A stretch of 64,000 nt of DNA, from assembly GCA_913063225.1 (NCBI GenBank), contig CAJXYP010000011.1, forward strand, positions 1 through 64,000. The letters run 5' to 3'. Each line of letters begins with the position of its first letter. The stretch's first letter is position 1. The notes under the pieces are model-generated. The model did no database searches. It had not been told where the DNA came from and worked only from the letters and a program-made list of their open reading frames with translations. Below, one piece after another: positions 1 through 64,000 of the stretch. Both the position numbers and the translations under genes were made by a program. This stretch comes from an uncultured Cellvibrionales bacterium. GTDB taxonomy: Bacteria > Pseudomonadota > Gammaproteobacteria > Pseudomonadales > GM7GCV1.

Positions 1-60
1 CGACCACCGAGATCTACACCTCTCTATTCGTCGGCAGCGTCAGATGTGTATAAGAGACAG
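1..60. other. Illumina Nextera adapter at contig edge
   Basis: Bases 1-19 (CGACCACCGAGATCTACAC) are the end of the P5 oligonucleotide, 20-27 (CTCTCTAT) match an i5 index of the Nextera set, and 28-60 are the Read-1 transposase adapter ending in the mosaic end AGATGTGTATAAGAGACAG. This is untrimmed library sequence, not genome. It marks the physical end of the contig and should be removed before any gene call. Confidence 0.99.
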
Positions 61-530
61 CCTATAAAAACTTCTTGCACCGCATTGGACAAGCCGTCGT
101 CCATCGTGAATCGCTCGCGATCCCAATCTACAGAATCGCCAAGGCGACGCATTTGTTGGGTAATGGTCCCTCCGGATTCTTCCTTCCAATCCCAGATACG
201 TTCAATAAACTTGTCCCGACCCAGGTCGTGACGCGTTAGATTTTCCTCCGCCAGCAATTTGCGCTCTACCACCATTTGCGTAGCGATGCCCGCGTGATCG
301 GTACCTACCTGCCAGAGCGTGGAGTCCCCTTGCATGCGGTGGTAACGGGTTAGGGCGTCCATTATTGTGTGCTGAAAAGCATGACCCATATGCAGACTGC
401 CAGTCACGTTGGGCGGCGGAATCATAATACTGTAGGGCTGGTCAGATTGGTTTGGCTTGAAGCAGCCTTTTTCTTCCCAGAACTGGTACCACTTGCGCTC
501 TGCAGCGGGCGCGTTGAAAGTTTTTTCCAT
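61..530 (-). CDS. valS: Valine--tRNA ligase, N-terminal part (cut by adapter)
   Basis: Class I aminoacyl-tRNA synthetase that charges tRNA-Val in the cytoplasm. The N-terminal 156 residues are genuine. [13 protein letters not shown] at about residues 38-50 is the HIGH-type ATP-binding signature, and [10 protein letters not shown] follows, as in bacterial ValS. The family is normally around 900-950 residues, so most of the protein is missing. Reading on into bases 1-60 adds the residues [11 protein letters not shown] and a stop, which are translated adapter and not protein. It is the last gene of the minus-strand pepA-holC-small gene-valS cluster, an order typical of gammaproteobacteria. Confidence 0.97.
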
Positions 531-644
531 TGTTAGTGTATTGACCCAAGTCGATTCGGCTTGTATTTATTAGATGCTACAGAGCCGATAAAGCCGACAG
601 TATACTGGCTAATAGGGTGTTAGGGCCTGTAATTAGCTCAGATA

Positions 645-983
645 TCAGTTATTAGATTCGGAAATTTTGGCCTTTAAACGTTGCCGCAACTCAGATTCGA
701 GTTCGGGTAATACTTGATCAACTAACTCATCCACCAATTGGTCAAGGTTATAAGTGGAACTAGGGCTTATTCCCGCCATGTCTTGCTGATCTACCGTTAC
801 CGTAAGAACAGGAACTTTGTCGAGCTCAGAAGCGTCTTCCTCTGATGAGGCTTCATCCTGAGGAAGCCTCATTTCCTGCTGAACTTCGGGCCCATCCGCG
901 AGAAAATGGACAAGCTCATCGAGCTCGGTCATTAGCTTTTCTGGATTTTCCGATGAAGCCTCAGGCGTACTGGTTTTTCGCAT
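645..983 (-). CDS. Conserved small acidic protein between holC and valS
   Basis: A 112-residue, very acidic protein with no signal peptide or membrane segment. The N-terminal half is low in complexity (runs of Glu, Asp, Ser); the C-terminal half (LDQLVDELVDQVLPELESEL) looks helical and leucine-rich, possibly coiled coil. I recognise no domain. A hypothetical gene also lies at this place between holC and valS in pseudomonads, so it is probably a real conserved gene rather than a chance frame. Its function is unknown; position next to holC suggests co-transcription only. Confidence 0.7.
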   Translation of the reverse strand: MRKTSTPEASSENPEKLMTELDELVHFLADGPEVQQEMRLPQDEASSEEDASELDKVPVLTVTVDQQDMAGISPSSTYNLDQLVDELVDQVLPELESELRQRLKAKISESNN

Positions 984-1025
984 CTACTTTTGTGTAATCA
1001 GTTAACAGTTATCTATTCTAGCGTT

Positions 1026-1490
1026 TCAAAGGGAAATTTCATGGGTTTTTATAGGATATCCACGATCGCGATAATGGCCATAATTTTTCCGTAGTGCCTC
1101 TCGTGCCTGCTGCTGTGGTGGAACAAGTTCGAGTAATCGCTCGAACCGTGCATAGGCAGCGGGTATTTTTTGTGACAGATTGATCAATATATCTTCATAT
1201 TTTTCGGGCGCTTCAGTATGTCCAATACTGATAGGACAGTTGTCTTCTTTGCTAGCGTCAGCGTCCTTGCCAGAACTATCACCAGTGCTGCTGGCTAGTT
1301 GATGAGGCAAGAAGCTTTCAGGCTTATAGGACCACAGCATCTCGTTGAGTTGCGACGCCTGTTCGGCGTCAGTCGCTTGAATATATATTTTGTGGCCGCT
1401 TTTCAATGCCTTCTCAGCCAGCTTACAGGCAAGCAGTTCCAAGGCATTGTCTGGCCCTTCGGACAATACGTAAAAATCGACTGCGGTCAT
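1026..1490 (-). CDS. holC: DNA polymerase III subunit chi
   Basis: Chi subunit of the DNA polymerase III clamp-loader assembly, which links the replisome to single-strand binding protein. The 154-residue length and the N-terminal pattern (MTAVDFYVL, a helix ending ACKLAEKALKSGHKIYI, then a LNEMLWSYKPESFLPH segment) fit the HolC family. An acidic, Ser-rich insert lies around residues 68-90. The start overlaps the pepA stop by 4 bases (1487-1490), so the two are translationally coupled. The pepA-holC-valS order supports the call. Confidence 0.93.
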   Translation of the reverse strand: MTAVDFYVLSEGPDNALELLACKLAEKALKSGHKIYIQATDAEQASQLNEMLWSYKPESFLPHQLASSTGDSSGKDADASKEDNCPISIGHTEAPEKYEDILINLSQKIPAAYARFERLLELVPPQQQAREALRKNYGHYRDRGYPIKTHEISL

Positions 1491-2989
1491 CCGGCTTTCT
1501 GCATTAGAAATTCAGTAAGTAACTCGACAGGTCGGCCGGTCGCTCCTTTCTTGGCACCGGAGTTCCAAGCACTACCAGCTATATCAAGGTGTGCCCAAGG
1601 CGTTTCCCCGACAAACTCCTTTAGAAAGCACGCAGCTGTAACACTGCCGGCTTTGGAGCCGCCAATATTGCCCAAGTCGGCAAATGGGCTCTCCAACTGC
1701 TTGGTATATTCCTTCCAGAGTGGCATGCGCCAGGCCCGGTCTCCAGTGGACTTACCTGCTTGCAAAAGCTGATCGGCTAGATCGTCCTTATTTGAATAAA
1801 GACCAGAAGCATGAGCGCCTAAGGCAACTACACAAGCCCCCGTAAGCGTGGCAATATCAATCATCAGTTCGGGCTCAAACTTTTGCGCGTAAGTAATCGC
1901 ATCACATAAAACCAAACGACCTTCAGCATCGGTATTTAATACCTCAATGGTTTTACCTGACATGCTGGTAACCACGTCTCCGGGTTTGGTGGCATCGCCA
2001 CCAGGCATATTTTCTGTTGCGGCAACTAATCCAATCAGGTTTATTGGAAGCTGCATTCGTTCGACAGCCTGCATCACGCCAAACACACTTGCCGCGCCGC
2101 ACATATCAAATTTCATCTCATCCATTCCACCAGCGGGTTTGATGGATATGCCCCCGGTATCGAAAGTAACTCCCTTACCTATAAGTACCATAGGGGCAGT
2201 ATCTTTTTTGCCACCTTGGTAGCTCATTTCAATAAGTTTGGCTGGCTGGTCTGAACCGGCGGTAACCGAAAGAAGGGCGCCCATACCAAGATTTTCCATA
2301 TCTGCTTCGTCATGGATTTTGGTACTAAGAGTGGTTGAATCCTTTGCAAGTGACATCGCTTCATCTGCTAGATGGCTGGGCGTACAGTGATTTGCTGGTC
2401 GATTTCCAAGAGTACGGGTGAAGTTTGTGCCTTCTCCGATTGCCTGGCCCGCAAGAATGGAGTCGTTTAAAACCTGGTCCGTTAGATCACTAGAAACTTG
2501 TCTATAGAAAGTGAAGCTTTCAACTTTAGAGTGCGGTTTTTTTACCGTTTTAAATTGGTCAAAGCGATAGCTGGCTTTAACTATTTGCGCGCATAAATGC
2601 CTGAGTAACACTGCCGCATCTGTAGCAGTCACGCGGAGTCCGGAAACATCAATGTGGACCTCGGTCTGCGTATTTAATACCAGGTTTCTGGAGAGTACCG
2701 AAGCCATATCGTGAAACGCCTCAGCAGAAAATTCGGCCTTACCACAACGTATTAAGAAAATCGAAGAAGGCTCAGCTACAGATGATGCCCCACTAATTAA
2801 AGGGCAGCTAAGAACCGAATTAGAGGCCGTTTTTAAGAACTGGTTTTCGATCAGTGAATTAACCTTAGATTCGATGGTCGAATCAGAGAAATCCGTATCG
2901 CTAATAATTTGATCATTTTTGGCTACAAAAAGTACTAGGGCACCGGTGATATTTGCGGCGGCTGAATCTCCAGACTGTGAGAATTTCAT
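1487..2989 (-). CDS. pepA: Leucyl aminopeptidase (M17 family)
   Basis: Cytosolic two-metal aminopeptidase that removes N-terminal residues from peptides. In some enterobacteria it also binds DNA as a transcription and Xer-recombination factor. The 500-residue protein has the M17 signature NTDAEGRL at residues 352-359 and the metal-binding stretch GKGVTFDTGGISIKP before it. The start is supported by AAGGAACCCC just upstream of ATG. It is the first gene of the minus-strand cluster and is divergent from lptF across about 200 bases. Nothing is missing relative to the family. Confidence 0.97.
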   Translation of the reverse strand: MKFSQSGDSAAANITGALVLFVAKNDQIISDTDFSDSTIESKVNSLIENQFLKTASNSVLSCPLISGASSVAEPSSIFLIRCGKAEFSAEAFHDMASVLSRNLVLNTQTEVHIDVSGLRVTATDAAVLLRHLCAQIVKASYRFDQFKTVKKPHSKVESFTFYRQVSSDLTDQVLNDSILAGQAIGEGTNFTRTLGNRPANHCTPSHLADEAMSLAKDSTTLSTKIHDEADMENLGMGALLSVTAGSDQPAKLIEMSYQGGKKDTAPMVLIGKGVTFDTGGISIKPAGGMDEMKFDMCGAASVFGVMQAVERMQLPINLIGLVAATENMPGGDATKPGDVVTSMSGKTIEVLNTDAEGRLVLCDAITYAQKFEPELMIDIATLTGACVVALGAHASGLYSNKDDLADQLLQAGKSTGDRAWRMPLWKEYTKQLESPFADLGNIGGSKAGSVTAACFLKEFVGETPWAHLDIAGSAWNSGAKKGATGRPVELLTEFLMQKAG

Positions 2990-3193
2990 TGGGGTTCCTT
3001 GGTTGTGAATACTTATGCTTAATTTAACTGTGGCTATTTTGGATATTGGAGAAATAAAACCCTTATATGCGCGGTCAAATTGCCAAATTCCAAGCCAAGT
3101 TTAAAGATAGTGGTTTATGAAGCCTTTGATTTCTGAATTGGCTTCAGCTGTATACAATGGACGATATCCTATCACTAACTTCTTGGTTGCCGA

Positions 3194-4288
3194 ATGATAC
3201 TTGAGCGCTATCTTGCGCGGGAAATCCTCAGTACCACCTTTGCCATAACTTTGGTACTGATCGTGGTGGTTATGAGTGGACGGCTATCTAGCTATATCGC
3301 AGACGCAGCGGCGGGAAAACTGGCGGCGAGTTTGGTATTTCCGGTTCTTCTGGCACGCCTGCCAGAGTATCTCGAGTTGGTATTGCCGCTTTCACTATTT
3401 TTAGGGGTGCTTATTGCACTTATTCAGTTACGTCAAAACAGCGAACTTACGGCAATGACCGCAACTGGATTTGGCAGCGGTAAAGTTATTCGGGTAGTAG
3501 TGCTCTGCGGTGTTTTTATTGCATTAGTGGTCGCTCTTTTTAGCTTCTATGTTTCTCCTCGTGGTGGCCAGTACGTAAATTATTTGATTGCTAATCAAGG
3601 GCTTCAAAACGAGCTCAGCGTAGTAACTCCAGGAAAGTTTTATCAGTTAGATGCTTCTGGCGGGACAATATACGCCGCTGATATAAGTGAAGATCGAAGC
3701 CTTATGAGTGAAGTTTTGCTTTCTCGTCCGCAGACTGTCGATGGGGCGTCGCAGCCGACACTTATATTGTCCGAGAGCGGATACCCGGAATGGTCGGACT
3801 ATGGAGGCTACTATTTTGTGCTGGAAACAGGGTTGCGCTATGAAGGTACTCCAGGGCAATCAGACTTTAGGGTAACGGAATTTGACCGGTACAAGCAGTT
3901 GTTGCCAGAACCGGAGATAGAAAATACCAAGCGAGCGGAAGAACAGACGCTGATGATTCACGACCTGCTGTCCGAGAATACCTCGCTTAGGCTGGCGGAG
4001 CTCAACTGGCGTATGTCTATGCCTGTATTGGTTCTGGTTCTGGCGTTGTTGGCGCAGCCACTGAGTAATTCTTCGCCACGGCAGGGAGGCGCATATTCTC
4101 GTGTTTTGCCTGGAGTATTACTCTATGTATTTTATTTGGTCGCACTAAATGCCGCGCGTGATGAAATCGCCAATGGTGTAGCCGGAGCTATTCCTATTAT
4201 GTGGTTAGTGCATCTTGGCTTTTTGCTTCTAGCGGTGGCGCTAATTTATTATCCCAAATTCCAACTTAGTCGGGCGGCAAAAGCGTGA
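3194..4288 (+). CDS. lptF: LPS export ABC transporter permease LptF
   Basis: Inner-membrane permease of the LptB2FGC transporter that extracts lipopolysaccharide and drives it across the periplasm. The 364-residue protein starts MILERYLAREIL, as LptF usually does, has three hydrophobic segments in the first 120 residues, a periplasmic jelly-roll region at about 130-265, and three more membrane segments at the C-terminus: the standard 3+3 layout. Its stop overlaps the lptG start by 4 bases. It is divergent from pepA, the usual gammaproteobacterial arrangement. Confidence 0.96.
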   Translation: MILERYLAREILSTTFAITLVLIVVVMSGRLSSYIADAAAGKLAASLVFPVLLARLPEYLELVLPLSLFLGVLIALIQLRQNSELTAMTATGFGSGKVIRVVVLCGVFIALVVALFSFYVSPRGGQYVNYLIANQGLQNELSVVTPGKFYQLDASGGTIYAADISEDRSLMSEVLLSRPQTVDGASQPTLILSESGYPEWSDYGGYYFVLETGLRYEGTPGQSDFRVTEFDRYKQLLPEPEIENTKRAEEQTLMIHDLLSENTSLRLAELNWRMSMPVLVLVLALLAQPLSNSSPRQGGAYSRVLPGVLLYVFYLVALNAARDEIANGVAGAIPIMWLVHLGFLLLAVALIYYPKFQLSRAAKA

Positions 4289-5340
4289 AAATTCTCGACC
4301 GTTACGTTGGTGGCATGGTTTTGCGTTCAACAGCGCTAGTACTATTTGTAATTCTGGCATTGGATTCTGTAAGTGATTTACTAGAGCAAATGGGTGAACT
4401 TCAGAGCGGCTATAACCTGGGAGCTGCATTACTTTATGTAGCGCTAAAGATTCCGGGAAGCGCGGTGGATTACCTTGGTTTTTCTGCCTTAATAGGCTGC
4501 TTGGTGGGTATTGGTGGTCTCTCAAATAATTCTGAGCTTACCGTTATGCGCGCCGCGGGTGTATCCACCTTACAGGTGGTTGGCATGGTGCTTAAACCGA
4601 CGTTGCTTCTAATTATTTGTAGTGTGATAGTTTCTGAATTTGTTGCGCCAAATCTCGAGCAACTGTCTCAAAGCCGTAAAGATCTGCTGCGCGGCACTTC
4701 ATCCACACAGCAAGCTGCGGGTACCTGGCTGCGCGACGGTTCTGACTATCTGCACGTAAATGCGGTATATCCAGATGGAGAGCTCTATGGAGTAAGCCGG
4801 TTTCAATTGCAGAATAGACAGCTTGAGATCCTTAGTTTTACCGAAAGAGTAATTTATCAGAATGGTGTGTGGACTGAATATAGGGTTAACGAGACGCAGT
4901 TTCATGCTGAGACAACGGAAACACTTCGCCTGGATTCCCGATTGTGGGAAACCGAATTGACACCAAATATTCTCGACATGGCATCTATGCAGCCGGCACA
5001 GCTGTCTGTGAGGGATTTAGACGCCTTCAGTAGATACTTGGGGTTAGATACGCGGTTCGCGGGAAGCTATCGTTTGGAGTTTTGGTCAAAAATATTTGAA
5101 CCGTTTGCAATAGCTGCGTTGGTTCTTGTTGGCTTGTCATTTGTCTACGGGGCGAGCCGTAGCGTGGCCATCGGACAAAGAATATTCTTGGGGGTTCTAG
5201 TAGCTGTGGTATTTAAACTGGCCCAGGATATTCTCGGTCCAGCTAGCAGTATTTGGGGTTTTTCTCCGTTGATTGCTGTGCTGTCACCCATCCTCGTGAC
5301 AATAGTTGTTGGACTCTGGTTACTCAAGAGGCAGAGGTAG
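4285..5340 (+). CDS. lptG: LPS export ABC transporter permease LptG
   Basis: Partner permease of LptF. The 351 residues start MKILDRYVGGMVL, with the same 3 + periplasmic domain + 3 membrane layout (membrane segments near residues 15-35, 60-80, 95-120, and 270-345). The overlap ATGA with lptF indicates a two-gene operon. It ends 18 bases from the convergent RDD-family gene, and no strong terminator is visible in that gap. Confidence 0.96.
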   Translation: MKILDRYVGGMVLRSTALVLFVILALDSVSDLLEQMGELQSGYNLGAALLYVALKIPGSAVDYLGFSALIGCLVGIGGLSNNSELTVMRAAGVSTLQVVGMVLKPTLLLIICSVIVSEFVAPNLEQLSQSRKDLLRGTSSTQQAAGTWLRDGSDYLHVNAVYPDGELYGVSRFQLQNRQLEILSFTERVIYQNGVWTEYRVNETQFHAETTETLRLDSRLWETELTPNILDMASMQPAQLSVRDLDAFSRYLGLDTRFAGSYRLEFWSKIFEPFAIAALVLVGLSFVYGASRSVAIGQRIFLGVLVAVVFKLAQDILGPASSIWGFSPLIAVLSPILVTIVVGLWLLKRQR

Positions 5341-5358
5341 GGTCACAAAAAACAGTGT

Positions 5359-5874
5359 CTATTTTTTAGGGCGTTTATCCAATCTGATAATTCGGGTATC
5401 GGAATAACGGTCATGAAAAGCAATTTTCTGCGGATCAAATAGCATCCAAAAATAGCCCATGCCTAGAGCAGCGAACGATAAAAATCCTAACCCCGATCTA
5501 ACTATGCATTTTGCCAAGCTTGGTTTTCCACCATCTGCACTGACCAACTTGAGCCGCCATGTCTGCATGCCCAGAGTCGCACTTCTGAAATACCAAAACC
5601 CGAGATAAAAAAGCAAATAAGTAATGACTAAGCCTGACTGAAATAGCGGGCCACCCAAGGCCGGACGAAATTCTTCGTCCGCTTGCATCATCAGGATATC
5701 TCCTTCACTAACAACGCTTATATGCTCTTGATCGAGCTCTATACCAATAGCTAGGGCAACGGACATCACTATTGCGGAATAGGCGAAACCAACCGCAAAA
5801 AGAAGAAATAGGTCATATACAAGCGAGCCGAGGCGGGGGACTAGCTTTGCTAGGGGTAAGTTGAATGTAGTCAA
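5359..5874 (-). CDS. RDD family membrane protein
   Basis: A 171-residue integral membrane protein with the RDD family pattern: PRLGSLVYDLFLLFAVGFAYS near residues 13-33 (the Arg and Asp of the first helix), a second long helix around 80-100, and TWRLKLVSADGG followed by two more helices. The family role is poorly defined; some members act in ion exchange or stress adaptation. RDD genes are often found next to lptFG in gammaproteobacteria. The gene is convergent with lptG and I see no partner for it on its own strand. Confidence 0.85.
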   Translation of the reverse strand: MTTFNLPLAKLVPRLGSLVYDLFLLFAVGFAYSAIVMSVALAIGIELDQEHISVVSEGDILMMQADEEFRPALGGPLFQSGLVITYLLFYLGFWYFRSATLGMQTWRLKLVSADGGKPSLAKCIVRSGLGFLSFAALGMGYFWMLFDPQKIAFHDRYSDTRIIRLDKRPKK

Positions 5875-5948
5875 TGCTGAATGCCTTACAAGGAAGTGTC
5901 GGCATTATAAAGATGAGAGCCCCAAAATGGGCGTACAAAAGAAATAAT

Positions 5949-5979
5949 AAAGGCGACCCCAATTTTTAGGGTCGCCTTT
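5949..5979 (-). terminator. Rho-independent terminator of the EF-hand gene
   Basis: Perfect 11-base stem (AAAGGCGACCC at 5949-5959, GGGTCGCCTTT at 5969-5979) with a 9-base loop. On the minus strand it lies just past the EF-hand gene stop and is followed by a T-rich stretch. The flanking A and T runs make it usable in both directions. Confidence 0.85.
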
Positions 5980-6023
5980 ACCGGTATTACTTTTATCAGT
6001 ATTGCGGGGAATAGGTTAAATTA

Positions 6024-6296
6024 TTATCTGCCTGGGCGTTGACCTCCACCAGGGGGTCTGGTGTTGAATTCCTCGAGAGAAAGCTCACCATTCTCGTCTG
6101 CATCCATTCTTGCCAGCATACCTGTCGCGCCCGCTGCTTCTAATTCAGCGGCAGATAGAATGCTATTGCTGTCGGTATCAACGGTTGCGAATTCTGGTCG
6201 TTCACGCTGACCGCCACCGCCCATTCCCTGTGCGTTTACTTCAGCTACGAAAAGAAAGGCTGCTGCAGATATAGTTGTAAGTATCATCTTATTCAT
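6024..6296 (-). CDS. Secreted EF-hand calcium-binding protein
   Basis: A 90-residue exported protein. Residues 1-22 are a signal peptide (MNKMILTTISAAAFLFVAEVNA), followed by a Gly/Arg-rich linker, two EF-hand loops (DTDSNSILSAAE and DADENGELSLEE, 12 residues each with acidic ligands at 1, 3, 5 and 12), and a Gly/Pro/Arg tail. The start at 6296 is chosen over an in-frame ATG 14 codons upstream because GGAGGG (complement of 6304-6309) sits right before it and the signal peptide begins there. The gene is isolated on its strand with its own terminator. The partner or process is unknown. Confidence 0.85.
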   Translation of the reverse strand: MNKMILTTISAAAFLFVAEVNAQGMGGGGQRERPEFATVDTDSNSILSAAELEAAGATGMLARMDADENGELSLEEFNTRPPGGGQRPGR

Positions 6297-6516
6297 TTCA
6301 ATTCCCTCCATCGGGTTGGTGAAGCCATTAACTACCAATAATTGATAGGAATCTTACGATTTAACAAGAAGTTACTAAATTCACTTTTCCTGCGCGCTTG
6401 TTACTTATGCTCAAGAAATTTTTCGGGTTGGTTTCTTTATAAATCGATCTATACCGATATACTTCCCGAAATGGTTTCTGCATAGTGCCGCTTCCTTTTT
6501 TATTCCTTGGAATCTA

Positions 6517-7779
6517 GTGAACCAGAAAAGCTCTCCTGCCGACTTACCTCGATTTGTATTGCCAATCATGGCTGCAGTTGTTGCTATTGGCCCTTTTGCA
6601 ATAGATGCCTATCTTCCGGCATTTCCTTATATAGCTGCTGACCTGGGTGTTAGCCCTTTAGCTGTGGGGTATAGCTTAAGTGCCTACTTATTCGGCATGG
6701 CCTTTGGGCAGCTCTTGGGCGGGCCAATTTCTGACCAAATTGGTCGCCGGAATATCGCGGCGGCCGGCCTATCTGTATTTGTATTGGCGTCCATAGCCAT
6801 CATGTTTGTCGACCGATTGGACTACTTGATAGCAGCACGTGCAGTTCAAGCTATTGGAGCTGGATTTGCCTCTGCCGTTGTAATGCCTACTATTCGAGAT
6901 TTGTCGCCGCCAGAAAAACTTGCCAGTCGCTTGGCGATGGTGTTTTTTATTATGCTGGTGGCGCCCTTAATTGCCCCCATAATTGGTGTTGGTTTGATGC
7001 AGCTTGGTTGGCGGTGGATCTTCGGATTTTTGGCTCTCTATTGCTTGTTTCTACTAGTGATATATTTAATCTTTTTGCCTGAAACAAAGGTGAGCACTCA
7101 GAAAAAATTTAGCTTTAAAAGTATCTATTCCCAGTACCGGTTTGTATTTCAGTATCGACTTGAGGGTGTTCGAGTACCCATTCTCTATGGGCTTTCAGCA
7201 GCGCTTTCTAGCAGCATAATGCTGATATATGTCTTCAATGCGTCCTTTATTTTTCAAACCTATTTTGGTGTTTCTGATGTTATGTTCCCGCTATTTTTTG
7301 GCGTCAATGTCTTAGCCTTAGGCATCGTTCAGGGCCTCAGCGCCCGATATTTGCGCAGTCGGAACCTAATTGAGGTCGCTGCTTTTTTCCGGTTTGGCCA
7401 AAGACTGCAGCTTATTGCTATTTCTCTTTTGTGTGCAGCGGTTATTTTCACCGATACTACGCTTTGGATATTTGTGCCACTGATGGTAATTTCCTTGGCC
7501 TGTTTGGGTATCGTAAGCCCTTCTGGTTCAGGACTTTTCTTAGCTTCCTTTGATGACCACAGCGGCAGCGCTTCATCGATTCTAACCACAGGTGCATTTG
7601 CTTTTGGTGGTCTTCTAGGTGTTTTGTCAGGGTTGCTTAATAAAGCGGATCTACTTTCAATAGTTGGCATGATGCTGATAGCAACACTGCTGGCAAATTT
7701 ATTGCTGATGACGTTATCCAGAACTCACGAGAAGTCCGTTCTTGAAAAGGTTCAATCCGGCGAGATCGCTGCGGTTTAG
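6517..7779 (+). CDS. MFS multidrug efflux transporter, Bcr/CflA type (copy 1)
   Basis: A 420-residue inner-membrane drug:H+ antiporter of the major facilitator superfamily with about 12 membrane helices. The stretch IDAYLPAFPYIAADL near residues 28-42, GGPISDQIGRR between helices 2 and 3, and the length fit the Bcr/CflA subfamily, whose substrates (bicyclomycin, chloramphenicol, others) cannot be read from sequence. A GTG start is required by the frame; GGAA lies just upstream. The next gene downstream is a full-length paralogue without gaps, and the sequences before both starts and after both stops are also alike. Expression is likely monocistronic. Confidence 0.9.
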   Translation: MNQKSSPADLPRFVLPIMAAVVAIGPFAIDAYLPAFPYIAADLGVSPLAVGYSLSAYLFGMAFGQLLGGPISDQIGRRNIAAAGLSVFVLASIAIMFVDRLDYLIAARAVQAIGAGFASAVVMPTIRDLSPPEKLASRLAMVFFIMLVAPLIAPIIGVGLMQLGWRWIFGFLALYCLFLLVIYLIFLPETKVSTQKKFSFKSIYSQYRFVFQYRLEGVRVPILYGLSAALSSSIMLIYVFNASFIFQTYFGVSDVMFPLFFGVNVLALGIVQGLSARYLRSRNLIEVAAFFRFGQRLQLIAISLLCAAVIFTDTTLWIFVPLMVISLACLGIVSPSGSGLFLASFDDHSGSASSILTTGAFAFGGLLGVLSGLLNKADLLSIVGMMLIATLLANLLLMTLSRTHEKSVLEKVQSGEIAAV

Positions 7780-7944
7780 CCATACATGAATCCCCGCCGG
7801 TTACAAAACTAAAAAAATTTTGCGTCCCTATGGGGTCCGCAATTTCCTCCATCGGTTTTGTTTCCATATAAATCTATCCACACCGATTTACTTCCTTTAT
7901 TGGCTTCTGCATAGTGCCGCTTCCTTTTTACATCTCGGAATCTT

Positions 7945-9207
7945 GTGGACCAGAACCGTTCAGATGCCAATTTGCCTCGATTTGCGCTACCGATATTAGC
8001 CTCTGTTGTTGCTATTAGTCCCTTCTCCACAGATGCATATCTTCCGGCCTTCCCAGATATTGCGGCTGATTTGGCGGTTAGTCCGGTCGCTCTTGGGTTT
8101 AGCTTAAGCGCCTATTTGTTTGGCAATGCTATTGGACAATTAATAGGTGGACCTGTCTCTGACCAAATAGGCCGTCGCAAAATTGCGGTAACTGGTCTAT
8201 CTATTTTTGTTTTGATGTCCATCTCGATGCTATTTATCGACCGGCTCGACTATTTAATAGCAGCGCGAGTGGTTCAAGCGATCGGTGGTGGATTAGCTTC
8301 CGCCGTCGTAATGCCTACTATTCGCGATCTATCTGCACCAGAAAAAGTTGCCGCACGAGTGGCGATGGTCTACCTGATTATGTTGATAGCTCCGTTGATA
8401 GCTCCGATAGTAGGTGTTGGTTTGATGCAGTTTGGTTGGCGATGGATATTCGGGTTTATGGCTGCCTATTCGTCAATCATGTTAATCATTTATTCTGCTG
8501 CTTTGCCGGAAACAAAGGCGGTAAAGCAGAAAAAAATAGGATTTGGCAGAATCTTTTCACAGTACCGTTTTGTATTTCAGTATCGATTGGAAGGATCTAG
8601 AATACCCATTCGCTATGGGCTCTCAGTAGCGCTTTCAAGCAGCATAATGCTGATCTATGTGACCAATGCATCTTTTATCTTTCAGACCTATTTTGGCATC
8701 ACCGACATTATGTTCCCGGTATTTTTTGGCCTGAACGTATTAGCTCTGGCAATAGCTCAGGGGATAAGCGCCAGATATCTTCGCAATCGGAGCCTTACCG
8801 AGGTCGCCACATTCTTTAGATTCGGTCAGAGGCTGCAGCTGATAGCAGTTTCGCTGCTGTCTGCGGCAGTTATATTTACCGATATTACGCTTTGGACATT
8901 TGTACCCCTAATAGTGGTTTCATTGGCCTGCATGGGCATTGTGGGTTCTTCTGGTTCTGGCCTATTTTTAGCTTACTTTGACCACCACAGTGGCAGTGCG
9001 TCGTCGATTCTAACAACAGGAATGTTCTTTTTTAGTGGTGTGTTAGGTATCTTTTCTGGCCTATTGAATAACGGCAACCTGGTATCTGTGGTTGGCATGA
9101 TGCTAATAGCAACACTGCTCGCGAATCTAATACTTATGACTGTATCAAGAGCTCAGGAGAAGTCGGTACTTAACAAGGTTCAGTCCGGAGAGATCGCTGC
9201 GGTTTAG
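7945..9207 (+). CDS. MFS multidrug efflux transporter, Bcr/CflA type (copy 2)
   Basis: A 420-residue paralogue of the preceding transporter, aligning end to end without gaps and identical at roughly three residues in four by eye. It also uses a GTG start in the same context, with TTCTGCATAGTGCCGCTTCC upstream of both copies and GAGATCGCTGCGGTTTAGCCATA at both stops. Differences cluster in membrane helices and the central loop, as expected if substrate range has diverged. It arose by tandem duplication of a ~1.43 kb unit including its control region. Confidence 0.9.
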   Translation: MDQNRSDANLPRFALPILASVVAISPFSTDAYLPAFPDIAADLAVSPVALGFSLSAYLFGNAIGQLIGGPVSDQIGRRKIAVTGLSIFVLMSISMLFIDRLDYLIAARVVQAIGGGLASAVVMPTIRDLSAPEKVAARVAMVYLIMLIAPLIAPIVGVGLMQFGWRWIFGFMAAYSSIMLIIYSAALPETKAVKQKKIGFGRIFSQYRFVFQYRLEGSRIPIRYGLSVALSSSIMLIYVTNASFIFQTYFGITDIMFPVFFGLNVLALAIAQGISARYLRNRSLTEVATFFRFGQRLQLIAVSLLSAAVIFTDITLWTFVPLIVVSLACMGIVGSSGSGLFLAYFDHHSGSASSILTTGMFFFSGVLGIFSGLLNNGNLVSVVGMMLIATLLANLILMTVSRAQEKSVLNKVQSGEIAAV

Positions 9208-9334
9208 CCATAAATTTGTCTCAGTCGTTTACAAATCTAAAACAAGTTTACGTCCTTATTGCGGTCACGATACTCTAGTATGGATTTAAGTATAAAAACC
9301 GACTGAATTTATCAGTGCAATCTGGGGGTGTTCC

Positions 9335-11083
9335 ATGACCATACTTAGAACTGGTCTATTTTTAATCCTACTGTCCGTGGCGTCAATTCTGGCTCCAGCT
9401 ATGGTCTTGGCACAAACTAATGATGAGCTAATCGCCGAGGGCAAAGAACTCTACTTTCAGCAGATATCTTGCTGGGTATGCCATGGCGACGATGCCGAAG
9501 GGCGAATCGGTCCAACCATCTCATACGGGCCAACGCCAATGCAGATCCAAGAGCAGCTGGATGCCAATCCGCAGATGGCTATTATCGTCTCTGAGTTGAA
9601 TCCGGATGCAGACGATCTGGTTGCGCTTTCTACTTACCTTAGTTCGCTAAGCGGAAAATCGATCAGTTCAGAAGAGCAAGCAGTTTGGCGCGCAGACTTA
9701 GCGGCATATATAGAAGCAAATGAAGATAATACTGAATATGTAATTACCGACCGGGATCGACAGATTCTGGCAATAAAATCCTTTGATACGGTGCTTGACG
9801 ATTGGCAAAAAAGGTCTAAAGACGGCCCCCTTATGCGTGAATATGAATCAACTATCGTTGCCGAATATGACGCTGGCGAGCAAGTATTTTTCCCTGAGGA
9901 TGGCGGTCTTTATTTTTACGAAAATACCGGCGTCTCTACCTCTCGCGGTGGCGTTACCGTTGTTGACCGTATCAACACTAATCAAGTGGTAGTTGGCAAC
10001 GCCACTACTCGTGAAATTATTACATCCAAATTAATTCCTGAAGAAATGCGCGGCTCAATGCATACCACCGTTATGTCTCCGGATGGCCGCTATGTCTATA
10101 TGGTAGGACCTCCAGTTGCCGGTGGTGGTGTCGAGGGCGGTGGCGCACCTCCCGGAATGCGCGGGTCGGCCACTATGTTAAAGATTGATGCGCTTACTTT
10201 AGAACCCGTTAAGCAAATAGCCATTGGTGGCCGTTTACACCACGGCCAGGTTTTTCAGGATAGATACCTGCTGCTGGATGTGTTTGTTGCTGAACCAGAC
10301 GGTCTGAATGTTTTCTTGTATGACCCTGATATGGATGAAGTAATTGGTGGTATCAGGGCTTCGGATCTGGGTGGTAATAACTACACAGCCTATACCGATG
10401 ACGAGTTTATATATGTCTTAATGCAGCCACCGGCGGTGGAAGGTTTCCCCGGCGGAGCAAATCAACTAATTGTGGGATCGGCAACGGCATTGCGACCCTA
10501 CTGGGTTTCCAAGCTAGACCCAGAAACTTGGGAAGTTGTCGAAGAATACCCACACCGGGGTTATCGCGGTGATTGGATCACGATCGATTCTGCCAGTGAG
10601 CATATTTATGTGCCAACTGCGTCTTCTTCGGTAAATAAAATCAATACGGAAACTGGCGAAATTGTATGGTCGGCCCCAACGGGAGTAGGGCCTTATTCTG
10701 CCACGCTGAATGCGGACGAATCTCAAGTATGGATCGCCAACAAGGGCGAATCCTCCGGAGCTATTGGCCGCACACTTACGGTAGTGGATGCTAATAGCGG
10801 CAGAGGCGTAGCCACTATATTCGCAGGCTATATGACAGATCACGTATTACTTTCGCCCAACGGCAAAGAGATGTGGGCTACCAGCAATGGCGAAGGCCGC
10901 ATCTATGTATTTGATGCGGAATCCCACGAACAGCTGGATGTGATTGATATGCCTCATCATGGTGATCCACACGGATTAGTATGGGTTAAATACGATGAAA
11001 ACGGCAATTCATTGGTGGTTCGAGATCAGGGTGGATTTCACAATGGAATTGATCCAGCAGCGGGAATTCCGCTACTGGATTAA
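9335..11083 (+). CDS. Secreted cytochrome c / YVTN-type beta-propeller protein
   Basis: A 582-residue exported protein. Signal peptide to about residue 26 (cleavage after VLA), then a small class I cytochrome c domain with the haem-binding CWVCH at residues 46-50, then a long C-terminal region of repeated Tyr-Val / Trp-Ile-Ala-Asn strands (YVYMVG, IYVPTASSSV, VWIANKGE, MWATSNGEG) typical of YVTN/YncE-type seven-bladed propellers. GGGGGTGTTCC before the ATG supports the start. Such fusions usually act as periplasmic electron-transfer subunits of dehydrogenases or as binding proteins; no catalytic partner is next to it. The substrate is unknown. Confidence 0.8.
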   Translation: MTILRTGLFLILLSVASILAPAMVLAQTNDELIAEGKELYFQQISCWVCHGDDAEGRIGPTISYGPTPMQIQEQLDANPQMAIIVSELNPDADDLVALSTYLSSLSGKSISSEEQAVWRADLAAYIEANEDNTEYVITDRDRQILAIKSFDTVLDDWQKRSKDGPLMREYESTIVAEYDAGEQVFFPEDGGLYFYENTGVSTSRGGVTVVDRINTNQVVVGNATTREIITSKLIPEEMRGSMHTTVMSPDGRYVYMVGPPVAGGGVEGGGAPPGMRGSATMLKIDALTLEPVKQIAIGGRLHHGQVFQDRYLLLDVFVAEPDGLNVFLYDPDMDEVIGGIRASDLGGNNYTAYTDDEFIYVLMQPPAVEGFPGGANQLIVGSATALRPYWVSKLDPETWEVVEEYPHRGYRGDWITIDSASEHIYVPTASSSVNKINTETGEIVWSAPTGVGPYSATLNADESQVWIANKGESSGAIGRTLTVVDANSGRGVATIFAGYMTDHVLLSPNGKEMWATSNGEGRIYVFDAESHEQLDVIDMPHHGDPHGLVWVKYDENGNSLVVRDQGGFHNGIDPAAGIPLLD

Positions 11084-11119
11084 CAGTCCCACATAAGTTT
11101 TACGAGATACTTTGAGGGT

Positions 11120-11734
11120 CTAGTCGGTAAGATTTAGGCACTCAAAGTTTTCTGCACGATTTGAATCGAGGTTTGGTGCTTTTAAACGAGCTACCTCAGG
11201 GTAGGGGCACCAAGGCCGCGACAATTCTCGCTCTTCGTTAGTAGCAATAATTGAGTTCGGTGCCTGACCCGCTGTAACCCAAGCGTCAAGCGCCTCAATC
11301 GCGGATTGGGTATAGGTATTAGCGCCTGAGCCACCTCTACAGTGGCCCATTCCTGGTGCTAGAAATAATCGCAAATGATCTTCAAAATCAGATACACCGC
11401 GCCTTGCGGTTACTGTTGCGTTCATCGCTTCATATAGGGCGATGGTATTGCGTGGAGTTACGCTTGTATCTGTCAAGCCATGATACAAAATGGCTTTGCC
11501 TCCAGACTGAACAAAGGCAGTTACATCTGGATTGTCCGCTCGAGTTACCGCTGAATAGAAAGATGAATCGGCGGCTGCAACATGCTCTGGATTATTTATG
11601 CTGAAATTATTCAGCATGTCTGCATTCGGATCCTGAAACCAGGCTCTGCTGACCAAATCACAGCGGCCCCTGCCGCTATCATCATCCTTTGAACATACTA
11701 AGTTGGTTCTAAAGTACCACTCATGAGAATACAT
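11120..11734 (-). pseudogene. Tannase/feruloyl esterase family, C-terminal fragment
   Basis: The 204-residue frame matches only the C-terminal part of tannase/feruloyl-esterase family proteins. It has the GGKAILYHGLTDTSVTP strand, which carries the conserved Asp, and APGMGHCRGG, which carries the catalytic His. The N-terminal half with the nucleophile Ser is missing, and there is no signal peptide. Its first residues (MYSHEW) are translated from the end of the repeat at 11721-11824, so the gene is truncated exactly where the repeat begins. It is probably non-functional. Intact relatives are secreted or periplasmic enzymes of roughly 500 residues or more that hydrolyse esters of phenolic acids. 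Confidence 0.75.
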
Positions 11735-11824
11735 GAGAAGCTATACCGAGGAAGTGGCGATCACGTAAGCGACTGAATTAGTTGGTAATGCTATAAATCA
11801 GTTTAAATTGAAAATCCCCGCGTC
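11721..11824 (-). repeat. Cassette-like repeat, copy A
   Basis: A 104-bp repeat nearly identical to copy B but with exactly one fewer 10-bp unit. In minus-strand order it has GACGCGGGGATTTTCAAT, an imperfect hairpin (arms around CAGT.../GACTGA), the constant block GTCGCTTACGTGATCGCC, then two 10-bp units of the form TTCTCATGNA. It lies between the 3' end of the gene ending at 11832 and the truncated tannase frame. TTACGT and TATAGC with a 17-base spacer could act as a promoter reading toward the downstream gene. Confidence 0.8.
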
Positions 11825-11831
11825 TCAATTG

Positions 11832-12281
11832 CTAAAATTCCAGATAGCCACCGTTAGTAACTTTGTATTGTTTAGTTCGGCTTAGGCGTGGACAACACCT
11901 TGGATCGTCTGGGCGATAATCTAGGTATTTAATGATGAGCACATCCTCTTCCAGCTCCACATTCTCAGCAATTCCAGAGATTTTGAGTGAGGCATTTTCC
12001 GTATATGTTATTCCGTCAGTAGTTAGTGAGGTAATCCTGTATTCCCAAAAGTTGGCTACCCTGTATAGCCAGACCACAGAAACTTTGTTTTCGCTGGTGA
12101 CAAAGAAATTCTCCAGTTGACCGTGTTCATTGTCAGAGATCATACCGGTCTGATGATCTTTGATTTGATCTTGAATAAATTGGTTAACTACTTCTTCAGT
12201 GTTAGAAACAGAAATACTTGATAACAGTAAAAGCGGTAGCGCGAGAATTCCTTTTCGCAGTTGTGGTGTGTTCAAATTCAT
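11832..12281 (-). CDS. Hypothetical exported protein
   Basis: A 149-residue protein with an N-terminal signal peptide (MNLNTPQLRKGILALPLLLL, cleavage near SVS) and no domain I recognise. The mature part is mostly beta-rich, ends YKVTNGGYLEF, and has a Cys pair near the C-terminus (PRCCPR). The start at 12281 is chosen over an upstream in-frame ATG because that longer frame only adds translated repeat (MYSHEW). The gene is bracketed by repeat copies A and B in direct orientation, like a cassette. Confidence 0.6.
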   Translation of the reverse strand: MNLNTPQLRKGILALPLLLLSSISVSNTEEVVNQFIQDQIKDHQTGMISDNEHGQLENFFVTSENKVSVVWLYRVANFWEYRITSLTTDGITYTENASLKISGIAENVELEEDVLIIKYLDYRPDDPRCCPRLSRTKQYKVTNGGYLEF

Positions 12282-12306
12282 GTGGCAATCTCGTCCATTT
12301 GTCCAT

Positions 12307-12420
12307 TCATGAGAATACATGAGAATGCATGAGAAGCTATACCGAGGGAGGGGCGATCACGTAAGCGACTGAATTAGTTGGTAATGCTAAAAATCAGTCT
12401 AAATTGAAAATCCCCGCGTC
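12307..12420 (-). repeat. Cassette-like repeat, copy B
   Basis: A 114-bp copy with three tandem 10-bp units (CATGAGAATA, CATGAGAATG, CATGAGAAGC on the plus strand), then TATACCGAGGGAGGGGCGATCACGTAAGCGAC in pieces shared with copies A and C, an imperfect hairpin (GACTGAATTAG ... CTAAAAATCAGTC), and ATTGAAAATCCCCGCGTC at the right end. It lies immediately upstream of the exported protein gene starting at 12281. Confidence 0.8.
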
Positions 12421-12560
12421 GGAGATTAGAGGCAGTCGCTGGCATCATTTAGACTTAAGTATGATCTGACCCAATTACTGTATACCCTGTGACTGACATT
12501 GAGAGTTGTTTTATTCCAGCAACCCTGCGATGTCCTCAAAAATACAGGAGGGATTTTGAT

Positions 12561-14099
12561 ATGAATAACCGTTTCAATAGAAGAACGGCTGCACCATTAG
12601 CCGTGGCGATCAGCTTCGGGCTTTTTGCCTGCACACCAACCATTACACCGACCTTAAATACTCAACATGCAATGCATAGCAATCAGCCTATGCAGCAGAA
12701 ATTTGTTTCTGACAAGGTTGTTACTTCAGATTGCGGGCCAATTTTCATAGCACCGGACGTACCCGGTTTTGCCATACCAAATGGCGCCGAAGCACGAGAT
12801 ATGCCGCCGCCAATTGCTGAGATGCAAGCGGTAGGGGCTGGCAGAGAACTATTGCCGACGGATTATGACCGCGTTTCATCCGGATACATGCTGATTGAAC
12901 CCGTTGCGACAAAACAGTCTTTCCTCATAAATAATGAGAAAGAAGTTGTTGCCACATTTGAGGGCGACTACTACCGCGGCTACACCCAGATACTGCCAAA
13001 TGGAAATCAACTAGCGACCAATTATGTTCGCGCAGAACTCTTCGTACGCGGCGGTGGCGCTAATGGCTGCGTAGAGGAAATATCAGTTGAAGGTGATTTG
13101 CTATGGCGGCTAAATCTTAATACTGACGAATATGTGTCACACCATGATGTCATCAAACTGGAAAACGGTAACATTCTCGCCCTTATCTGGGAGATGACAA
13201 CAGCGGAAGAAGCAATTAGCTTAGGGCGCAATCCGGAAAATGTAGCCGAAGACGGTACTTTTTGGTGGGACAGTATTATCGAAGTTAATCCATACACTTT
13301 TGAGGTGGTCTGGGAGTGGAGCTCGAAACATCACCTTATTCAGGATTTTGATGCCACCAAACCTAATTACGGCGTAGTTGCTGATCATCCAGGGCGTATG
13401 GATATCAACAAGTTTTATCAATTCATTTCTCCTGATATTCCGGCGGAGTGGGCACATACCAACGCCATGGACTACCACCCCGAACTCGATCAAATAGTTA
13501 TTTCATCAAATTATCTCGGAGAAATTTGGGTTATTGATCACAGCACTACACCCAGAGAATCCATTACAAGCAGTGGCGGGCGCTACGGCAAAGGCGGTGA
13601 ATTTCTGTATCGATGGGGTAATCCAGTCAACTATGACCGTGGTACCGATGAAGACCGTATTATTTTTTACCAACACGACGTTCAGTGGATACAACCGGGC
13701 CTTCCCGGTGCCGGCAATATACTTATATTCAACAATGGTCACCCAGTCTTAAGACCATACTCAACAGTGGTCGAATTCACTCCGGACATGAATGCCGACG
13801 GCACTTACAACCTCACAGAAAATGAAAGCTACGGACCCGAAGAATTGGTTTGGGAATACAACCCAGATCCGTCCGAGCAATTTTATTCTTGGTTTATTTC
13901 CGGTGCGCAACGACAGCCCAACGGTAATACTCTGATCAATCACGGTGCCAACTCTAATGTACGAGAAGTAACCTCTGACGGCGAAATAGTCTGGGACTAC
14001 TCCTTTAGAAACGGAGCCGATGGGCCCCATATGCTCTTCCGCGTCTATCGATTCGCTCCGGATCATCCCGGAATAGTGAGCCTGCTGGAGAATAACTAA
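12561..14099 (+). CDS. Arylsulfotransferase (ASST)-family lipoprotein
   Basis: A 512-residue lipoprotein. The signal peptide ends in the lipobox LFAC, so the protein should be anchored in the periplasm or outer membrane. The mature part matches ASST-family beta-propellers: HHDVIKLENGNILALIW, HTNAMDYHPELDQIVISSN, GNILIFNNG and NGNTLINHG are successive propeller blades with the family's His residues. Bacterial ASST enzymes transfer sulfate between phenols. The start at 12561 is preferred over a GTG 24 codons upstream because CAGGAGGG lies 8 bases before it and the signal peptide begins there. No dsbA/dsbB-like partner is adjacent. The precise substrate is unknown. Confidence 0.8.
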   Translation: MNNRFNRRTAAPLAVAISFGLFACTPTITPTLNTQHAMHSNQPMQQKFVSDKVVTSDCGPIFIAPDVPGFAIPNGAEARDMPPPIAEMQAVGAGRELLPTDYDRVSSGYMLIEPVATKQSFLINNEKEVVATFEGDYYRGYTQILPNGNQLATNYVRAELFVRGGGANGCVEEISVEGDLLWRLNLNTDEYVSHHDVIKLENGNILALIWEMTTAEEAISLGRNPENVAEDGTFWWDSIIEVNPYTFEVVWEWSSKHHLIQDFDATKPNYGVVADHPGRMDINKFYQFISPDIPAEWAHTNAMDYHPELDQIVISSNYLGEIWVIDHSTTPRESITSSGGRYGKGGEFLYRWGNPVNYDRGTDEDRIIFYQHDVQWIQPGLPGAGNILIFNNGHPVLRPYSTVVEFTPDMNADGTYNLTENESYGPEELVWEYNPDPSEQFYSWFISGAQRQPNGNTLINHGANSNVREVTSDGEIVWDYSFRNGADGPHMLFRVYRFAPDHPGIVSLLENN

Positions 14100-14150
14100 T
14101 AGGTGATAAGGGTTTTGGCTCTGTTAATTACTGAATATCGACCCAACGAA

Positions 14151-14176
14151 AAAGACCGCTAGTTATAGCGGCCTTT
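14151..14176. terminator. Bidirectional hairpin terminator
   Basis: Stem CCGCTA/TAGCGG (14156-14161 and 14166-14171) with a 4-base loop, extended by AAAG and CTTT across one mismatch. It lies between the convergent arylsulfotransferase-like gene and the minus-strand gene at 14215. On the minus strand it is followed by a run of T. Confidence 0.7.
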
Positions 14177-14189
14177 GGTAGTGCAGTGG

Positions 14190-14210
14190 ATTGAAAATCC
14201 TCGCGTTGGA
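14190..14210 (-). repeat. Partial cassette-like repeat, copy D (right end only)
   Basis: ATTGAAAATCCTCGCGTTGGA resembles the right end of copies A and B (ATTGAAAATCCCCGCGTC). It lies 5 bases beyond the stop of the gene at 14215, the same place as in copy A relative to the gene at 11832. Confidence 0.55.
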
Positions 14211-14214
14211 CTAG

Positions 14215-14724
14215 CTAATCATTGTCTTCGTTGATTTTTAAGCCCAGATTAGAATATTGATAGCGAGGCTCTCCCAGCAGAAGTAGAAATGGTTCAATTT
14301 CCTCATAATCGTATGCGATGTTGAGAATCTCTCCGTCAGATAAAACAGCTAGATACCTACCTACTTCATAACCACTTGGTGCTCCGCAGCTGTCTAGTAG
14401 TGATCTTGTGTAAATTAGCTCACGACCCGATTGATATCCCCAGCCATAGATCAGCTCTATTTTTGCAACCCAATACTCCCCAATTACCTGATCACTAAGA
14501 AGGCTGATAATTGCTAGGTCAGGATAGGTCTCAAATGTGTTTTGTACTTGTTCTTCAAAACTAGCTGACGGAGATGGAACCCATTCTCCCCAAGGTGCTT
14601 CTGGAGTTTTTACGAGCTGAAAAGGTGGCGGCGCAAGAGTACACGCATAAATAGCAGGAGAAATACCCATACCAATGGCAATCAGAGAGAAGATTATTCT
14701 TGTAAGGTATTTCGGACGTAGCAT
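14215..14724 (-). CDS. Hypothetical exported protein
   Basis: A 169-residue protein with a signal peptide (MLRPKYLTRIIFSLIAIGMG, likely cleavage after IYA) and a Cys right after it (CTLAPPP). There is a second Cys in LLDSCGAPSGYEVGRYLAVL, so a disulfide is possible. I recognise the general style of small secreted proteins of marine gammaproteobacteria but no defined family. The start at 14724 is chosen because the 14 codons before it run into repeat copy C and GGAAG lies upstream. It is flanked by repeat copy C on its 5' side and partial copy D on its 3' side. Confidence 0.6.
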   Translation of the reverse strand: MLRPKYLTRIIFSLIAIGMGISPAIYACTLAPPPFQLVKTPEAPWGEWVPSPSASFEEQVQNTFETYPDLAIISLLSDQVIGEYWVAKIELIYGWGYQSGRELIYTRSLLDSCGAPSGYEVGRYLAVLSDGEILNIAYDYEEIEPFLLLLGEPRYQYSNLGLKINEDND

Positions 14725-14757
14725 TTTTGTACTTCCAAGCTGTGTACTTGTCTTCTC

Positions 14758-14818
14758 AGAATACATGAGAATGCATGAGAAGTTATACCGCGGAAGGGGT
14801 GATCACGTAAGCGACTGT
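14758..14818 (-). repeat. Cassette-like repeat, copy C
   Basis: It shares the tandem 10-bp units (AGAATA, CATGAGAATG, CATGAGAAGT) and the block TATACCGCGGAAGGGGTGATCACGTAAGCGACTG in pieces with copies A and B, then diverges. A different imperfect hairpin follows (CTTAG ... CTAAAG). TTACGT-17-TATAAC is conserved in the same position as a possible promoter. Confidence 0.75.
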
Positions 14819-15178
14819 CTTAGCCCTTTCCTAAAGGTCAGGTGAGTTGTGCTTAAAACGCTGCTCTAATCTATTTTCACTCGGCCTTCATCTCCACATG
14901 CTACTTCCCTGTGGAGGTGGGTCGAGTGTCTTCAAATTAAGAATGCTATTTTGTGGATGTGAAAGTTTTGCTTTGATCGCGGTGTCCTCCTTGAAGCCTC
15001 TTCGACTTTTCTTGCCCGCCCCCATTAGAACAAGCGGAGTGAAGTTATTAACAATGAAATCAGGTAAATAGAAGTCTTACCCATCCCTCGCGCGCGTACT
15101 GCTCCGAAAACTCCTTTTTATAGTGACAAGAAACTCTTTTCTAATATGTCCGAAAACCATTTTTATAGTGTAAGAAAA
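14819..15178. other. Intergenic region, left edge of the integrative element
   Basis: About 360 bases without a gene I can support. A 74-codon plus-strand frame and a short minus-strand frame exist, but neither has a family resemblance or a good ribosome site. The right part holds a direct repeat (separate entry). The left boundary of the integrative element is probably here or further left; I could not find a copy of the tRNA-Leu 3' end in it. Confidence 0.5.
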
Positions 15179-15185
15179 CTATTTG
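15101..15185. repeat. Two imperfect 46-bp direct repeats
   Basis: Units at 15101-15140 and 15146-15185 share TCCGAAAAC, a T-rich run, TATAGTG and AAGAAA in the same order, with a period of 46 bases. The second unit reaches the stop codon of the Rep-like gene. They could be protein-binding sites, part of an origin, or a terminator region. Confidence 0.65.
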
Positions 15186-15760
15186 TTTAACTTGGGTTTT
15201 ACACGACTCGTTGAGTAGTCGTTCGCACTGGTCGCCCTGTATCCCTTGCCCCTTGTTTTAGCTAGATAGGAAAGCCGGTAGAAGGGTTCAGCTAGGCTGC
15301 TCGAATTAGCCCGCTTCACATTGTAAAAGCAGTTCTCAGGTACAAAGGGTCGAGGATGGTTTCTGTTCTCCCATCGCGCGCTGATCCATCCCAATAGAGC
15401 CGAAGGGTGTTGTATCCGATTGCCGTCAAGAATTAAGGCAACGTGATAGTGCTGCTTCTTGGCCTTCTCTTGCTCACGCGCCCAGAGATAGCCCATTCGC
15501 TTCGCACCGTATCGCTTCAAGTAGTGATTCCTTATCTTGTCCAAAAAACGCGAAAGCTCTTTGTTGTCTTCGGTCTGGTAAGACATGTGAAGATCAAAGC
15601 GAACCACCAAAACCCGGCTATGATGGCTTAGCATGACGGCTAATTGCCCGCTTATCGCGACCAGAATTTCTCGATAACATCCCTGATCACTTTTGCCGCT
15701 TTGTATAGCCAGCTCACGACCGCAGCACTCAAAAGTTTTAGAGTAAATTGCGCGTTTCAT
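15179..15760 (-). CDS. YagK/YfjJ-type (inovirus Gp2-like) replication protein
   Basis: A 193-residue basic protein resembling the YagK/YfjJ C-terminal domain family, found in the E. coli CP4-6 and CP4-57 islands and in filamentous-phage-like elements. The core VVRFDLH, then MGYLWAREQEKAKKQHYHVALIL with a His-x-His (HYH) pair, and a basic tail fit a rolling-circle-type initiator fold, with HYH as the metal-binding site. Rep function is an inference from the family and the motif. It is the last gene of the element, downstream of three small genes read in the same direction. No clear ribosome site precedes the ATG at 15760. Confidence 0.75.
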   Translation of the reverse strand: MKRAIYSKTFECCGRELAIQSGKSDQGCYREILVAISGQLAVMLSHHSRVLVVRFDLHMSYQTEDNKELSRFLDKIRNHYLKRYGAKRMGYLWAREQEKAKKQHYHVALILDGNRIQHPSALLGWISARWENRNHPRPFVPENCFYNVKRANSSSLAEPFYRLSYLAKTRGKGYRATSANDYSTSRVKPKLNK

Positions 15761-15892
15761 AGGACAGAATTGCTAGTAAAGGTAATACTGGCTCTATAGA
15801 TATTATGAAATACCGAGTAACCCAAACCCTGAACGAATCGATCCAGTACTTGCCGTCCTTGGCGTTACTGATCGAGAGTTTCGATTTTTGCG

Positions 15893-15932
15893 GGGTGGGA
15901 TTTCGGTCACTCCGCTTATGGGTGGGATTTCG
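15893..15932. repeat. Iteron-like 13-bp direct repeats
   Basis: GGGTGGGATTTCG occurs at 15893-15905 and again at 15920-15932, 27 bases apart, in the gap upstream of the Rep-like gene. Such repeats are often initiator- or regulator-binding sites. This is only two copies, so the role is a guess. Confidence 0.55.
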
Positions 15933-15973
15933 AATATTTATGTTTTGCTTGCATACGGTCGGAGCGCCTTTGC

Positions 15974-16162
15974 TCACCGCTCATTCTCCAAGCTCTCTAT
16001 GAGTTGAACCGAAGGTGTTGGTTGATCTTCTTCGTACCAACGCTGTCCTGCCTCTCCTTCGCCACTTACTGAGCGACCTATTGCGTCAATAGGCGAATCC
16101 GCCTCAACAAAGATGGGTATCGTATAAGTTACCCTTTGATCCACACGATATAAGCCTCTCAT
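15974..16162 (-). CDS. Small hypothetical protein of the integrative element
   Basis: A 62-residue frame (MRGLYRVDQRVTYTIPIFVE...) overlapping the upstream zinc-ribbon-like gene by 4 bases (16159-16162), which argues for coupled translation and a real gene. The protein is acidic at the C-terminus, with no membrane segment and no motif I recognise. The mid part (VEADSPIDAIGRSVSGEGEAGQ) is reminiscent of small adaptor-like phage proteins, but this is no basis for a function. Confidence 0.55.
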   Translation of the reverse strand: MRGLYRVDQRVTYTIPIFVEADSPIDAIGRSVSGEGEAGQRWYEEDQPTPSVQLIESLENER

Positions 16163-16407
16163 ATCGCCTCCATGCTCGGCTTTGACCCCAAAATGGCTAG
16201 ATCCTCGACATAGACAGGGTCGGGTAGGGGTAAGGTAGCGAGTAGGCTTCTAGAGTCTCCTTTTGCGCTGCTTTTAGGCCGAAACTCCCACAAGGGGCAT
16301 TTGCTCATTCCACAAGTTTCCACCTGCTGTCGCCAAGTTCCTTTGACAAAGGGATCATAGATACATTGTTTGCAATTGAGATTGATAGCCTTACGCATGC
16401 TTCTCAT
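16159..16407 (-). CDS. Small Cys-rich (zinc-ribbon-like) element protein
   Basis: An 82-residue protein with four conserved-looking Cys: CKQCIYDP near residues 12-19 and CGMSKCPLWEFRP near 32-44, with GTWRQQVE between. This C-x2-C ... C-x4-C spacing with CPLW-x2-RP is frequent in small phage and island proteins and suggests a structural zinc. It overlaps alpA by 4 bases upstream and the 62-residue gene by 4 bases downstream, forming a tight three-gene unit. The function is unknown. Confidence 0.65.
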   Translation of the reverse strand: MRSMRKAINLNCKQCIYDPFVKGTWRQQVETCGMSKCPLWEFRPKSSAKGDSRSLLATLPLPDPVYVEDLAILGSKPSMEAI

Positions 16408-16628
16408 AAGGCCTCCGGATCAACTTCTCGCTCATCAACCCACTGATTGATTTCGCTTAGCCTCCAGGCGCTGGCTCTGCCCCCAGAGACGAGCTTTACC
16501 GGTTTGGGGAAGAGCCCTTTACTTATGAGTTGATGGATATATGAGCGGCTGAGACCGACAATCGGTCTAACTTCCTGCCATCGAAGTAGTTGGTCGACCG
16601 AACGGTCGGATTTGGATTGAAAAACCAT
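16404..16628 (-). CDS. alpA: AlpA-family regulator / excisionase
   Basis: A 74-residue DNA-binding protein of the AlpA/MerR-like winged-helix family. LLRWQEVRPIVGLSRSYIHQ at about 15-34 is the helix-turn-helix, followed by ISKGLFPKPVKL and the wing ending WRLSEINQWVDER. In P4- and CP4-like elements AlpA proteins activate integrase or control excision. It begins the overlapping small-gene unit. Two inverted repeats directly upstream could be its operator. Confidence 0.85.
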   Translation of the reverse strand: MVFQSKSDRSVDQLLRWQEVRPIVGLSRSYIHQLISKGLFPKPVKLVSGGRASAWRLSEINQWVDEREVDPEAL

Positions 16629-16708
16629 GCTAGTTCCTCCTGTCCGAAATGGACGTTATCAAGCATGGTCAGGTATTCTAAGCATATATTTTTGAAATAC
16701 ACGGACAG
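16624..16708. promoter_or_regulatory. Inverted repeats upstream of alpA
   Basis: ACCATGCT (16624-16631, overlapping the alpA start) and AGCATGGT (16662-16669) are inverted copies. GTCC/GGAC at 16642-16645 and 16651-16654 form a smaller inverted repeat, and CGGACAG at 16702-16708 is the complement of the CTGTCCG at 16640-16646. This is operator-like structure at the head of the alpA unit, probably for AlpA or a phage-type repressor. Confidence 0.45.
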
Positions 16709-16713
16709 AAAAC

Positions 16714-17370
16714 TTACTTTTTGTCCTCTTTCATTTTCTCCTTCCAGCGACGATACCCACGGAGAAATGAATCGATATCAGGAGGGGCGGCTTGGTTTCC
16801 GAAATATTCTTGCCTCGAAATGTCCTGATCCAAGGTTTTGGTTTGTTGGTATTTTGTTTCCCTACTGGCTGCAATTGAATCGAAGAAAGCGAGGGCTGAG
16901 CATTCTTTTGTAGCGAACCCCTGTTCGGAGTTCTCTAGATACTTGTCGAACTCCTGAAAGGAGTAATGTCTATTTGGGCCAAATTCTTTTGAGATTCTAG
17001 AGGACCGAGGGCCAGTGCGCTGCATGGGTTTTCCAAAAAAGATTTCTTCTAACGATATTTTTTCCTTATAAACGGCCTCACTTAGCAGGTAGTGTCGCAT
17101 GGCATCAGTAATCGCAGTTGTAATTTCAGGTGGCACTAATACTCCACGCTCACACCAATATGTTAGAGCTTCTATCGGGCTGCTGTAATGATCGGATTCT
17201 CTTCTTAACGCTTCTAATTCCGTCGCGTCAAACCCAGAGGCAAGGAGAGATAATTCCCAACTGCCGTGACCTCCGTCACCTTCGTCTCGCTGTAATTCAG
17301 CCAAGCGGATATGCTCAACATATTCCCAAGTGTTGAAGTAATTGTTTGGCTTGTCGTCAGGCTTAAACAT
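16714..17370 (-). CDS. Hypothetical protein of the integrative element
   Basis: A 218-residue hydrophilic protein without signal or membrane segments. The N-terminal half (residues 1-110) is acidic and helical, the C-terminal half more basic and ends KEKMKEDKK. I recognise no domain; ALTYWCERGVLVPPEITTAI resembles a stretch common in small proteins beside P4-like integrases. The start at 17370 is favoured over a TTG six codons earlier because GGAG lies 6 bases before this ATG. It lies between integrase and alpA and ends 86 bases before the alpA start. It could be element-specific regulation or cargo. Confidence 0.6.
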   Translation of the reverse strand: MFKPDDKPNNYFNTWEYVEHIRLAELQRDEGDGGHGSWELSLLASGFDATELEALRRESDHYSSPIEALTYWCERGVLVPPEITTAITDAMRHYLLSEAVYKEKISLEEIFFGKPMQRTGPRSSRISKEFGPNRHYSFQEFDKYLENSEQGFATKECSALAFFDSIAASRETKYQQTKTLDQDISRQEYFGNQAAPPDIDSFLRGYRRWKEKMKEDKK

Positions 17371-17395
17371 ATGAAACTCCGTGCCCAAGTGTTAT

Positions 17396-18610
17396 TTAAA
17401 CAGTGCCGAACTTTACTGGCACCACATTTGAGCCTGTCTCCAATTGCTCAAGGTAGTCAGCCCACCATTGCATCATCACTACTCGATCCTTCAAGTATTC
17501 GGCATGGTGCGTGTATGCGCCTCTGACGTCGTTTCGCTCTATGTGCGATAGCTGACGCTCAATCGCGTCTGGTTTGAACCCTTCTTCGTTAAGGATTGAC
17601 GAGGCGGTTGCCCTGAACCCATGAGGAGTCGCTTTCTTGTGATATCCCATTCGGTGCATTGCAAAGGTCATGGTGTTTTCTGAAATAGGGCGGCTCACAG
17701 ATCGCTCACCAGGGAAAACAAGCTCGTGTTGCCCAGTGAGTGGATGTAGTTCATTCAGCAATGTGATTGCTTGCCTAGAGAGTGGGACAAGGTGATCTGT
17801 CCCCATCTTCATGCGCTCACCGGGTATGCGCCAGATCTCACCACCTAGATCGAACTCTTCCCATCTGGCGTAGCGAATTTCTCCAGGTCTAGCAAAAGTC
17901 ATAATAAGTAATCGAAGAGCGTAGATGGTTGTTGGGTAGCCATCGTACATGGGTAGCTTCTTGAGAAACGTCGGAAGTTCTGCTCTAGGCATGGATGGCC
18001 GGTGAGTAACCTTTCGGGTTTTAAGTACTCCAGTGAGCTCAGACGCCGGATTTACTGACGCTCTTCCTGTTTGCACCGCATATCGGAATACATTTGAACA
18101 TCGCTGCAAAACTCGGCCCGCAATCTCAAGTGCGTCCCTAGATTCAACCTTCCGCACCACTGCTAGTACCTCAGGAGGTTGAATTTCTGATACTGGCCTA
18201 TGGCCGAGGTAGGGGAAGACTTCATTCTCTAGTGAGTCGATGACTCGTTGCGCATAGGCTTCGCTCCATATTCCTTTCTGATGGCCCCACCATTCGAGGG
18301 CAATGGATTTGAAGGAGTTTTCTGCATTGACCTTGTTCTTTATTTTCTGAAGTTTGCGAACCTCTCCTGGATCTTGATTGTCGCGAAGCAGGCTGCGGGC
18401 ATTGTCGGTGAGGACTCGAGCATCTTTCAGACTGACTTCGGGATAGACGCCAAGAGCTAGAAGCTTCTCTTTCCCGCCGAAGCGATACTTCAATCTCCAG
18501 TATTTGGAGCCGGTCTTCGCAATGAGAAGGTAAAGGCCTCGACCATCAGAAAGCTTACGATCCTTTTCGCTAGCCGTGGCTTTTTGAATGGCTGTGGCAG
18601 TCAGAGGCAT
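17396..18610 (-). CDS. int: P4-type tyrosine integrase
   Basis: A 404-residue site-specific recombinase. Residues 1-85 are the DUF4102-type arm-binding domain (LSDGRGLYLLIAKTGSKYW), then a SAM-like core-binding domain, then the catalytic domain with the first Arg in ARPGEIRYARW, the HGFR box (TPHGFRATASSIL) and the nucleophile Tyr in the GAYTHHAEYL stretch. This family integrates islands into tRNA 3' ends, and the tRNA-Leu lies 158 bases from its start, in the same orientation, as usual. The element appears intact enough to be mobile. Confidence 0.93.
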   Translation of the reverse strand: MPLTATAIQKATASEKDRKLSDGRGLYLLIAKTGSKYWRLKYRFGGKEKLLALGVYPEVSLKDARVLTDNARSLLRDNQDPGEVRKLQKIKNKVNAENSFKSIALEWWGHQKGIWSEAYAQRVIDSLENEVFPYLGHRPVSEIQPPEVLAVVRKVESRDALEIAGRVLQRCSNVFRYAVQTGRASVNPASELTGVLKTRKVTHRPSMPRAELPTFLKKLPMYDGYPTTIYALRLLIMTFARPGEIRYARWEEFDLGGEIWRIPGERMKMGTDHLVPLSRQAITLLNELHPLTGQHELVFPGERSVSRPISENTMTFAMHRMGYHKKATPHGFRATASSILNEEGFKPDAIERQLSHIERNDVRGAYTHHAEYLKDRVVMMQWWADYLEQLETGSNVVPVKFGTV

Positions 18611-18645
18611 TGATGAATATATCTATTCGAAAATATACCCCCAAA

Positions 18646-18668
18646 ATGTACCCCTATTAGGGGTACAT
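18646..18668. promoter_or_regulatory. Perfect 23-bp palindrome upstream of int
   Basis: ATGTACCCCTA, one base, TAGGGGTACAT: 11-base perfect arms about 35 bases upstream of the int start, next to TATACCCCCA, which repeats one arm loosely. It is likely an integrase arm site or an int operator. Confidence 0.6.
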
Positions 18669-18768
18669 AACAATAGACGTTAGTAGACGGCTGCAGATTA
18701 AGTGTTGGCTTTATAGCCTAAACTTAAAGGGTTTTGAAGACATTGGTTGATGTCTGAATTACTTTCTG

Positions 18769-18855
18769 TGGTACCAGTGGGCGGACTCGAACCGCCACGC
18801 TATTGCTAGCGGGGGATTTTGAATCCCCTATGTCTACCAATTCCATCACACTGGC
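18769..18855 (-). tRNA. tRNA-Leu (CAA)
   Basis: An 87-base leucine tRNA with the class II long variable arm. The acceptor arm GCCAGTG pairs with CACTGGT (G-U at the first pair), the anticodon arm is GGGGA-TTCAAAA-TCCCC with anticodon CAA (complement of 18819-18821), and the T arm has GGTTCGAGTCC. CCA is encoded at 18769-18771. This isoacceptor is a known integration site for P4-like islands, and the integrase gene begins 158 bases beyond its 3' end. Confidence 0.97.
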
Positions 18856-18876
18856 ACAGGAAGCAAACAGCGCGCG

Positions 18877-18904
18877 ATTATAGCAGCGAATAATTAGCTG
18901 TCAG
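18877..18904 (-). promoter_or_regulatory. tRNA-Leu sigma-70 promoter
   Basis: On the minus strand CTGACA (18899-18904) and TATAAT (18877-18882) are separated by 16 bases and followed by the GC-rich CGCGCGC, as in stringently controlled stable-RNA promoters. The tRNA begins 21 bases after the -10 box. Confidence 0.75.
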
Positions 18905-18931
18905 CCCTTAATTTTTAGTCTTTTAGACTGT

Positions 18932-19246
18932 TTATGCTTTTTTGGATCTAATAGCTGCGGCGCAGGCCCGATTGAACCAGATACCGGCCTGTTCAGTATC
19001 TTCATAAATCTCTTCTGGCGTTTACTGAAAACTCAAGTGAACCGGTTTTCCCTTCTTCATATAGGTGAAAGCCTCTAAGTCTTCTTCTAGAAAGAGGGGC
19101 TTTGTGGCTGCGTCGACTTTTAGATAGAGACAATTGTCTGCAACCAACCCAAACATCGGGCCTTCAAACATGCGCTTCCCAGAAACCGGGGCAGAGCGCT
19201 CAAATATCTCACACAGATAGTTGCAAAAGTCCTGACCTAGATGCCG
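18932..19246 (-). pseudogene. TfoX N-terminal-domain protein, decayed
   Basis: Conceptual minus-strand translation gives a clear TfoX N-domain relative: FERSAPVSGKRMFEGPMFG, VADNCLYLKVDAATKP, DLEAFTYMKKGKPVHLSF, then an in-frame TAA, then TPEEIYEDTEQAGIWFNRAC in the same frame. Three defects are visible. The start is absent, with a stop just upstream of the first homologous residues. The Gly-rich stretch that normally follows MFGG is deleted, about 8 residues. A nonsense codon separates the last third. The domain occurs in competence-regulator-like proteins and as stand-alone ~110-residue proteins. Confidence 0.8.
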
Positions 19247-19264
19247 AAAACCTTACCCCTTTGC

Positions 19265-19597
19265 TTAGGGGCAGTTGTAAACCACAAACTGCTGGTTACC
19301 TTCGGTTGGTTCTGAGTTGGCAGTCAAGCTATCGCCACCCATTTCAGCCGCGGCATTGCGTGCGAGCGTCAATAACTCATCTGCGACTTTATCTTCACTG
19401 CGGTTAAACCAACCAATCCGATCTTTGATGCTTGAAGTGGTGGTACCGATTCGTGTGCACTGGGTAGCTTCAGATAGTTGCAGAAGGTTTATCGCTGAAC
19501 CTTCAGAGGTGGGTTCGACCCAGGCACAGCTGACCAGAGCTGCGGGTATTAGAAGAAATAGTAGTTTTTGGAAAGGTCTGACAATGGCAGCTGTCAT
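19265..19597 (-). CDS. DUF4156-type lipoprotein
   Basis: A 110-residue lipoprotein: signal peptide ending in the lipobox LVSC, then CAWVEPTSEGSAINLL, a central Cys (EATQCTRIGTTTSS) and a C-terminal Cys (FVVYNCP). These fit the DUF4156 family, whose role is unknown. The start at 19597 is chosen because GGAG is 6 bases before this ATG; the longer frame begins at a TTG that overlaps that site. It stands alone on its strand. A weak 5-base stem hairpin overlaps the stop codon (19256-19271). Confidence 0.7.
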   Translation of the reverse strand: MTAAIVRPFQKLLFLLIPAALVSCAWVEPTSEGSAINLLQLSEATQCTRIGTTTSSIKDRIGWFNRSEDKVADELLTLARNAAAEMGGDSLTANSEPTEGNQQFVVYNCP

Positions 19598-19769
19598 GAA
19601 ATACTCCAATGTATGAATGCAAAAAAATCTAGTTCGCGCAGTATGGATTGAATGGAATAGGTTTTACCTAACGAATCATTTATCTAAGCAAAGTGTAAGA
19701 CAGAGGCTAAGGCCTAAAATTTGTAGCATAACTTGCGTATAGTGGCGGCCAAATTCAGGTACAGATCAA

Positions 19770-20792
19770 TTGCTAAAAAAACTATTTGGAAAACAAGAGC
19801 AACGTCAGCCAGCAAACACTTATTGGGCTGTAGTTGCGCGCAAGCGCTTTGTTGCCGATAAGGTAATTGAGTTGGAGCTGCGTGATCCTGAAGGGAGAGA
19901 CCTGGCTTCGTATACCGCCGGCGCCCACATTGATCTGTATCTCAACAAAGATATGGTGCGCCAATACTCTCTTGCCAATAGTCCCGCAGAGTCCGACCGA
20001 TACCTGGTTGCAGTTTTGGTGGAAGAAGCAGGAACGGGTGGATCCAAGGCCGTCGACAAAGAAGTCCAAGAGGGCGACAAACTGCTAATCAGCGAACCTC
20101 GAAATAATTTTCCCTTAGTCGAAGACGCTCCATTCAGTGTATTGGTTGCCGGTGGTATTGGTTTAACGCCGCTTTTGGCGATGGCCTATCGTTTGAAAGC
20201 TTTAGGTAGACCCTTCAAGTTCTATTATCGAGCCAGAGCTAGATCTTGGGCCGCTTATGCCGATCTACTGGTAAGCGAATTCGCAGATTCAGTTGAATGC
20301 CTCTTCAGTGATGAAGGGGGCCGCGATAAATTTGAATTGGAAAAACGCCTAGCGGACTTGCCCGCGGGCACTCAGCTATATACCTGTGGCGCCAATGACT
20401 TTATGAATTACGTTACCGAGACGGCAGTCAAATATTTGCCTGAAGATAATATTCATTTAGAACATTTTTATCCCGTGCCGGCTGCGAGTACTGCTTCTGA
20501 CGGCTCTTCAGACTCTTCATCAGAAAAAGCCTTTGAACTCTATTGCGAAAAATCTGATGTGACGCTTCAGGTACCCGCCGATAAAAGCATTGTTGAAGTA
20601 TTAGATGCCCATGGTATTGATATTCCAGTGTCTTGTGTTGAGGGCGTGTGCGGCAGCTGTATTACTGCCTTTACTGAGGGAGAAGTAGATCACCGAGACT
20701 GTGTACTAAGTAAATCTGAGCGCGAGAAAAAACGCCTGTTTACTCCCTGCTGTTCGCGAGCGGCGGGCGATAGGTTGGTAATCGATCTCTAA
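19770..20792 (+). CDS. PDR/VanB-type oxygenase reductase (FMN/FAD-NAD-2Fe2S)
   Basis: A 340-residue flavoprotein reductase of the phthalate-dioxygenase-reductase type. It has an N-terminal flavin-binding barrel (AHIDLYLNKDMVRQYSLANS), an NAD-binding domain (LVAGGIGLTPLLAMAYRL), and a C-terminal plant-type [2Fe-2S] ferredoxin with CVEGVCGSC and a distal Cys in HRDCVLS. Relatives pass electrons to Rieske oxygenases such as VanA. No oxygenase gene is next to it, so the partner is unknown. TTG is the only start that keeps the N-terminus; the ribosome site is weak. A Ser-rich linker joins the last domain. It ends 6 bases before queA. Confidence 0.85.
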   Translation: MLKKLFGKQEQRQPANTYWAVVARKRFVADKVIELELRDPEGRDLASYTAGAHIDLYLNKDMVRQYSLANSPAESDRYLVAVLVEEAGTGGSKAVDKEVQEGDKLLISEPRNNFPLVEDAPFSVLVAGGIGLTPLLAMAYRLKALGRPFKFYYRARARSWAAYADLLVSEFADSVECLFSDEGGRDKFELEKRLADLPAGTQLYTCGANDFMNYVTETAVKYLPEDNIHLEHFYPVPAASTASDGSSDSSSEKAFELYCEKSDVTLQVPADKSIVEVLDAHGIDIPVSCVEGVCGSCITAFTEGEVDHRDCVLSKSEREKKRLFTPCCSRAAGDRLVIDL

Positions 20793-20798
20793 TTCGAT

Positions 20799-22974
<2,176 letters not shown>

Positions 22975-23136
22975 AATTGCCTCTGTGAGCTTTCGGTAGA
23001 GTAGCTGCAAGAGCTCTGTGACTTGAATTTTGGTTTTCTGATCCCAAATCCTCTTTCAGGGGAAATGTTTTTGCGTTGAAAAATGCCCTCGAATAAACAC
23101 CTTAAATAATTAATCGCCGTGCCGACTGGGTTTGTC

Positions 23137-23142
23137 TATAAT
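23137..23142 (+). promoter_or_regulatory. Possible -10 box upstream of secD
   Basis: TATAAT at 23137-23142, 44 bases before the secD start, in the 212-base gap where yajC would normally lie. No good -35 box is visible at 16-18 bases, so this is weak. The gap otherwise holds no gene. Confidence 0.3.
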
Positions 23143-23186
23143 CCGGCCTCATTTTTGCCAACATTTTTGGATTAGTAAATTTATAA

Positions 23187-25052
23187 ATGAATAAATACCC
23201 CATTTGGAAATACATACTGATTTTAGCCGTGGTAGCAGGCGCCGCTATTTATGCGCTACCTAATATCTATCCACCTGACCCTGCCGTGCAAATTTCCGGC
23301 GAGACCAGCGGAACCCAAATCAGCCAACGCCTGCTCGATAGAGCCACCGGTAGCCTCGAACCTGCCGGAATTGGAGTGGTTGGAGCGGAGATATCTGCCG
23401 ATGGAGTAAGCGCCTTAATTCGCTTATCTGATCGCGATCAACAATTGGCGGCGAATAAAGTTATAAAAGAAGCTCTGGGTGATGGCTACATAGTAGCGCT
23501 AAACTTGGCGCCGACCACTCCAGATTGGTTAAGAGATATCGGTGCTCAGCCCATGAAGCTGGGTTTAGATCTCTCTGGTGGTGTGCACTTTCTGATGGAA
23601 GTAGATATTGACGCTGCTGTGGCCGCTCGAGCTGAAGGCTTAGGTGCACAAATTCGGACTCAATTGCTCGAAGAAGGTATTCGCTATCGGACACCAGAAA
23701 TTAGTGACAGCAATCAGGTCACTATTGGATTTCGAACTACTGAGGATCGCACAGCTGCCCGAGCATTAATAACTGAACAGAATCCTGATTTATTAGTAGA
23801 TACCTCCGAAGATGCTGGTCTCTTTAACTTGGAATTCTCGTATACCGAAGTGAGCATTCGAGAAATTGAGGAACGTGCTCTCAATCAAAACCTTACCGCT
23901 TTAAAAAATAGGGTAAACGAGCTTGGCGTGGCCGAACCACTGGTTCAGCGTCAAGGAAGCAACCGGATTGTTGTTGAATTGCCCGGTATTCAAGATACCG
24001 CTGAGGCAAAACGAATTATTGGTAAAACCGCCAATTTGGAATTTCGCTTAGAACACAGCACCACCACTTCCGCTTTTTATGAAGACTTTGAATTTAGTAA
24101 TACCACGGTCGGTCAGGGAACGGCCCGGTTGGACCGCGATCCAATTCTTACGGGCGAACTAGTTACCGATGCCAGCACTGGCTTTGATGAAAATGGCCGG
24201 CCGCAGGTAAATATCACCCTGAGCTCAGATGGCGGCACGTTAATGCATCGCTCAACTCGTGACGCGGTGGGTCGGCGCATGGCTGTGCTCTTTATTGAGT
24301 TTAAGTCGCGCTCAGTTGAACAGATTGATGAGAATGGCGAAGTTCAGATTGTGCTTGAGAGCTACTCAGACGAAAAAGTAATTAGTCTTGCCACCATCCA
24401 AAGTGCCTTGGGCGTGTCCTTTCGAATTACCGGATCAGGTTCTCAGGCAGAGGCATCGGAATTAGCATTGCTATTGCGCGCCGGTGCTCTTGCGGCGCCT
24501 ATGACCTTTGTTGAAGAGCGTACGGTTGGCCCTTCTTTAGGGGCAGAAAATGTGGCAGCTGGTATTACTTCAATTCAAATTGGCTTGGGGTTAGTAATTC
24601 TCTTTATGCTCGTTTATTACCGGGCATTTGGAGTAATCGCTACAGTAGCTCTAAGCGCGAATTTGGTGCTGCTAACAGCAGTGATGTCTATTATCGGCGC
24701 CACGCTAACGCTTCCAGGTATTGCCGGAATCGTGCTGACTCTTGGTATGGCAGTGGATGCAAACGTACTGATCTTCTCGCGTATTCGAGAGGAGCTTAAA
24801 AATGGCTCTCCGCCTCAGGCGGCAATCAAAGCAGGCTATGATTTGGCCTTATCCACCATTGTTGATGCCAACCTAACTACCCTGATTGTTGCGCTGATTC
24901 TGTACCTAATCGGATCTGGCCCGGTTCAGGGCTTCGCGGTAACGCTTGCCGTGGGTATTCTTACTTCTATGTTCACTGCCATCTTAGGTAGTAGAGCGCT
25001 AGTTAATTTGACAATGGGTCGTCGCAAAGACCTAAAGACTCTGTGGATCTGA
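23187..25052 (+). CDS. secD: Protein translocase subunit SecD
   Basis: Inner-membrane RND-type subunit that, with SecF, uses proton motive force to complete protein export through SecYEG. The 621-residue protein has an N-terminal membrane helix, MKLGLDLSGGVHFLMEVD near residues 121-138 (the SecD P1 signature), a periplasmic P1/head domain, then membrane segments with GIVLTLGMAVDANVLIFSRI (the Asp-Asn pair in TM4) near 520-540. Its ATG has only a poor ribosome site. secF follows after 1 base. Confidence 0.97.
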   Translation: MNKYPIWKYILILAVVAGAAIYALPNIYPPDPAVQISGETSGTQISQRLLDRATGSLEPAGIGVVGAEISADGVSALIRLSDRDQQLAANKVIKEALGDGYIVALNLAPTTPDWLRDIGAQPMKLGLDLSGGVHFLMEVDIDAAVAARAEGLGAQIRTQLLEEGIRYRTPEISDSNQVTIGFRTTEDRTAARALITEQNPDLLVDTSEDAGLFNLEFSYTEVSIREIEERALNQNLTALKNRVNELGVAEPLVQRQGSNRIVVELPGIQDTAEAKRIIGKTANLEFRLEHSTTTSAFYEDFEFSNTTVGQGTARLDRDPILTGELVTDASTGFDENGRPQVNITLSSDGGTLMHRSTRDAVGRRMAVLFIEFKSRSVEQIDENGEVQIVLESYSDEKVISLATIQSALGVSFRITGSGSQAEASELALLLRAGALAAPMTFVEERTVGPSLGAENVAAGITSIQIGLGLVILFMLVYYRAFGVIATVALSANLVLLTAVMSIIGATLTLPGIAGIVLTLGMAVDANVLIFSRIREELKNGSPPQAAIKAGYDLALSTIVDANLTTLIVALILYLIGSGPVQGFAVTLAVGILTSMFTAILGSRALVNLTMGRRKDLKTLWI

Positions 25053-25053
25053 C

Positions 25054-26040
25054 ATGAGCGAAATCAAGAAAGTGATTAATTTTATGGGCGCTCGGAAGAT
25101 GGCGGCTATTGCTTCGTTGGTGCTTATTGCAATTTCGATAGGCTCGTTAAGTACTAAAGGACTGAATCTGGGTTTGGATTTTTCCGGTGGTACGCTGATT
25201 GAGCTTGAGTTTGTTAATGCGCCCTCCATTGAGTCGGTTCGATCTGAGTTATCTGCTCAAGGCGTAGCGGACGCCATTGTGGTTTTCTTTGGTGCAGATA
25301 CTGATATTTTGGTTCGTACCGGAGCCCAAATGGTGAGCAGTTGTGCATCGGACGCTGAGATAGCGCAGCAAGCCGCTGAGCAGGGAAGGCTTTGTGCAGA
25401 TACTTTGATAAACACGCTCAATGCTTCTTTGGGTAGTGATGCTGAAGTGCTTCGCGTTGAGGCTGTTGGGCCACAGATCGGTGACGAGTTGCGGGAAGAC
25501 GGCGGTTTGGGGCTTCTGGCTGCGCTATTTGTGGTAATGCTCTACGTTGCCATGCGGTTCCAATATAAATTTTCAGTTGGTGCGGTAGTTGCCTTGTTTC
25601 ACGACATAATTATTACTCTCGGAATATTTTCTGTATTTGGGTGGGAATTTGATCTAACCGTACTAGCGGCCTTGCTGGCAGTTATCGGTTATTCATTGAA
25701 CGATACTATTGTTGTATTTGACCGCATTCGCGAAAATTTTCGCGGTATGCGATCGGTAACCACGCTTGAAGCGATAAATATTTCGCTTACTCAAACCCTT
25801 GGCCGTACCTTGGTTACCTCTTTAACCACTTTGCTTGTGCTGGCTGTGTTGTATTTCTACGGCGGTGAGATGATCAATAAGTTTGCCTTGGCACTTATTA
25901 TCGGAATTGTTATCGGTACTTATTCATCTATCTACGTTGCGTCAAGTGTTGTTTTGGCGATGAACGTGCGGACGTCGGATTTAATGCCGCCAGTGCGTGA
26001 TGAAAGCGAAAGTGAGTTTGAAGAGACGCCATACCGATAG
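25054..26040 (+). CDS. secF: Protein translocase subunit SecF
   Basis: The SecF partner of SecD. The 328 residues carry GLNLGLDFSGGTLIELEF near the start, the RND-type membrane block with GYSLNDTIVVFDRIRENF, and TLGRTLVTSLTTLLVLAVLY. A periplasmic insert with two Cys (SCASDAEIAQQAAEQGRLCAD) around residues 91-111 is longer than I would expect for enterobacterial SecF. The gene is followed by a strong bidirectional terminator shared with hugZ. Confidence 0.97.
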   Translation: MSEIKKVINFMGARKMAAIASLVLIAISIGSLSTKGLNLGLDFSGGTLIELEFVNAPSIESVRSELSAQGVADAIVVFFGADTDILVRTGAQMVSSCASDAEIAQQAAEQGRLCADTLINTLNASLGSDAEVLRVEAVGPQIGDELREDGGLGLLAALFVVMLYVAMRFQYKFSVGAVVALFHDIIITLGIFSVFGWEFDLTVLAALLAVIGYSLNDTIVVFDRIRENFRGMRSVTTLEAINISLTQTLGRTLVTSLTTLLVLAVLYFYGGEMINKFALALIIGIVIGTYSSIYVASSVVLAMNVRTSDLMPPVRDESESEFEETPYR

Positions 26041-26067
26041 GCTCCTTCACCTTTAAATTTTAAGCAT

Positions 26068-26094
26068 AAAAAAACCGGCCTATGCCGGTTTTTT
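26068..26094. terminator. Bidirectional terminator between secF and hugZ
   Basis: Stem CCGGC/GCCGG (26075-26079, 26084-26088), loop CTAT, flanked by seven A and six T. It serves the convergent secDF and heme operons. Confidence 0.9.
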
Positions 26095-26109
26095 ACGGGC
26101 GCATGCATC

Positions 26110-26829
26110 TTAGGCCGCAATTTCTGTTCTAGCGAGCTGAACCAGGACTTCTCTGACCTCATTGCCGTTATTTACTAGATTCTCAAAACTAATTCGGTGT
26201 ATTCCTTTATTTACTCTGAGATTAAAACCTTCTGCATCCACGCCAACCATCATTACTTCGTCTGTGCTCGCATGACGTATGTCGTACAGATCGCAAAAGT
26301 GACGAATTGCATTTTGATGATCTTCGTTCATGTGGGACACGATTCGTGCTTCATTTGCAAAGTCGAAAGGGCTATTTTTTAGAAAATCTTCGGCCTCTAC
26401 CCAGTGTATTTTGCCAAAACCACCGATAAATCGAACTCTATGTAATTCGACCGCATAGAAATTGAAATCGTGAGTATTGTTGCTACTTCGGGCTTGGGGA
26501 AAGAAATTGTAGTAGCGCTCTACCGAGTCACCGGTTTCATCGTGTAGTTTAGCTACGCCTATTAGCGTTGCGCGGCCGCCAGCTTGTGCGTCTTCCAGAC
26601 CGCCTTCTGAGGCGATAAGCGATACTCTTGGGTTGGCTTTGATGTTTTTGGTATGTTGAGCTAGATCGCTGATGCGGATAATTATTCGACCTTTTTTATC
26701 AAAGCAGTAGGGCACAACAGAGCCGAAGGGGAATCCGGGAACATCTTCCGAGTGGGTGGAAAGTACTCCCTGATATTCGTTTAATACTAGTTGTCTTGCT
26801 AATCTTGCTCTTTCAGTTTTGCCTGGCAT
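26110..26829 (-). CDS. hugZ: HugZ-family heme utilization / flavin-reductase-like protein
   Basis: Cytoplasmic protein of the pyridoxamine-phosphate-oxidase-like split-barrel fold. In this family HugZ-type proteins bind heme and can cleave it to release iron. The 239 residues contain the barrel (LSTHSEDVPGFPFGSVVPYCF, ISDLAQHTKNIKANPRVSLI) and a C-terminal DUF2470-type segment with SHMNEDHQNAI. It is the last gene of the heme operon, 13 bases after hmuV, consistent with using imported heme. No separate HmuS/heme-chaperone gene is present, so HugZ is the likely heme-degrading step here; this is inference. Confidence 0.85.
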   Translation of the reverse strand: MPGKTERARLARQLVLNEYQGVLSTHSEDVPGFPFGSVVPYCFDKKGRIIIRISDLAQHTKNIKANPRVSLIASEGGLEDAQAGGRATLIGVAKLHDETGDSVERYYNFFPQARSSNNTHDFNFYAVELHRVRFIGGFGKIHWVEAEDFLKNSPFDFANEARIVSHMNEDHQNAIRHFCDLYDIRHASTDEVMMVGVDAEGFNLRVNKGIHRISFENLVNNGNEVREVLVQLARTEIAA

Positions 26830-26842
26830 TTGTGTTTCCTTG

Positions 26843-27622
26843 CTAGTGGATAATTGGGCTGATCATCGGGCACTCATATTTTGGATGCACACTGATATCA
26901 GCTTTTAGTCGAAAAACGTTTTCTAGCAACTCAGTTGTTATGATTTCGGAAGGCGTGCCGACTAGTTTTAGCTTGGCTTTATGCATAACGGCAATCCGGT
27001 CTGCATACAGCGAGGCAAGGTTGAGGTCGTGTATAACTATAAGCACGCCAACTTGTTGCTCAGTTAGCTTTTTCAGGTAATTTAAGGTGCCGTGTTGGTG
27101 TGAAAGATCCATATTGGAAATGGGTTCGTCCAGCAATATATATCTCTTTGAATCGCTACCAATTGGCAGTATTTGCGCAATGGCTCTAGCCATCTGTCCG
27201 CGCTGCTGCTCACCACCTGAGAGAGTATTGAATATGCGATCGGTGAACTCTCGCACTTCCGCCATGCGCATCGCCTCATCAATAACCTGGTTATCAACGT
27301 CTTGGTTAGATCTGTGAGGGTGCCGTCCCATAGCGATGATGTTTCTGAGACTAAAAGGGAAACTCACTTCAGTATGCTGGTTAACTACAGACCGAGTGCG
27401 CGCAAGCTCGTCTCTTTTGTAGTGGCGCATATTCTTATTGTTGATAGAGATAGTGCCTTGCTGGTGCTCATGCTCCCCGGTCAAAACCTTAAGCAGACTT
27501 GATTTGCCGGCACCGTTTGGCCCAACGACGGCTAGAAGTTCACCTGGTCGAATTTCTAGATCGACCTGATCTACAAGTTTTTTGCAGCCCAGGTTGAAGC
27601 TGAGTTTCTCAGCCTTGATCAT
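26843..27622 (-). CDS. hmuV: Hemin ABC transporter ATP-binding protein
   Basis: ATPase that drives heme import through HmuU. The 259 residues carry Walker A (GPNGAGKSSLL), the signature LSGGEQQRGQMARAI and Walker B (YILLDEP). The start at 27622 overlaps the hmuU stop by 4 bases and is better than an upstream ATG 13 codons earlier, which would lie inside hmuU. A Fe3+-siderophore role is possible, but the neighbours (HemP, HugZ) argue for heme. Confidence 0.92.
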   Translation of the reverse strand: MIKAEKLSFNLGCKKLVDQVDLEIRPGELLAVVGPNGAGKSSLLKVLTGEHEHQQGTISINNKNMRHYKRDELARTRSVVNQHTEVSFPFSLRNIIAMGRHPHRSNQDVDNQVIDEAMRMAEVREFTDRIFNTLSGGEQQRGQMARAIAQILPIGSDSKRYILLDEPISNMDLSHQHGTLNYLKKLTEQQVGVLIVIHDLNLASLYADRIAVMHKAKLKLVGTPSEIITTELLENVFRLKADISVHPKYECPMISPIIH

Positions 27623-28713
27623 GATTGCACCATCAGGTCGCGTTTTTTGACAAGCAACCACAAAAAGAACGGACCGCCGATACAGCTAGTAATAATGCCA
27701 ATAGGTAACTCGGCGGGCGTCACAAGCGTTCGTGCTAGAGCATCGGCAATTAACAACAGGGTGGCGCCAATAATCATTGAGGATGGCAGCAAGCTACGAT
27801 TGTCTGGCCCCATTATGAACCTTGTAAGGTGCGGCACCACCAGGCCGACAAAGGCAATGATCCCGGTCAAGGCGACTGAGGCTCCTACCGCTAAAGACGA
27901 AAAAAGTATTACAGAGAGTTTTACCGCTTCTGTATTAAGGCCGAGATTTCCTGCGGTAGCTTCTCCAAGTGCCATGATATTTAGCTGCTTTGCCAGCGTA
28001 GGCAGAGCGATTAGCGGAACCAAGAAGAAGGGCAGGGTGGGAAGCACTCCCGATAGCGTATTTCTGCTCAATGAACCCATCATCCAAAAGGTGATATCTC
28101 TGAGTTGTTGGTCGTTGCTAAGGAACAGAAGCAAGCCAATCATGGCGCTGGTAATCGCGTTTATCGCTATTCCGGCCAGCAACATAGTTGCCACATAGGT
28201 TTTGCCGTTGATGCAGCCTATACGGTAGATAATTAGAGAGGTAATCAGCCCGCCCGCAAAGGCAGACAGTGGCAGCAGAAAGGGCCGAACTTCTGTAGGT
28301 AGTCCGCCAAATAAAAGGTTGCCCAATACTATAGTGGCAGCCGCAGCTACGGCTGCACCGCTGGAAACCCCTATAAGGCCTGGGTCAGCCAAGGGGTTTC
28401 TGAATAGAGCCTGTAGAGAAGCCCCAGCGACTGACAGGCTAGCTCCGACCAGCACCGCAAGCAGAATCCTAGGAAAGCGAATCGAATACAAAATCACTTC
28501 ATACTGTGGCGGATACTCTAGACCCAAATCGAAACCAAGTGATTGCGCGATGATGGCAAATATCTCGACCGCGGATATAGTAACCGCTCCATGCCCCAAA
28601 GAGTAAATAAGCACGCCGAAAAATAGGCTCAATAGAAGCGCAAAACGATAGCGACCTATATAGGAATAGATTGGCTCCAGGCTAAGTATTCCGCTCTTTG
28701 CCAACGTGCTCAT
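27619..28713 (-). CDS. hmuU: Hemin ABC transporter permease
   Basis: FecCD/BtuC-family permease with about 9-10 membrane helices. The 364-residue protein shows PRILLAVLVGASLSVAGASL followed by FRNPLADPGLIGVSSGAA, the loop typical of the family, and GLVVPHLTRFIMGPDN. The start is 5 bases after hmuT, the stop overlaps hmuV by 4 bases. With HmuT it receives heme from the receptor and passes it into the cytoplasm. Confidence 0.93.
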   Translation of the reverse strand: MSTLAKSGILSLEPIYSYIGRYRFALLLSLFFGVLIYSLGHGAVTISAVEIFAIIAQSLGFDLGLEYPPQYEVILYSIRFPRILLAVLVGASLSVAGASLQALFRNPLADPGLIGVSSGAAVAAAATIVLGNLLFGGLPTEVRPFLLPLSAFAGGLITSLIIYRIGCINGKTYVATMLLAGIAINAITSAMIGLLLFLSNDQQLRDITFWMMGSLSRNTLSGVLPTLPFFLVPLIALPTLAKQLNIMALGEATAGNLGLNTEAVKLSVILFSSLAVGASVALTGIIAFVGLVVPHLTRFIMGPDNRSLLPSSMIIGATLLLIADALARTLVTPAELPIGIITSCIGGPFFLWLLVKKRDLMVQS

Positions 28714-28718
28714 GTCAA

Positions 28719-29588
28719 TCAGTTACCTCCCTTTATATGCTCTGCGACCAATCGAATGGCTTCTGGAAGACGCGGCCCAAAACCTAGGGCAAGAGTGCTG
28801 TCGACAACATAGATACGGTTATTCTGCGCTGCGGGCGTCAAGCTGATCTCCGGAATTGCCATAATTTTCTCAAGTCCGCCTGCCAGTGCTATTGAATGGC
28901 TTGGCAGAATTATTACTTCTGGCGATGCGTTGATAATTGCTTCTGGGGTAACGGGTTTGTAGCCATGAAAACTGTCGAATACATTTGCTCCGCCGGCATA
29001 GAGAATAAGGTCGTTTGCAGAGGTACTAGCGCCGGAGGCATTGATAGCGCCGGAGCTGAGACCCAAAATAAACATGGTTTTGGGCTGTGTTTGCAAGCCG
29101 GATAGCAATAATGTTGTCTGCTCAAAATCCTCCGCCATTTGCGAAATCAACTGTTCCGCTTTGCTTTGTCTATCAAATTTTTCGGCAATAAGGTTTATTT
29201 TACTGTAGACGCCTTCAATACTGTTTGCTTTCGGGATAATCAGAACCTCGACCCCTGATTCCTCGAGTTGCCGCAAGACAACACCGGGTTCCGCACCTTC
29301 CTCAGAGACCACAATATCAGGCTGCAAAGAGAGAATAGGTTCGGCAGAAAGTGCGCGCATATACCCGACATTGGGGTGATTCTTTAACGCATCGCTAGGG
29401 TAAAGGCTCGTGGTATCCACCGCTACTATGCGATCTTCGAGCCCCAGCGCATAGATGATTTCGGTAGTTGAACTGCCGATGGAAATTATTCTGGAGAACG
29501 AGTTTCCATCGGCAAGTGCAAAAATGCTGTTGAGACCAAGTACGCTGATTACTAGTGGGCCAAGAAGCCTGATAACAAGGGTTTTCAT
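28719..29588 (-). CDS. hmuT: Periplasmic hemin-binding protein
   Basis: A 289-residue cluster A-type (BtuF/FepB-like) binding protein with an N-terminal signal peptide (cleavage near ALA). RIISIGSSTTEIIYALGLED, then VAVDTTSLYP and VGYMRALSAEPILSLQPDIV are the usual strands of this fold. It delivers heme to HmuU-HmuV and lies 15 bases downstream of the TonB receptor. Confidence 0.92.
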   Translation of the reverse strand: MKTLVIRLLGPLVISVLGLNSIFALADGNSFSRIISIGSSTTEIIYALGLEDRIVAVDTTSLYPSDALKNHPNVGYMRALSAEPILSLQPDIVVSEEGAEPGVVLRQLEESGVEVLIIPKANSIEGVYSKINLIAEKFDRQSKAEQLISQMAEDFEQTTLLLSGLQTQPKTMFILGLSSGAINASGASTSANDLILYAGGANVFDSFHGYKPVTPEAIINASPEVIILPSHSIALAGGLEKIMAIPEISLTPAAQNNRIYVVDSTLALGFGPRLPEAIRLVAEHIKGGN

Positions 29589-29603
29589 TTTATTCAGGCT
29601 CTA

Positions 29604-31811
29604 TTAGAAGCTTAGGCTCAAGCTAGCTCTGATGTTGGTGCCGCTTGCCATAGATCTGGCGATGTCATCAAAAGCGTCGACTGCAAGCCCTTGAACGTTG
29701 GCCCACTGTGCATATTTTTCATTTGTAAGGTTGAAGAGTCCGAACCGCACGCTGGCTCGCTCTGAGAAGTTATAGTGGCCAACCATATCTATCACTGAAT
29801 ACGATTCAGCCGTAACTACATCCACAGATGACACCTGATCTTTTTTGTCGACCAAAGTAATCAATGTTTCTAAGCTCCATTGGTTATTAATCGGGCTATA
29901 GCTCAAGCCCAAAACGGCGGTCAATGGTTCGATTGAATCCAGGGCTGTGTCGGTGATCTTATTTTCGCCCTCAGCATAGGCAACTGAGCCGCGTAAGCTC
30001 CACCTGTCATTGATTTGATATTCGCTATCAAACTCGGCTCCTCGGATATGGACTTCGGCGATATTTTGATCCTGAAACAAGCTAATGCCGCCGCTACTAC
30101 CAACAAAAGAGGTTTCAATAAAGTTCTTGTAGTCGTTACTAAATAAGGCGAGATTGAAATTGCTGCGGTCAAATCTTGATTTGATCCCAAGTTCAAAACC
30201 TTTGCTGGTTTCTGGAGTTAGACTAGGGTTAGGTACGGTGGCGTATCCAAATCCGAGATTCACGAACGCCTGATTAGATTCGTCAAAGTTGGGCGGTCTA
30301 AATCCCTCTGCATATTGCGCGAATAGGGCGATGTCGTCGGTCAGGTCATAGATCGCGCCAAAATTGATAGAAACTTCATTCTCATCAAAATCACTGACTT
30401 GGTATCCAAAGGAGGATAGATCTTGAAGTCCTTCGGTGGAAACCTTCATTTGGTAGTGGTCGTAGCGAATACCAGGCACTAGGGCAAGCCTGCTGGCACC
30501 AATAATTATTTCGTCCTGCCAATAGACTCCGCTGCGTAATGTTTCTGTATCCGGAAATGTTTTGTTGGGGAAGGATTCCGGCGGAGCAAAAGGGTAGGCT
30601 GCGATATCGCAGGTGGCAGTGCCAGTCAATATGGCGGTCTCGCAGCGGTTACGTGGTCGCTCTGTATTAGTTTGTTCATAATTGAACCCGTACACCATAG
30701 AGTGATCGATATTACCGGTTGAGAAAACCTTGGTGAGGCTGCTGCCCAGCCCAAATGTCTCCTGATTAAACCTAAAATCCGTTGAACGCTCAGCCTGAGT
30801 GCCACCGAAAGTTGTAAAGTCGGTTGGATTGATAAAGGAGTAGCTGGTCCTCAATTGCTCCGTATGTTGCAAAGCATCAGTTGTTTGCAAATAGACTTGC
30901 GTATCAATTGAATCTGCCAGAGCTATATCGGACTGCCAGAGATGATGTCCGCTGATGCGGTATCGGTCAGTCTGATCCGTGCCTACAGACGCGGTAACCG
31001 TTGAAGATAGTTCGTTAAGAAGTTGATACTCCGTTTCTTCTAGGCTGGCATCTATGCCTAGCTCAATTCGATGTTGTGGGTTAGGCGCCCAAACCCCCTT
31101 AAGCAGGATATTATTGATTGCTCCGTCTAATGGGTTGCGCTCAACGTCATTGTTGGTGTCTGACTCGCGGTATTGTCGATTGGTAAACTGTATTACAGTA
31201 CCGAAAACCTCAGACTGTAGAGCTCCTGTAAGGCCGATTTTGTATTGTTCGTCAGCACTGGACGCTGAAGTGCGAAGTCCCAAGTATTGGCTGCTAGTAT
31301 CAGATATATAGTCTTGAGGGTCTTTGGTGTGCAGAATTACTGCGCCTCCCATAGCATCTGCACCATATAGAACTGACGCAGGGCCTCTAATAATCTCAAC
31401 AGCTTTTAAGTCGTCCACTTCAAAGGCATCCTTTCCATAGGATGCAGGGCCGGCCGCATAGATGTCGCTGCTCCTTACTCCGTCTATCAGCATAAGAACG
31501 CGATTACCGCCGATGCCACGAATTGTGTAACCCTGGTTTCCACCTCGTGCGGCGGTGTTCATGCTTAGCCCGGGCTGATAGCGAGCGATGTCTGCAAGGT
31601 CATTGCCTATATATTGGGCAATTTCCTCTTCGCTAATAACCGTTACCGTACCAGCAATATCTTCTGATTTGCGAGGTAGCTTGGTAGCCGTGATTAATAT
31701 TTCGTCGATAGGGCTTTCAGCGCTATCTAGCGTCTGGGCAGATACAGACTGATTAAATGAAAGGGTGATAAGTAGGCACGATAGTAGGCCTGACACTTTG
31801 TTGGTGTTCAT
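29604..31811 (-). CDS. hmuR: TonB-dependent heme receptor
   Basis: A 735-residue outer-membrane gated porin. It has a signal peptide (cleavage near VSA), a plug domain with the TonB-box-like start (ESPIDEILITATK), IRGIGGNRVLMLIDGVRSSD and EIIRGPASVLYGADAMGG, and a long beta-barrel ending in the aromatic ASLSLSF. Within the barrel GFRPPNFDE resembles the FRAP segment of heme receptors. AGGAGA sits 9 bases before the ATG. Gene order (hemP-receptor-TUV-hugZ) supports heme as ligand; haemoglobin is possible. Confidence 0.92.
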   Translation of the reverse strand: MNTNKVSGLLSCLLITLSFNQSVSAQTLDSAESPIDEILITATKLPRKSEDIAGTVTVISEEEIAQYIGNDLADIARYQPGLSMNTAARGGNQGYTIRGIGGNRVLMLIDGVRSSDIYAAGPASYGKDAFEVDDLKAVEIIRGPASVLYGADAMGGAVILHTKDPQDYISDTSSQYLGLRTSASSADEQYKIGLTGALQSEVFGTVIQFTNRQYRESDTNNDVERNPLDGAINNILLKGVWAPNPQHRIELGIDASLEETEYQLLNELSSTVTASVGTDQTDRYRISGHHLWQSDIALADSIDTQVYLQTTDALQHTEQLRTSYSFINPTDFTTFGGTQAERSTDFRFNQETFGLGSSLTKVFSTGNIDHSMVYGFNYEQTNTERPRNRCETAILTGTATCDIAAYPFAPPESFPNKTFPDTETLRSGVYWQDEIIIGASRLALVPGIRYDHYQMKVSTEGLQDLSSFGYQVSDFDENEVSINFGAIYDLTDDIALFAQYAEGFRPPNFDESNQAFVNLGFGYATVPNPSLTPETSKGFELGIKSRFDRSNFNLALFSNDYKNFIETSFVGSSGGISLFQDQNIAEVHIRGAEFDSEYQINDRWSLRGSVAYAEGENKITDTALDSIEPLTAVLGLSYSPINNQWSLETLITLVDKKDQVSSVDVVTAESYSVIDMVGHYNFSERASVRFGLFNLTNEKYAQWANVQGLAVDAFDDIARSMASGTNIRASLSLSF

Positions 31812-31883
31812 AGACAGATGTCTCCTAAAATTGGGAGTTCGCTTGCTGCCTAAAAGATGGGTGGCTGGCTGAGCCCTAAAAAG

Positions 31884-32051
31884 TTATTTGGTTAAAATTA
31901 GTTTTTTGTTTGACGTTATTCTTAAGCTATATCGTTCACCGTTGTGAAGTATGGTTATTTCGTTCCTACCTTGAAACAAATCCTCACTGCGAAACCCTTT
32001 TTGCTGGGATGGCGCCGCGTCAGTCAAGCTTGATTTTATGTAAGTATCCAA
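31884..32051 (-). CDS. hemP: HemP family hemin uptake protein (short)
   Basis: A short gene easily missed by length cut-offs. The minus-strand translation gives SEDLFQGRNEITILHNGERY then SLRITSNKKLILTK and a stop, the hallmark C-terminus of HemP (Ile-x-His-x-Gly ... Tyr-x-Leu-Arg ... Lys-Leu-Ile-Leu-Thr-Lys). Length is 55 residues if TTG at 32051 is used; the frame has no ATG and is closed by TAG further upstream. HemP/HmuP genes sit at the head of heme operons and affect receptor expression. The Fur-like palindrome lies 100 bases upstream. The start codon is uncertain. Confidence 0.85.
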   Translation of the reverse strand: MDTYIKSSLTDAAPSQQKGFRSEDLFQGRNEITILHNGERYSLRITSNKKLILTK

Positions 32052-32150
32052 TGTTGTTTTTCTAAAGCTATAAGTGGACTAAGTTTACGAACCAATAAGC
32101 GTTATTTTGAGCCATTTGGTTGCGACATTGGCGGAGAGTATAGGCATGGT

Positions 32151-32191
32151 CTTTTCTGAATGCAAATGATTCTTATTTGCATTCAGAAAAG
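32151..32191. promoter_or_regulatory. 41-bp inverted repeat with Fur-box-like core
   Basis: Perfect 17-base arms (CTTTTCTGAATGCAAAT and ATTTGCATTCAGAAAAG) around GATTCTT. The core read on the minus strand, GCAAATAAGAATCATTTGC, matches the usual A/T-rich Fur site pattern. It lies 100 bases before hemP and 40 bases past the transglutaminase stop, so it could also form a hairpin in RNA. Confidence 0.7.
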
Positions 32192-32229
32192 AAGAAGGCT
32201 GTGAATTGAATGACTGGTAGATTTAGTGG

Positions 32230-33033
32230 TTAGACGTTCTGGGCCCAAACGTCGAAGCTAGTGATGGTGCTAAAACCAAAGGCATGCATTATTGGTACAT
32301 CTGCAGCGTCACGCCCTGTGGCGACCAAAACGCGGCCTTTTCTCGGTACGTTGAATCGCGCGTCAAAGGTGTACCAAATATCGTTTAGATAGACTTCAAA
32401 CCATGCCGCAAAATCCGGCTCTCTCGCGACATCGGGCCCATCCTGCTCCAGCATGTAGCCGGTGCAATACCGCGCAGGGATATTCATACACCTGCATAGT
32501 GAAATAGCCAGGTGAGCAAAGTCACGACAAACGCCAGCACTTTCCGCCAGGGCATTAGAAGCCGTTTTGGTTGGGCGGGCAGTTTCGAAATCGTAGGCAA
32601 GATGTCCATGTACAAAATCACAGATCGCCTGAACTCGTGCCCAGCCGGGGGCAGTGTTTTGGAAAGTGTTCCAGGCGAAATCAGAAACCAGTTCAGTATC
32701 GCAATAGCGGCTAGGCAAGACATATAGCAAAGTATTAGAAGGGAGCTCCTCAACCAGGTGTTGCCGGGCTGATGGAACGATTAAATCGAGTTCTCCAGAA
32801 TCAGTGATCAGTGCATCTGTAGAAAGGCAAAATTCACCATAGGGAGCAACTACCCGGCTGCACAGATTACCAAAGCTATCTTCGTAGGTGGTGATGCATA
32901 CTTTTGGATCAGTGGTTATTGTATCGGCGGAGCGCAGGTCGGCTACACGCGTGGAATGTACGTTCAGCATCAGAATTAAAGGCGTGGATTGAGGGAAGTT
33001 GAAAATCAACTCGTAGCCTATTTTGATCTCCAT
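32230..33033 (-). CDS. Transglutaminase-like protein
   Basis: A 267-residue protein of the bacterial transglutaminase-like family, with an N-terminal beta domain and a core carrying AESAGVCRDFAHLAISLCR (catalytic Cys near residue 173), then DFAAWFEVYLNDIWYTFDAR. Relatives I remember often have DARHN after the last motif; here it reads DARFN, and no His is seen before AWFEV, so the canonical triad may be incomplete. The protein is cytoplasmic, with no signal peptide. It ends 40 bases from the Fur-like palindrome and starts 5 bases after suhB, so it is likely co-transcribed with suhB. Confidence 0.8.
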   Translation of the reverse strand: MEIKIGYELIFNFPQSTPLILMLNVHSTRVADLRSADTITTDPKVCITTYEDSFGNLCSRVVAPYGEFCLSTDALITDSGELDLIVPSARQHLVEELPSNTLLYVLPSRYCDTELVSDFAWNTFQNTAPGWARVQAICDFVHGHLAYDFETARPTKTASNALAESAGVCRDFAHLAISLCRCMNIPARYCTGYMLEQDGPDVAREPDFAAWFEVYLNDIWYTFDARFNVPRKGRVLVATGRDAADVPIMHAFGFSTITSFDVWAQNV

Positions 33034-33037
33034 CCGG

Positions 33038-33847
33038 TCAGGAGTCCAAATGTCCTAGATTTCTGCGCACGGCCGGCAGCATCTCTTTAAATACTTTAGG
33101 GTTTCCACAAAGGATGTTGCCACTGGATAGATAATTATCCCCACCAGCAAGATCCGTTATCAAGCCTCCGGCTTCGCGAACAATTAATACGCCAGCTGCG
33201 ATATCCCAGATATTCAGGTTCATTTCATAGAAGCCATCGAACCGACCGGCTGCGACATAGGCCAAATCCAAAGAAGCGGCTCCCATTCGCCTTATGCCGG
33301 CAGTATTGCCGCCTAGAAGTTCTTCTGTGCACTTTAAGTAGGCACTGATGTTATTTTTGTTAACGCCGCTAAAAGGTATGCCGGTCGCCAATAGAGCCCC
33401 TTGAAGAGATTTAGTATCACTAACCCTAATCTTCTTACCGTTAAGTCGAGCGCCATCTCCGCGAGAGGCACTAAACTCGTCGTCTCTTACCGGATCAAGA
33501 ATTAAACCGTGTTCAATACGACCATTAATTCTACAGCCGATAGAAATAGCAAATTGCGGAATACCGCGAACAAAGTTAGTAGTGCCATCTATCGGATCGA
33601 TAATCCATTCAACATTAGAATCCGGATTTCCGCTCACTCCCGATTCTTCTCCGATGAACTTGTGGTCTGGGAAACGCTCTTTGATTTCTGCAATCAAAAT
33701 GGATTCCACCGCTCTGTCGACGGCGGTTACAAAATCGGTAGGAGCCTTCTTTTCAACCTTGATTAGGTCAATATCCCGAAACGCGCGTGTGATTATGTCG
33801 CTGGCTTTTCGTGCTGCTGCAGAGGCGACTCTAAGCATTGGTTTCAT
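33038..33847 (-). CDS. suhB: Inositol monophosphatase family protein (SuhB)
   Basis: Mg2+-dependent phosphatase; in enterobacteria SuhB is also part of the rRNA antitermination complex. The 269 residues carry GEESG (metal-binding Glu), WIIDPIDGTTNFVRGIP (the DPIDGTTNF signature) and WDIAAGVLIVREAGG near the end. The start at 33847 (MKPMLRV) is the conserved SuhB N-terminus; an upstream in-frame ATG would add 11 unlikely residues. In pseudomonads suhB lies between secF and trmJ; here the heme operon and galE are inserted around it. Confidence 0.93.
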   Translation of the reverse strand: MKPMLRVASAAARKASDIITRAFRDIDLIKVEKKAPTDFVTAVDRAVESILIAEIKERFPDHKFIGEESGVSGNPDSNVEWIIDPIDGTTNFVRGIPQFAISIGCRINGRIEHGLILDPVRDDEFSASRGDGARLNGKKIRVSDTKSLQGALLATGIPFSGVNKNNISAYLKCTEELLGGNTAGIRRMGAASLDLAYVAAGRFDGFYEMNLNIWDIAAGVLIVREAGGLITDLAGGDNYLSSGNILCGNPKVFKEMLPAVRRNLGHLDS

Positions 33848-33918
33848 GGATGTTTCCAGAGGCGGTTTTGGGGCGCGCAATAGTACCAGAAGTTTCTGTT
33901 TTTGTTATGCGTAAATAC

Positions 33919-34893
33919 CTAAAAAGACTGGTTTTTATGCCAGTTCCAAGCACTCTCGATAATGCCATTTAAATCTGAATACTTGGGTTGCCAATTTAGA
34001 ACAGATTTTGCTTTCCTACTTTCGGCAACCAACATCGGCGGATCACCTTCGCGCCTGGCGTCAATATCATGAGCAATCGTATGGCCTGTGACCTGTTCGC
34101 AGCTCTCCAGTACTTCCTGCACGGAAAAGCCCGCTCCATTGCCGAGGTTAAATACATTGAAGCCTTCGGTTAGGTCCAAATGCTGTAAAGAGAGTAAATG
34201 GGCCTGGGCTAGGTCTGATACATGAATATAGTCCCTAACGCAGGTTCCATCAGGTGTGGGGTAATCCGTCCCGAATATTTTTAGCCTATTACTGCCCCCT
34301 GAGATTGCGGATTTAAGCACGTTGGGTATTAGATGAGTTTCCGGGTTGTGGGCTTCACCGATATCACTAGCGGCGTCGGCTCCAGCCGCATTAAAGTATC
34401 TAAGGGCGCTAGATCGAATACCAAATACCGCGTATTGCTGAAGCATATTCTCGACAGCGAGTTTGGTTTCACCGTACGGGTTTATGGGCCGGGTGGGGTG
34501 ATCTTCGGCAATTTTCTCTGTTTCAGGCATGCCGTAGACCGCCGCTGTGGAGGAAAAGATGAATCGTTCGACCGAATGGCGACGCATGGCATCCAGCAAT
34601 TGTCTGGATCCCACCACGTTGTTGTCAAAGTAGACTTCGGGTTGCGCAACGCTTTCGCTAACTAGTGATTTGGCGCTGAAGTGCATAACCGCGTCTACCG
34701 GCTTTTGGGCGAAGGCTTTGTCTAAGGCGGCCGCATCGCGGATATCGGCCTGAATAAAGTCCCCCCATTTAACCGCCTGCAAATGCCCGGTACTAAGGTT
34801 GTCTAATACGGTGACTTCAAAGCCCGAGGTGGCCAGAAGTTTTGTCATATGGGAGCCTATATATCCGGCTCCGCCGCAAACTAATATATGCAA
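33919..34893 (-). CDS. galE: UDP-glucose 4-epimerase
   Basis: NAD-dependent short-chain dehydrogenase that interconverts UDP-glucose and UDP-galactose for surface polysaccharides. The 324-residue protein shows the Rossmann signature GGAGYIGSH, the catalytic Tyr-x3-Lys in NPYGETKLAVE, and RYFNAAGADAASDIGE. The length is close to the usual 330-340. It reads in the same direction as suhB but 71 bases away. It is not part of the Pseudomonas block, so it was added or moved here. Confidence 0.95.
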   Translation of the reverse strand: MHILVCGGAGYIGSHMTKLLATSGFEVTVLDNLSTGHLQAVKWGDFIQADIRDAAALDKAFAQKPVDAVMHFSAKSLVSESVAQPEVYFDNNVVGSRQLLDAMRRHSVERFIFSSTAAVYGMPETEKIAEDHPTRPINPYGETKLAVENMLQQYAVFGIRSSALRYFNAAGADAASDIGEAHNPETHLIPNVLKSAISGGSNRLKIFGTDYPTPDGTCVRDYIHVSDLAQAHLLSLQHLDLTEGFNVFNLGNGAGFSVQEVLESCEQVTGHTIAHDIDARREGDPPMLVAESRKAKSVLNWQPKYSDLNGIIESAWNWHKNQSF

Positions 34894-35447
34894 TTTGGGT
34901 GCTCTAATCTGTGAAAGTCATTATTCTAGCAAATTGACTCCTTCGGGTGGATTTTGATGAATGAAACATTTCCCCTGCAACAGGGCGTTCTTGTGGTTGA
35001 TTGTCGCCATCCCTGCGATCCACCCGGCTAGGTGAGTACAAGGCCCTGTTAAGCTTACTGACCGGAGAGTTATTTATTGGGGTTGAGCGCACAAGGGTGC
35101 GCGTCCAAGTGCGCTCCGAGCAGTATGTGAGTAAGCTCGACCGCCAAAAAATAGCTCGGAGCGAGGGCAGTCAAAGACTAAGCGACCCGGGGTGCCTTTT
35201 CTTTCGGTTCTTTTCGCTGACTAGCGCTGCCCCTGCCCCTGGCGCTGGCGCTGGGGCTTCGGGCGGTCTAAATCCCGCCCAGATTTATTCCCGCAAATTT
35301 GTGGGCAAACAAAGAAAGGAACGCCCCCGTGGCAGCGGAAATGGTTAGGGATAATCAATTCGCCCACAAGCGTATCGCTTGTCCACACTCATCAAGCCGT
35401 TATACTTGTGTGCCTCAAGATAAAGGCCCTCGGGGCTCCAAATTCCT
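34894..35447. other. GC-rich structured intergenic region (no supported gene)
   Basis: Holds several inverted repeats. CGCTCCGAGC (35112-35121) pairs with GCTCGGAGCG (35154-35163). GGGCGG (35261-35266) pairs with CCGCCC (35275-35280). The CTTTTCTTTCGGTTC arm near 35200 faces CAAAGAAAGGAAC near 35310. Short GCGCTG and CCCCTG repeats lie between. A 115-codon plus-strand frame and a minus-strand frame cover parts of it but look like translated repeat. Probably an interspersed repeat with RNA secondary structure. Confidence 0.6.
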
Positions 35448-36194
35448 ATGTTAGAAAACTTTAAGCGCGTCCGCTTTGTATTAGTAAATACCTCCCAGCC
35501 GGGAAATATTGGCGGTGCTGCGCGAGCAATAAAAAATATGGGTTTTGCAGATCTTGTTTTGGTGCAGCCGGAGATATTCCCTTCAGATCGGGCTCGTTGG
35601 CGAGCAGCTGGAGCGAAGGATGTTCTGCAGAATACTCGAGTTGTTGATACCTATGCAGAAGCAATAGCGGATTGTGAGCTGGTTATCGGCACCAGTGCCC
35701 GTGAAAGACGTATTCCTTGGCCATTGGTAAATCCTAGAGTATGTGGCGAAAAGGTCGCTGCTGAGGCATCTGATACCTCCAAGCACCAAGTCGCTCTGGT
35801 GTTTGGTCGCGAAGATGCGGGTTTAACTAATGATGAGCTTCAGCGATGCCACTTGCATGTGCATATCCCCACCAACCCGGATTATTCCTCGTTAAACCTG
35901 TGTGCTGCGGTTCAGGTTCTGGCCTACGAAGTTAGAATGGCGATGCTGGAGTCTTCTGGTGAGCTAAAAGATTTTGAGCAGGAGTGGGATGCCCCCCTGG
36001 CAAAATCTGAAGACTTAGAGAATTTTTTAGTGCATTTGGAAGAGACGATGGAATCTACCGGTTTTCTGAATCCGAAGACACCCCGACAAACCATGACTCG
36101 AATGCGACGCATGTTCGGGCGCATTCGCCCCGATCAGTCTGAGGTGGCTATTCTTAGAGGCTTGCTGTCCTCTGTGAAGCCAAAATCAAAGTAG
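35448..36194 (+). CDS. trmJ: tRNA (cytidine/uridine-2'-O-)-methyltransferase TrmJ
   Basis: SPOUT-class methyltransferase that 2'-O-methylates position 32 of tRNAs. The 248-residue protein has NTSQPGNIGGAARAIKNMGF near the start, VFGREDAGLTNDE, and IPTNPDYSSLNLCAAVQVL: the three knot motifs. The C-terminal region is the usual helical extension (PRQTMTRMRRMFGRI). In pseudomonads cysE follows; here iscR follows directly after about 100 bases. Confidence 0.94.
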   Translation: MLENFKRVRFVLVNTSQPGNIGGAARAIKNMGFADLVLVQPEIFPSDRARWRAAGAKDVLQNTRVVDTYAEAIADCELVIGTSARERRIPWPLVNPRVCGEKVAAEASDTSKHQVALVFGREDAGLTNDELQRCHLHVHIPTNPDYSSLNLCAAVQVLAYEVRMAMLESSGELKDFEQEWDAPLAKSEDLENFLVHLEETMESTGFLNPKTPRQTMTRMRRMFGRIRPDQSEVAILRGLLSSVKPKSK

Positions 36195-36232
36195 TTTTTG
36201 GTCCCTTATCTGAAGTATTAAAGCTTGTGTAA

Positions 36233-36267
36233 TAATACTTGACTAAAATGGTAGGAATTAGCATAAT
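36233..36267 (+). promoter_or_regulatory. isc promoter with IscR-type site
   Basis: TTGACT (36239-36244) and CATAAT (36262-36267) are 17 bases apart. The stretch ATACTTGACTAAAATGGTAG over the -35 box matches the type-1 IscR site form seen in gammaproteobacterial isc promoters. This predicts autorepression by [2Fe-2S]-IscR. Confidence 0.75.
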
Positions 36268-36298
36268 TCAACCTCAACTTGGGCTCGGATAATTTGCT

Positions 36299-36769
36299 AT
36301 GAGGCTGACTACGAAAGGCCGCTACGCGGTTACAGCAATGTTGGATCTTGCCATGCATGGCGAAGATGCACCTGTTAGCTTGTCCGATATTTCGAAGCGG
36401 CAGGGTATATCTCTCTCATATTTAGAACAGTTATTTTCGAAGCTTAGACAAAACACATTAGTGCAAAGCGTGCGCGGTCCCGGCGGTGGTTATAGCTTGG
36501 CGCGTATACCCGATAGTATTTCCATTGCCGAAATTATCGGCGCAGTCAGCGAGTCTATTGATGCGACTAACTGCAAGGGAGCTGGTGATTGTCAGCATGG
36601 AGAAATGTGCCTTACTCATCACCTCTGGGAAGATCTCAGTGACCAGATTCGTAACTTCCTAAGAGGTATCAGCCTGGCTAACCTAGTTGCACGACGAGAT
36701 ATCGCTTCTATTTGTGATCGCCAGAACGCCGCTGTTGCTGACCTTTTACTGGTCCAAGGAACAAATTAG
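36299..36769 (+). CDS. iscR: Iron-sulfur cluster regulator IscR
   Basis: Rrf2-family repressor, 156 residues. It has an N-terminal winged helix ([19 protein letters not shown] ... [14 protein letters not shown]) and the three-Cys [2Fe-2S] ligand set in [13 protein letters not shown] near residue 92-104, with the downstream LTHHLWEDL (the His ligand region). It represses its own operon when Fe-S clusters are plentiful and activates some genes in apo form. First gene of the isc operon. Confidence 0.96.
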
Positions 36770-36793
36770 TAATTAATTGGAAATTAGAATTAT

Positions 36794-38008
36794 ATGAAAA
36801 TCCCGATTTATTTAGATTATGCAGCAACCACCCCGGTAGACGAGCGTGTCGCAGCCGCGATGGTTGAGTGCCTCACTACTAGCGGTAAGTTTGGTAATCC
36901 AGCCTCACGATCTCATCAATTTGGTTGGGAAGCAGAAGCGGCGGTAGAAACCGCTCGCGCTAATGTCGCTGCGCTTGTTGGTGCCGATCCACGAGAAATC
37001 GTCTGGACTTCCGGTGCAACCGAAGGCGACAACCTAGCGATAAAAGGCGCTGCCCAATTCAATCAGAAGAAAGGCAAGCATGTAATCACCTCAAAAATTG
37101 AGCATAAAGCCGTACTTGATACTTGCCGTCAGCTCGAGCGAGAAGGTTTCGAAGTTACTTATTTAGACCCGGATGAATTCGGCATTATTTCGCCGGAAAG
37201 CGTTGCAGTTGCCATCAGGGAAGACACTACAGTCGTTTCTATCATGCATGTGCACAACGAGCTGGGCGCTATCAATGATATAGCTGCGATAGGTGCGGCT
37301 TGCAGAGAGAAAGGCGTTATATTTCATGTAGATGCGGCGCAAAGCGCAGGCAAAGTATTGGTAGATGTTGAGGCTATGAATATAGATCTAATGTCCTTTT
37401 CTGCTCATAAAGCTTATGGGCCCAAAGGTATGGGCGCCCTATATGTCCGCCGCAAGCCGAGAGTTCGTCTTGAAGCCCAGATACACGGTGGCGGTCACGA
37501 GCGCGGCATGCGTTCGGGCACTTTACCCACCCACCAGATTGTTGGCATGGGCGAAGCCTTTCGTATCGCAAATGAAGAGATGGATGCGGATGTTAAGCAT
37601 GTCGTCGCTTTGCGTAAGCGTTTGCTAGATGGTTTTGCTTCTATAGAAGAAACCAAGATAAATGGTCATGAAACGCAAACTTACCCTGGCATTCTGAATA
37701 TTAGTTTTGCTTATGTAGAAGGTGAGTCATTGTTAATGGCTCTTAAAGATATGGCGGTTTCATCCGGCTCAGCTTGTACTTCGGCAAGTTTGGAGCCATC
37801 TTATGTATTGCGGGCCCTTGGCCTCAACGACGAACTGGCGCATAGTTCCATTCGTTTTAGTATTGGTCGTTTTACCACGGAAGAAGAGATTGATTATGTA
37901 ATTAGTCGAGTTCAAAACGCGGTTGAACGTTTACGGGAAATGTCTCCCTTATGGGATATGTTTAAAGATGGTATCGATTTGTCCACTGTTGAGTGGGCGG
38001 CACACTAG
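36794..38008 (+). CDS. iscS: Cysteine desulfurase IscS
   Basis: PLP enzyme that takes sulfur from cysteine and hands it to IscU. The 404 residues show the PLP-lysine in [12 protein letters not shown] and the mobile catalytic Cys in [20 protein letters not shown]. Starts [15 protein letters not shown] after the initiator. The 25-base gap to iscR and the operon order iscR-S-U-A-hscB-hscA-fdx-iscX are standard. Confidence 0.97.
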
Positions 38009-38035
38009 GCTTAATAGGCCCCAGGAGAGTAGATC

Positions 38036-38422
38036 ATGGCTTACACAGAAAAGGTAATTGATCATTACGAAAATCCACGCAATGTTGGCAGGTTGGATGA
38101 TAGTTCATACAACGTAGGCACTGGTATGGTCGGTGCTCCTGCTTGCGGCGATGTTATGCGCCTGCAGATTCAGGTTGATGGCGACGGCGTTATTCGGGAT
38201 GCTAAGTTTAAAACCTACGGTTGTGGTTCAGCTATTGCTTCCAGTTCGCTTTTAACCGAATGGGTTAAAGGGCGTTCTTTAGACGATGCGGAATCCATTA
38301 AGAACACAGAAATTGCGGCAGAGCTCGCTTTGCCACCGGTGAAGATTCACTGTTCGGTATTAGCAGAAGACGCCATTAAAGCGGCAGTCCGCGACCTTCG
38401 CGCAAAGCGTGATCGCGCATAG
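38036..38422 (+). CDS. iscU: Fe-S cluster assembly scaffold IscU
   Basis: A 128-residue scaffold on which [2Fe-2S] and [4Fe-4S] clusters form. The three cluster Cys are visible: [11 protein letters not shown] (near residue 37), [13 protein letters not shown] (near 63), and [14 protein letters not shown] (near 106). The HscA-recognition LPPVK motif is present. Full length, with a good ribosome site (CAGGAGAG) before ATG. Confidence 0.97.
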
Positions 38423-38436
38423 AGGCAGGGCAACAA

Positions 38437-38760
38437 GTGGAAATCTCCATTACAGACGCAGCAGCCAACCACGTTGGTAAACAGCTAAGTAATCGCGGTA
38501 AAGGCGAGGGCATACGTCTGGGTGTAAGAACCTCTGGATGTAGCGGCTTTTCCTATGTACTGGAATTTGTTGATGAGACCGATCCAGTAGATGAAGTTTT
38601 TGAACATCAGGGCGTAAAGGTATTTATTGATCCCAAGAGCCTGATCTTTCTTAACGGCACCGAACTCGATTTTGAGAAAGAGGGCCTTAACGAAGGACTG
38701 AAGTTCAATAATCCCAACGTTACTGGCGAGTGTGGTTGCGGCGAAAGCTTTAACGTTTAA
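38437..38760 (+). CDS. iscA: Iron-sulfur assembly protein IscA
   Basis: A-type carrier, 107 residues, that transfers clusters to targets. The conserved Cys are in [11 protein letters not shown] (near 35) and GECGCGESF at the C-terminus. A GTG start is used, with AGGCAGGG upstream. It lies 14 bases after iscU. Confidence 0.96.
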
Positions 38761-38814
38761 TTTGCGGCTAGTTACTAAGCGTTTAAATAGCAGCTGCTGA
38801 CTAAGGAATATATC

Positions 38815-39351
38815 TTGTCCTCGTCCAATCAGACTCACTTCGAGTGGTTTTCGGTTCCGTGCCAATTCGATATTGACCTGCGCGAGTTAAGAACAACCTA
38901 TCTAGAGCTGCAAAAGCAATTGCACCCGGATAAAAGTGCCGGGGAGTCGGAGCTCGACCAAAATACGGCCGTGCGCCTAAATACCAAATTAAATGATGCC
39001 TACGACAAGCTGAAAGATCCGGTGAAACGCGCTATTTATCTGCTTGAGTTGCAAGGCATTGAATACGATCCGGATAGACAAACCCAGAACGACCCAATCT
39101 ATTTAATGCAGCAGTTAGAGATACGCGAAGAACTAGGTGATCTAACGGCAGATGATCCGAAGTTGGATTCTCACCTGGATAAATTTAGATCTCTCGCGCT
39201 AGCTCAACTAGAGCAATACTCCGAAGAGTTTAGAATGGCGCAGACTAAAAATGACTGGCCTCTAGCTTGCGCCGCTATAGGACGCATGATGTTTGCCAAC
39301 AAATTAACCCGCGACGTCAATGAGCGCGAAGAACAACTACTGGACCTTTAA
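38815..39351 (+). CDS. hscB: Fe-S co-chaperone HscB (J-type)
   Basis: J-domain co-chaperone that brings IscU to HscA. The 178 residues carry the J-domain with the His-Pro-Asp loop in QKQLHPDKSA near residue 37-46 and a C-terminal helical domain that binds IscU. A TTG start is used; AAGGAA lies upstream. It is followed by hscA after 9 bases. Confidence 0.95.
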   Translation: MSSSNQTHFEWFSVPCQFDIDLRELRTTYLELQKQLHPDKSAGESELDQNTAVRLNTKLNDAYDKLKDPVKRAIYLLELQGIEYDPDRQTQNDPIYLMQQLEIREELGDLTADDPKLDSHLDKFRSLALAQLEQYSEEFRMAQTKNDWPLACAAIGRMMFANKLTRDVNEREEQLLDL

Positions 39352-39360
39352 ACTAGATCT

Positions 39361-41250
39361 ATGAGTCTTCTGCAAATATCCGAACCGGGACAATCTCCGG
39401 AACCTCATCAAGGCAAGTTAGCCGTGGGCATAGATCTGGGTACCAGTAACTCCTTGGTCTGTAGTGTCCGCCGCGGTGGCCCGGTTCCTATAAGTGACGA
39501 CGAGTTGGGCGATCTAGTGCCATCGGTTGTGCACTATGGAAAGGATGCTATTCACGTAGGACGTGCAGCCACTGAATATCTCCTTACCGATACACAAAAC
39601 ACCCTTACCTCCGTAAAGCGTTTTGTAGGAAAAAATCAGTCAGACTTTCCCGATCTGAGTGTTTTCCCATACCGTTTTGAAGCGAATACAGAAAACCTGA
39701 AGATATATACGAATCAAGGTTTAGTGTCGCCGGTCGAGGCTAGTTCTAGAATATTAAATTACCTAGTGGAGCGAGCCGAGAATCAACTTCGCGGTGATAT
39801 AGATGGCGCAGTCATTACGGTTCCAGCCTACTTTGATGACGCTCAGCGGCAAGCCACTAAAGATGCGGCAACACAGGCAGGTATTAAAGTACTTCGACTG
39901 CTGAATGAGCCAACCGCAGCAGCAGTTGCCTATGGCTTAGATGTGGAACAAAGCGGTACAGATGTACCTGACCAGGAAGCAGCTGAGCGCTTAATAGCGG
40001 TTTACGATCTTGGCGGTGGTACCTTTGATATATCCATTCTTAGATTACATCGGGGGGTATTTGAAGTACTGGCTACTGGCGGCGATAGTGCTTTAGGTGG
40101 CGACGATTTTGATGCCTTGATTTGCCAGTGGTTTTTGACCGAGACCGGTCAGCAAACCGAAAGCGCTGAGGAAATTCGCGCTTTGCAATTAAGAGCTCGT
40201 CGAGCCAAAGAAGAGCTAGCATTGCTTCAGCAAACTCAGATCGAATTTAAGGGTCAAGCGCGCACACTAAGTCGTGATCAATTAGCCGAGCTAATAGATC
40301 CACTCGTACAGAAAACAGTAAAAGTCTGCCGCCGAGCCTTGCGTGATGCGGAAGTCAGCACAGATCAGATCGATGCGGTTGTGATGGTGGGCGGATCCAC
40401 AAGGGTTGCCGCCGTTCAGGCTAAGGTTGAAGCCTTCTTTGATGCCCCGCTTAAAAGTGATATTGATCCTGATAGGGTAGTTGCCCTGGGTGCGGCTATT
40501 CAGGCAGATATCCTGATTGGCAACAAAAACGATCAGGATATGCTGCTGCTGGATGTGGTTCCTTTGTCCTTAGGGCTGGAAACCGTAGGTGGGCTCACGG
40601 AGAAGATTATCCATCGCAATACCACCATTCCTGTTGCCCGGGCTCAAGAGTTCACTACCTATAAAGACGGCCAAACTGCTATGCAGATACATGCGGTTCA
40701 GGGTGAGCGCGAGCTTGTGCAAGATTGCCGCTCATTGGCTCGATTTGAATTAACCGGTATTCCGCCCATGGTTGCTGGTGCGGCACGCATCAAGGTGCAA
40801 TTCCAGGTAGACCCGGATGGACTACTAAGCGTATCGGCAGAAGAAACAACTACAGGCGTGCGTGCTGAAGTAGAGGTAAAACCTTCCTACGGACTGCAAG
40901 AAGACCAAATCGCCACTATGCTTAAAGATTCTTTCGAGCACGCCACTGATGACGTAGCGGCACGTTCCTTACGCGAGCACCAAGTGGAAGCTGAGGGGTT
41001 GGCTTTTGCTATTGAAGCGGCATTGAAAGCGGACGGTCTAGCGTTGCTATCAGGCGATGAGCAAGAGGTTATAACCCTCGCGGTGGATCAATTACGTAGT
41101 ATTGCCACTACTGGTAATCTGCGTGAGCTGCAATGTGAAATTCAGCATGTTAGTAAACTAAGCGAATCTTTTGCCACCAGGCGAATGGACAAGAGCGTGC
41201 GTGAAGCCCTTGCAGGACACACGGTTGATGAATTTGAATCAGCTGACTAA
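39361..41250 (+). CDS. hscA: Fe-S assembly chaperone HscA
   Basis: Specialised Hsp70 that releases clusters from IscU with ATP. The 629-residue protein has the nucleotide-binding domain motifs GIDLGTSNSLV, VPAYFDDAQRQATKDAA, LNEPTAAAVAYG, YDLGGGTFDISIL and VVMVGGSTRVA. The substrate domain follows. Slightly longer than E. coli HscA (616), as usual in this group. Confidence 0.97.
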   Translation: MSLLQISEPGQSPEPHQGKLAVGIDLGTSNSLVCSVRRGGPVPISDDELGDLVPSVVHYGKDAIHVGRAATEYLLTDTQNTLTSVKRFVGKNQSDFPDLSVFPYRFEANTENLKIYTNQGLVSPVEASSRILNYLVERAENQLRGDIDGAVITVPAYFDDAQRQATKDAATQAGIKVLRLLNEPTAAAVAYGLDVEQSGTDVPDQEAAERLIAVYDLGGGTFDISILRLHRGVFEVLATGGDSALGGDDFDALICQWFLTETGQQTESAEEIRALQLRARRAKEELALLQQTQIEFKGQARTLSRDQLAELIDPLVQKTVKVCRRALRDAEVSTDQIDAVVMVGGSTRVAAVQAKVEAFFDAPLKSDIDPDRVVALGAAIQADILIGNKNDQDMLLLDVVPLSLGLETVGGLTEKIIHRNTTIPVARAQEFTTYKDGQTAMQIHAVQGERELVQDCRSLARFELTGIPPMVAGAARIKVQFQVDPDGLLSVSAEETTTGVRAEVEVKPSYGLQEDQIATMLKDSFEHATDDVAARSLREHQVEAEGLAFAIEAALKADGLALLSGDEQEVITLAVDQLRSIATTGNLRELQCEIQHVSKLSESFATRRMDKSVREALAGHTVDEFESAD

Positions 41251-41252
41251 TC

Positions 41253-41268
41253 GGAGCCAGTTGGCTCC
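41253..41268. other. Hairpin between hscA and fdx
   Basis: GGAGCC-AGTT-GGCTCC, 6-base perfect stem just past the hscA stop. There is no strong T run, so it is more likely an RNA-processing or stability hairpin than a terminator. Confidence 0.4.
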
Positions 41269-41300
41269 TAACTATTATTGAAGAACCTAAGGCCCTTTAA

Positions 41301-41639
41301 ATGCCCAAGATCGTAATTCTTCCCCACGAATCAATCTGCCCTGAAGGCGCCGTAATCGATGCCGAACTAGGCCAGAGTATCTGTCGTGCAGCTTTGAATG
41401 CTGGTATTCATATAGAGCATGCATGCGAAATGTCCTGTGCCTGTACCACCTGCCATGTCCATATTCGCGAGGGCGCCGAGTCCCTGAATGAAGCGGATGA
41501 ACTTGAAGATGACTTTCTCGATAAGGCTTGGGGCTTAGATCCCGATTCACGCCTTAGCTGCCAGGCTATAGTTGATGATAAAGATCTGACGATTGAGATT
41601 CCGAAGTATACGATCAACATGGTTTCCGAAAATCACTGA
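41301..41639 (+). CDS. fdx: Isc-type [2Fe-2S] ferredoxin
   Basis: Adrenodoxin-type ferredoxin that donates electrons to cluster assembly. The 112 residues carry the ligands in CEMSCACTTCHVHI near residues 42-55 and a fourth Cys in DSRLSCQAIV near 87. Full length. It is followed by iscX after about 50 bases. Confidence 0.96.
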   Translation: MPKIVILPHESICPEGAVIDAELGQSICRAALNAGIHIEHACEMSCACTTCHVHIREGAESLNEADELEDDFLDKAWGLDPDSRLSCQAIVDDKDLTIEIPKYTINMVSENH

Positions 41640-41693
41640 TGCCTGCTGCTCTAGCCGTCGCTCATAACGCTACTAAACATTAGGAGAATTCAA

Positions 41694-41888
41694 ATGAGAT
41701 GGTCTGACGTATTCGAAATAGCTATGGGGCTCGCCGATAGCCATGAAGATGTTGATCCCCAATACGTTAATTTTGTTGACCTACGAAAGTGGGTAATGGC
41801 ACTTGAAGGGTTTGATGATGATCCCGTTCGGTGCGGCGAGAAGGTTCTAGAGGCTATTCAAATGGCATGGATTGAAGAAGCTTCTTAA
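41694..41888 (+). CDS. iscX: Isc accessory protein IscX
   Basis: A small acidic protein (64 residues) that binds IscS and iron and modulates cluster assembly. MRWSDVFEIAMGLADSHEDV and VNFVDLRKWVMALEGF are characteristic. It is the last gene of the isc block, followed not by ndk as in Pseudomonas but by about 17.5 kb of accessory genes. Confidence 0.94.
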   Translation: MRWSDVFEIAMGLADSHEDVDPQYVNFVDLRKWVMALEGFDDDPVRCGEKVLEAIQMAWIEEAS

Positions 41889-41910
41889 TTTTTCTGATCG
41901 GGGTATAGGA

Positions 41911-42402
41911 ATGAAAATACGTTATTTGGCACTACAGCTCGTTATTATATTCCTGGTTGTTGGCTGTGCCGCCGTCGATGAATACAATTTCGAAGATTAT
42001 TCCAGCTCAACGGTCAGCGCTACAACACTGCAAAGCGTAGATATAGAAAGCTCCCCAGAATCAAACGTCTTTGCAGACAGGCTAAGGTTATTGATCGGAA
42101 GCGCACCCAACTACGCAGGGCATTATGTTGTAGCCGGATTTGGATGTGGTACCTCCTGTCAAATAGTGACTATCGTTGATATCGATACGGGTAAAGTTTC
42201 GATGCCTACTACTTCATCTGAAGGTGCCTGTTATTCAAAAGCTAGCCGACTCCTAATTGTGAATCCTTTCATAGCCGATTCTTATGGCGATTCTCTACCG
42301 GCATCGGCATACACCTATTACTACTTAATGGACGACAATGGTCTAGAGCTCCTTGATAAAACAAAGGAGCCTTTTAGTGGCGTTTGCGAATTTGGCCAGT
42401 AG
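41911..42402 (+). CDS. Hypothetical lipoprotein
   Basis: A 163-residue lipoprotein with lipobox VVGC (signal peptide MKIRYLALQLVIIFLVVGC). The mature part contains APNYAGHYVVAGFGCGTSCQ, a pattern I have seen in small secreted proteins of environmental proteobacteria without assigned function. Several Cys (CGTSC, GACYS, GVCEF) could form disulfides. The start at 41911 has AGGA and GGGG before it; the longer frame overlaps iscX. It is the first accessory gene after isc. Confidence 0.6.
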   Translation: MKIRYLALQLVIIFLVVGCAAVDEYNFEDYSSSTVSATTLQSVDIESSPESNVFADRLRLLIGSAPNYAGHYVVAGFGCGTSCQIVTIVDIDTGKVSMPTTSSEGACYSKASRLLIVNPFIADSYGDSLPASAYTYYYLMDDNGLELLDKTKEPFSGVCEFGQ

Positions 42403-42491
42403 TAATTCAAATTTGCGCTTAGAGAAACGGACTGACAGTACCTTTATATCTACCCACTAAGATCCTATAGAAAAAACTGAGGAGGCTAAGA

Positions 42492-42926
42492 ATGAAGAAG
42501 AGAATACTGAGTTTATTAGCTTTGATACTTATACCGGCAGCCTTTGCCGCCATAGATGAAGATGGTTTTGTTCGCATCCTGCCAGAAGACATTGTTTGGC
42601 CTGAAGGAACCGGGGAAGGGGCCATTATCAGTGTACTTGCGGGTGATCCAGAGAAACAAGGCCTCTATATTATTCGAGCAAAATTCCCAGCTGGTGTTAT
42701 GTCGGGGCCGCATTACCATTCCACCGACCGTCACGTCACCGTGATATCAGGTACTTGGTATACCGGCACTGGCGACGATTTCGATAGAGAGAACATGGTT
42801 CCTCTAACGCCTGGTAGCTACATGATGCATCCGGCAGGAGCCGTTCATTACGATGGTTCGAACAATGATGAGGAAGTTATCGTCGAGATAAGATCGATTG
42901 GCCCCACTACTGCAGTTAGGTTTTAA
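42492..42926 (+). CDS. Exported cupin-domain protein
   Basis: A 144-residue protein with a signal peptide (MKKRILSLLALILIPAAFA) and a single cupin barrel. FPAGVMSGPHYHSTDRHVTV carries the His residues of the first cupin motif and PLTPGSYMMHPAGAVHYDG the second. It is a possible metal-binding periplasmic protein; substrate and reaction cannot be read. It is preceded by GAGGAGGC-like sequence at the right distance from the ATG and stands between two unrelated genes. Confidence 0.75.
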   Translation: MKKRILSLLALILIPAAFAAIDEDGFVRILPEDIVWPEGTGEGAIISVLAGDPEKQGLYIIRAKFPAGVMSGPHYHSTDRHVTVISGTWYTGTGDDFDRENMVPLTPGSYMMHPAGAVHYDGSNNDEEVIVEIRSIGPTTAVRF

Positions 42927-42958
42927 AAATAGGTTTACTAATAAGGCTAGAGTGCAGT

Positions 42959-43249
42959 ATGAATTCCGAAACTCAACAAGAAATTGAAGCCGCGACTTTC
43001 CGCCGTTTCCTTAAACACTTAGACGACCACAAAGAAGTACAAAATATCGATCTGATGATTCTGGCGGATTTCTGTCGCAACTGTCTGAGCAAATGGTACA
43101 TGGCTGAAGCAGCAGAGCGTGGCGAGTCGATTGACTATGACGCCGCCCGAGAGCTGGTTTATGGCATGCCTTACAGTGAATGGAAGGCGTCGCATCAGTT
43201 GGAGGCGACTCCTGAACAGATGGCAGCTTATAAGGAGCGACGTGGGTGA
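42959..43249 (+). CDS. DUF1244 family protein
   Basis: A 96-residue cytoplasmic protein matching DUF1244: FRRFLKHLDDHKEVQNIDLM, FCRNCLSKWYMAEA, and YGMPYSEWKASHQ are the family's core, with a Cys-x2-Cys pair. The family is widespread in proteobacteria and its function is not known to me. It ends 6 bases before the next gene, so they are probably co-transcribed. Confidence 0.8.
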   Translation: MNSETQQEIEAATFRRFLKHLDDHKEVQNIDLMILADFCRNCLSKWYMAEAAERGESIDYDAARELVYGMPYSEWKASHQLEATPEQMAAYKERRG

Positions 43250-43255
43250 GCCTTT

Positions 43256-44371
43256 ATGAATTTAACTATTAAGCAGCGTGCGTCCGGCAGGTCTCTGTTT
43301 AATCTCACGCTTTTACTCGGCTGCGCTCTGTTCGCTCAAGCAGATGATCTTTATTTCCCTAATGCAGACTCGCGCTGGGAATCTGTGGACCCCAATCAAG
43401 TGGGTTGGGATCAAAAATTACTGGAAGAGGTAATGATTTTCGCACAGCAGCAACGATCCAGTGATGCGGTCGTATTGCTCGATGGCCGAGTATTAGCCGA
43501 AGGCGTCTGGCAAGTAGAGGCCCCCACCAATAGCAATGGCCCTTGGATGTATCCCCGGTTGCTCATTGGACATAGTGAAGATGACAGGCCCATTGAAGAT
43601 GTAGCCTCGGTACAAAAAAGTATAGTTTCGGTTCTGGCGGGCATCGCCCGTGGCAAAGGTTTGCTCGATTTTGATCAATCCGTTGACCATTATCTCGGTC
43701 AGGGATGGTCTACAGTAGAGGCCGATTCGGAATCAAAGATTACTATTCGCCACCTGCTAACCATGACAACGGGACTGGGTACACAGAGCGTATATGAGGC
43801 AGAAGCAGGTGAGCGGTGGGTTTATAGCACTGTTGTTTATCGCAATCTTATGGAGATATTGCAAAGCGTAAGTGGATTAACGGCACGCGAATTATCAGCA
43901 CAATGGCTAACCTCAAAAATAGGTATGAATAACAGCGATTGGGACGTGCGAGTTGGTTTTGGTCGACCGGGGACTAAAGGCCCCTTAGCATTTCAAACAA
44001 CAGCACCTGATTTGGCTCGCTTTGGACTACTGATCTTGGCCGAGGGAAAGTGGGCTGGAGAAGATATTTTAAGTGACCCGAATTATCTCGACGAGGCCTT
44101 CGATTCAAAGGATTCGATCAATGAGTCCTATGGTTTGATTTGGCAGTTGAACAGCGGCGCAACACATATTAGCAATGGTCAAAACCCCCAGCTTGTCGAG
44201 GGTCCATATATCCCCTCCGCGCCGGCTGATTTAGTGATGGCCTCCGGAGGGCTTGATCGCAAAGTCTATATTGTGCCGAGTTTGGGATTGGTGGTGGCTC
44301 GCATAGGCGATCAACCCGAGGGCGATTTTGATGAAGAATTATGGCGGAGAATTATGGCTGCGGCGCCGTAG
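43256..44371 (+). CDS. Exported serine hydrolase (beta-lactamase/class C family)
   Basis: A 371-residue protein with signal peptide and the serine-beta-lactamase/penicillin-binding fold. The nucleophile motif Ser-x2-Lys is in ASVQKSIVSVLAG (near residue 123) and the Tyr-x-Asn-like triad in YSTVVYRNL (near 196). MASGGLDRKVYIVPSLGL near the C-terminus replaces the KTG box. It is likely an esterase or peptidase-like enzyme rather than a true beta-lactamase. It is preceded by DUF1244. Confidence 0.8.
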   Translation: MNLTIKQRASGRSLFNLTLLLGCALFAQADDLYFPNADSRWESVDPNQVGWDQKLLEEVMIFAQQQRSSDAVVLLDGRVLAEGVWQVEAPTNSNGPWMYPRLLIGHSEDDRPIEDVASVQKSIVSVLAGIARGKGLLDFDQSVDHYLGQGWSTVEADSESKITIRHLLTMTTGLGTQSVYEAEAGERWVYSTVVYRNLMEILQSVSGLTARELSAQWLTSKIGMNNSDWDVRVGFGRPGTKGPLAFQTTAPDLARFGLLILAEGKWAGEDILSDPNYLDEAFDSKDSINESYGLIWQLNSGATHISNGQNPQLVEGPYIPSAPADLVMASGGLDRKVYIVPSLGLVVARIGDQPEGDFDEELWRRIMAAAP

Positions 44372-44679
44372 ATCCTGGCAACCTGTGCAGGTAGAAAATA
44401 ACGAAGAAACGATCATGAAAAGAATCATCATTAGTTACATAGTCAAATCTGATAGAAAGTTAAAAGGGGCAAAGGGAACGCATTTATTTTTCTTCATTAG
44501 AAAATAGTGGCGTCCGCCTTGATCCCATAAAGTGAGCTTTTGGGGGCAAATTTTTGAACAATGCCTTTTCTTATTTATATGAGGAAAGTATTGGTAATAA
44601 ATCAGCCTTTTACGAGTCTCATGTACTGCTGGGCCATAATTGCCCCGCAATCTGCTGAATAATTGAAGGAGTTTTTGCA
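44372..44679. other. Intergenic region before mlaA
   Basis: 308 bases with no gene I can support. A 30-codon plus-strand frame and a 100-codon minus-strand frame are present; neither has a ribosome site or family likeness. TTGAAC followed 16 bases later by TATATG could be a weak promoter for the mlaA operon. Confidence 0.45.
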
Positions 44680-45370
44680 GTGATAGATCTTTTAAACACG
44701 ACAGGTTGGACCAAGCTGTGGGCTTTTTCCTTGGCAATCCTTGCTCTTGCTGGTTGTTCTACGACGGCGGTAGACCCTTATGAAGGTTTTAACCGCTCTA
44801 TGACGTCTTTCAATGACACGGCGGATAAGTACCTGTTGAAACCCCTGGCACAGGGCTATGAAGCGGTGCTTCCCGATCCGGTGCCTAATATGTTTAGTAA
44901 CCTGGGCGAGCCAGTGGTTGCGGTAAATCAACTGTTGCAGGGTAAGGGAAAGTTAGCAGCAAACGACCTAGGTCGATTTGTTCTTAACTCTACCATTGGG
45001 CTGGTCGGCTTATTCGATGTTGCTGCTTTGGCGGGATTGGATAAACACGATGAAGACTTTGCTCAGACCCTTGCTGTTTTGGGGCGTCGGCAGCGGGCCA
45101 TATCTTGTATTGCCCTTAATGGGGCCTTCCACGGTCGCCGGTATTCCCAGTCGCTATGTTGACTCCTTTGGGAGCCCTCAGCGATATATCGATCATATAC
45201 CCACTCGAAATTCGGTCCGGGCTCTAGAGTTAATTTCTCTGCGGGCAAGTCTGTTACAAAGAGAGGGTCTAATCTCGGGTGACCGGTACATTTTCCTTCG
45301 CGACGCTTACCTTCAACGTCGAGAATATTTAATTAATGATGGTCTAGTTGAAGACTCTTTTCTCGACTAA
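44680..45370 (+). pseudogene. mlaA: MlaA (VacJ) lipoprotein, frameshifted
   Basis: Outer-membrane phospholipid-recycling lipoprotein. The first part has the lipobox LAGC, DPYEGFNRSMTSFNDTADKY and LGRFVLNSTIGLVGLFDVA, all MlaA hallmarks. The continuation WGVGSGPYLVLPLMGPST ... PTRNSVRALELISLRASLL is in another frame. The join is at the TTTT-GGGG run 45077-45084: dropping one T restores the expected LAVWGVGSGPY. Either a one-base insertion inactivated the gene or the run is misread. GTG start at 44680 with AAGGAG upstream. It heads the RND-mlaC operon. Confidence 0.85.
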
Positions 45371-45410
45371 ATTAGTAATTAATTCGAAAGTTTTATAAAG
45401 GACGTTTTTT

Positions 45411-47864
45411 ATGCAAACGGCAGCTAATCGCGTTGATGGAATGTACGGGCGTTGTCTTGCCAGGCCAGTGATTATCATCTCGATATTCGCGGCTCTTTGC
45501 TTTCTGGCGGCCTATCAATTGCAGTATTTCCGGTTTGATGCGTCCTCTGACACTATGATCTCGCAATCCGACCCTGAACTGGCTTTCTACAATGAGGTCA
45601 CGGACAGCTTTGGTGAAAGCCCCTTTTTGGTACTCACCTATACACCGGATGAAGGCGAGCTTTTTACAGCCTACCACCTGCAGAGATTGGCGGACCTGAC
45701 GGATGCAATGCTGGCGGTAGAGGGTGTTAATGGCGTTACGTCCATACTGGACGTGCCTTTACTGCTAAGCCCTGCGGTGCCAATTGCCGAGTTGGCGCAA
45801 GGGTTTCGAACCCTGAGATCAGAGGACGTTGATCTCCACCTCGCAAAATCTGAACTGAGCGCCAGTCCCTTATTTAAGGACCTTTTGGTTTCAGCCGATT
45901 CTCGCAGTACGGCGGTCCAGCTGAATATATCTTCTGAGGCGGGTAGGCGCTTGCAAGAAGCGGGAGCGAGCGAGCTATCAGACCTTGATCGACGGGATCT
46001 CGAGGAACTGGCTAAAAAACAGGAAGAGCAAACCATTGATTCCGTTCGGTCAATTCGTGATGAATATACCAACGGTGCCCAGCTTTACCTTGGCGGTGTG
46101 CCGATGATTCGGTCGGACATGGTTCAATTTGTAAAAGAGGATATGGCAACCTTCGGGATTATTATTATCTTGCTGCTTGGTATTGCCCTGTTTATATTTT
46201 TTAAGTGCCCCCGATGGGTAATGATCCCTTTGCTAACCGTGTTTGTGACAGTTCTGCTGACCATGGGTGTGTTAGCCTGGTTAGATCAGCCTGCCACGGT
46301 GGTGTCCTCTAGTTTTATTGCATTACTGGCTATTTTTTCCATCTCTTTTAGTATTCATTTGATATCGGAATATCGGGATTTAGCGCCGGAATCTTCGCAT
46401 CTAAGCCAATATTCGCTAGCAATGCAGACCATGAAAAATAAGCTAGCGCCCAGTATTTACACCGCATTGACAACCTGTGTGGCTTTTGCCTCGCTTATTA
46501 CCAGTGACATTGTTCCGGTTGCCGATTTCGGCCGCATGATGTGCATTGGTATTGTAATAGCGCTGATTGTTTCCTACGCATTGTTTTCCAGTATCTTGGT
46601 ATTAATACCTAAGAAGGATATATGTGAGACGTTAATCGCACTGCCGATTATTAATGCCTGGTTCGCTCGCCTTTCCATTAACCGCACAAAATCGATCCAT
46701 CTGGCAGCTGTAGGGGTATTGATTGTGTCAATTCTAGGCGTTAGCCAGTTGGGCTTGGGCAATCGAATTGTCGAGTATTTTCGAGCTGATACAGAGATTA
46801 GGCAAGGGCTGGAGTTCATAGATACCGAACTAGGTGGCACCGTCCCCTTGGACATCGTTGTCTATTTTGACCCATATGAAACACCTGAATTACTAGAAAA
46901 CGACCCCTTCGATCCGTTTTCCTCTTTTGCGGAGGAAGAGCCCGATCCCTATCCGCAACGATATTGGTTTACTCCGCAGAAACTGGCGATAGTGGAACAG
47001 CTACAAAGCTACATTGACTCTAGACCGGAGACCGGCAAGTCGGTATCGATTTCGAACCTCGAGCAGGTAGGGCGTGGATTTACCGATGGCGAGGCGTTAA
47101 GTTACTTAGAACTCACCGCCATTCTTGGCTCGGTAACTGAGGAAATTAGGGGCAGTTTAATAGATCCCTATGTGTTGCCTGAACTGGGTCAAATGAGAAT
47201 TTCCACTCGTCTGCACGAGACCGGTGAGTCCTATAGCTTAGAGGAACTAATCGACTCGATTGAGGCCTATGCGATAAATGAAGTAGGGCTGGAACCCGAA
47301 GAAATCCACATAACCGGAGTAGCTGTATTGTTTAATGGCATGCTTAAACAGCTGTTGGATTCTCAGCTTTCGACCGCTTTTGGCGTAGTGTTTGCCACCT
47401 TCTTGATGTTCGCCTTACTGCTTCGGTCAGTCAAGATGGCGGTTATCGGGCTTGCTCCCAATATTATGGCCGCGCTTATAATTTTAGGTTTTATGGGGTT
47501 CGTGGGCATACCCTTAGATATGATGACCATCACAATTGCAGCCATTGTTATTGGCATTGGCGTGGACGACGCGATCCATTATTTACATCGTTTCAAGGTG
47601 GAAATAGATAGCGGCCGAACAGCAGAAGAGGCCGTATTGGCTACTCATAAAAGCACGGGTAAAGCCCTATATTTCACCTCTTTCACTGTGATCGCAGGAT
47701 TGTCTGTACTAATGTTGTCTAGATTTATGCCTACGGTATATTTTGGTTCACTAGCGGCTTTGGCAATGGCAGTTGCTTTAACTGCTAACCTAAGTTTATT
47801 GCCGGCGTTATTGTTGACGGCCTATAAGTCGAAGGGAAACACTAAGGAAGCTATTTCAGTATGA
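45411..47864 (+). CDS. RND-superfamily (MMPL/HpnN-like) lipid exporter
   Basis: An 817-residue inner-membrane protein with two halves, each a periplasmic loop and about five membrane helices, as in MMPL/HpnN proteins. VVSSSFIALLAIFSISFSIH and TIAAIVIGIGVDDAIHYLHR are the paired proton-relay helices (Ile-Gly-x-Asp-Asp in the second; the first has lost the acidic residues). It begins 40 bases after mlaA and overlaps mlaC by 4 bases. Company with MlaA and MlaC suggests lipid transport between inner and outer membrane; direction unknown. Confidence 0.85.
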   Translation: MQTAANRVDGMYGRCLARPVIIISIFAALCFLAAYQLQYFRFDASSDTMISQSDPELAFYNEVTDSFGESPFLVLTYTPDEGELFTAYHLQRLADLTDAMLAVEGVNGVTSILDVPLLLSPAVPIAELAQGFRTLRSEDVDLHLAKSELSASPLFKDLLVSADSRSTAVQLNISSEAGRRLQEAGASELSDLDRRDLEELAKKQEEQTIDSVRSIRDEYTNGAQLYLGGVPMIRSDMVQFVKEDMATFGIIIILLLGIALFIFFKCPRWVMIPLLTVFVTVLLTMGVLAWLDQPATVVSSSFIALLAIFSISFSIHLISEYRDLAPESSHLSQYSLAMQTMKNKLAPSIYTALTTCVAFASLITSDIVPVADFGRMMCIGIVIALIVSYALFSSILVLIPKKDICETLIALPIINAWFARLSINRTKSIHLAAVGVLIVSILGVSQLGLGNRIVEYFRADTEIRQGLEFIDTELGGTVPLDIVVYFDPYETPELLENDPFDPFSSFAEEEPDPYPQRYWFTPQKLAIVEQLQSYIDSRPETGKSVSISNLEQVGRGFTDGEALSYLELTAILGSVTEEIRGSLIDPYVLPELGQMRISTRLHETGESYSLEELIDSIEAYAINEVGLEPEEIHITGVAVLFNGMLKQLLDSQLSTAFGVVFATFLMFALLLRSVKMAVIGLAPNIMAALIILGFMGFVGIPLDMMTITIAAIVIGIGVDDAIHYLHRFKVEIDSGRTAEEAVLATHKSTGKALYFTSFTVIAGLSVLMLSRFMPTVYFGSLAALAMAVALTANLSLLPALLLTAYKSKGNTKEAISV

Positions 47865-48457
47865 GAAAATATATAAGAATTTTGCTTTTTAGTTCACTGA
47901 CGCTATTGTTACCCCAATCACTATTGGCGCAGCCTTCAGCGGCGGATGACTTCATCAATGAAGCGTCTTCAGCACTGCTAGAGACTTCTTCGATAGGCGA
48001 TGCCGATGAAAGATTGACCAGGCTAAGTTCTGCTATTGATCAGTACTTTGATTTGAGCCTTGTGGCGCTAGGCGTCGTAGGCAATCATCGAGACGCCCTT
48101 TCTGCAGAACAGATGTTGGAATTTGAAGTGGAATTTCAGAAAGCCCTGGTTGGCCTGATGTTTGCCGCGCTAGAAGAAATTGGCAGTTACGAATTGCTTG
48201 TTGAAGAGCCGCGCATGCGCGATGAAAATCGAGCACAGGTTTTGGCGCTAATTGAAACGGCGTCTCAGGGGGATCTTGAGTTTTTATTCTCGCTGGTTCG
48301 CAGTGAAAATGCTTGGAACGTAGCTAATCTAATTATAAGTGGCGTAAACCTGGGCCTAACATATCGAAATCAGTTCAATGAGCTAATGTTGAGCAATGAG
48401 GGTAATGCCGACTTAGCGATTACCGCTTGGGCGGAAACTCTTTCTACAGCGAGGTAG
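47861..48457 (+). CDS. mlaC: MlaC/Ttg2D-family phospholipid-binding protein
   Basis: A 198-residue periplasmic protein with signal peptide (cleavage near LLAQ). It follows the MlaC fold by pattern: YFDLSLVALGVVGNHRDALS near residues 62-81, then FALVGL-like helix and the C-terminal VANLIISGVNLGLTYRNQF strand. MlaC shuttles phospholipids across the periplasm. Overlap ATGA with the RND gene shows coupling. The MlaFEDB ABC parts are not in this window. Confidence 0.8.
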   Translation: MRKYIRILLFSSLTLLLPQSLLAQPSAADDFINEASSALLETSSIGDADERLTRLSSAIDQYFDLSLVALGVVGNHRDALSAEQMLEFEVEFQKALVGLMFAALEEIGSYELLVEEPRMRDENRAQVLALIETASQGDLEFLFSLVRSENAWNVANLIISGVNLGLTYRNQFNELMLSNEGNADLAITAWAETLSTAR

Positions 48458-48505
48458 GGCGCAGATGCTCTTGGTAAAACCCTGGGGAATAGCTAGCCAA
48501 TAACC

Positions 48506-49003
48506 ATGATTTTTGTAAATGACAAAATGCAATCTGACTACGTCTATGAACTGGTAGCCAAAACCGGTGAAGACTTCCATCCCGATTTCCAACCCGAGCT
48601 AACGCCAAAGCAAATGCTAGCCCTCGGGATTTTTGGCGGGAAATACCTCAATGACTGCATAAAGGAGTTCCCCGAAGACTGGTATCAGGGTGCTCGCTTA
48701 AGTACCGCCCATAAAGATATAAGCCAGAATTACTTTTCAGTAGACGCTTCCCAGCCCCTCAGTGAGTGGAAACGGAAGGGTTGGATTCACCCTCAGGACC
48801 CTCGCGGATGGTTTCAGTGGTATTGCCGGTATTATATGGGTCGCAGAACGGGGGATGAGGATTTGCGCCAAATAAAGCGCTGGAAGGCTTTCAGGCGTCA
48901 TGCAGGCGCAGTGCGCAAGTATTGCGAACCCTTTGATCATAGTTGCCGCAAGAAGCAACGACAGGCCTTACTGCACTGGGCCTATGACTCGAGGAATATT
49001 TGA
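48506..49003 (+). CDS. Conserved protein of unknown function (Trp/Tyr-rich)
   Basis: A 165-residue cytoplasmic protein, rich in Trp, Tyr and basic residues. PKQMLALGIFGGKYLNDCIKEFP, then KRKGWIHPQDPRGWFQWYCR and RRTGDEDLRQIKRWKAF followed by CRKKQRQALLHWAYDSR are strongly patterned. I have seen relatives in many proteobacteria and in plants, without a known function. The C-terminal half looks helical and basic, so nucleic-acid contact is possible. A second Met at residue 8 could be the start. It is not obviously part of the mla operon. Confidence 0.7.
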   Translation: MIFVNDKMQSDYVYELVAKTGEDFHPDFQPELTPKQMLALGIFGGKYLNDCIKEFPEDWYQGARLSTAHKDISQNYFSVDASQPLSEWKRKGWIHPQDPRGWFQWYCRYYMGRRTGDEDLRQIKRWKAFRRHAGAVRKYCEPFDHSCRKKQRQALLHWAYDSRNI

Positions 49004-49090
49004 GCATATACTTTTAGGGTTGCGCTAGCCGTATTCAATTAGTCAGCTAAATATTGCAACTGTCGAATTCAATGATTGGGGGATTAAGTG

Positions 49091-50152
49091 ATGTCGATTC
49101 TGAAGAAGTATATTCAATACTCTGTTCTATATATTTTCACTAGCCTTTCGCTTAATGCTATTGCGCATCATGGCTCTGTGGTAAATCCAAATATGTATCT
49201 GGCGGAAAACCTTATAGAGCTAGAAGGCGAGATTACTGAGGTTTTTTGGCGTAATCCGCATCCACGATACCGAATGGCAGTTTCTAGCGGGCCAAAGTCC
49301 GGAGAGATTTGGGAATTAGAACTCAATGGTAGTCCTATTGGTTACCGACGCGCAGGCATTGGCGAAGACGATATTGTTCGGATTGGAGAGCAGGTCAAAG
49401 TTGCGGGGTATGCTTCTAAGATTGATGCAGAATCTTTAGGCGTGCTGCATATTCTGCTGACCAACGGACAAGAGTTCGTGAACGGCAGAACTCGAGCGCT
49501 GCGCTGGTCAACTGTGCGCATGTCGGCAGAGACATTGGACTTTGACCCCATCAAGGTAGAGTCAGCGATTCAGTCTGCTGAGGGTTTATTCCGAGTCTGG
49601 AGCAGCGTGCGATCCCCGGAATTAGAAGGTTCAGATTATGAGCACATGCTAACGGATGCGGGGCGGCAATTAGCTAGCGAATACGATCCCATTGCGGACA
49701 ATCAGGAACTCGAATGCCGGCAGGGTATGCCCGACACCATGTTTGATCGGGGTTCGCCAATGGAGTTGATCGATGAGGGCGACCGTATTCTGATTCACCT
49801 TCAGGAATATGACGTAGAGCGTGTAATCCATATGAATGCGCAGCAGGGATCAATGCCGCATGAAGCATCTGATCTGGGCTATTCCGTTGGGCACTGGGAG
49901 GCAGATGTCCTAGTGGTCAACACTACAGCCCTCGATTGGCCTTATTACGATGAAGTGGGAATCCCCCAATCATTGCAAGCGACTCAATATGAGCGATTTT
50001 CGGTTTCTGAAGACGAAAATCTTTTAAGTTACGAAATAACTATTACTGATCCCGTTGTCTTTACCGCGCCACTTACACTGACAACTACTAGAGCCTGGGA
50101 GCCTGGATTAGAAGTAGCACAATTTGATTGCACCGCTACCTGGGAGGGATAA
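49091..50152 (+). CDS. Exported DUF6152-type protein
   Basis: A 353-residue secreted protein with a signal peptide (cleavage near IAHHG). The first part carries AHHGSVVNPNMYLAEN then WELELNGSPIGYRRAGIG, typical of DUF6152 domains found beside copper- or steroid/terpenoid-degradation genes in environmental bacteria. The second part has beta strands with VGHWEADVLVVNTTALDWPY, a repeat seen in many such proteins. No function is assigned. ATG at 49091 is preferred over the GTG one codon earlier because GGGGGA is 7-8 bases upstream. It is followed by the SnoaL-like gene after 3 bases. Confidence 0.7.
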   Translation: MSILKKYIQYSVLYIFTSLSLNAIAHHGSVVNPNMYLAENLIELEGEITEVFWRNPHPRYRMAVSSGPKSGEIWELELNGSPIGYRRAGIGEDDIVRIGEQVKVAGYASKIDAESLGVLHILLTNGQEFVNGRTRALRWSTVRMSAETLDFDPIKVESAIQSAEGLFRVWSSVRSPELEGSDYEHMLTDAGRQLASEYDPIADNQELECRQGMPDTMFDRGSPMELIDEGDRILIHLQEYDVERVIHMNAQQGSMPHEASDLGYSVGHWEADVLVVNTTALDWPYYDEVGIPQSLQATQYERFSVSEDENLLSYEITITDPVVFTAPLTLTTTRAWEPGLEVAQFDCTATWEG

Positions 50153-50155
50153 GAC

Positions 50156-50503
50156 ATGAGTCAAACCGAAGATACTTTAAATCACCATCTCCAATCTTTT
50201 GGCACTGGCGATATAGACGCGCTTATATCGGATTATGCGGAAAATTCCGTAATTCTATTTGAGAGCAATCTCATCAAGGGGTTAGATAATATCAGGGCAT
50301 TTTTCACTGATTTCATTGCTAATACGCTTCCTCCCGGATGTGAGTTTGAAATGACACACAGTCAGGTTGTTGGCGATGTTGCTTATATAACCTGGACCGC
50401 AGCCACCGATGCGCTTGCCTTCAAGTTGGGCACCGATACCCTGTTGATGGCTGATGGAAAAATAATAGTGCAAACCATAGCCGCTTTGGTTGAGCCCAAG
50501 TAA
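50156..50503 (+). CDS. SnoaL/NTF2-like protein
   Basis: A 115-residue protein of the NTF2-like (SnoaL) cone fold: LNHHLQSFGTGDIDALISDY near the start, GLDNIRAFFTDFI in the middle and WTAATDALAFKLGTDTLLMA near the end. Such proteins can be small isomerases, hydratases or binding proteins. The 3-base gap to the DUF6152 gene means they are co-transcribed. The substrate is unknown. Confidence 0.75.
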   Translation: MSQTEDTLNHHLQSFGTGDIDALISDYAENSVILFESNLIKGLDNIRAFFTDFIANTLPPGCEFEMTHSQVVGDVAYITWTAATDALAFKLGTDTLLMADGKIIVQTIAALVEPK

Positions 50504-50589
50504 TTATTGAAAGTAATAATTTGGAACATCAAGCGATGCTGACGCTGAGGCCTCTCCAGTAACTTAGATTTAGGGGATATACTCTCAGA

Positions 50590-52094
50590 TCAACGATTGC
50601 GCTCGTAAGAGCCGATATCTGCGTATCCGATTCCGCTGCAGGACGTAGAACCGTATGGGGAAAATTTCTGCACACGTGGGCCGGTATCCACTTCACCCGT
50701 ATAAATATTTCCTTCAGAATCAACAGCCAAGGCATGAATCCAGTGGAATTCACCAACCTGTCGACCTCGTCTTCCAATGCGGTCCAGTTCCGTAAAGTTC
50801 TCTCGGTTCACAATGTAAAAGGTGCCGTTGGCAAGGTCGCCGACGTACAAACAGCTCTGTTCCGCGTCACTTGAAAAAGCTACTGATACCACGGTTCCGC
50901 TGGCGGTGTACGGAGCTATAGGGATATCTCGAATAAATCCGCACATACCTGATTCAGCATTTGGATTGGCACAATTACCTTGATCAATCAGGCTTAAATC
51001 AAACACCTGAATACGGTTATTGCCACGGTCACAGGTGTAGAGGAGGCCATCACTACTTATCTTCGCGCAATGAAGAGGGCTACGGAAAAACATCGGTGTT
51101 AAATTCCCGTTCTGATAGTCGCTAGCCCAGGGTCCTGCGTTATAAGGATCGATATCAGTTCCGTCAGGGTCGTCGACGGGTTTTTGTCCGTAGGCGCCAA
51201 AATGATTGATGTATTGGCCGGTTTCCGCATCGACGATCAATATGCGTTTATTACCATAGCCATCGGCGATGTACAGGCGATTGGTTTCTGGGTCTACCAT
51301 CATATCTGCGACTAAATAGGGCTGAGGTGTGCCATTTGGTCCGCCGTCGATATTTTCGCTGTCGGGTACTTCCATGCCCGCATAGCCAATCTGATAAATA
51401 AACTCGCCGGCAGCGCTAAACTTGAGGATGTGAGAGTCGTCGCCGAAGGTAGCTGCCCAGGGGAATTGGCCGGTGAAGTTAGTTCCATTACCAGATACAT
51501 ATACAAAACCATTGTGGTCAACGTAAATGCCGTGCTCTCGGCCCGGCCAGAAACAGCCTTCTTGTTTGATACATTTTTTTCCAGAAATCCAGGGTCTTGT
51601 GGGCCACCCCAGGCATCGAGCAAGTTTCCTTCGGAGTCGAATTTGAGTACGGAGGGTGCCACGATGCAACAACCGGCAATCTGATCTGCCAAGGATCTTG
51701 AATGCCCAAGTGCATCCACCGGTGTGCCATTTTCATCGGTGCCGGATACTCCAAGGGCGTAGGCAGAGCTCTGCGCCAAAGTTCTGCCACGATGATAAAC
51801 CCAAACGTTGTCCTGGGAATCTACGGTAAGTCCTCCGACCTGTCCGATAAGCCAGTCGTTGGGCAATGGTTTGGGCCAGCTTGGATCAACAACGAAGCTG
51901 GGAGCCGCGGTTCCTTCGAGTGTTCTGGATTCCGAACGCTGCATTAGTCGTTCTAGAGTGCCTAAGTCGAGAGGCGTTGATGATTCAGGTGTGGCTTTAT
52001 CGGTTGATACTGGCGCAGGTGAATCAGAGCAAGCTGCTATACCCAGCGCCCCAGCGGTTAGGATACAAAGAATGAATCTATATGGTTTGGACAT
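50590..52094 (-). pseudogene. NHL-repeat beta-propeller lipoprotein, frameshifted
   Basis: The start (MSKPYRFILCILTAGALGIAAC) is a lipoprotein signal and the first part shows VVDPSWPKPLPNDWLIGQVG and SVLKFDSEGNLLDAWGGPQD. The rest, in another frame, continues with EHGIYVDHNGFVYVSGNG, YIADGYGNKRILIVD and FHWIHALAVDSEGNIYTGEV: repeated NHL blades to the C-terminus. The frames join at the run of seven A (T on the plus strand, 51574-51580); one extra A would restore the reading frame (GFLEKKCIKQEGC). The product is probably inactive unless the run is misread. Intact relatives are secreted binding proteins. Confidence 0.8.
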
Positions 52095-52193
52095 ACATTC
52101 ACCGTTAGTTTTTGATTATGAGTCTCGCCATTCTAGAATATTGTGATCACAATAAAAGGGTTCGAAGATTTAATCTTTGTGAAGGGTAAAAAT

Positions 52194-52595
52194 ATGAATA
52201 TAAAAGACATCTGTATGCTCCTACTTTGTTGTGCCACGCCGATCTCGGCAGTTCAAGCCAATGAAGTAACTATTCTAGGCGCAGACTTTAGCCAGAGCAG
52301 AGATGGGAGTTGGACCGTAAATGTGGCTCTTTTACACGCGGACAACGGCTGGGATCACTATGCCGATATTTGGCGTGTGGTTGATACAGATGGAACTATC
52401 CTAGGTGAAAGGGTACTGCTACATCCTCATGAAGATGAACAACCCTTTGTGCGCGGTACTGATACTGTGCGGATTCCGGACGACGCTCGCACGCTTTATA
52501 TCGAGGCTCACGATATGGTTCATGGATGGACGCCCAATCGATTGGAAGTTGATATGACATTGGTTGAAAACGGCCGATTAAGAGTCGAACCATAA
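52194..52595 (+). CDS. Hypothetical exported protein
   Basis: A 133-residue protein with a signal peptide (MNIKDICMLLLCCATPISAV, cleavage near VQA). The mature part is a short beta sandwich-like sequence: GADFSQSRDGSWTVNVALLH then DGTILGERVLLHPHEDEQPF and YIEAHDMVHGW. I recognise no family with certainty. The start at 52194 is favoured because GAAGGG precedes it and the longer frame lacks a signal peptide at its N-terminus. It is divergent from the broken NHL gene and convergent with the Tat-targeted gene. Confidence 0.6.
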   Translation: MNIKDICMLLLCCATPISAVQANEVTILGADFSQSRDGSWTVNVALLHADNGWDHYADIWRVVDTDGTILGERVLLHPHEDEQPFVRGTDTVRIPDDARTLYIEAHDMVHGWTPNRLEVDMTLVENGRLRVEP

Positions 52596-52629
52596 GTTTC
52601 GCGGGCTGCGAAACTGACAAGCAAAAAAA

Positions 52630-52656
52630 TCCCGACGCTGCAGAGCAGGGTCGGGA
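52630..52656 (-). terminator. Terminator of the Tat-targeted FAH-family gene
   Basis: Stem TCCCGAC/GTCGGGA (52630-52636 and 52650-52656) with a 13-base loop, followed on the minus strand by a run of seven T. It lies between the stops of the convergent genes. Confidence 0.8.
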
Positions 52657-52691
52657 CTAATTTGAAGCTTCCTTAATTATCTACAAGGAAT

Positions 52692-53486
52692 CTACGTAAC
52701 TTCAACCTCAATCTGTCCAAGGCTTTCGATGCCTACTTTAATCACATCACCTTTATTGACCAAGCCAATGCCTTCAGGTGTTCCGGTCAAAATTATGTCG
52801 CCAGCTCTAAGTTCATAGTATTGCGAAAGAATGGCAATGCCTTCAGAAACTGACCAGCGCTGCAGGTTCAGGTCTGAATCTTGCTTTATTTCGCCGTTAA
52901 CCGTGAGCCAGATACGACCATCCACTACATGACCATTGCCGGTCACAGTAGTTAGTGGACCGCAGGGCGCAGAATGATCGAATGACTTACTGATAGCCCA
53001 AGGACGAGAAAGCTCTTGAGCAACATGTTGTAGATCTTCCCGAGTCATATCCAAACTTACACCGTATGCATATACGTGGTCTAGAGCATCAGCAGCGTCG
53101 ATATTTTTGCCACCGCTGTGAAGTGCAACAACTAACTCGGCTTCATAGCGCAGTTCGCTAGTACCTTGCGGATATGGAAATCCATCAGTTGCCGGAACTA
53201 CCGCATCGCGCGGTTTGATAAAGAAAAATGGTGGTGTTTCATCTGGGTTATCACCAGATTCTATTGCATGGGCCCGGTAGTTTCGGCCCAGGCAAAATAC
53301 GCGTCGAACCGGAAATCTGTCCGTCGTATCGTTAATTTCCATTGAAATAACTGGTGGAACATCTAGGACATAGCCTTGATCTTGAGCATATGCCGCACTG
53401 ATATTTGCGCCAAGTGCTGTAGCCCCAGCTATAGCTGCACTGCCGGTCAGAAACTTGCGACGGCTTTCTGTTTTGTCTTCACTCAT
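52692..53486 (-). CDS. Tat-exported fumarylacetoacetate-hydrolase-family protein
   Basis: A 264-residue protein of the FAH fold: VFCLGRNYRAHAIESGDNPD, then PFFFIKPRDAVV, LRYEAELVVAL (metal-binding Glu), and DIILTGTPEGIGLVNKGD near the end. The first 36 residues hold a twin-arginine signal (SRRKFLTGSAAIAGATALGA), with cleavage near AYAQ. FAH-family hydrolases and isomerases are normally cytoplasmic, so export with a bound metal is unusual. It stands alone with its own terminator. The substrate is unknown. Confidence 0.85.
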   Translation of the reverse strand: MSEDKTESRRKFLTGSAAIAGATALGANISAAYAQDQGYVLDVPPVISMEINDTTDRFPVRRVFCLGRNYRAHAIESGDNPDETPPFFFIKPRDAVVPATDGFPYPQGTSELRYEAELVVALHSGGKNIDAADALDHVYAYGVSLDMTREDLQHVAQELSRPWAISKSFDHSAPCGPLTTVTGNGHVVDGRIWLTVNGEIKQDSDLNLQRWSVSEGIAILSQYYELRAGDIILTGTPEGIGLVNKGDVIKVGIESLGQIEVEVT

Positions 53487-53636
53487 TAATATATCCCCCG
53501 ATAAGTAAATTTGGTTGAGTCCCCAAAGAATAAAGGTCTTTGCCGTTTGAGTCTATCCTACTTATATGTAACATCGGTCGCTTACCACTACTCTTACTAG
53601 GCATATGGCCAAACTAAGTTGTTTAAGGAATTACCT

Positions 53637-54854
53637 ATGGCAGAAAAAGTCAAGTTTTTGGGAGCGTTAGGCGCCAACCTTTCCGGCGTGTGCGACCGAC
53701 CGGTAGGAGAAGTTAGAGCCTATGCCTTATTTGCGCACTGCTTTACCTGTTCCAAGGATCTGAAAGCGGTTACCCGCTTAAGTGAAGAGCTAACGGAACG
53801 TGGTATAGCCGTGTTTCGTTTTGATTTTACCGGTTTGGGTGAAAGCGAAGGCGATTTTGCTGATACCAACTTTTCTTCAAACCTAGAAGACTTAGTAGCT
53901 GCCGCGGACCATATGCGCGAACAATTTGAAGCGCCGAGGTTGTTGATAGGCCATTCTCTGGGAGGCTCTGCGGCGTTGGCCGTCGCAAATTTAATTCCTG
54001 AGGTTCAGGCCGTGGCAACTATTGGAGCGCCAAGCGATACATTACATCTTGGAGATTCCTTAGCTGCGCAAGCTCCTGAACTTGAAGATCAAGATGAAAC
54101 AGAAATAAAACTCGCAGGAAGACCGTTTAAGATTCGTCGCCAGTTGTTAGACGATTTGGCATCGCATACTTTGAAAGAGAAAATTGCAAAACTTGGCAAA
54201 CCACTTTTGGTTATGCATTCGCCGGTAGATGAGACCGTGGATATTGACCACGCACGTAAAATCTATGAGACAGCAAAACACCCTAAGAGTTTTGTATCTC
54301 TGGATGACGCCGATCACTTACTACTCAAAAATCCGAGAGACGCCCGCTATGCGGCAGAAGTACTGGCTGCTTGGGCGAGTAGGTATGCGCTGGACGCGCC
54401 GAAGTCGGTCGGTGCAGAGGTCAGCGAAGGCGAGGTCATAGTAGAGGGAGCTCAGGGATTCCGCCAGCTTATAAATGCCTCAGGCCATACGCTGATAGCG
54501 GATGAACCTGAATCTGTCGGTGGAAGCAATACGGGCCCGACACCTTACGGGCTGCTTTTGGCTTCTTTGGGTGCCTGCACATCAATGACTATGCGGATGT
54601 ATGCCAATTTAAAAAAGATGCCATTGGAAAGGGTTGTGGTGTCTTTAAAACATAACAAAATTCATGCAGCGGACTGTGAAGATTGCGAATCAACGCAAAG
54701 TAAAGTTGATGAAATCACCCGAACCATCACAATTTATGGCGATTTAGGCAAGGCAGAACGTCAGAAGCTACTGGAGATCGCAGATAAGTGCCCTATACAT
54801 AGAACACTGCATTCCGAGATAAAGGTCAGAACAGTAGAGGCAAAGCCCGACTAA
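53637..54854 (+). CDS. Alpha/beta-hydrolase - OsmC fusion protein
   Basis: A 405-residue two-domain protein. Residues 1 to about 250 are an alpha/beta hydrolase with the nucleophile elbow GHSLGGSAAL and a C-terminal DADHLLL His box. Residues 270-405 are an OsmC-type peroxide-reductase domain with the two Cys in LLASLGACTSMTM and ADKCPIHRTL. This fusion is known in several proteobacteria and may couple hydrolysis with peroxide reduction. The start at 53637 has AAGGAA upstream. It is convergent with the dctP-type gene. Confidence 0.85.
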   Translation: MAEKVKFLGALGANLSGVCDRPVGEVRAYALFAHCFTCSKDLKAVTRLSEELTERGIAVFRFDFTGLGESEGDFADTNFSSNLEDLVAAADHMREQFEAPRLLIGHSLGGSAALAVANLIPEVQAVATIGAPSDTLHLGDSLAAQAPELEDQDETEIKLAGRPFKIRRQLLDDLASHTLKEKIAKLGKPLLVMHSPVDETVDIDHARKIYETAKHPKSFVSLDDADHLLLKNPRDARYAAEVLAAWASRYALDAPKSVGAEVSEGEVIVEGAQGFRQLINASGHTLIADEPESVGGSNTGPTPYGLLLASLGACTSMTMRMYANLKKMPLERVVVSLKHNKIHAADCEDCESTQSKVDEITRTITIYGDLGKAERQKLLEIADKCPIHRTLHSEIKVRTVEAKPD

Positions 54855-54860
54855 TCTAAG

Positions 54861-55895
54861 TTAGAGCCCTACTAATGCCAAAAGCTTCGGACTGTATTGG
54901 GCCCTGGCATTTGCGTAGATTGGAGCGACTGCGTCTACAAAAAGCTGTCGTTCTTCTGCGGTTAAATCGACTACTTCGCCACCATATTCTTTGATGAAGT
55001 CTTCCGCATCGATTTCTGCTTGATCGTGTAATGCCCGTTGCACTGCAATGGCTTCATCCACCGCTACCTGGAATTCTGTTTGCAAGGCGATCGGCCATGA
55101 GTTGAAAGTACTCTCATGTACGAACATCGGCCGCGACATGTAGGAATGATATGTCTTGGTGTAAAATTTCTGAGACTCGAACATACGGTAAGTAATGACG
55201 TTCTCAAAGGGGTTTTCTTGCCCTTCCAGCTCGCCAGAAGTCAGCCCCGGATATACCAATGGCAATGCAGTAACTAGGGGTGCAGCGCCCAATAACTCAA
55301 GTGTTTCTTTTTGTATTGCCAGCACGCGAATTTTTAAATCGGTCAAATCGCTCGGAGTGCGCACAGACCGTACGCTATTAGAAACATGCCGGAAGCCGTT
55401 TTCATAAAACCCCAGAATCTTTAATTCGCTATTGGCTTCAATCGAGTCGATCGCCGATTGACCCAAGGGACCGTCCATAGCAGCCCTAACGCTTTCGTTG
55501 TCTGTAAATAGAAACGGCAGAGCCGCAATTTCTAAGGCGGGAATCCCCGTGCTCATGGTGACGTAACCCATGGTTAGGGCATCCTTTTCAACTAGATCCA
55601 TTTGTGCCGATGCCCCGGAGTAGCCTAGCTCCAGAATGTTGTATACGTAACTAACCTGAACCTGATCTGGAAATTTTGCCTCAAGACGGTTTCCGATAAG
55701 GGTGAGGCCTTGGCTAAAGCTCGATGTAGAGGGGCCATATCCCGCTAAGACAATATGAACTGGCTCATCTACATCGAGCTGATTGGATTCTTGTGCGTCG
55801 GCATATTGATGCGCCGAAGAACAGCCGATCAGCAGGGCGGCCAGAGCTAGAACTGATGTGGTAAGAAGATGTTTCCGGTACATAATTTTTCTCAT
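54861..55895 (-). CDS. TRAP transporter substrate-binding protein (DctP), orphan
   Basis: A 344-residue binding protein of the DctP family, here a lipoprotein: signal peptide and lipobox ALLIGC (LIGC). NSVRSVRTPSDLTDLKIRVL and PYTMALPLVYPGL-like TALPLVYPGLTSGELEGQEN are typical. TRAP systems import carboxylates, sugar acids and others with a DctQM permease; no DctQ or DctM gene is next to it. An in-frame ATG four codons later (55883) is also possible. It is isolated between convergent and divergent genes. Confidence 0.82.
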   Translation of the reverse strand: MRKIMYRKHLLTTSVLALAALLIGCSSAHQYADAQESNQLDVDEPVHIVLAGYGPSTSSFSQGLTLIGNRLEAKFPDQVQVSYVYNILELGYSGASAQMDLVEKDALTMGYVTMSTGIPALEIAALPFLFTDNESVRAAMDGPLGQSAIDSIEANSELKILGFYENGFRHVSNSVRSVRTPSDLTDLKIRVLAIQKETLELLGAAPLVTALPLVYPGLTSGELEGQENPFENVITYRMFESQKFYTKTYHSYMSRPMFVHESTFNSWPIALQTEFQVAVDEAIAVQRALHDQAEIDAEDFIKEYGGEVVDLTAEERQLFVDAVAPIYANARAQYSPKLLALVGL

Positions 55896-56015
55896 GTATT
55901 GGCTCTCATTTGTTGACTAGGATCTAGCGCAAAACATTGGGAAAGCGAAAGTATATTAACTGGGTGGGGCGAAAATAGGATATTTTTACATTTTGTAACC
56001 AAGATACCTTCCGGC

Positions 56016-56549
56016 ATGGCGCACGAGCTCGAAACAGAACGACTATTGATGCGGCAGCTAGAAACTGCAGACTGGGCGCTGTTCAAAGATCTACATAATC
56101 GCCCAGATGTTATGAAATATGTTTCTGATAAAAACTCTGAAGCCGAGGTACGAAGCAGGTTTGAATTTCGGCTTTTGCCTTGGTCCGTTGAATCAGAGCA
56201 TTGGCTATGCCTGACTCTTGTAACCAAAGATGCCGGATTGGAAATAGGGACTGCAGGCTTTATAGGGCGAGGCGTGGATGTCCGTGAAGCTGAAGTTGGT
56301 TTTTTGTTTTTGCCTGAACATCAAGGGCAAGGCTACGCCAGTGAAACTCTAGCGAAGCTTTTGGAGTACGCAAAAGAATTACCCTTCGAATCTATGTTGG
56401 CCAGGGTTGTTGATGGCAATGATGCTTCGAAAATACTTTTGCGGAGGCATGGATTTTCGTTGGCAGAAGTGGTTCCAAAGAGTGTGGAACTGCGAGGAGG
56501 CTTTCACGATGACTATGTTTACCAGCTAGATTTGCGGTACAAAGCTTAA
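56016..56549 (+). CDS. GNAT family acetyltransferase (RimJ/RimL-like)
   Basis: A 177-residue N-acetyltransferase with the RimJ/RimL layout: ELETERLLMRQLETADWALF at the N-terminus, EVGFLFLPEHQGQGYASETL (acetyl-CoA loop, Gln-x2-Gly-x-Gly/Ala) near residues 88-107, and LLRRHGFSLAEVVPKSVELR. The substrate (a protein N-terminus or small molecule) cannot be read from sequence. There is no clear ribosome site before the ATG. Confidence 0.8.
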   Translation: MAHELETERLLMRQLETADWALFKDLHNRPDVMKYVSDKNSEAEVRSRFEFRLLPWSVESEHWLCLTLVTKDAGLEIGTAGFIGRGVDVREAEVGFLFLPEHQGQGYASETLAKLLEYAKELPFESMLARVVDGNDASKILLRRHGFSLAEVVPKSVELRGGFHDDYVYQLDLRYKA

Positions 56550-56618
56550 CTAAGATTGTTTTGACTCCAGTTAGTTACAAATGCAATATTTTCAATTATT
56601 CAAACTAGGGATACCTCC

Positions 56619-57275
56619 ATGAATCGTATATTTTTGCATTTATTCTTGTTTCTGAGCGCAACTCCAATATTTGCTCAGGGTTTAAACCCCGATCAGCTAA
56701 CGCCCTTCAATACTCTTGTCGAAGAGACTGTCTATGAAGGCAGATAAGCTATCAGGGTTCAAGAACCGGCCGAGCTGTTGAGGACCATTGAAGACAATCT
56801 AGCTATCTTGGACGGCATCGACTTTCACGACGGAGAAATTGAAATCTGGCTGGCTGGAACACGTAACGCAGAAGCCGCCGAAAGTGCGAGAGGATTTACT
56901 GGTATTGCTTTTCGTATTGCAGATGATCCAACAGAGTACGAAGCCATTTATGTGCGGCCCACTAACGGTCGTGCAGACGATCAGCTAAGACGAAACCATT
57001 CAATTCAATATATCTCCCACCCTGAATACACGTGGAACAAACTCAGAAGCGATACGCCATCGAAGTACGAAGCTTATGCTGATATCGGGCCGGGTGAATG
57101 GATCAAATATCGTTTGGTGGTTGAAGGCGAACGTGCAGAGCTGTATCTGAATGACGCCGAGCAGCCGAATCTAATTGTTAAAGATCTGAAGTTGGGCAAT
57201 AGCTCGGGTCGCATCGGATTGTGGATTGATTCAGGCACCACCGCCTACTTTTCAGACATAAAGGTTAGCGACTAA
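56619..57275 (+). pseudogene. Laminin-G/DUF1080-like exported protein, in-frame TAA
   Basis: A signal peptide (MNRIFLHLFLFLSATPIFAQ) is followed by DQLTPFNTLVEETVYEGR and then TAA at 56745-56747, codon 43, without a frame change. The reading continues AIRVQEPAELLRTIEDNLAI, then DGEIEIWLAGTRN, FTGIAFRIADDPTEYEAIYV and LGNSSGRIGLWIDSGTTAYF, a complete concanavalin-like fold. A Lys or Gln codon in the parent probably mutated to TAA. The parent family includes secreted sugar-binding or hydrolase accessory proteins. The downstream frame alone lacks a signal. Confidence 0.8.
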
Positions 57276-57284
57276 GGAATTCCT

Positions 57285-58241
57285 ATGTTCACAGAGGTTA
57301 TCGGATTACTCGGTTTTTCCTTTGGTATTACTGGGCCAATTTTTCTGTTGGTTATTGTTGGTGTATTTCTAAAGGCCCTAAAGTTAATTGATGAGTCATT
57401 TGTAAAAGAAGCATCCAAATTAACGTTTCGAGTGGCGTTTCCGGCCCTGCTATTTTTCAATTTGGCGCAATCGGATATTCAAGAAGTGGCAGCCGGGTCA
57501 TTACTCAGTTTTGGTCTATCCAGCACCCTTATTATTTTTATTATTCTGTCTTTTCTCGCTCACTTTTTTGTAAAACGGCGCGAAGATCGCGGTATTTTTA
57601 TTCAAGGTGCTTTTAGAGGCGAATTGATAATTATAGGCTTTGCATTTAGCTATCTAGCCTATGGTGATCTGGGTTTGGCTAGAGCCTCGATTTACATGTC
57701 ATTAATGGTATTTTTGTATAATTTCTTGTCTATTTTGGCACTCACTTTCAGTCTTTCTGAGCAGCGATCCAGTGCTAGCAGCTATTTTGCCGCAAGCGCA
57801 AAAAACCCCATTATGGTGTCCATTGTTTTAGGGTCTTTGGTTAGCCTGATCGGAATACCTATGCCAGAAATGGTATTGCTTGCGGGTGATTCTCTAGCGA
57901 GTATGGCCCTGCCGCTGGCGTTGATTTGCATTGGTGCTAGCATTTCTTTTTCGGAGTATAAAAACTCTAGTGGTGTCTCTTTGGGTGCCGTTGCTTTTAA
58001 ACTGTTAGCGGCACCCATTCTTGTGCTTTTTCTTGCTCAATTCTGGACTCTAGACAAGGTCGATCTAGGCGTTTTGTTTTTTATGGCTAGCGCACCAACA
58101 ACTTCTGCCAGCTATGTTATGGCTCAAGCGATGGGTGGCAACGGTAAGCTTGCTGCCAATATTGTGGTAATAAGCACGATGGGTTCGATCTTTACCGTAA
58201 GTTTTGGTTTGGCCATCATCAAATTAATGGGAATTGTATGA
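57285..58241 (+). CDS. AEC family auxin-efflux-like transporter
   Basis: A 318-residue inner-membrane protein of the auxin efflux carrier family with about 10 membrane helices: FGITGPIFLLVIVGVFLKAL near the start, GAFRGELIIIGFAFSYLAYG in the middle and FFMASAPTTSASYVMAQAMG near the C-terminus. Bacterial members export malate, malonate or other organic acids. AAGGAATTCCT precedes the ATG. It overlaps the next gene by 4 bases. Confidence 0.85.
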   Translation: MFTEVIGLLGFSFGITGPIFLLVIVGVFLKALKLIDESFVKEASKLTFRVAFPALLFFNLAQSDIQEVAAGSLLSFGLSSTLIIFIILSFLAHFFVKRREDRGIFIQGAFRGELIIIGFAFSYLAYGDLGLARASIYMSLMVFLYNFLSILALTFSLSEQRSSASSYFAASAKNPIMVSIVLGSLVSLIGIPMPEMVLLAGDSLASMALPLALICIGASISFSEYKNSSGVSLGAVAFKLLAAPILVLFLAQFWTLDKVDLGVLFFMASAPTTSASYVMAQAMGGNGKLAANIVVISTMGSIFTVSFGLAIIKLMGIV

Positions 58242-58783
58242 TTGGCTCAGTATTTATTGCTACCAGTTTGGATGGCTTTATAGCCAGGGAAGACGGTTCC
58301 CTTGATTGGCTGGATAAGGCAAATGAGCTAGTGCCGGAAGGAGAAGATTGTGGTTTTTTTGCCTTTATGGATTCAATTGATGCCTTAGTTATGGGCAGAA
58401 ATACTTACGAAAAAGTGCTGTCCTTCGGGCAGTGGGTATACGGCGAGACCAGGGTAGTAGTATTGAGTCGGAATTCGATTGTGATCCCGGAGAATCTAAC
58501 CGAGTGGGTTGAACACAGCGCTGAAACACCAGACGCACTATTTGAGCGTTTGTCAGCGGGCGGACACGAGCGCATATATGTGGATGGTGGTATTACCATC
58601 CAGCAATTTCTGAAGGCGGGATTAATAAATGACATCTGCCTGACGGTGATACCCGTGATTTTAGGCAAAGGTATCGCTTTATTCGGCGAATTAGATAAGG
58701 ATGTTGATCTTAGGCATATTGATACCAAAACCTATGACTTTGGTTTTACGCAGTCGGTATATGAAGTTGATGATAGCGCCTAA
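58238..58783 (+). CDS. Dihydrofolate reductase-like (RibD C-terminal family) protein
   Basis: A 181-residue cytoplasmic reductase of the RibD-C/DHFR-like family: SVFIATSLDGFIAREDGSLD, then DALVMGRNTYEKVLSFG and YVDGGITIQQFLKAGLINDI, LTVIPVILGKGIALFGEL. Members reduce small substrates with NADPH. No riboflavin deaminase domain or pathway gene is adjacent, so the substrate is open. Its start overlaps the AEC gene (ATGA). Confidence 0.85.
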   Translation: MIGSVFIATSLDGFIAREDGSLDWLDKANELVPEGEDCGFFAFMDSIDALVMGRNTYEKVLSFGQWVYGETRVVVLSRNSIVIPENLTEWVEHSAETPDALFERLSAGGHERIYVDGGITIQQFLKAGLINDICLTVIPVILGKGIALFGELDKDVDLRHIDTKTYDFGFTQSVYEVDDSA

Positions 58784-58812
58784 TTCCGGCGTAAAAGAGT
58801 AGGGGTCTCTGA

Positions 58813-59310
58813 ATGATTCGAAGAGCGGATTTAACCGATGCTCAAGATATATCGAATATCTACAACCACTATATTTCGCATACCGTAATCACTTTCGAGG
58901 ACGCTATTGTCTCCGCCGAAGAGATGAGCGGTCGCATGAACGCTGTATTCCAGCAACGCCTGCCTTGGTTGGTTGCGCTAGATAACGAGCAAATAATTGG
59001 ATATGCCTACGCTTCACCTTGGCATAAGCGTTCCGCATATAGATTTTCTGTTGAGGTTTCTGCTTATATCCTACCCTCAGCAAAATCTCAGGGCTGGGGG
59101 TCTAAGTTATTCGAAATGCTCTTTGCTGAGCTGAAAGAAAATTCAGTGCATGCAGTTATTGGCGGTATTTCCCTCCCAAATCCGTCAAGTGTGGCGCTGC
59201 ATGAAAAGTTTGGTATGCAGCAAGTTGCCCACTACAAAGAAGTTGGCTTTAAATTTGATCGATGGGTAGATGTTGGTTACTGGCAGGGGATACTCGAAAG
59301 CCAAGAATAG
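58813..59310 (+). CDS. GNAT acetyltransferase, phosphinothricin N-acetyltransferase-like
   Basis: A 165-residue GNAT protein close to the Pat/MnaT type. [20 protein letters not shown] and the acetyl-CoA loop [15 protein letters not shown] are seen, then [20 protein letters not shown] and [13 protein letters not shown], a strong family pattern. Members acetylate methionine sulfone/sulfoximine or similar amino acids; actual substrate unknown. It is the last accessory gene before ndk. Confidence 0.85.
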
Positions 59311-59449
59311 CCAACATTTTTATTGTCTACCATACTTACTAGAATCCTTGTGGCTGGAGGTCTCCGGCAGTACAATTCCCGCCAGATTTACACCCCCCTC
59401 AATCTCGGTTTCGAGATTACCTAAGTTATTGTTTATTTGGAGAAGTTTG

Positions 59450-59875
59450 ATGGCGGTTGAACGCACGCTTAGCATTATCAAACCCGATGCTGTTGGCAAA
59501 AATGTTATCGGTGAAATTGTCAGCCGATTTGAGAAATCCGGTTTACAGATTGTTGCCCAAAAAATGCTACAACTCGACGACAAAAAGGCTAGCGGATTCT
59601 ACGCTGAGCATGAAGGCCGTCCGTTCTATCCGCATCTAGTCAGTTTTATGACTTCTGGGCCAGTGGTGGTTCAGGTGCTTGAAGGTGAAAACGCCATTGC
59701 ACAAAATCGCGATTTAATGGGCGCGACAAATCCTCAGGAAGCCGAGGCCGGAACTATCCGTGCAGACTTCGCTTCTTCAATCGACGCCAATGCAGTGCAT
59801 GGATCAGATTCTGCTGTTTCCGCTGAACGTGAAATTGCTTACTTCTTCGCAGCCGAAGAAGTTTGCTCACGTTAA
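59450..59875 (+). CDS. ndk: Nucleoside diphosphate kinase
   Basis: Balances nucleoside triphosphate pools by phosphate transfer through an active-site His. The 141-residue protein starts [20 protein letters not shown], has the catalytic His in NAVHGSDSA near residue 117, and ends [13 protein letters not shown], all standard. The start is set by GGAGAAG and family length; the longer upstream frame is not protein. It resumes the core block. Confidence 0.97.
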
Positions 59876-59882
59876 GGAACAG

Positions 59883-59921
59883 GCAAGAGGAATAGTGGTC
59901 CAAACCTCTATTCCCCTGCCA
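59883..59921. other. Hairpin between ndk and rlmN
   Basis: Inner stem GGAATAG/CTATTCC (59890-59896 with 59909-59915), outer stem GGCA/TGCC (59883-59886, 59918-59921), and internal loop. There is no T run, so it may be partial termination or RNA processing within the operon. Confidence 0.5.
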
Positions 59922-59938
59922 TCTAAACGTTAATTCAA

Positions 59939-61105
59939 ATGTCAGAATTGAAACCACAGCCAACAGCAGAGACTGTTGACATCGAAAAGACTAATTTGCT
60001 TGGGCTTTCTCCTGTGCAAATGAAAGAGTACTTTGAGTCCATCGGCGAAAAAAGCTTCCGGGCAACGCAGTTGATCAAATGGATTCATCAGCAAGGTGTT
60101 TCTTCCTTTGACGAAATGACTAATCTATCTAAGCCTTTGCGAGAGAAGCTTGAAAGACTGGCGGTAATTCGAGCACCGGAAGTGGTGTCAGATCATCTAT
60201 CTAAAGATGGCACGCGAAAATGGATTATTCGAGTTGAAGGTGGCAGCTGTATTGAAGCCGTTTTAATTCCAGAAGCTGGTAGAGGCACACTATGTGTTTC
60301 ATCCCAGGTTGGCTGCTCGTTGGATTGCAGTTTCTGCAGCACAGGAAAACAGGGCTTTAATCGCGATCTAACCTCTGCGGAAATTATCGGCCAGGTTTGG
60401 ATAGCGGCAAAGTTTTACGATTCCATGGGGGCTACTCAAAGGCGCGTTATCACCAATGTTGTGATGATGGGCATGGGCGAACCCCTAATGAACTTTGATA
60501 ACGTCGTCGCTGCTATGCAACTGATGATGGAGGATAACGCCTATGGCCTATCCAAGCGCCGCGTAACGCTTAGTACATCCGGTGTTGTTCCTAAACTCGA
60601 TCAACTTGCTGATCATGTAGATGTTTCACTGGCGATATCCCTGCACGCCGCTGAGGATGAGTTGCGCAACGAACTTGTCCCTATTAATCGAAAGTATCCA
60701 ATCGCTAAACTGATGGAAAGTGCTCAAGCCTACATTGCACGTATGCCGGACTTGCGCAGAAAGCTTACTATCGAGTACACCCTGATCGACCAGGTAAACG
60801 ACCGACCAGAACATGCAGAAAAGCTGGCGGTATTGCTTGCTGACGTGCCCTGTAAAATAAACCTGATTCCCTTCAATCCATTTCCCTTAAGTGATTACAA
60901 AAGGTCATCGGGCAACGCGATCAAGAAATTCCAGGATATTTTGATTCGATCTGGATTCACTGCAACGGTTCGGGCAACACGCGGAGAAGACATCAACGCC
61001 GCCTGTGGTCAGCTTGCAGGTGCGGTTAATGATTTGACGCGACGTAGCCAACGCTACCGTGATCGGGCAGAATCTGTGCTCAAAGTTGTAGAGGCCCCAA
61101 ATTAA
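59939..61105 (+). CDS. rlmN: Dual-specificity RNA methyltransferase RlmN
   Basis: Radical-SAM enzyme that methylates C2 of adenine 2503 of 23S rRNA and A37 of some tRNAs. The 388 residues contain the [4Fe-4S] motif in [16 protein letters not shown] (Cys-x3-Cys-x2-Cys), the methyl-carrying Cys in [10 protein letters not shown] near the C-terminus, and [16 protein letters not shown]. Its stop overlaps the pilF start by one base. Confidence 0.97.
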
Positions 61106-61851
61106 TGCCATTTAAATTCGTTTTAAGCCTGTTATTACTCTCTCTGGCGGCATGTTCCACCATCAATACCTCTAACAATGGTGCGGATCCAGAGCGGGCT
61201 TTGGCAAATTACATCCAGCTGGGTCGAAACTACTTATCAGAAGGACAGAGAGATCAGGCGCGTTTTAATCTGTTCAAGGCTCTGGAAATAGACGACCGAT
61301 CTCCTGACGCAAACAACGTAATGGCTCTTTTATACGAGACTGAAGGCGAAATTGAGTTAGCTAAACAGCTATACAGTCGCGCGCTGTCCTCGGACCGAGA
61401 CTATAGTCCTGCGCGAATGAACTACGCTCGAATCTTGTATGCACAGGAAGAATACGGTGAAGCCCGTACCCAATATCAGCTGGCAGCTGATGACGTGAAT
61501 TATCGCTTACGCCCAGATGCTTTTGTTGGCGTTGGGATGTCTGCACTAAGACGGGGGCAGACAGAGAATGCCAAAGAAGCATTGCGCCGGGCCTTGCAAC
61601 TAAACCCGAATATTGGATGGGCTCTGCTTGAAGTAGCAGAAATAGCCTATCAAGAGCGCGAGTTTCCGCTATCAATGGAATATCTAGAGCAATACGAGCG
61701 GAGTACAGCAGAGACACCTCGTAGCTTGGCCTTAGGTATTCACCTATCCCGAATTTTTAATGACAGTGACAGTGAGCAAAGCTATGCCCTGGCGCTGAGA
61801 AGTATGTTCCCGGATTCAATGGAAGCCCGACAGCACCAGTTGGATCAATAG
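61105..61851 (+). CDS. pilF: Type IV pilus biogenesis/stability protein PilF/PilW
   Basis: A 248-residue outer-membrane lipoprotein with TPR repeats that helps the PilQ secretin assemble. The lipobox is SLAAC. Repeats follow (NYIQLGRNYLSEGQRDQARF, then LFKALEIDDRSPDANNVMAL, YSPARMNYARILYAQEEYGE). The start overlaps the rlmN stop by one base. No other pilus gene is in the window, but this location between rlmN and rodZ is standard. Confidence 0.93.
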   Translation: MPFKFVLSLLLLSLAACSTINTSNNGADPERALANYIQLGRNYLSEGQRDQARFNLFKALEIDDRSPDANNVMALLYETEGEIELAKQLYSRALSSDRDYSPARMNYARILYAQEEYGEARTQYQLAADDVNYRLRPDAFVGVGMSALRRGQTENAKEALRRALQLNPNIGWALLEVAEIAYQEREFPLSMEYLEQYERSTAETPRSLALGIHLSRIFNDSDSEQSYALALRSMFPDSMEARQHQLDQ

Positions 61852-61875
61852 AATTTCATCTGAGAGAAAGCAGAT

Positions 61876-62319
61876 ATGAGTTCGTCAGATATAGATCAAA
61901 AGGAAGAGTTGGCACAGGAGGAGCCACAAGCGCCCTTGGCTAACCCCGGCGCGGTGCTTTCTGTTGCCAGAGAAGAGCAGGGTATTACTATAGCTAGGGT
62001 CGCCCGTGACCTTGGATTGACCGAATCTGCTGTTAGAGATTTGGAAGCGAATAAACACGGCCGTTTTCCTGCTGGCATTTATGTGCGCGGATATATTAAA
62101 AATTACTGCAAAATTCTTAGACTAGATATATCCGAGGTAATGGAGGTTTTGGAGGAATTTGTTACGTTAAATGGAACCTTGGGATCGCACGGCTCGAACT
62201 ATGACCCTCTCGGCGAATTTGCCCGCGAAAAGAAAAAGCCTTCGCCCCTTATTATCCCCATTATTGTTGCAATACTTGCCCTGGCTGCGTACACGATTTA
62301 CCGCGTATCTGTGGCTTGA
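61876..62319 (+). CDS. rodZ: RodZ-like helix-turn-helix membrane protein (short)
   Basis: A 147-residue protein with the RodZ N-terminal helix-turn-helix (VAREEQGITIARVARDLG, VRDLEANKHGRFPAGIYVRG, YIKNYCKILRLD) and a single C-terminal membrane helix (IIPIIVAILALAAYTIYRV) directly before the stop. Full RodZ has a further periplasmic domain of about 150-200 residues, absent here. RodZ links MreB to the wall machinery. The helix-turn-helix part interacts with MreB, so this could still function, but the missing domain is notable. Confidence 0.85.
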   Translation: MSSSDIDQKEELAQEEPQAPLANPGAVLSVAREEQGITIARVARDLGLTESAVRDLEANKHGRFPAGIYVRGYIKNYCKILRLDISEVMEVLEEFVTLNGTLGSHGSNYDPLGEFAREKKKPSPLIIPIIVAILALAAYTIYRVSVA

Positions 62320-62368
62320 ATTCCTATAGCCACTATTAAATTGCCACTTAGAACCAGATAGAAATCCT

Positions 62369-63496
62369 ATGTTTTCTGAATCACCTATTGTTCGCCGTAT
62401 ATCAAAGAAAATTTGGGTAGGTGATGTGCCTGTTGGCGGCGATGCTCCTATAGCGATTCAAAGCATGACCAATACTGAGACCACAGATATCGCTGCTACC
62501 GTTGGACAGATTCGTGCGCTGCAGGACGCTGGTGCAGACATCGTCAGGGTCTCAGTGCCTTCATTGGAAGCTTCAGCTGCCTTTGGCGAAATCAGAAAAG
62601 AAGTAGAAATTCCCTTAGTGGCGGATATCCATTTCGATTACAAAATTGCCTTGGACGTGGCGGAACACGGTGTAGATTGCCTACGCATAAATCCGGGTAA
62701 TATCGGTCGTGAAGATCGCATTCGAGCCGTTGTAGATAAAGCGCGTGACCACAACCTGCCTATTCGTATAGGCGTAAATGCCGGTTCTTTAGAAAAAGAC
62801 CTTCAGGTTAAATATGGTGAGCCTACGCCAGAAGCTTTGGTTGAATCGGCGATGCGCCACGTTGATATATTGGATCGACTGGATTTTGATAACTTTAAAC
62901 TGAGTTTAAAGGCATCGGATATCTTTATGACGGTTGCTGCTTACCGAATTATCGCAAAGCAAATCGATAACCCTCTGCACCTTGGCATCACCGAGGCAGG
63001 TGCGCTGCGAAGCGGCACCGTTAAGTCATCCATAGGTTTGGGTTTACTGCTGATGGATGGCATTGGTGACACGATTCGAGTATCTCTGGCTGCTGACCCA
63101 GTAGAAGAGGTCCGAGTCGGCTGGGACATGCTGAAAAGCCTGCGAATCCGCTCTAAGGGAATAAACTTTATAGCCTGCCCGAGTTGCTCGCGACAAAATT
63201 TCGATGTGATCAAGACGATGAATCAACTCGAAGCAAACTTAGAAGATATTACCGTGCCAATGGATGTGGCAGTCATTGGCTGTTATGTAAATGGCCCGGG
63301 CGAATCTAAAGAGGTGGACATCGGTATAACCGGTGCAGATCCAGAAAGCTTGATCTATTTGGATGGAAAGCCCCATAAAAAGATTGGTTCTGAAGATGTT
63401 GCTGGTCAGCTCGAAACCCTTATTCGAGCGAAAGCGGCTGAAAAAGAAGCAGAGCGCGATCAGCTGATTGCTACATCCGCTGAGAGTGGGAACTAA
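62369..63496 (+). CDS. ispG: 4-hydroxy-3-methylbut-2-enyl diphosphate synthase
   Basis: [4Fe-4S] enzyme of the MEP isoprenoid pathway, converting MEcPP to HMBPP. The 375-residue protein shows [17 protein letters not shown] near the start, [19 protein letters not shown], and the cluster Cys in [14 protein letters not shown] and [18 protein letters not shown]. Length is typical. hisS begins 1 base after its stop, so they are co-transcribed. Confidence 0.97.
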
Positions 63497-63497
63497 G

Positions 63498-64000
63498 GTG
63501 ACAGCCACTCGCTCAATTCGAGGTATGAACGATCTTTTGCCCCTAGAAAGCGGCAAATGGCAGGCAATAGAAAGCATAGTATCGGCGGCGTTAGAGCGTT
63601 ATGGCTACCAGGAAATTCGCTTTCCGGTCATGGAAAAAACCGATCTTTTTACGCGATCTATTGGTGAAGTCACTGATATCGTTGAAAAAGAAATGTATAG
63701 CTTCAATGACCGCAATGACGAAAGCTTGTCGTTGCGTCCCGAAGGTACGGCTGGCTGCGTTCGCGCTTGCGTACAAAATTCCTTACTGAATGCTGGTCCG
63801 TTACGCCTGTGGTACAGCGGCCCGATGTTTCGTTATGAACGCCCGCAAAAAGGCCGGATGCGACAGTTCCATCAATTTGGTGTGGAGTGTTTTGGCATGG
63901 CAGGGCCGGATATCGACGCTGAAGTTATAGCGATGACAGCAGCTATTTGGCGAGACTTCGGAATATCAGACTCTCTTCGATTGGAAATTAACTCCCTAGG
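63498..64000 (+). CDS. hisS: Histidine--tRNA ligase, N-terminal part
   Basis: Class II synthetase for tRNA-His, cut by the right edge of the window. GTG start at 63498. The translation runs [20 protein letters not shown], then motif 1 region, [16 protein letters not shown], and motif 2 in [20 protein letters not shown] followed by FGVECFG. About 167 residues of a protein usually near 420-430 are present. It shares the operon with ispG. Confidence 0.95.

Follow-up and report, generated by a model that had tools for sequence, protein, structure and literature searches.

Among known systems that stockpile single-gene cassettes, integrons are the main one, and CIMEs, which PMC7563491 mentions, are accreted, integrase-less remnants of islands at tRNA sites. 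Anticodon-centred crossover has been described as a main class of tRNA attachment (Islander; PMC4383910). In the additive island fGI-2 of Ca. Methylopumilus, the recurring repeat is the last 20 nt of tRNA-Lys, while the tycheposons of Prochlorococcus, with 4-200 kb, begin at an intact tRNA (PMC10872708). The dif modules of Acinetobacter plasmids place genes between short recombination sites (PMC6449649). Here, we compare with these systems a repeat family in a 64,000-nt stretch of contig CAJXYP010000011.1 (the window), in its genome (G000), a congener (G002) and a sister genus (G004). We propose, with a probability of roughly 0.6, that the repeats bound integrase-less, non-autonomous attachment cassettes of a tRNA-Phe type, which accrete in arrays and reach non-tRNA sites.

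A repeat family in the window and its genome

Sequence comparison in the window located the copies A-D of a preliminary description at the places given there. Copies A (11722-11824), B (12307-12420) and C (14758-14818), all on the plus strand, form one direct-repeat family, with 95% identity between A and B over 103 nt. Copy A consists of 10-bp direct repeats, a promoter-like block, GATCACGTAAGCGAC and, at its right end, a core of tRNA-Phe type (11805-11824, plus strand); B, whose core lies at 12401-12420 (plus strand), carries one 10-bp unit more, and C is a left half alone, without a core. Both cores were assigned by comparison with tRNA-Phe. As claimed, A and B differ by one unit; a few substitutions separate them besides. 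Of the constant block said to be common to the repeats, the 15-mer GATCACGTAAGCGAC matched exactly in A, B and C only across the whole window, but not in D; allowing up to three mismatches gave six matches in the window versus 0.99 expected from shuffles. ATTGAAAATCCCCGCG matches A and B exactly, and D (at 14190) with one mismatch. Rather than a partial copy, D (14177-14209, plus strand) is a stand-alone tRNA-Phe-like core, 88% identical to tRNA-Phe over 33 nt and without any remnant of the tandem-repeat part, and forms the left edge of a cassette at 14206-14818. The variable hairpin described inside the repeat received no folding support in six full copies (z-scores -1.4 to +0.4). Several repeat copies keep the direct repeats and lack the right-end core. 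A search of window positions 11000-15200 against Rfam gave no match at E <= 1, so a known RNA family was rejected as the identity of the repeat, and a leader peptide was likewise rejected for the start MYSHEWT common to several ORFs, because these residues come from in-frame translation of the 10-bp repeat. Another dispersed repeat, ~120 bp long (CCTAAAGGTCAGGTGAG..GCTGCTCTAATCT..CTCGGCCTTCATCTCC..GTGGAGGTGGGTCG) occurs at 14815-14935 of the window, directly right of truncated copy C, and on G000 contig C20 at about 9290-9410 (locus L017, about 5290-5410), left of a solo core.

In the window, the repeats bound a series of genes. The gene at 11120-11734 (minus strand) encodes the C-terminal third of a tannase/feruloyl esterase (profile positions 324-489 of 490), and its mechanical start falls in copy A's direct repeats. 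The interval from core A to core B holds a minus-strand gene (11832-12320) without a Pfam match, which would have a signal-peptide-like N terminus if an inner ATG is used. An arylsulfotransferase-like gene (12489-14099) in the opposite orientation, on the plus strand, occupies the interval between cores B and D, and another minus-strand gene without a Pfam match (14215-14766) that between core D and copy C. An arrangement in which the tandem end abuts the 5' side of a minus-strand gene and the other end follows a gene's 3' end, as initially described, applies to A, C and D but not to B, whose right end faces the start of the plus-strand gene 68 nt on. Similarly, the label of secreted-protein genes fits as a local impression, but cassettes elsewhere carry transporters, acetyltransferases, a regulator and a copper operon.

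Searching the G000 genome (2.26 Mb, 32 contigs) with copy B revealed the ~110-bp repeat on five further contigs (C18, C2, C20, C14 and C17), among them an array of three full copies on C18 and a copy with 6.6 ten-bp units on C20. A sequence-only model built from 11 copies and run over 391 genomes of the order matched in G000, G002 and G004 only, that is, in two genera. Many loci were thus found in the genome and its relatives, and the situation that would speak against cassettes, in which only copies A-D exist and relatives keep the same order, was not encountered. Phage and plasmid collections gave no match to the repeat; in viral contigs, GGCGATCACGTAAGCRACT had no match and CATGAGAANNTATACCG had 27, none with the repeat around it and hence taken as chance. 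The long repeat pattern was not matched in GTDB contigs, a set from which the source or near genomes are possibly missing. On G000 contig C14 (40876-40967; locus L018, 6850-6990), sdhE-like and ygfX-like genes flank a full repeat that comes without a cassette gene and whose promoter-like part points toward the second, ygfX-like gene.

With the 10-bp repeats drawn left and the core right in each copy, a unit reads core, gene or genes, then repeats with the promoter-like block. Fifteen of 20 repeat copies lie within -15 to +133 bp of an opposite-strand gene's ATG, another three lie 32-47 bp past the stop of a plus-strand gene, and most cores are 7-69 nt from a stop codon on the opposite strand; random positions come as close to a start as the repeats and to a stop as the cores in 5.3% and 3.6% of cases, figures that describe more than they test because ORFs were chosen mechanically and distance limits set after looking. 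The cargo is unrelated, comprising arylsulfotransferase, MFS, AraC/DJ-1, DUF418, two GNATs, sulfatase and RpiB genes, a three-gene copper operon (CopA, CopB) in G002 and, in G004, a TonB-type receptor and a small membrane-type protein enclosed by two copies.

On the minus strand, promoter-like hexamer pairs with 17-nt spacing are present in A (11740-11768; TTACGT at 11768-11763, TATAGC at 11745-11740), B (12336-12364; TTACGT, TATAGC) and C (14782-14810; TTACGT, TATAAC). In eight copies TTACGT (at most one mismatch) is always 17 nt from the second hexamer, which reads TATA(A/G)(C/G) in 7/8. The conserved TTACGT-17-TATA(A/G)C promoter of the earlier account thus holds for the hexamers of A, B and C and for the spacing in all eight copies, but with slight departures in the hexamers, and a generic sigma-70 promoter scan flagged none of the pairs in A, B and C. 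A promoter role of the block is plausible. It would read into the gene in the usual orientation, as had been suggested, but some cassette genes face away, so that the repeat is more than just the promoter of a gene. Beside gene starts, truncated copies retain the direct repeats and TATACCG but have lost the -35-like part. Selection may therefore act on the direct repeats, which could serve as arm sites of an integrase or as an operator.

tRNA-Phe origin of the right end

While the repeat ends do behave as cassette-like boundaries, the preliminary description overlooked where one of them comes from: judged by alignment, the ATTGAAAATCCCCGCG end is a displaced tRNA-Phe fragment beginning at the anticodon loop. 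The intact tRNA-Phe gene of G000 lies on contig C12, and used as a query tRNA-Phe found fragments at the repeat ends and also solo at other gene borders (core pattern count 17 versus 3 for a reversed control). At 20 sites, ungapped identity to tRNA-Phe in 6-nt bins was 0.16-0.33 before position 31, rose sharply from 0.30 to 0.93 at position 31, in the anticodon loop, followed by 0.89, 0.83, 0.62 and 0.54, and returned to background level after position 61, fading past the T arm; these sites were chosen by their core, so that the height of the plateau is partly selection, which applies less to the flat upstream part and to the way in which homology reaches into the T arm. The sharp edge thus falls at a known crossover subsite, like that of cores of anticodon-targeting integrases, which points to a tRNA attachment site.

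For comparison, G178, of the same order, has a tRNA-Phe gene with a prophage-like island, and a 48-nt piece of tRNA-Phe that is displaced and begins at the same loop. In G002 a degenerate repeat copy lies 2.4 kb downstream of tRNA-Phe, and the G000 arrays are away from tRNA-Phe. Downstream of a tandem pair of tRNA-Phe islands, contig C11 of G178 (locus L241, 18745-18996) further carries three tRNA-Phe 3'-end pieces at intervals of ~114 bp, with a terminator-like hairpin after each. The left arms of some solo cores are palindromic, which we count against the attachment-cassette reading; since host sites with mirrored left arms would be rare by chance, this suggests that the element carries part of the left arm along when it moves or that palindromes are the preferred targets of the recombinase.

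Gain and loss between species

At shared loci, different genomes carry different genes between copies, as the preliminary description had asked, here in comparisons between species. Units were gained or lost in both directions, as expected for tRNA-associated integrative units: between a cytochrome-type gene and tRNA-Leu cassettes are present in G000 (in the window) and absent from G002, between an RDD gene and an MFS gene cassette ends are present in G002 and absent from G000, and between a DNA-alkylation-repair gene and metH G000 has an array with about six cores and G002 none. GNAT and sulfatase orthologues (82-83% protein identity) are found at different loci. Because the genomes are ~25-30% apart in DNA (~70-75% identical), single insertion events are not datable. 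The resemblance to a cassette array is therefore supported by many loci, tight bounding of genes and differing cassettes in shared neighbourhoods. In the window, at 6517-9207, two MFS transporter paralogues stand in tandem where G002 has one homologue.

The competence-helicase gene comM/yifB is intact in G001, G003 and G004 and is split after TTCCAG, at the same codon, in G000 (contig C2, 131700-133490; locus L016, 6700-8500) and G002 (contig C94; locus L026), so that its function was probably lost in both. The first ~150 bp of the two inserts, including the first core, are homologous and the remainder is different, with two GNATs as cargo in G000 and two small genes, RpiB and an SRAP-like gene in G002. 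The insertion edge is TTCCAG and not a tRNA core, which we count against a tRNA-Phe attachment cassette.

Mobilisation and comparison with known systems

In the mechanism that we favour, the core end would be an attachment core copied from tRNA-Phe, from the anticodon loop through the T arm, and the other end an attP-like arm, in which the 10-bp direct repeats would act as integrase arm sites beside a promoter-like block that reads into genes in their usual orientation, with about 65 bp left up to the crossover. In a circular form of the cassette, arm and core would meet and make up a complete attachment site, and a tyrosine integrase would act at the 7-nt anticodon loop TTGAAAA, with tRNA-Phe, the core of another cassette (resulting in arrays) or secondary sites as insertion targets. 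Related species hold different genes at shared sites, which looks like integron-style shuffling on a tRNA attachment site. It is possible, though we put it forward only tentatively, that this is an independently evolved second cassette-shuffling system of single-gene circles with a tRNA-Phe core and an in-site promoter, mobilised in trans, spread through a family of small-genome marine Gammaproteobacteria and using non-tRNA platforms like comM.

The main gap of the attachment-cassette reading is the helper integrase, which may have been lost or may lie in unassembled DNA, unless movement now occurs by other means. The six PF00589 matches of G000 are two Xer-type recombinases (labelled Xer by score and length), one fragment, the integrase of a tRNA-Leu island in the window and two others, and none of these profile matches adjoins an array as IntI would. 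Just downstream of tRNA-Phe in G000 lies a decayed integrase start, a DUF6538 N-terminal domain that then runs into stops. DUF6538 need not be the cognate type, since the DUF6538 integrases at tRNA-Phe in G092 and G307 duplicate the 3' end or T loop only. The tRNA-Leu(CAA) island (15179-18855) encodes a P4-type integrase (17396-18610, minus strand), an AlpA-like gene (16404-16628, minus strand) and a YagK/REP-like gene (15179-15760, minus strand), and three iteron-like repeats of 22-23 bp lie nearby at 15108-15184. This integrase was rejected as the mobiliser because its tRNA is Leu(CAA) and the cores are of tRNA-Phe; the island is probably separate.

Without any active dedicated recombinase, the repeats could be remnants of old tRNA-Phe islands kept as promoters, with genes exchanged by homologous recombination. 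In line with this, PF00589 matches in G002, as in G001, are Xer-type only, without DUF6538, leaving G002 without an intact non-Xer recombinase; truncated copies retain direct repeats and the -10-like part beside gene starts, and A and B are alike enough for homologous exchange. We nevertheless consider it unlikely, as it explains neither the arrival at the unrelated sites comM, a moa/moe operon and sdhE-ygfX nor the equally tight bounding of plus-strand genes. Still less probable is another kind of transposition, hairpin-recognising as in IS200/IS605-like elements or cut-and-paste, with the tRNA-like hairpin as terminal structure. An extended stem turns some solo cores into near-perfect hairpins (C18, z -6.9; G2C58, z -4.0; G2C42, z -3.2), and TTCCA(G) stands at both comM insertion edges like a short target duplication, but other cores have no stable hairpin, terminal inverted repeats were not seen, and homology extends into the tRNA-Phe T arm, which a hairpin would not need. 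It is very improbable that XerC/XerD move the units in the manner of dif modules: in G002 and G001 no tyrosine recombinases other than Xer enzymes were detected, but the repeat matches the E. coli dif 28-mer at best at 13-17 of 28 positions, against a mean of 14.4 and a maximum of 18 for shuffles. Ordinary integron cassettes with unusual attC sites, despite the compact repeat-gene-repeat arrays, can be dismissed almost entirely, since the core is tRNA-Phe, no stable attC-like fold was seen and, confirming an earlier remark, neither GTTRRRY nor RYYYAAC occurs in four copies on either strand.

If integrase-less tRNA-Phe cassettes are indeed the correct reading, they would be a tRNA-site analogue of integrons and show how the ordinary integration of islands can give rise to the shuffling of cassettes. 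They would also explain in concrete terms how additive islands and small insertions form in streamlined marine bacteria. The cassettes share with integron cassettes the layout, compactness, one recombination site per gene and changing array content, but have neither attC nor attI, no G000 PF00589 match that adjoins an array as IntI would, and a promoter-like block inside the site of the unit. As in Acinetobacter dif modules, genes lie between short sites without a recombinase of their own (PMC6449649), whereas the sites here resemble dif no more than shuffles do. Tycheposons likewise belong to streamlined marine hosts and tie cargo to tRNA genes and tyrosine recombinases (PMC10872708), but the cassettes are far smaller. 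In Methylopumilus, likewise a streamlined aquatic bacterium, the variable genes of fGI-2 also stand behind recurring fragments of a single tRNA gene (PMC10872708); in contrast, the cassette fragment starts in the anticodon loop, is joined to an arm with direct repeats and a promoter-like block, and occurs at many non-tRNA loci. Like CIMEs, the units are bounded by att sites, lack a recombinase and stand in tandem, but each holds one gene or a short operon in ~0.6-3 kb instead of being a trimmed conjugative element, and their sites are not limited to the tRNA gene. We therefore group them with additive islands and integrase-less island units and not with integrons, and what is new compared with island units is their single-gene size, dispersed sites and promoter-like arm.
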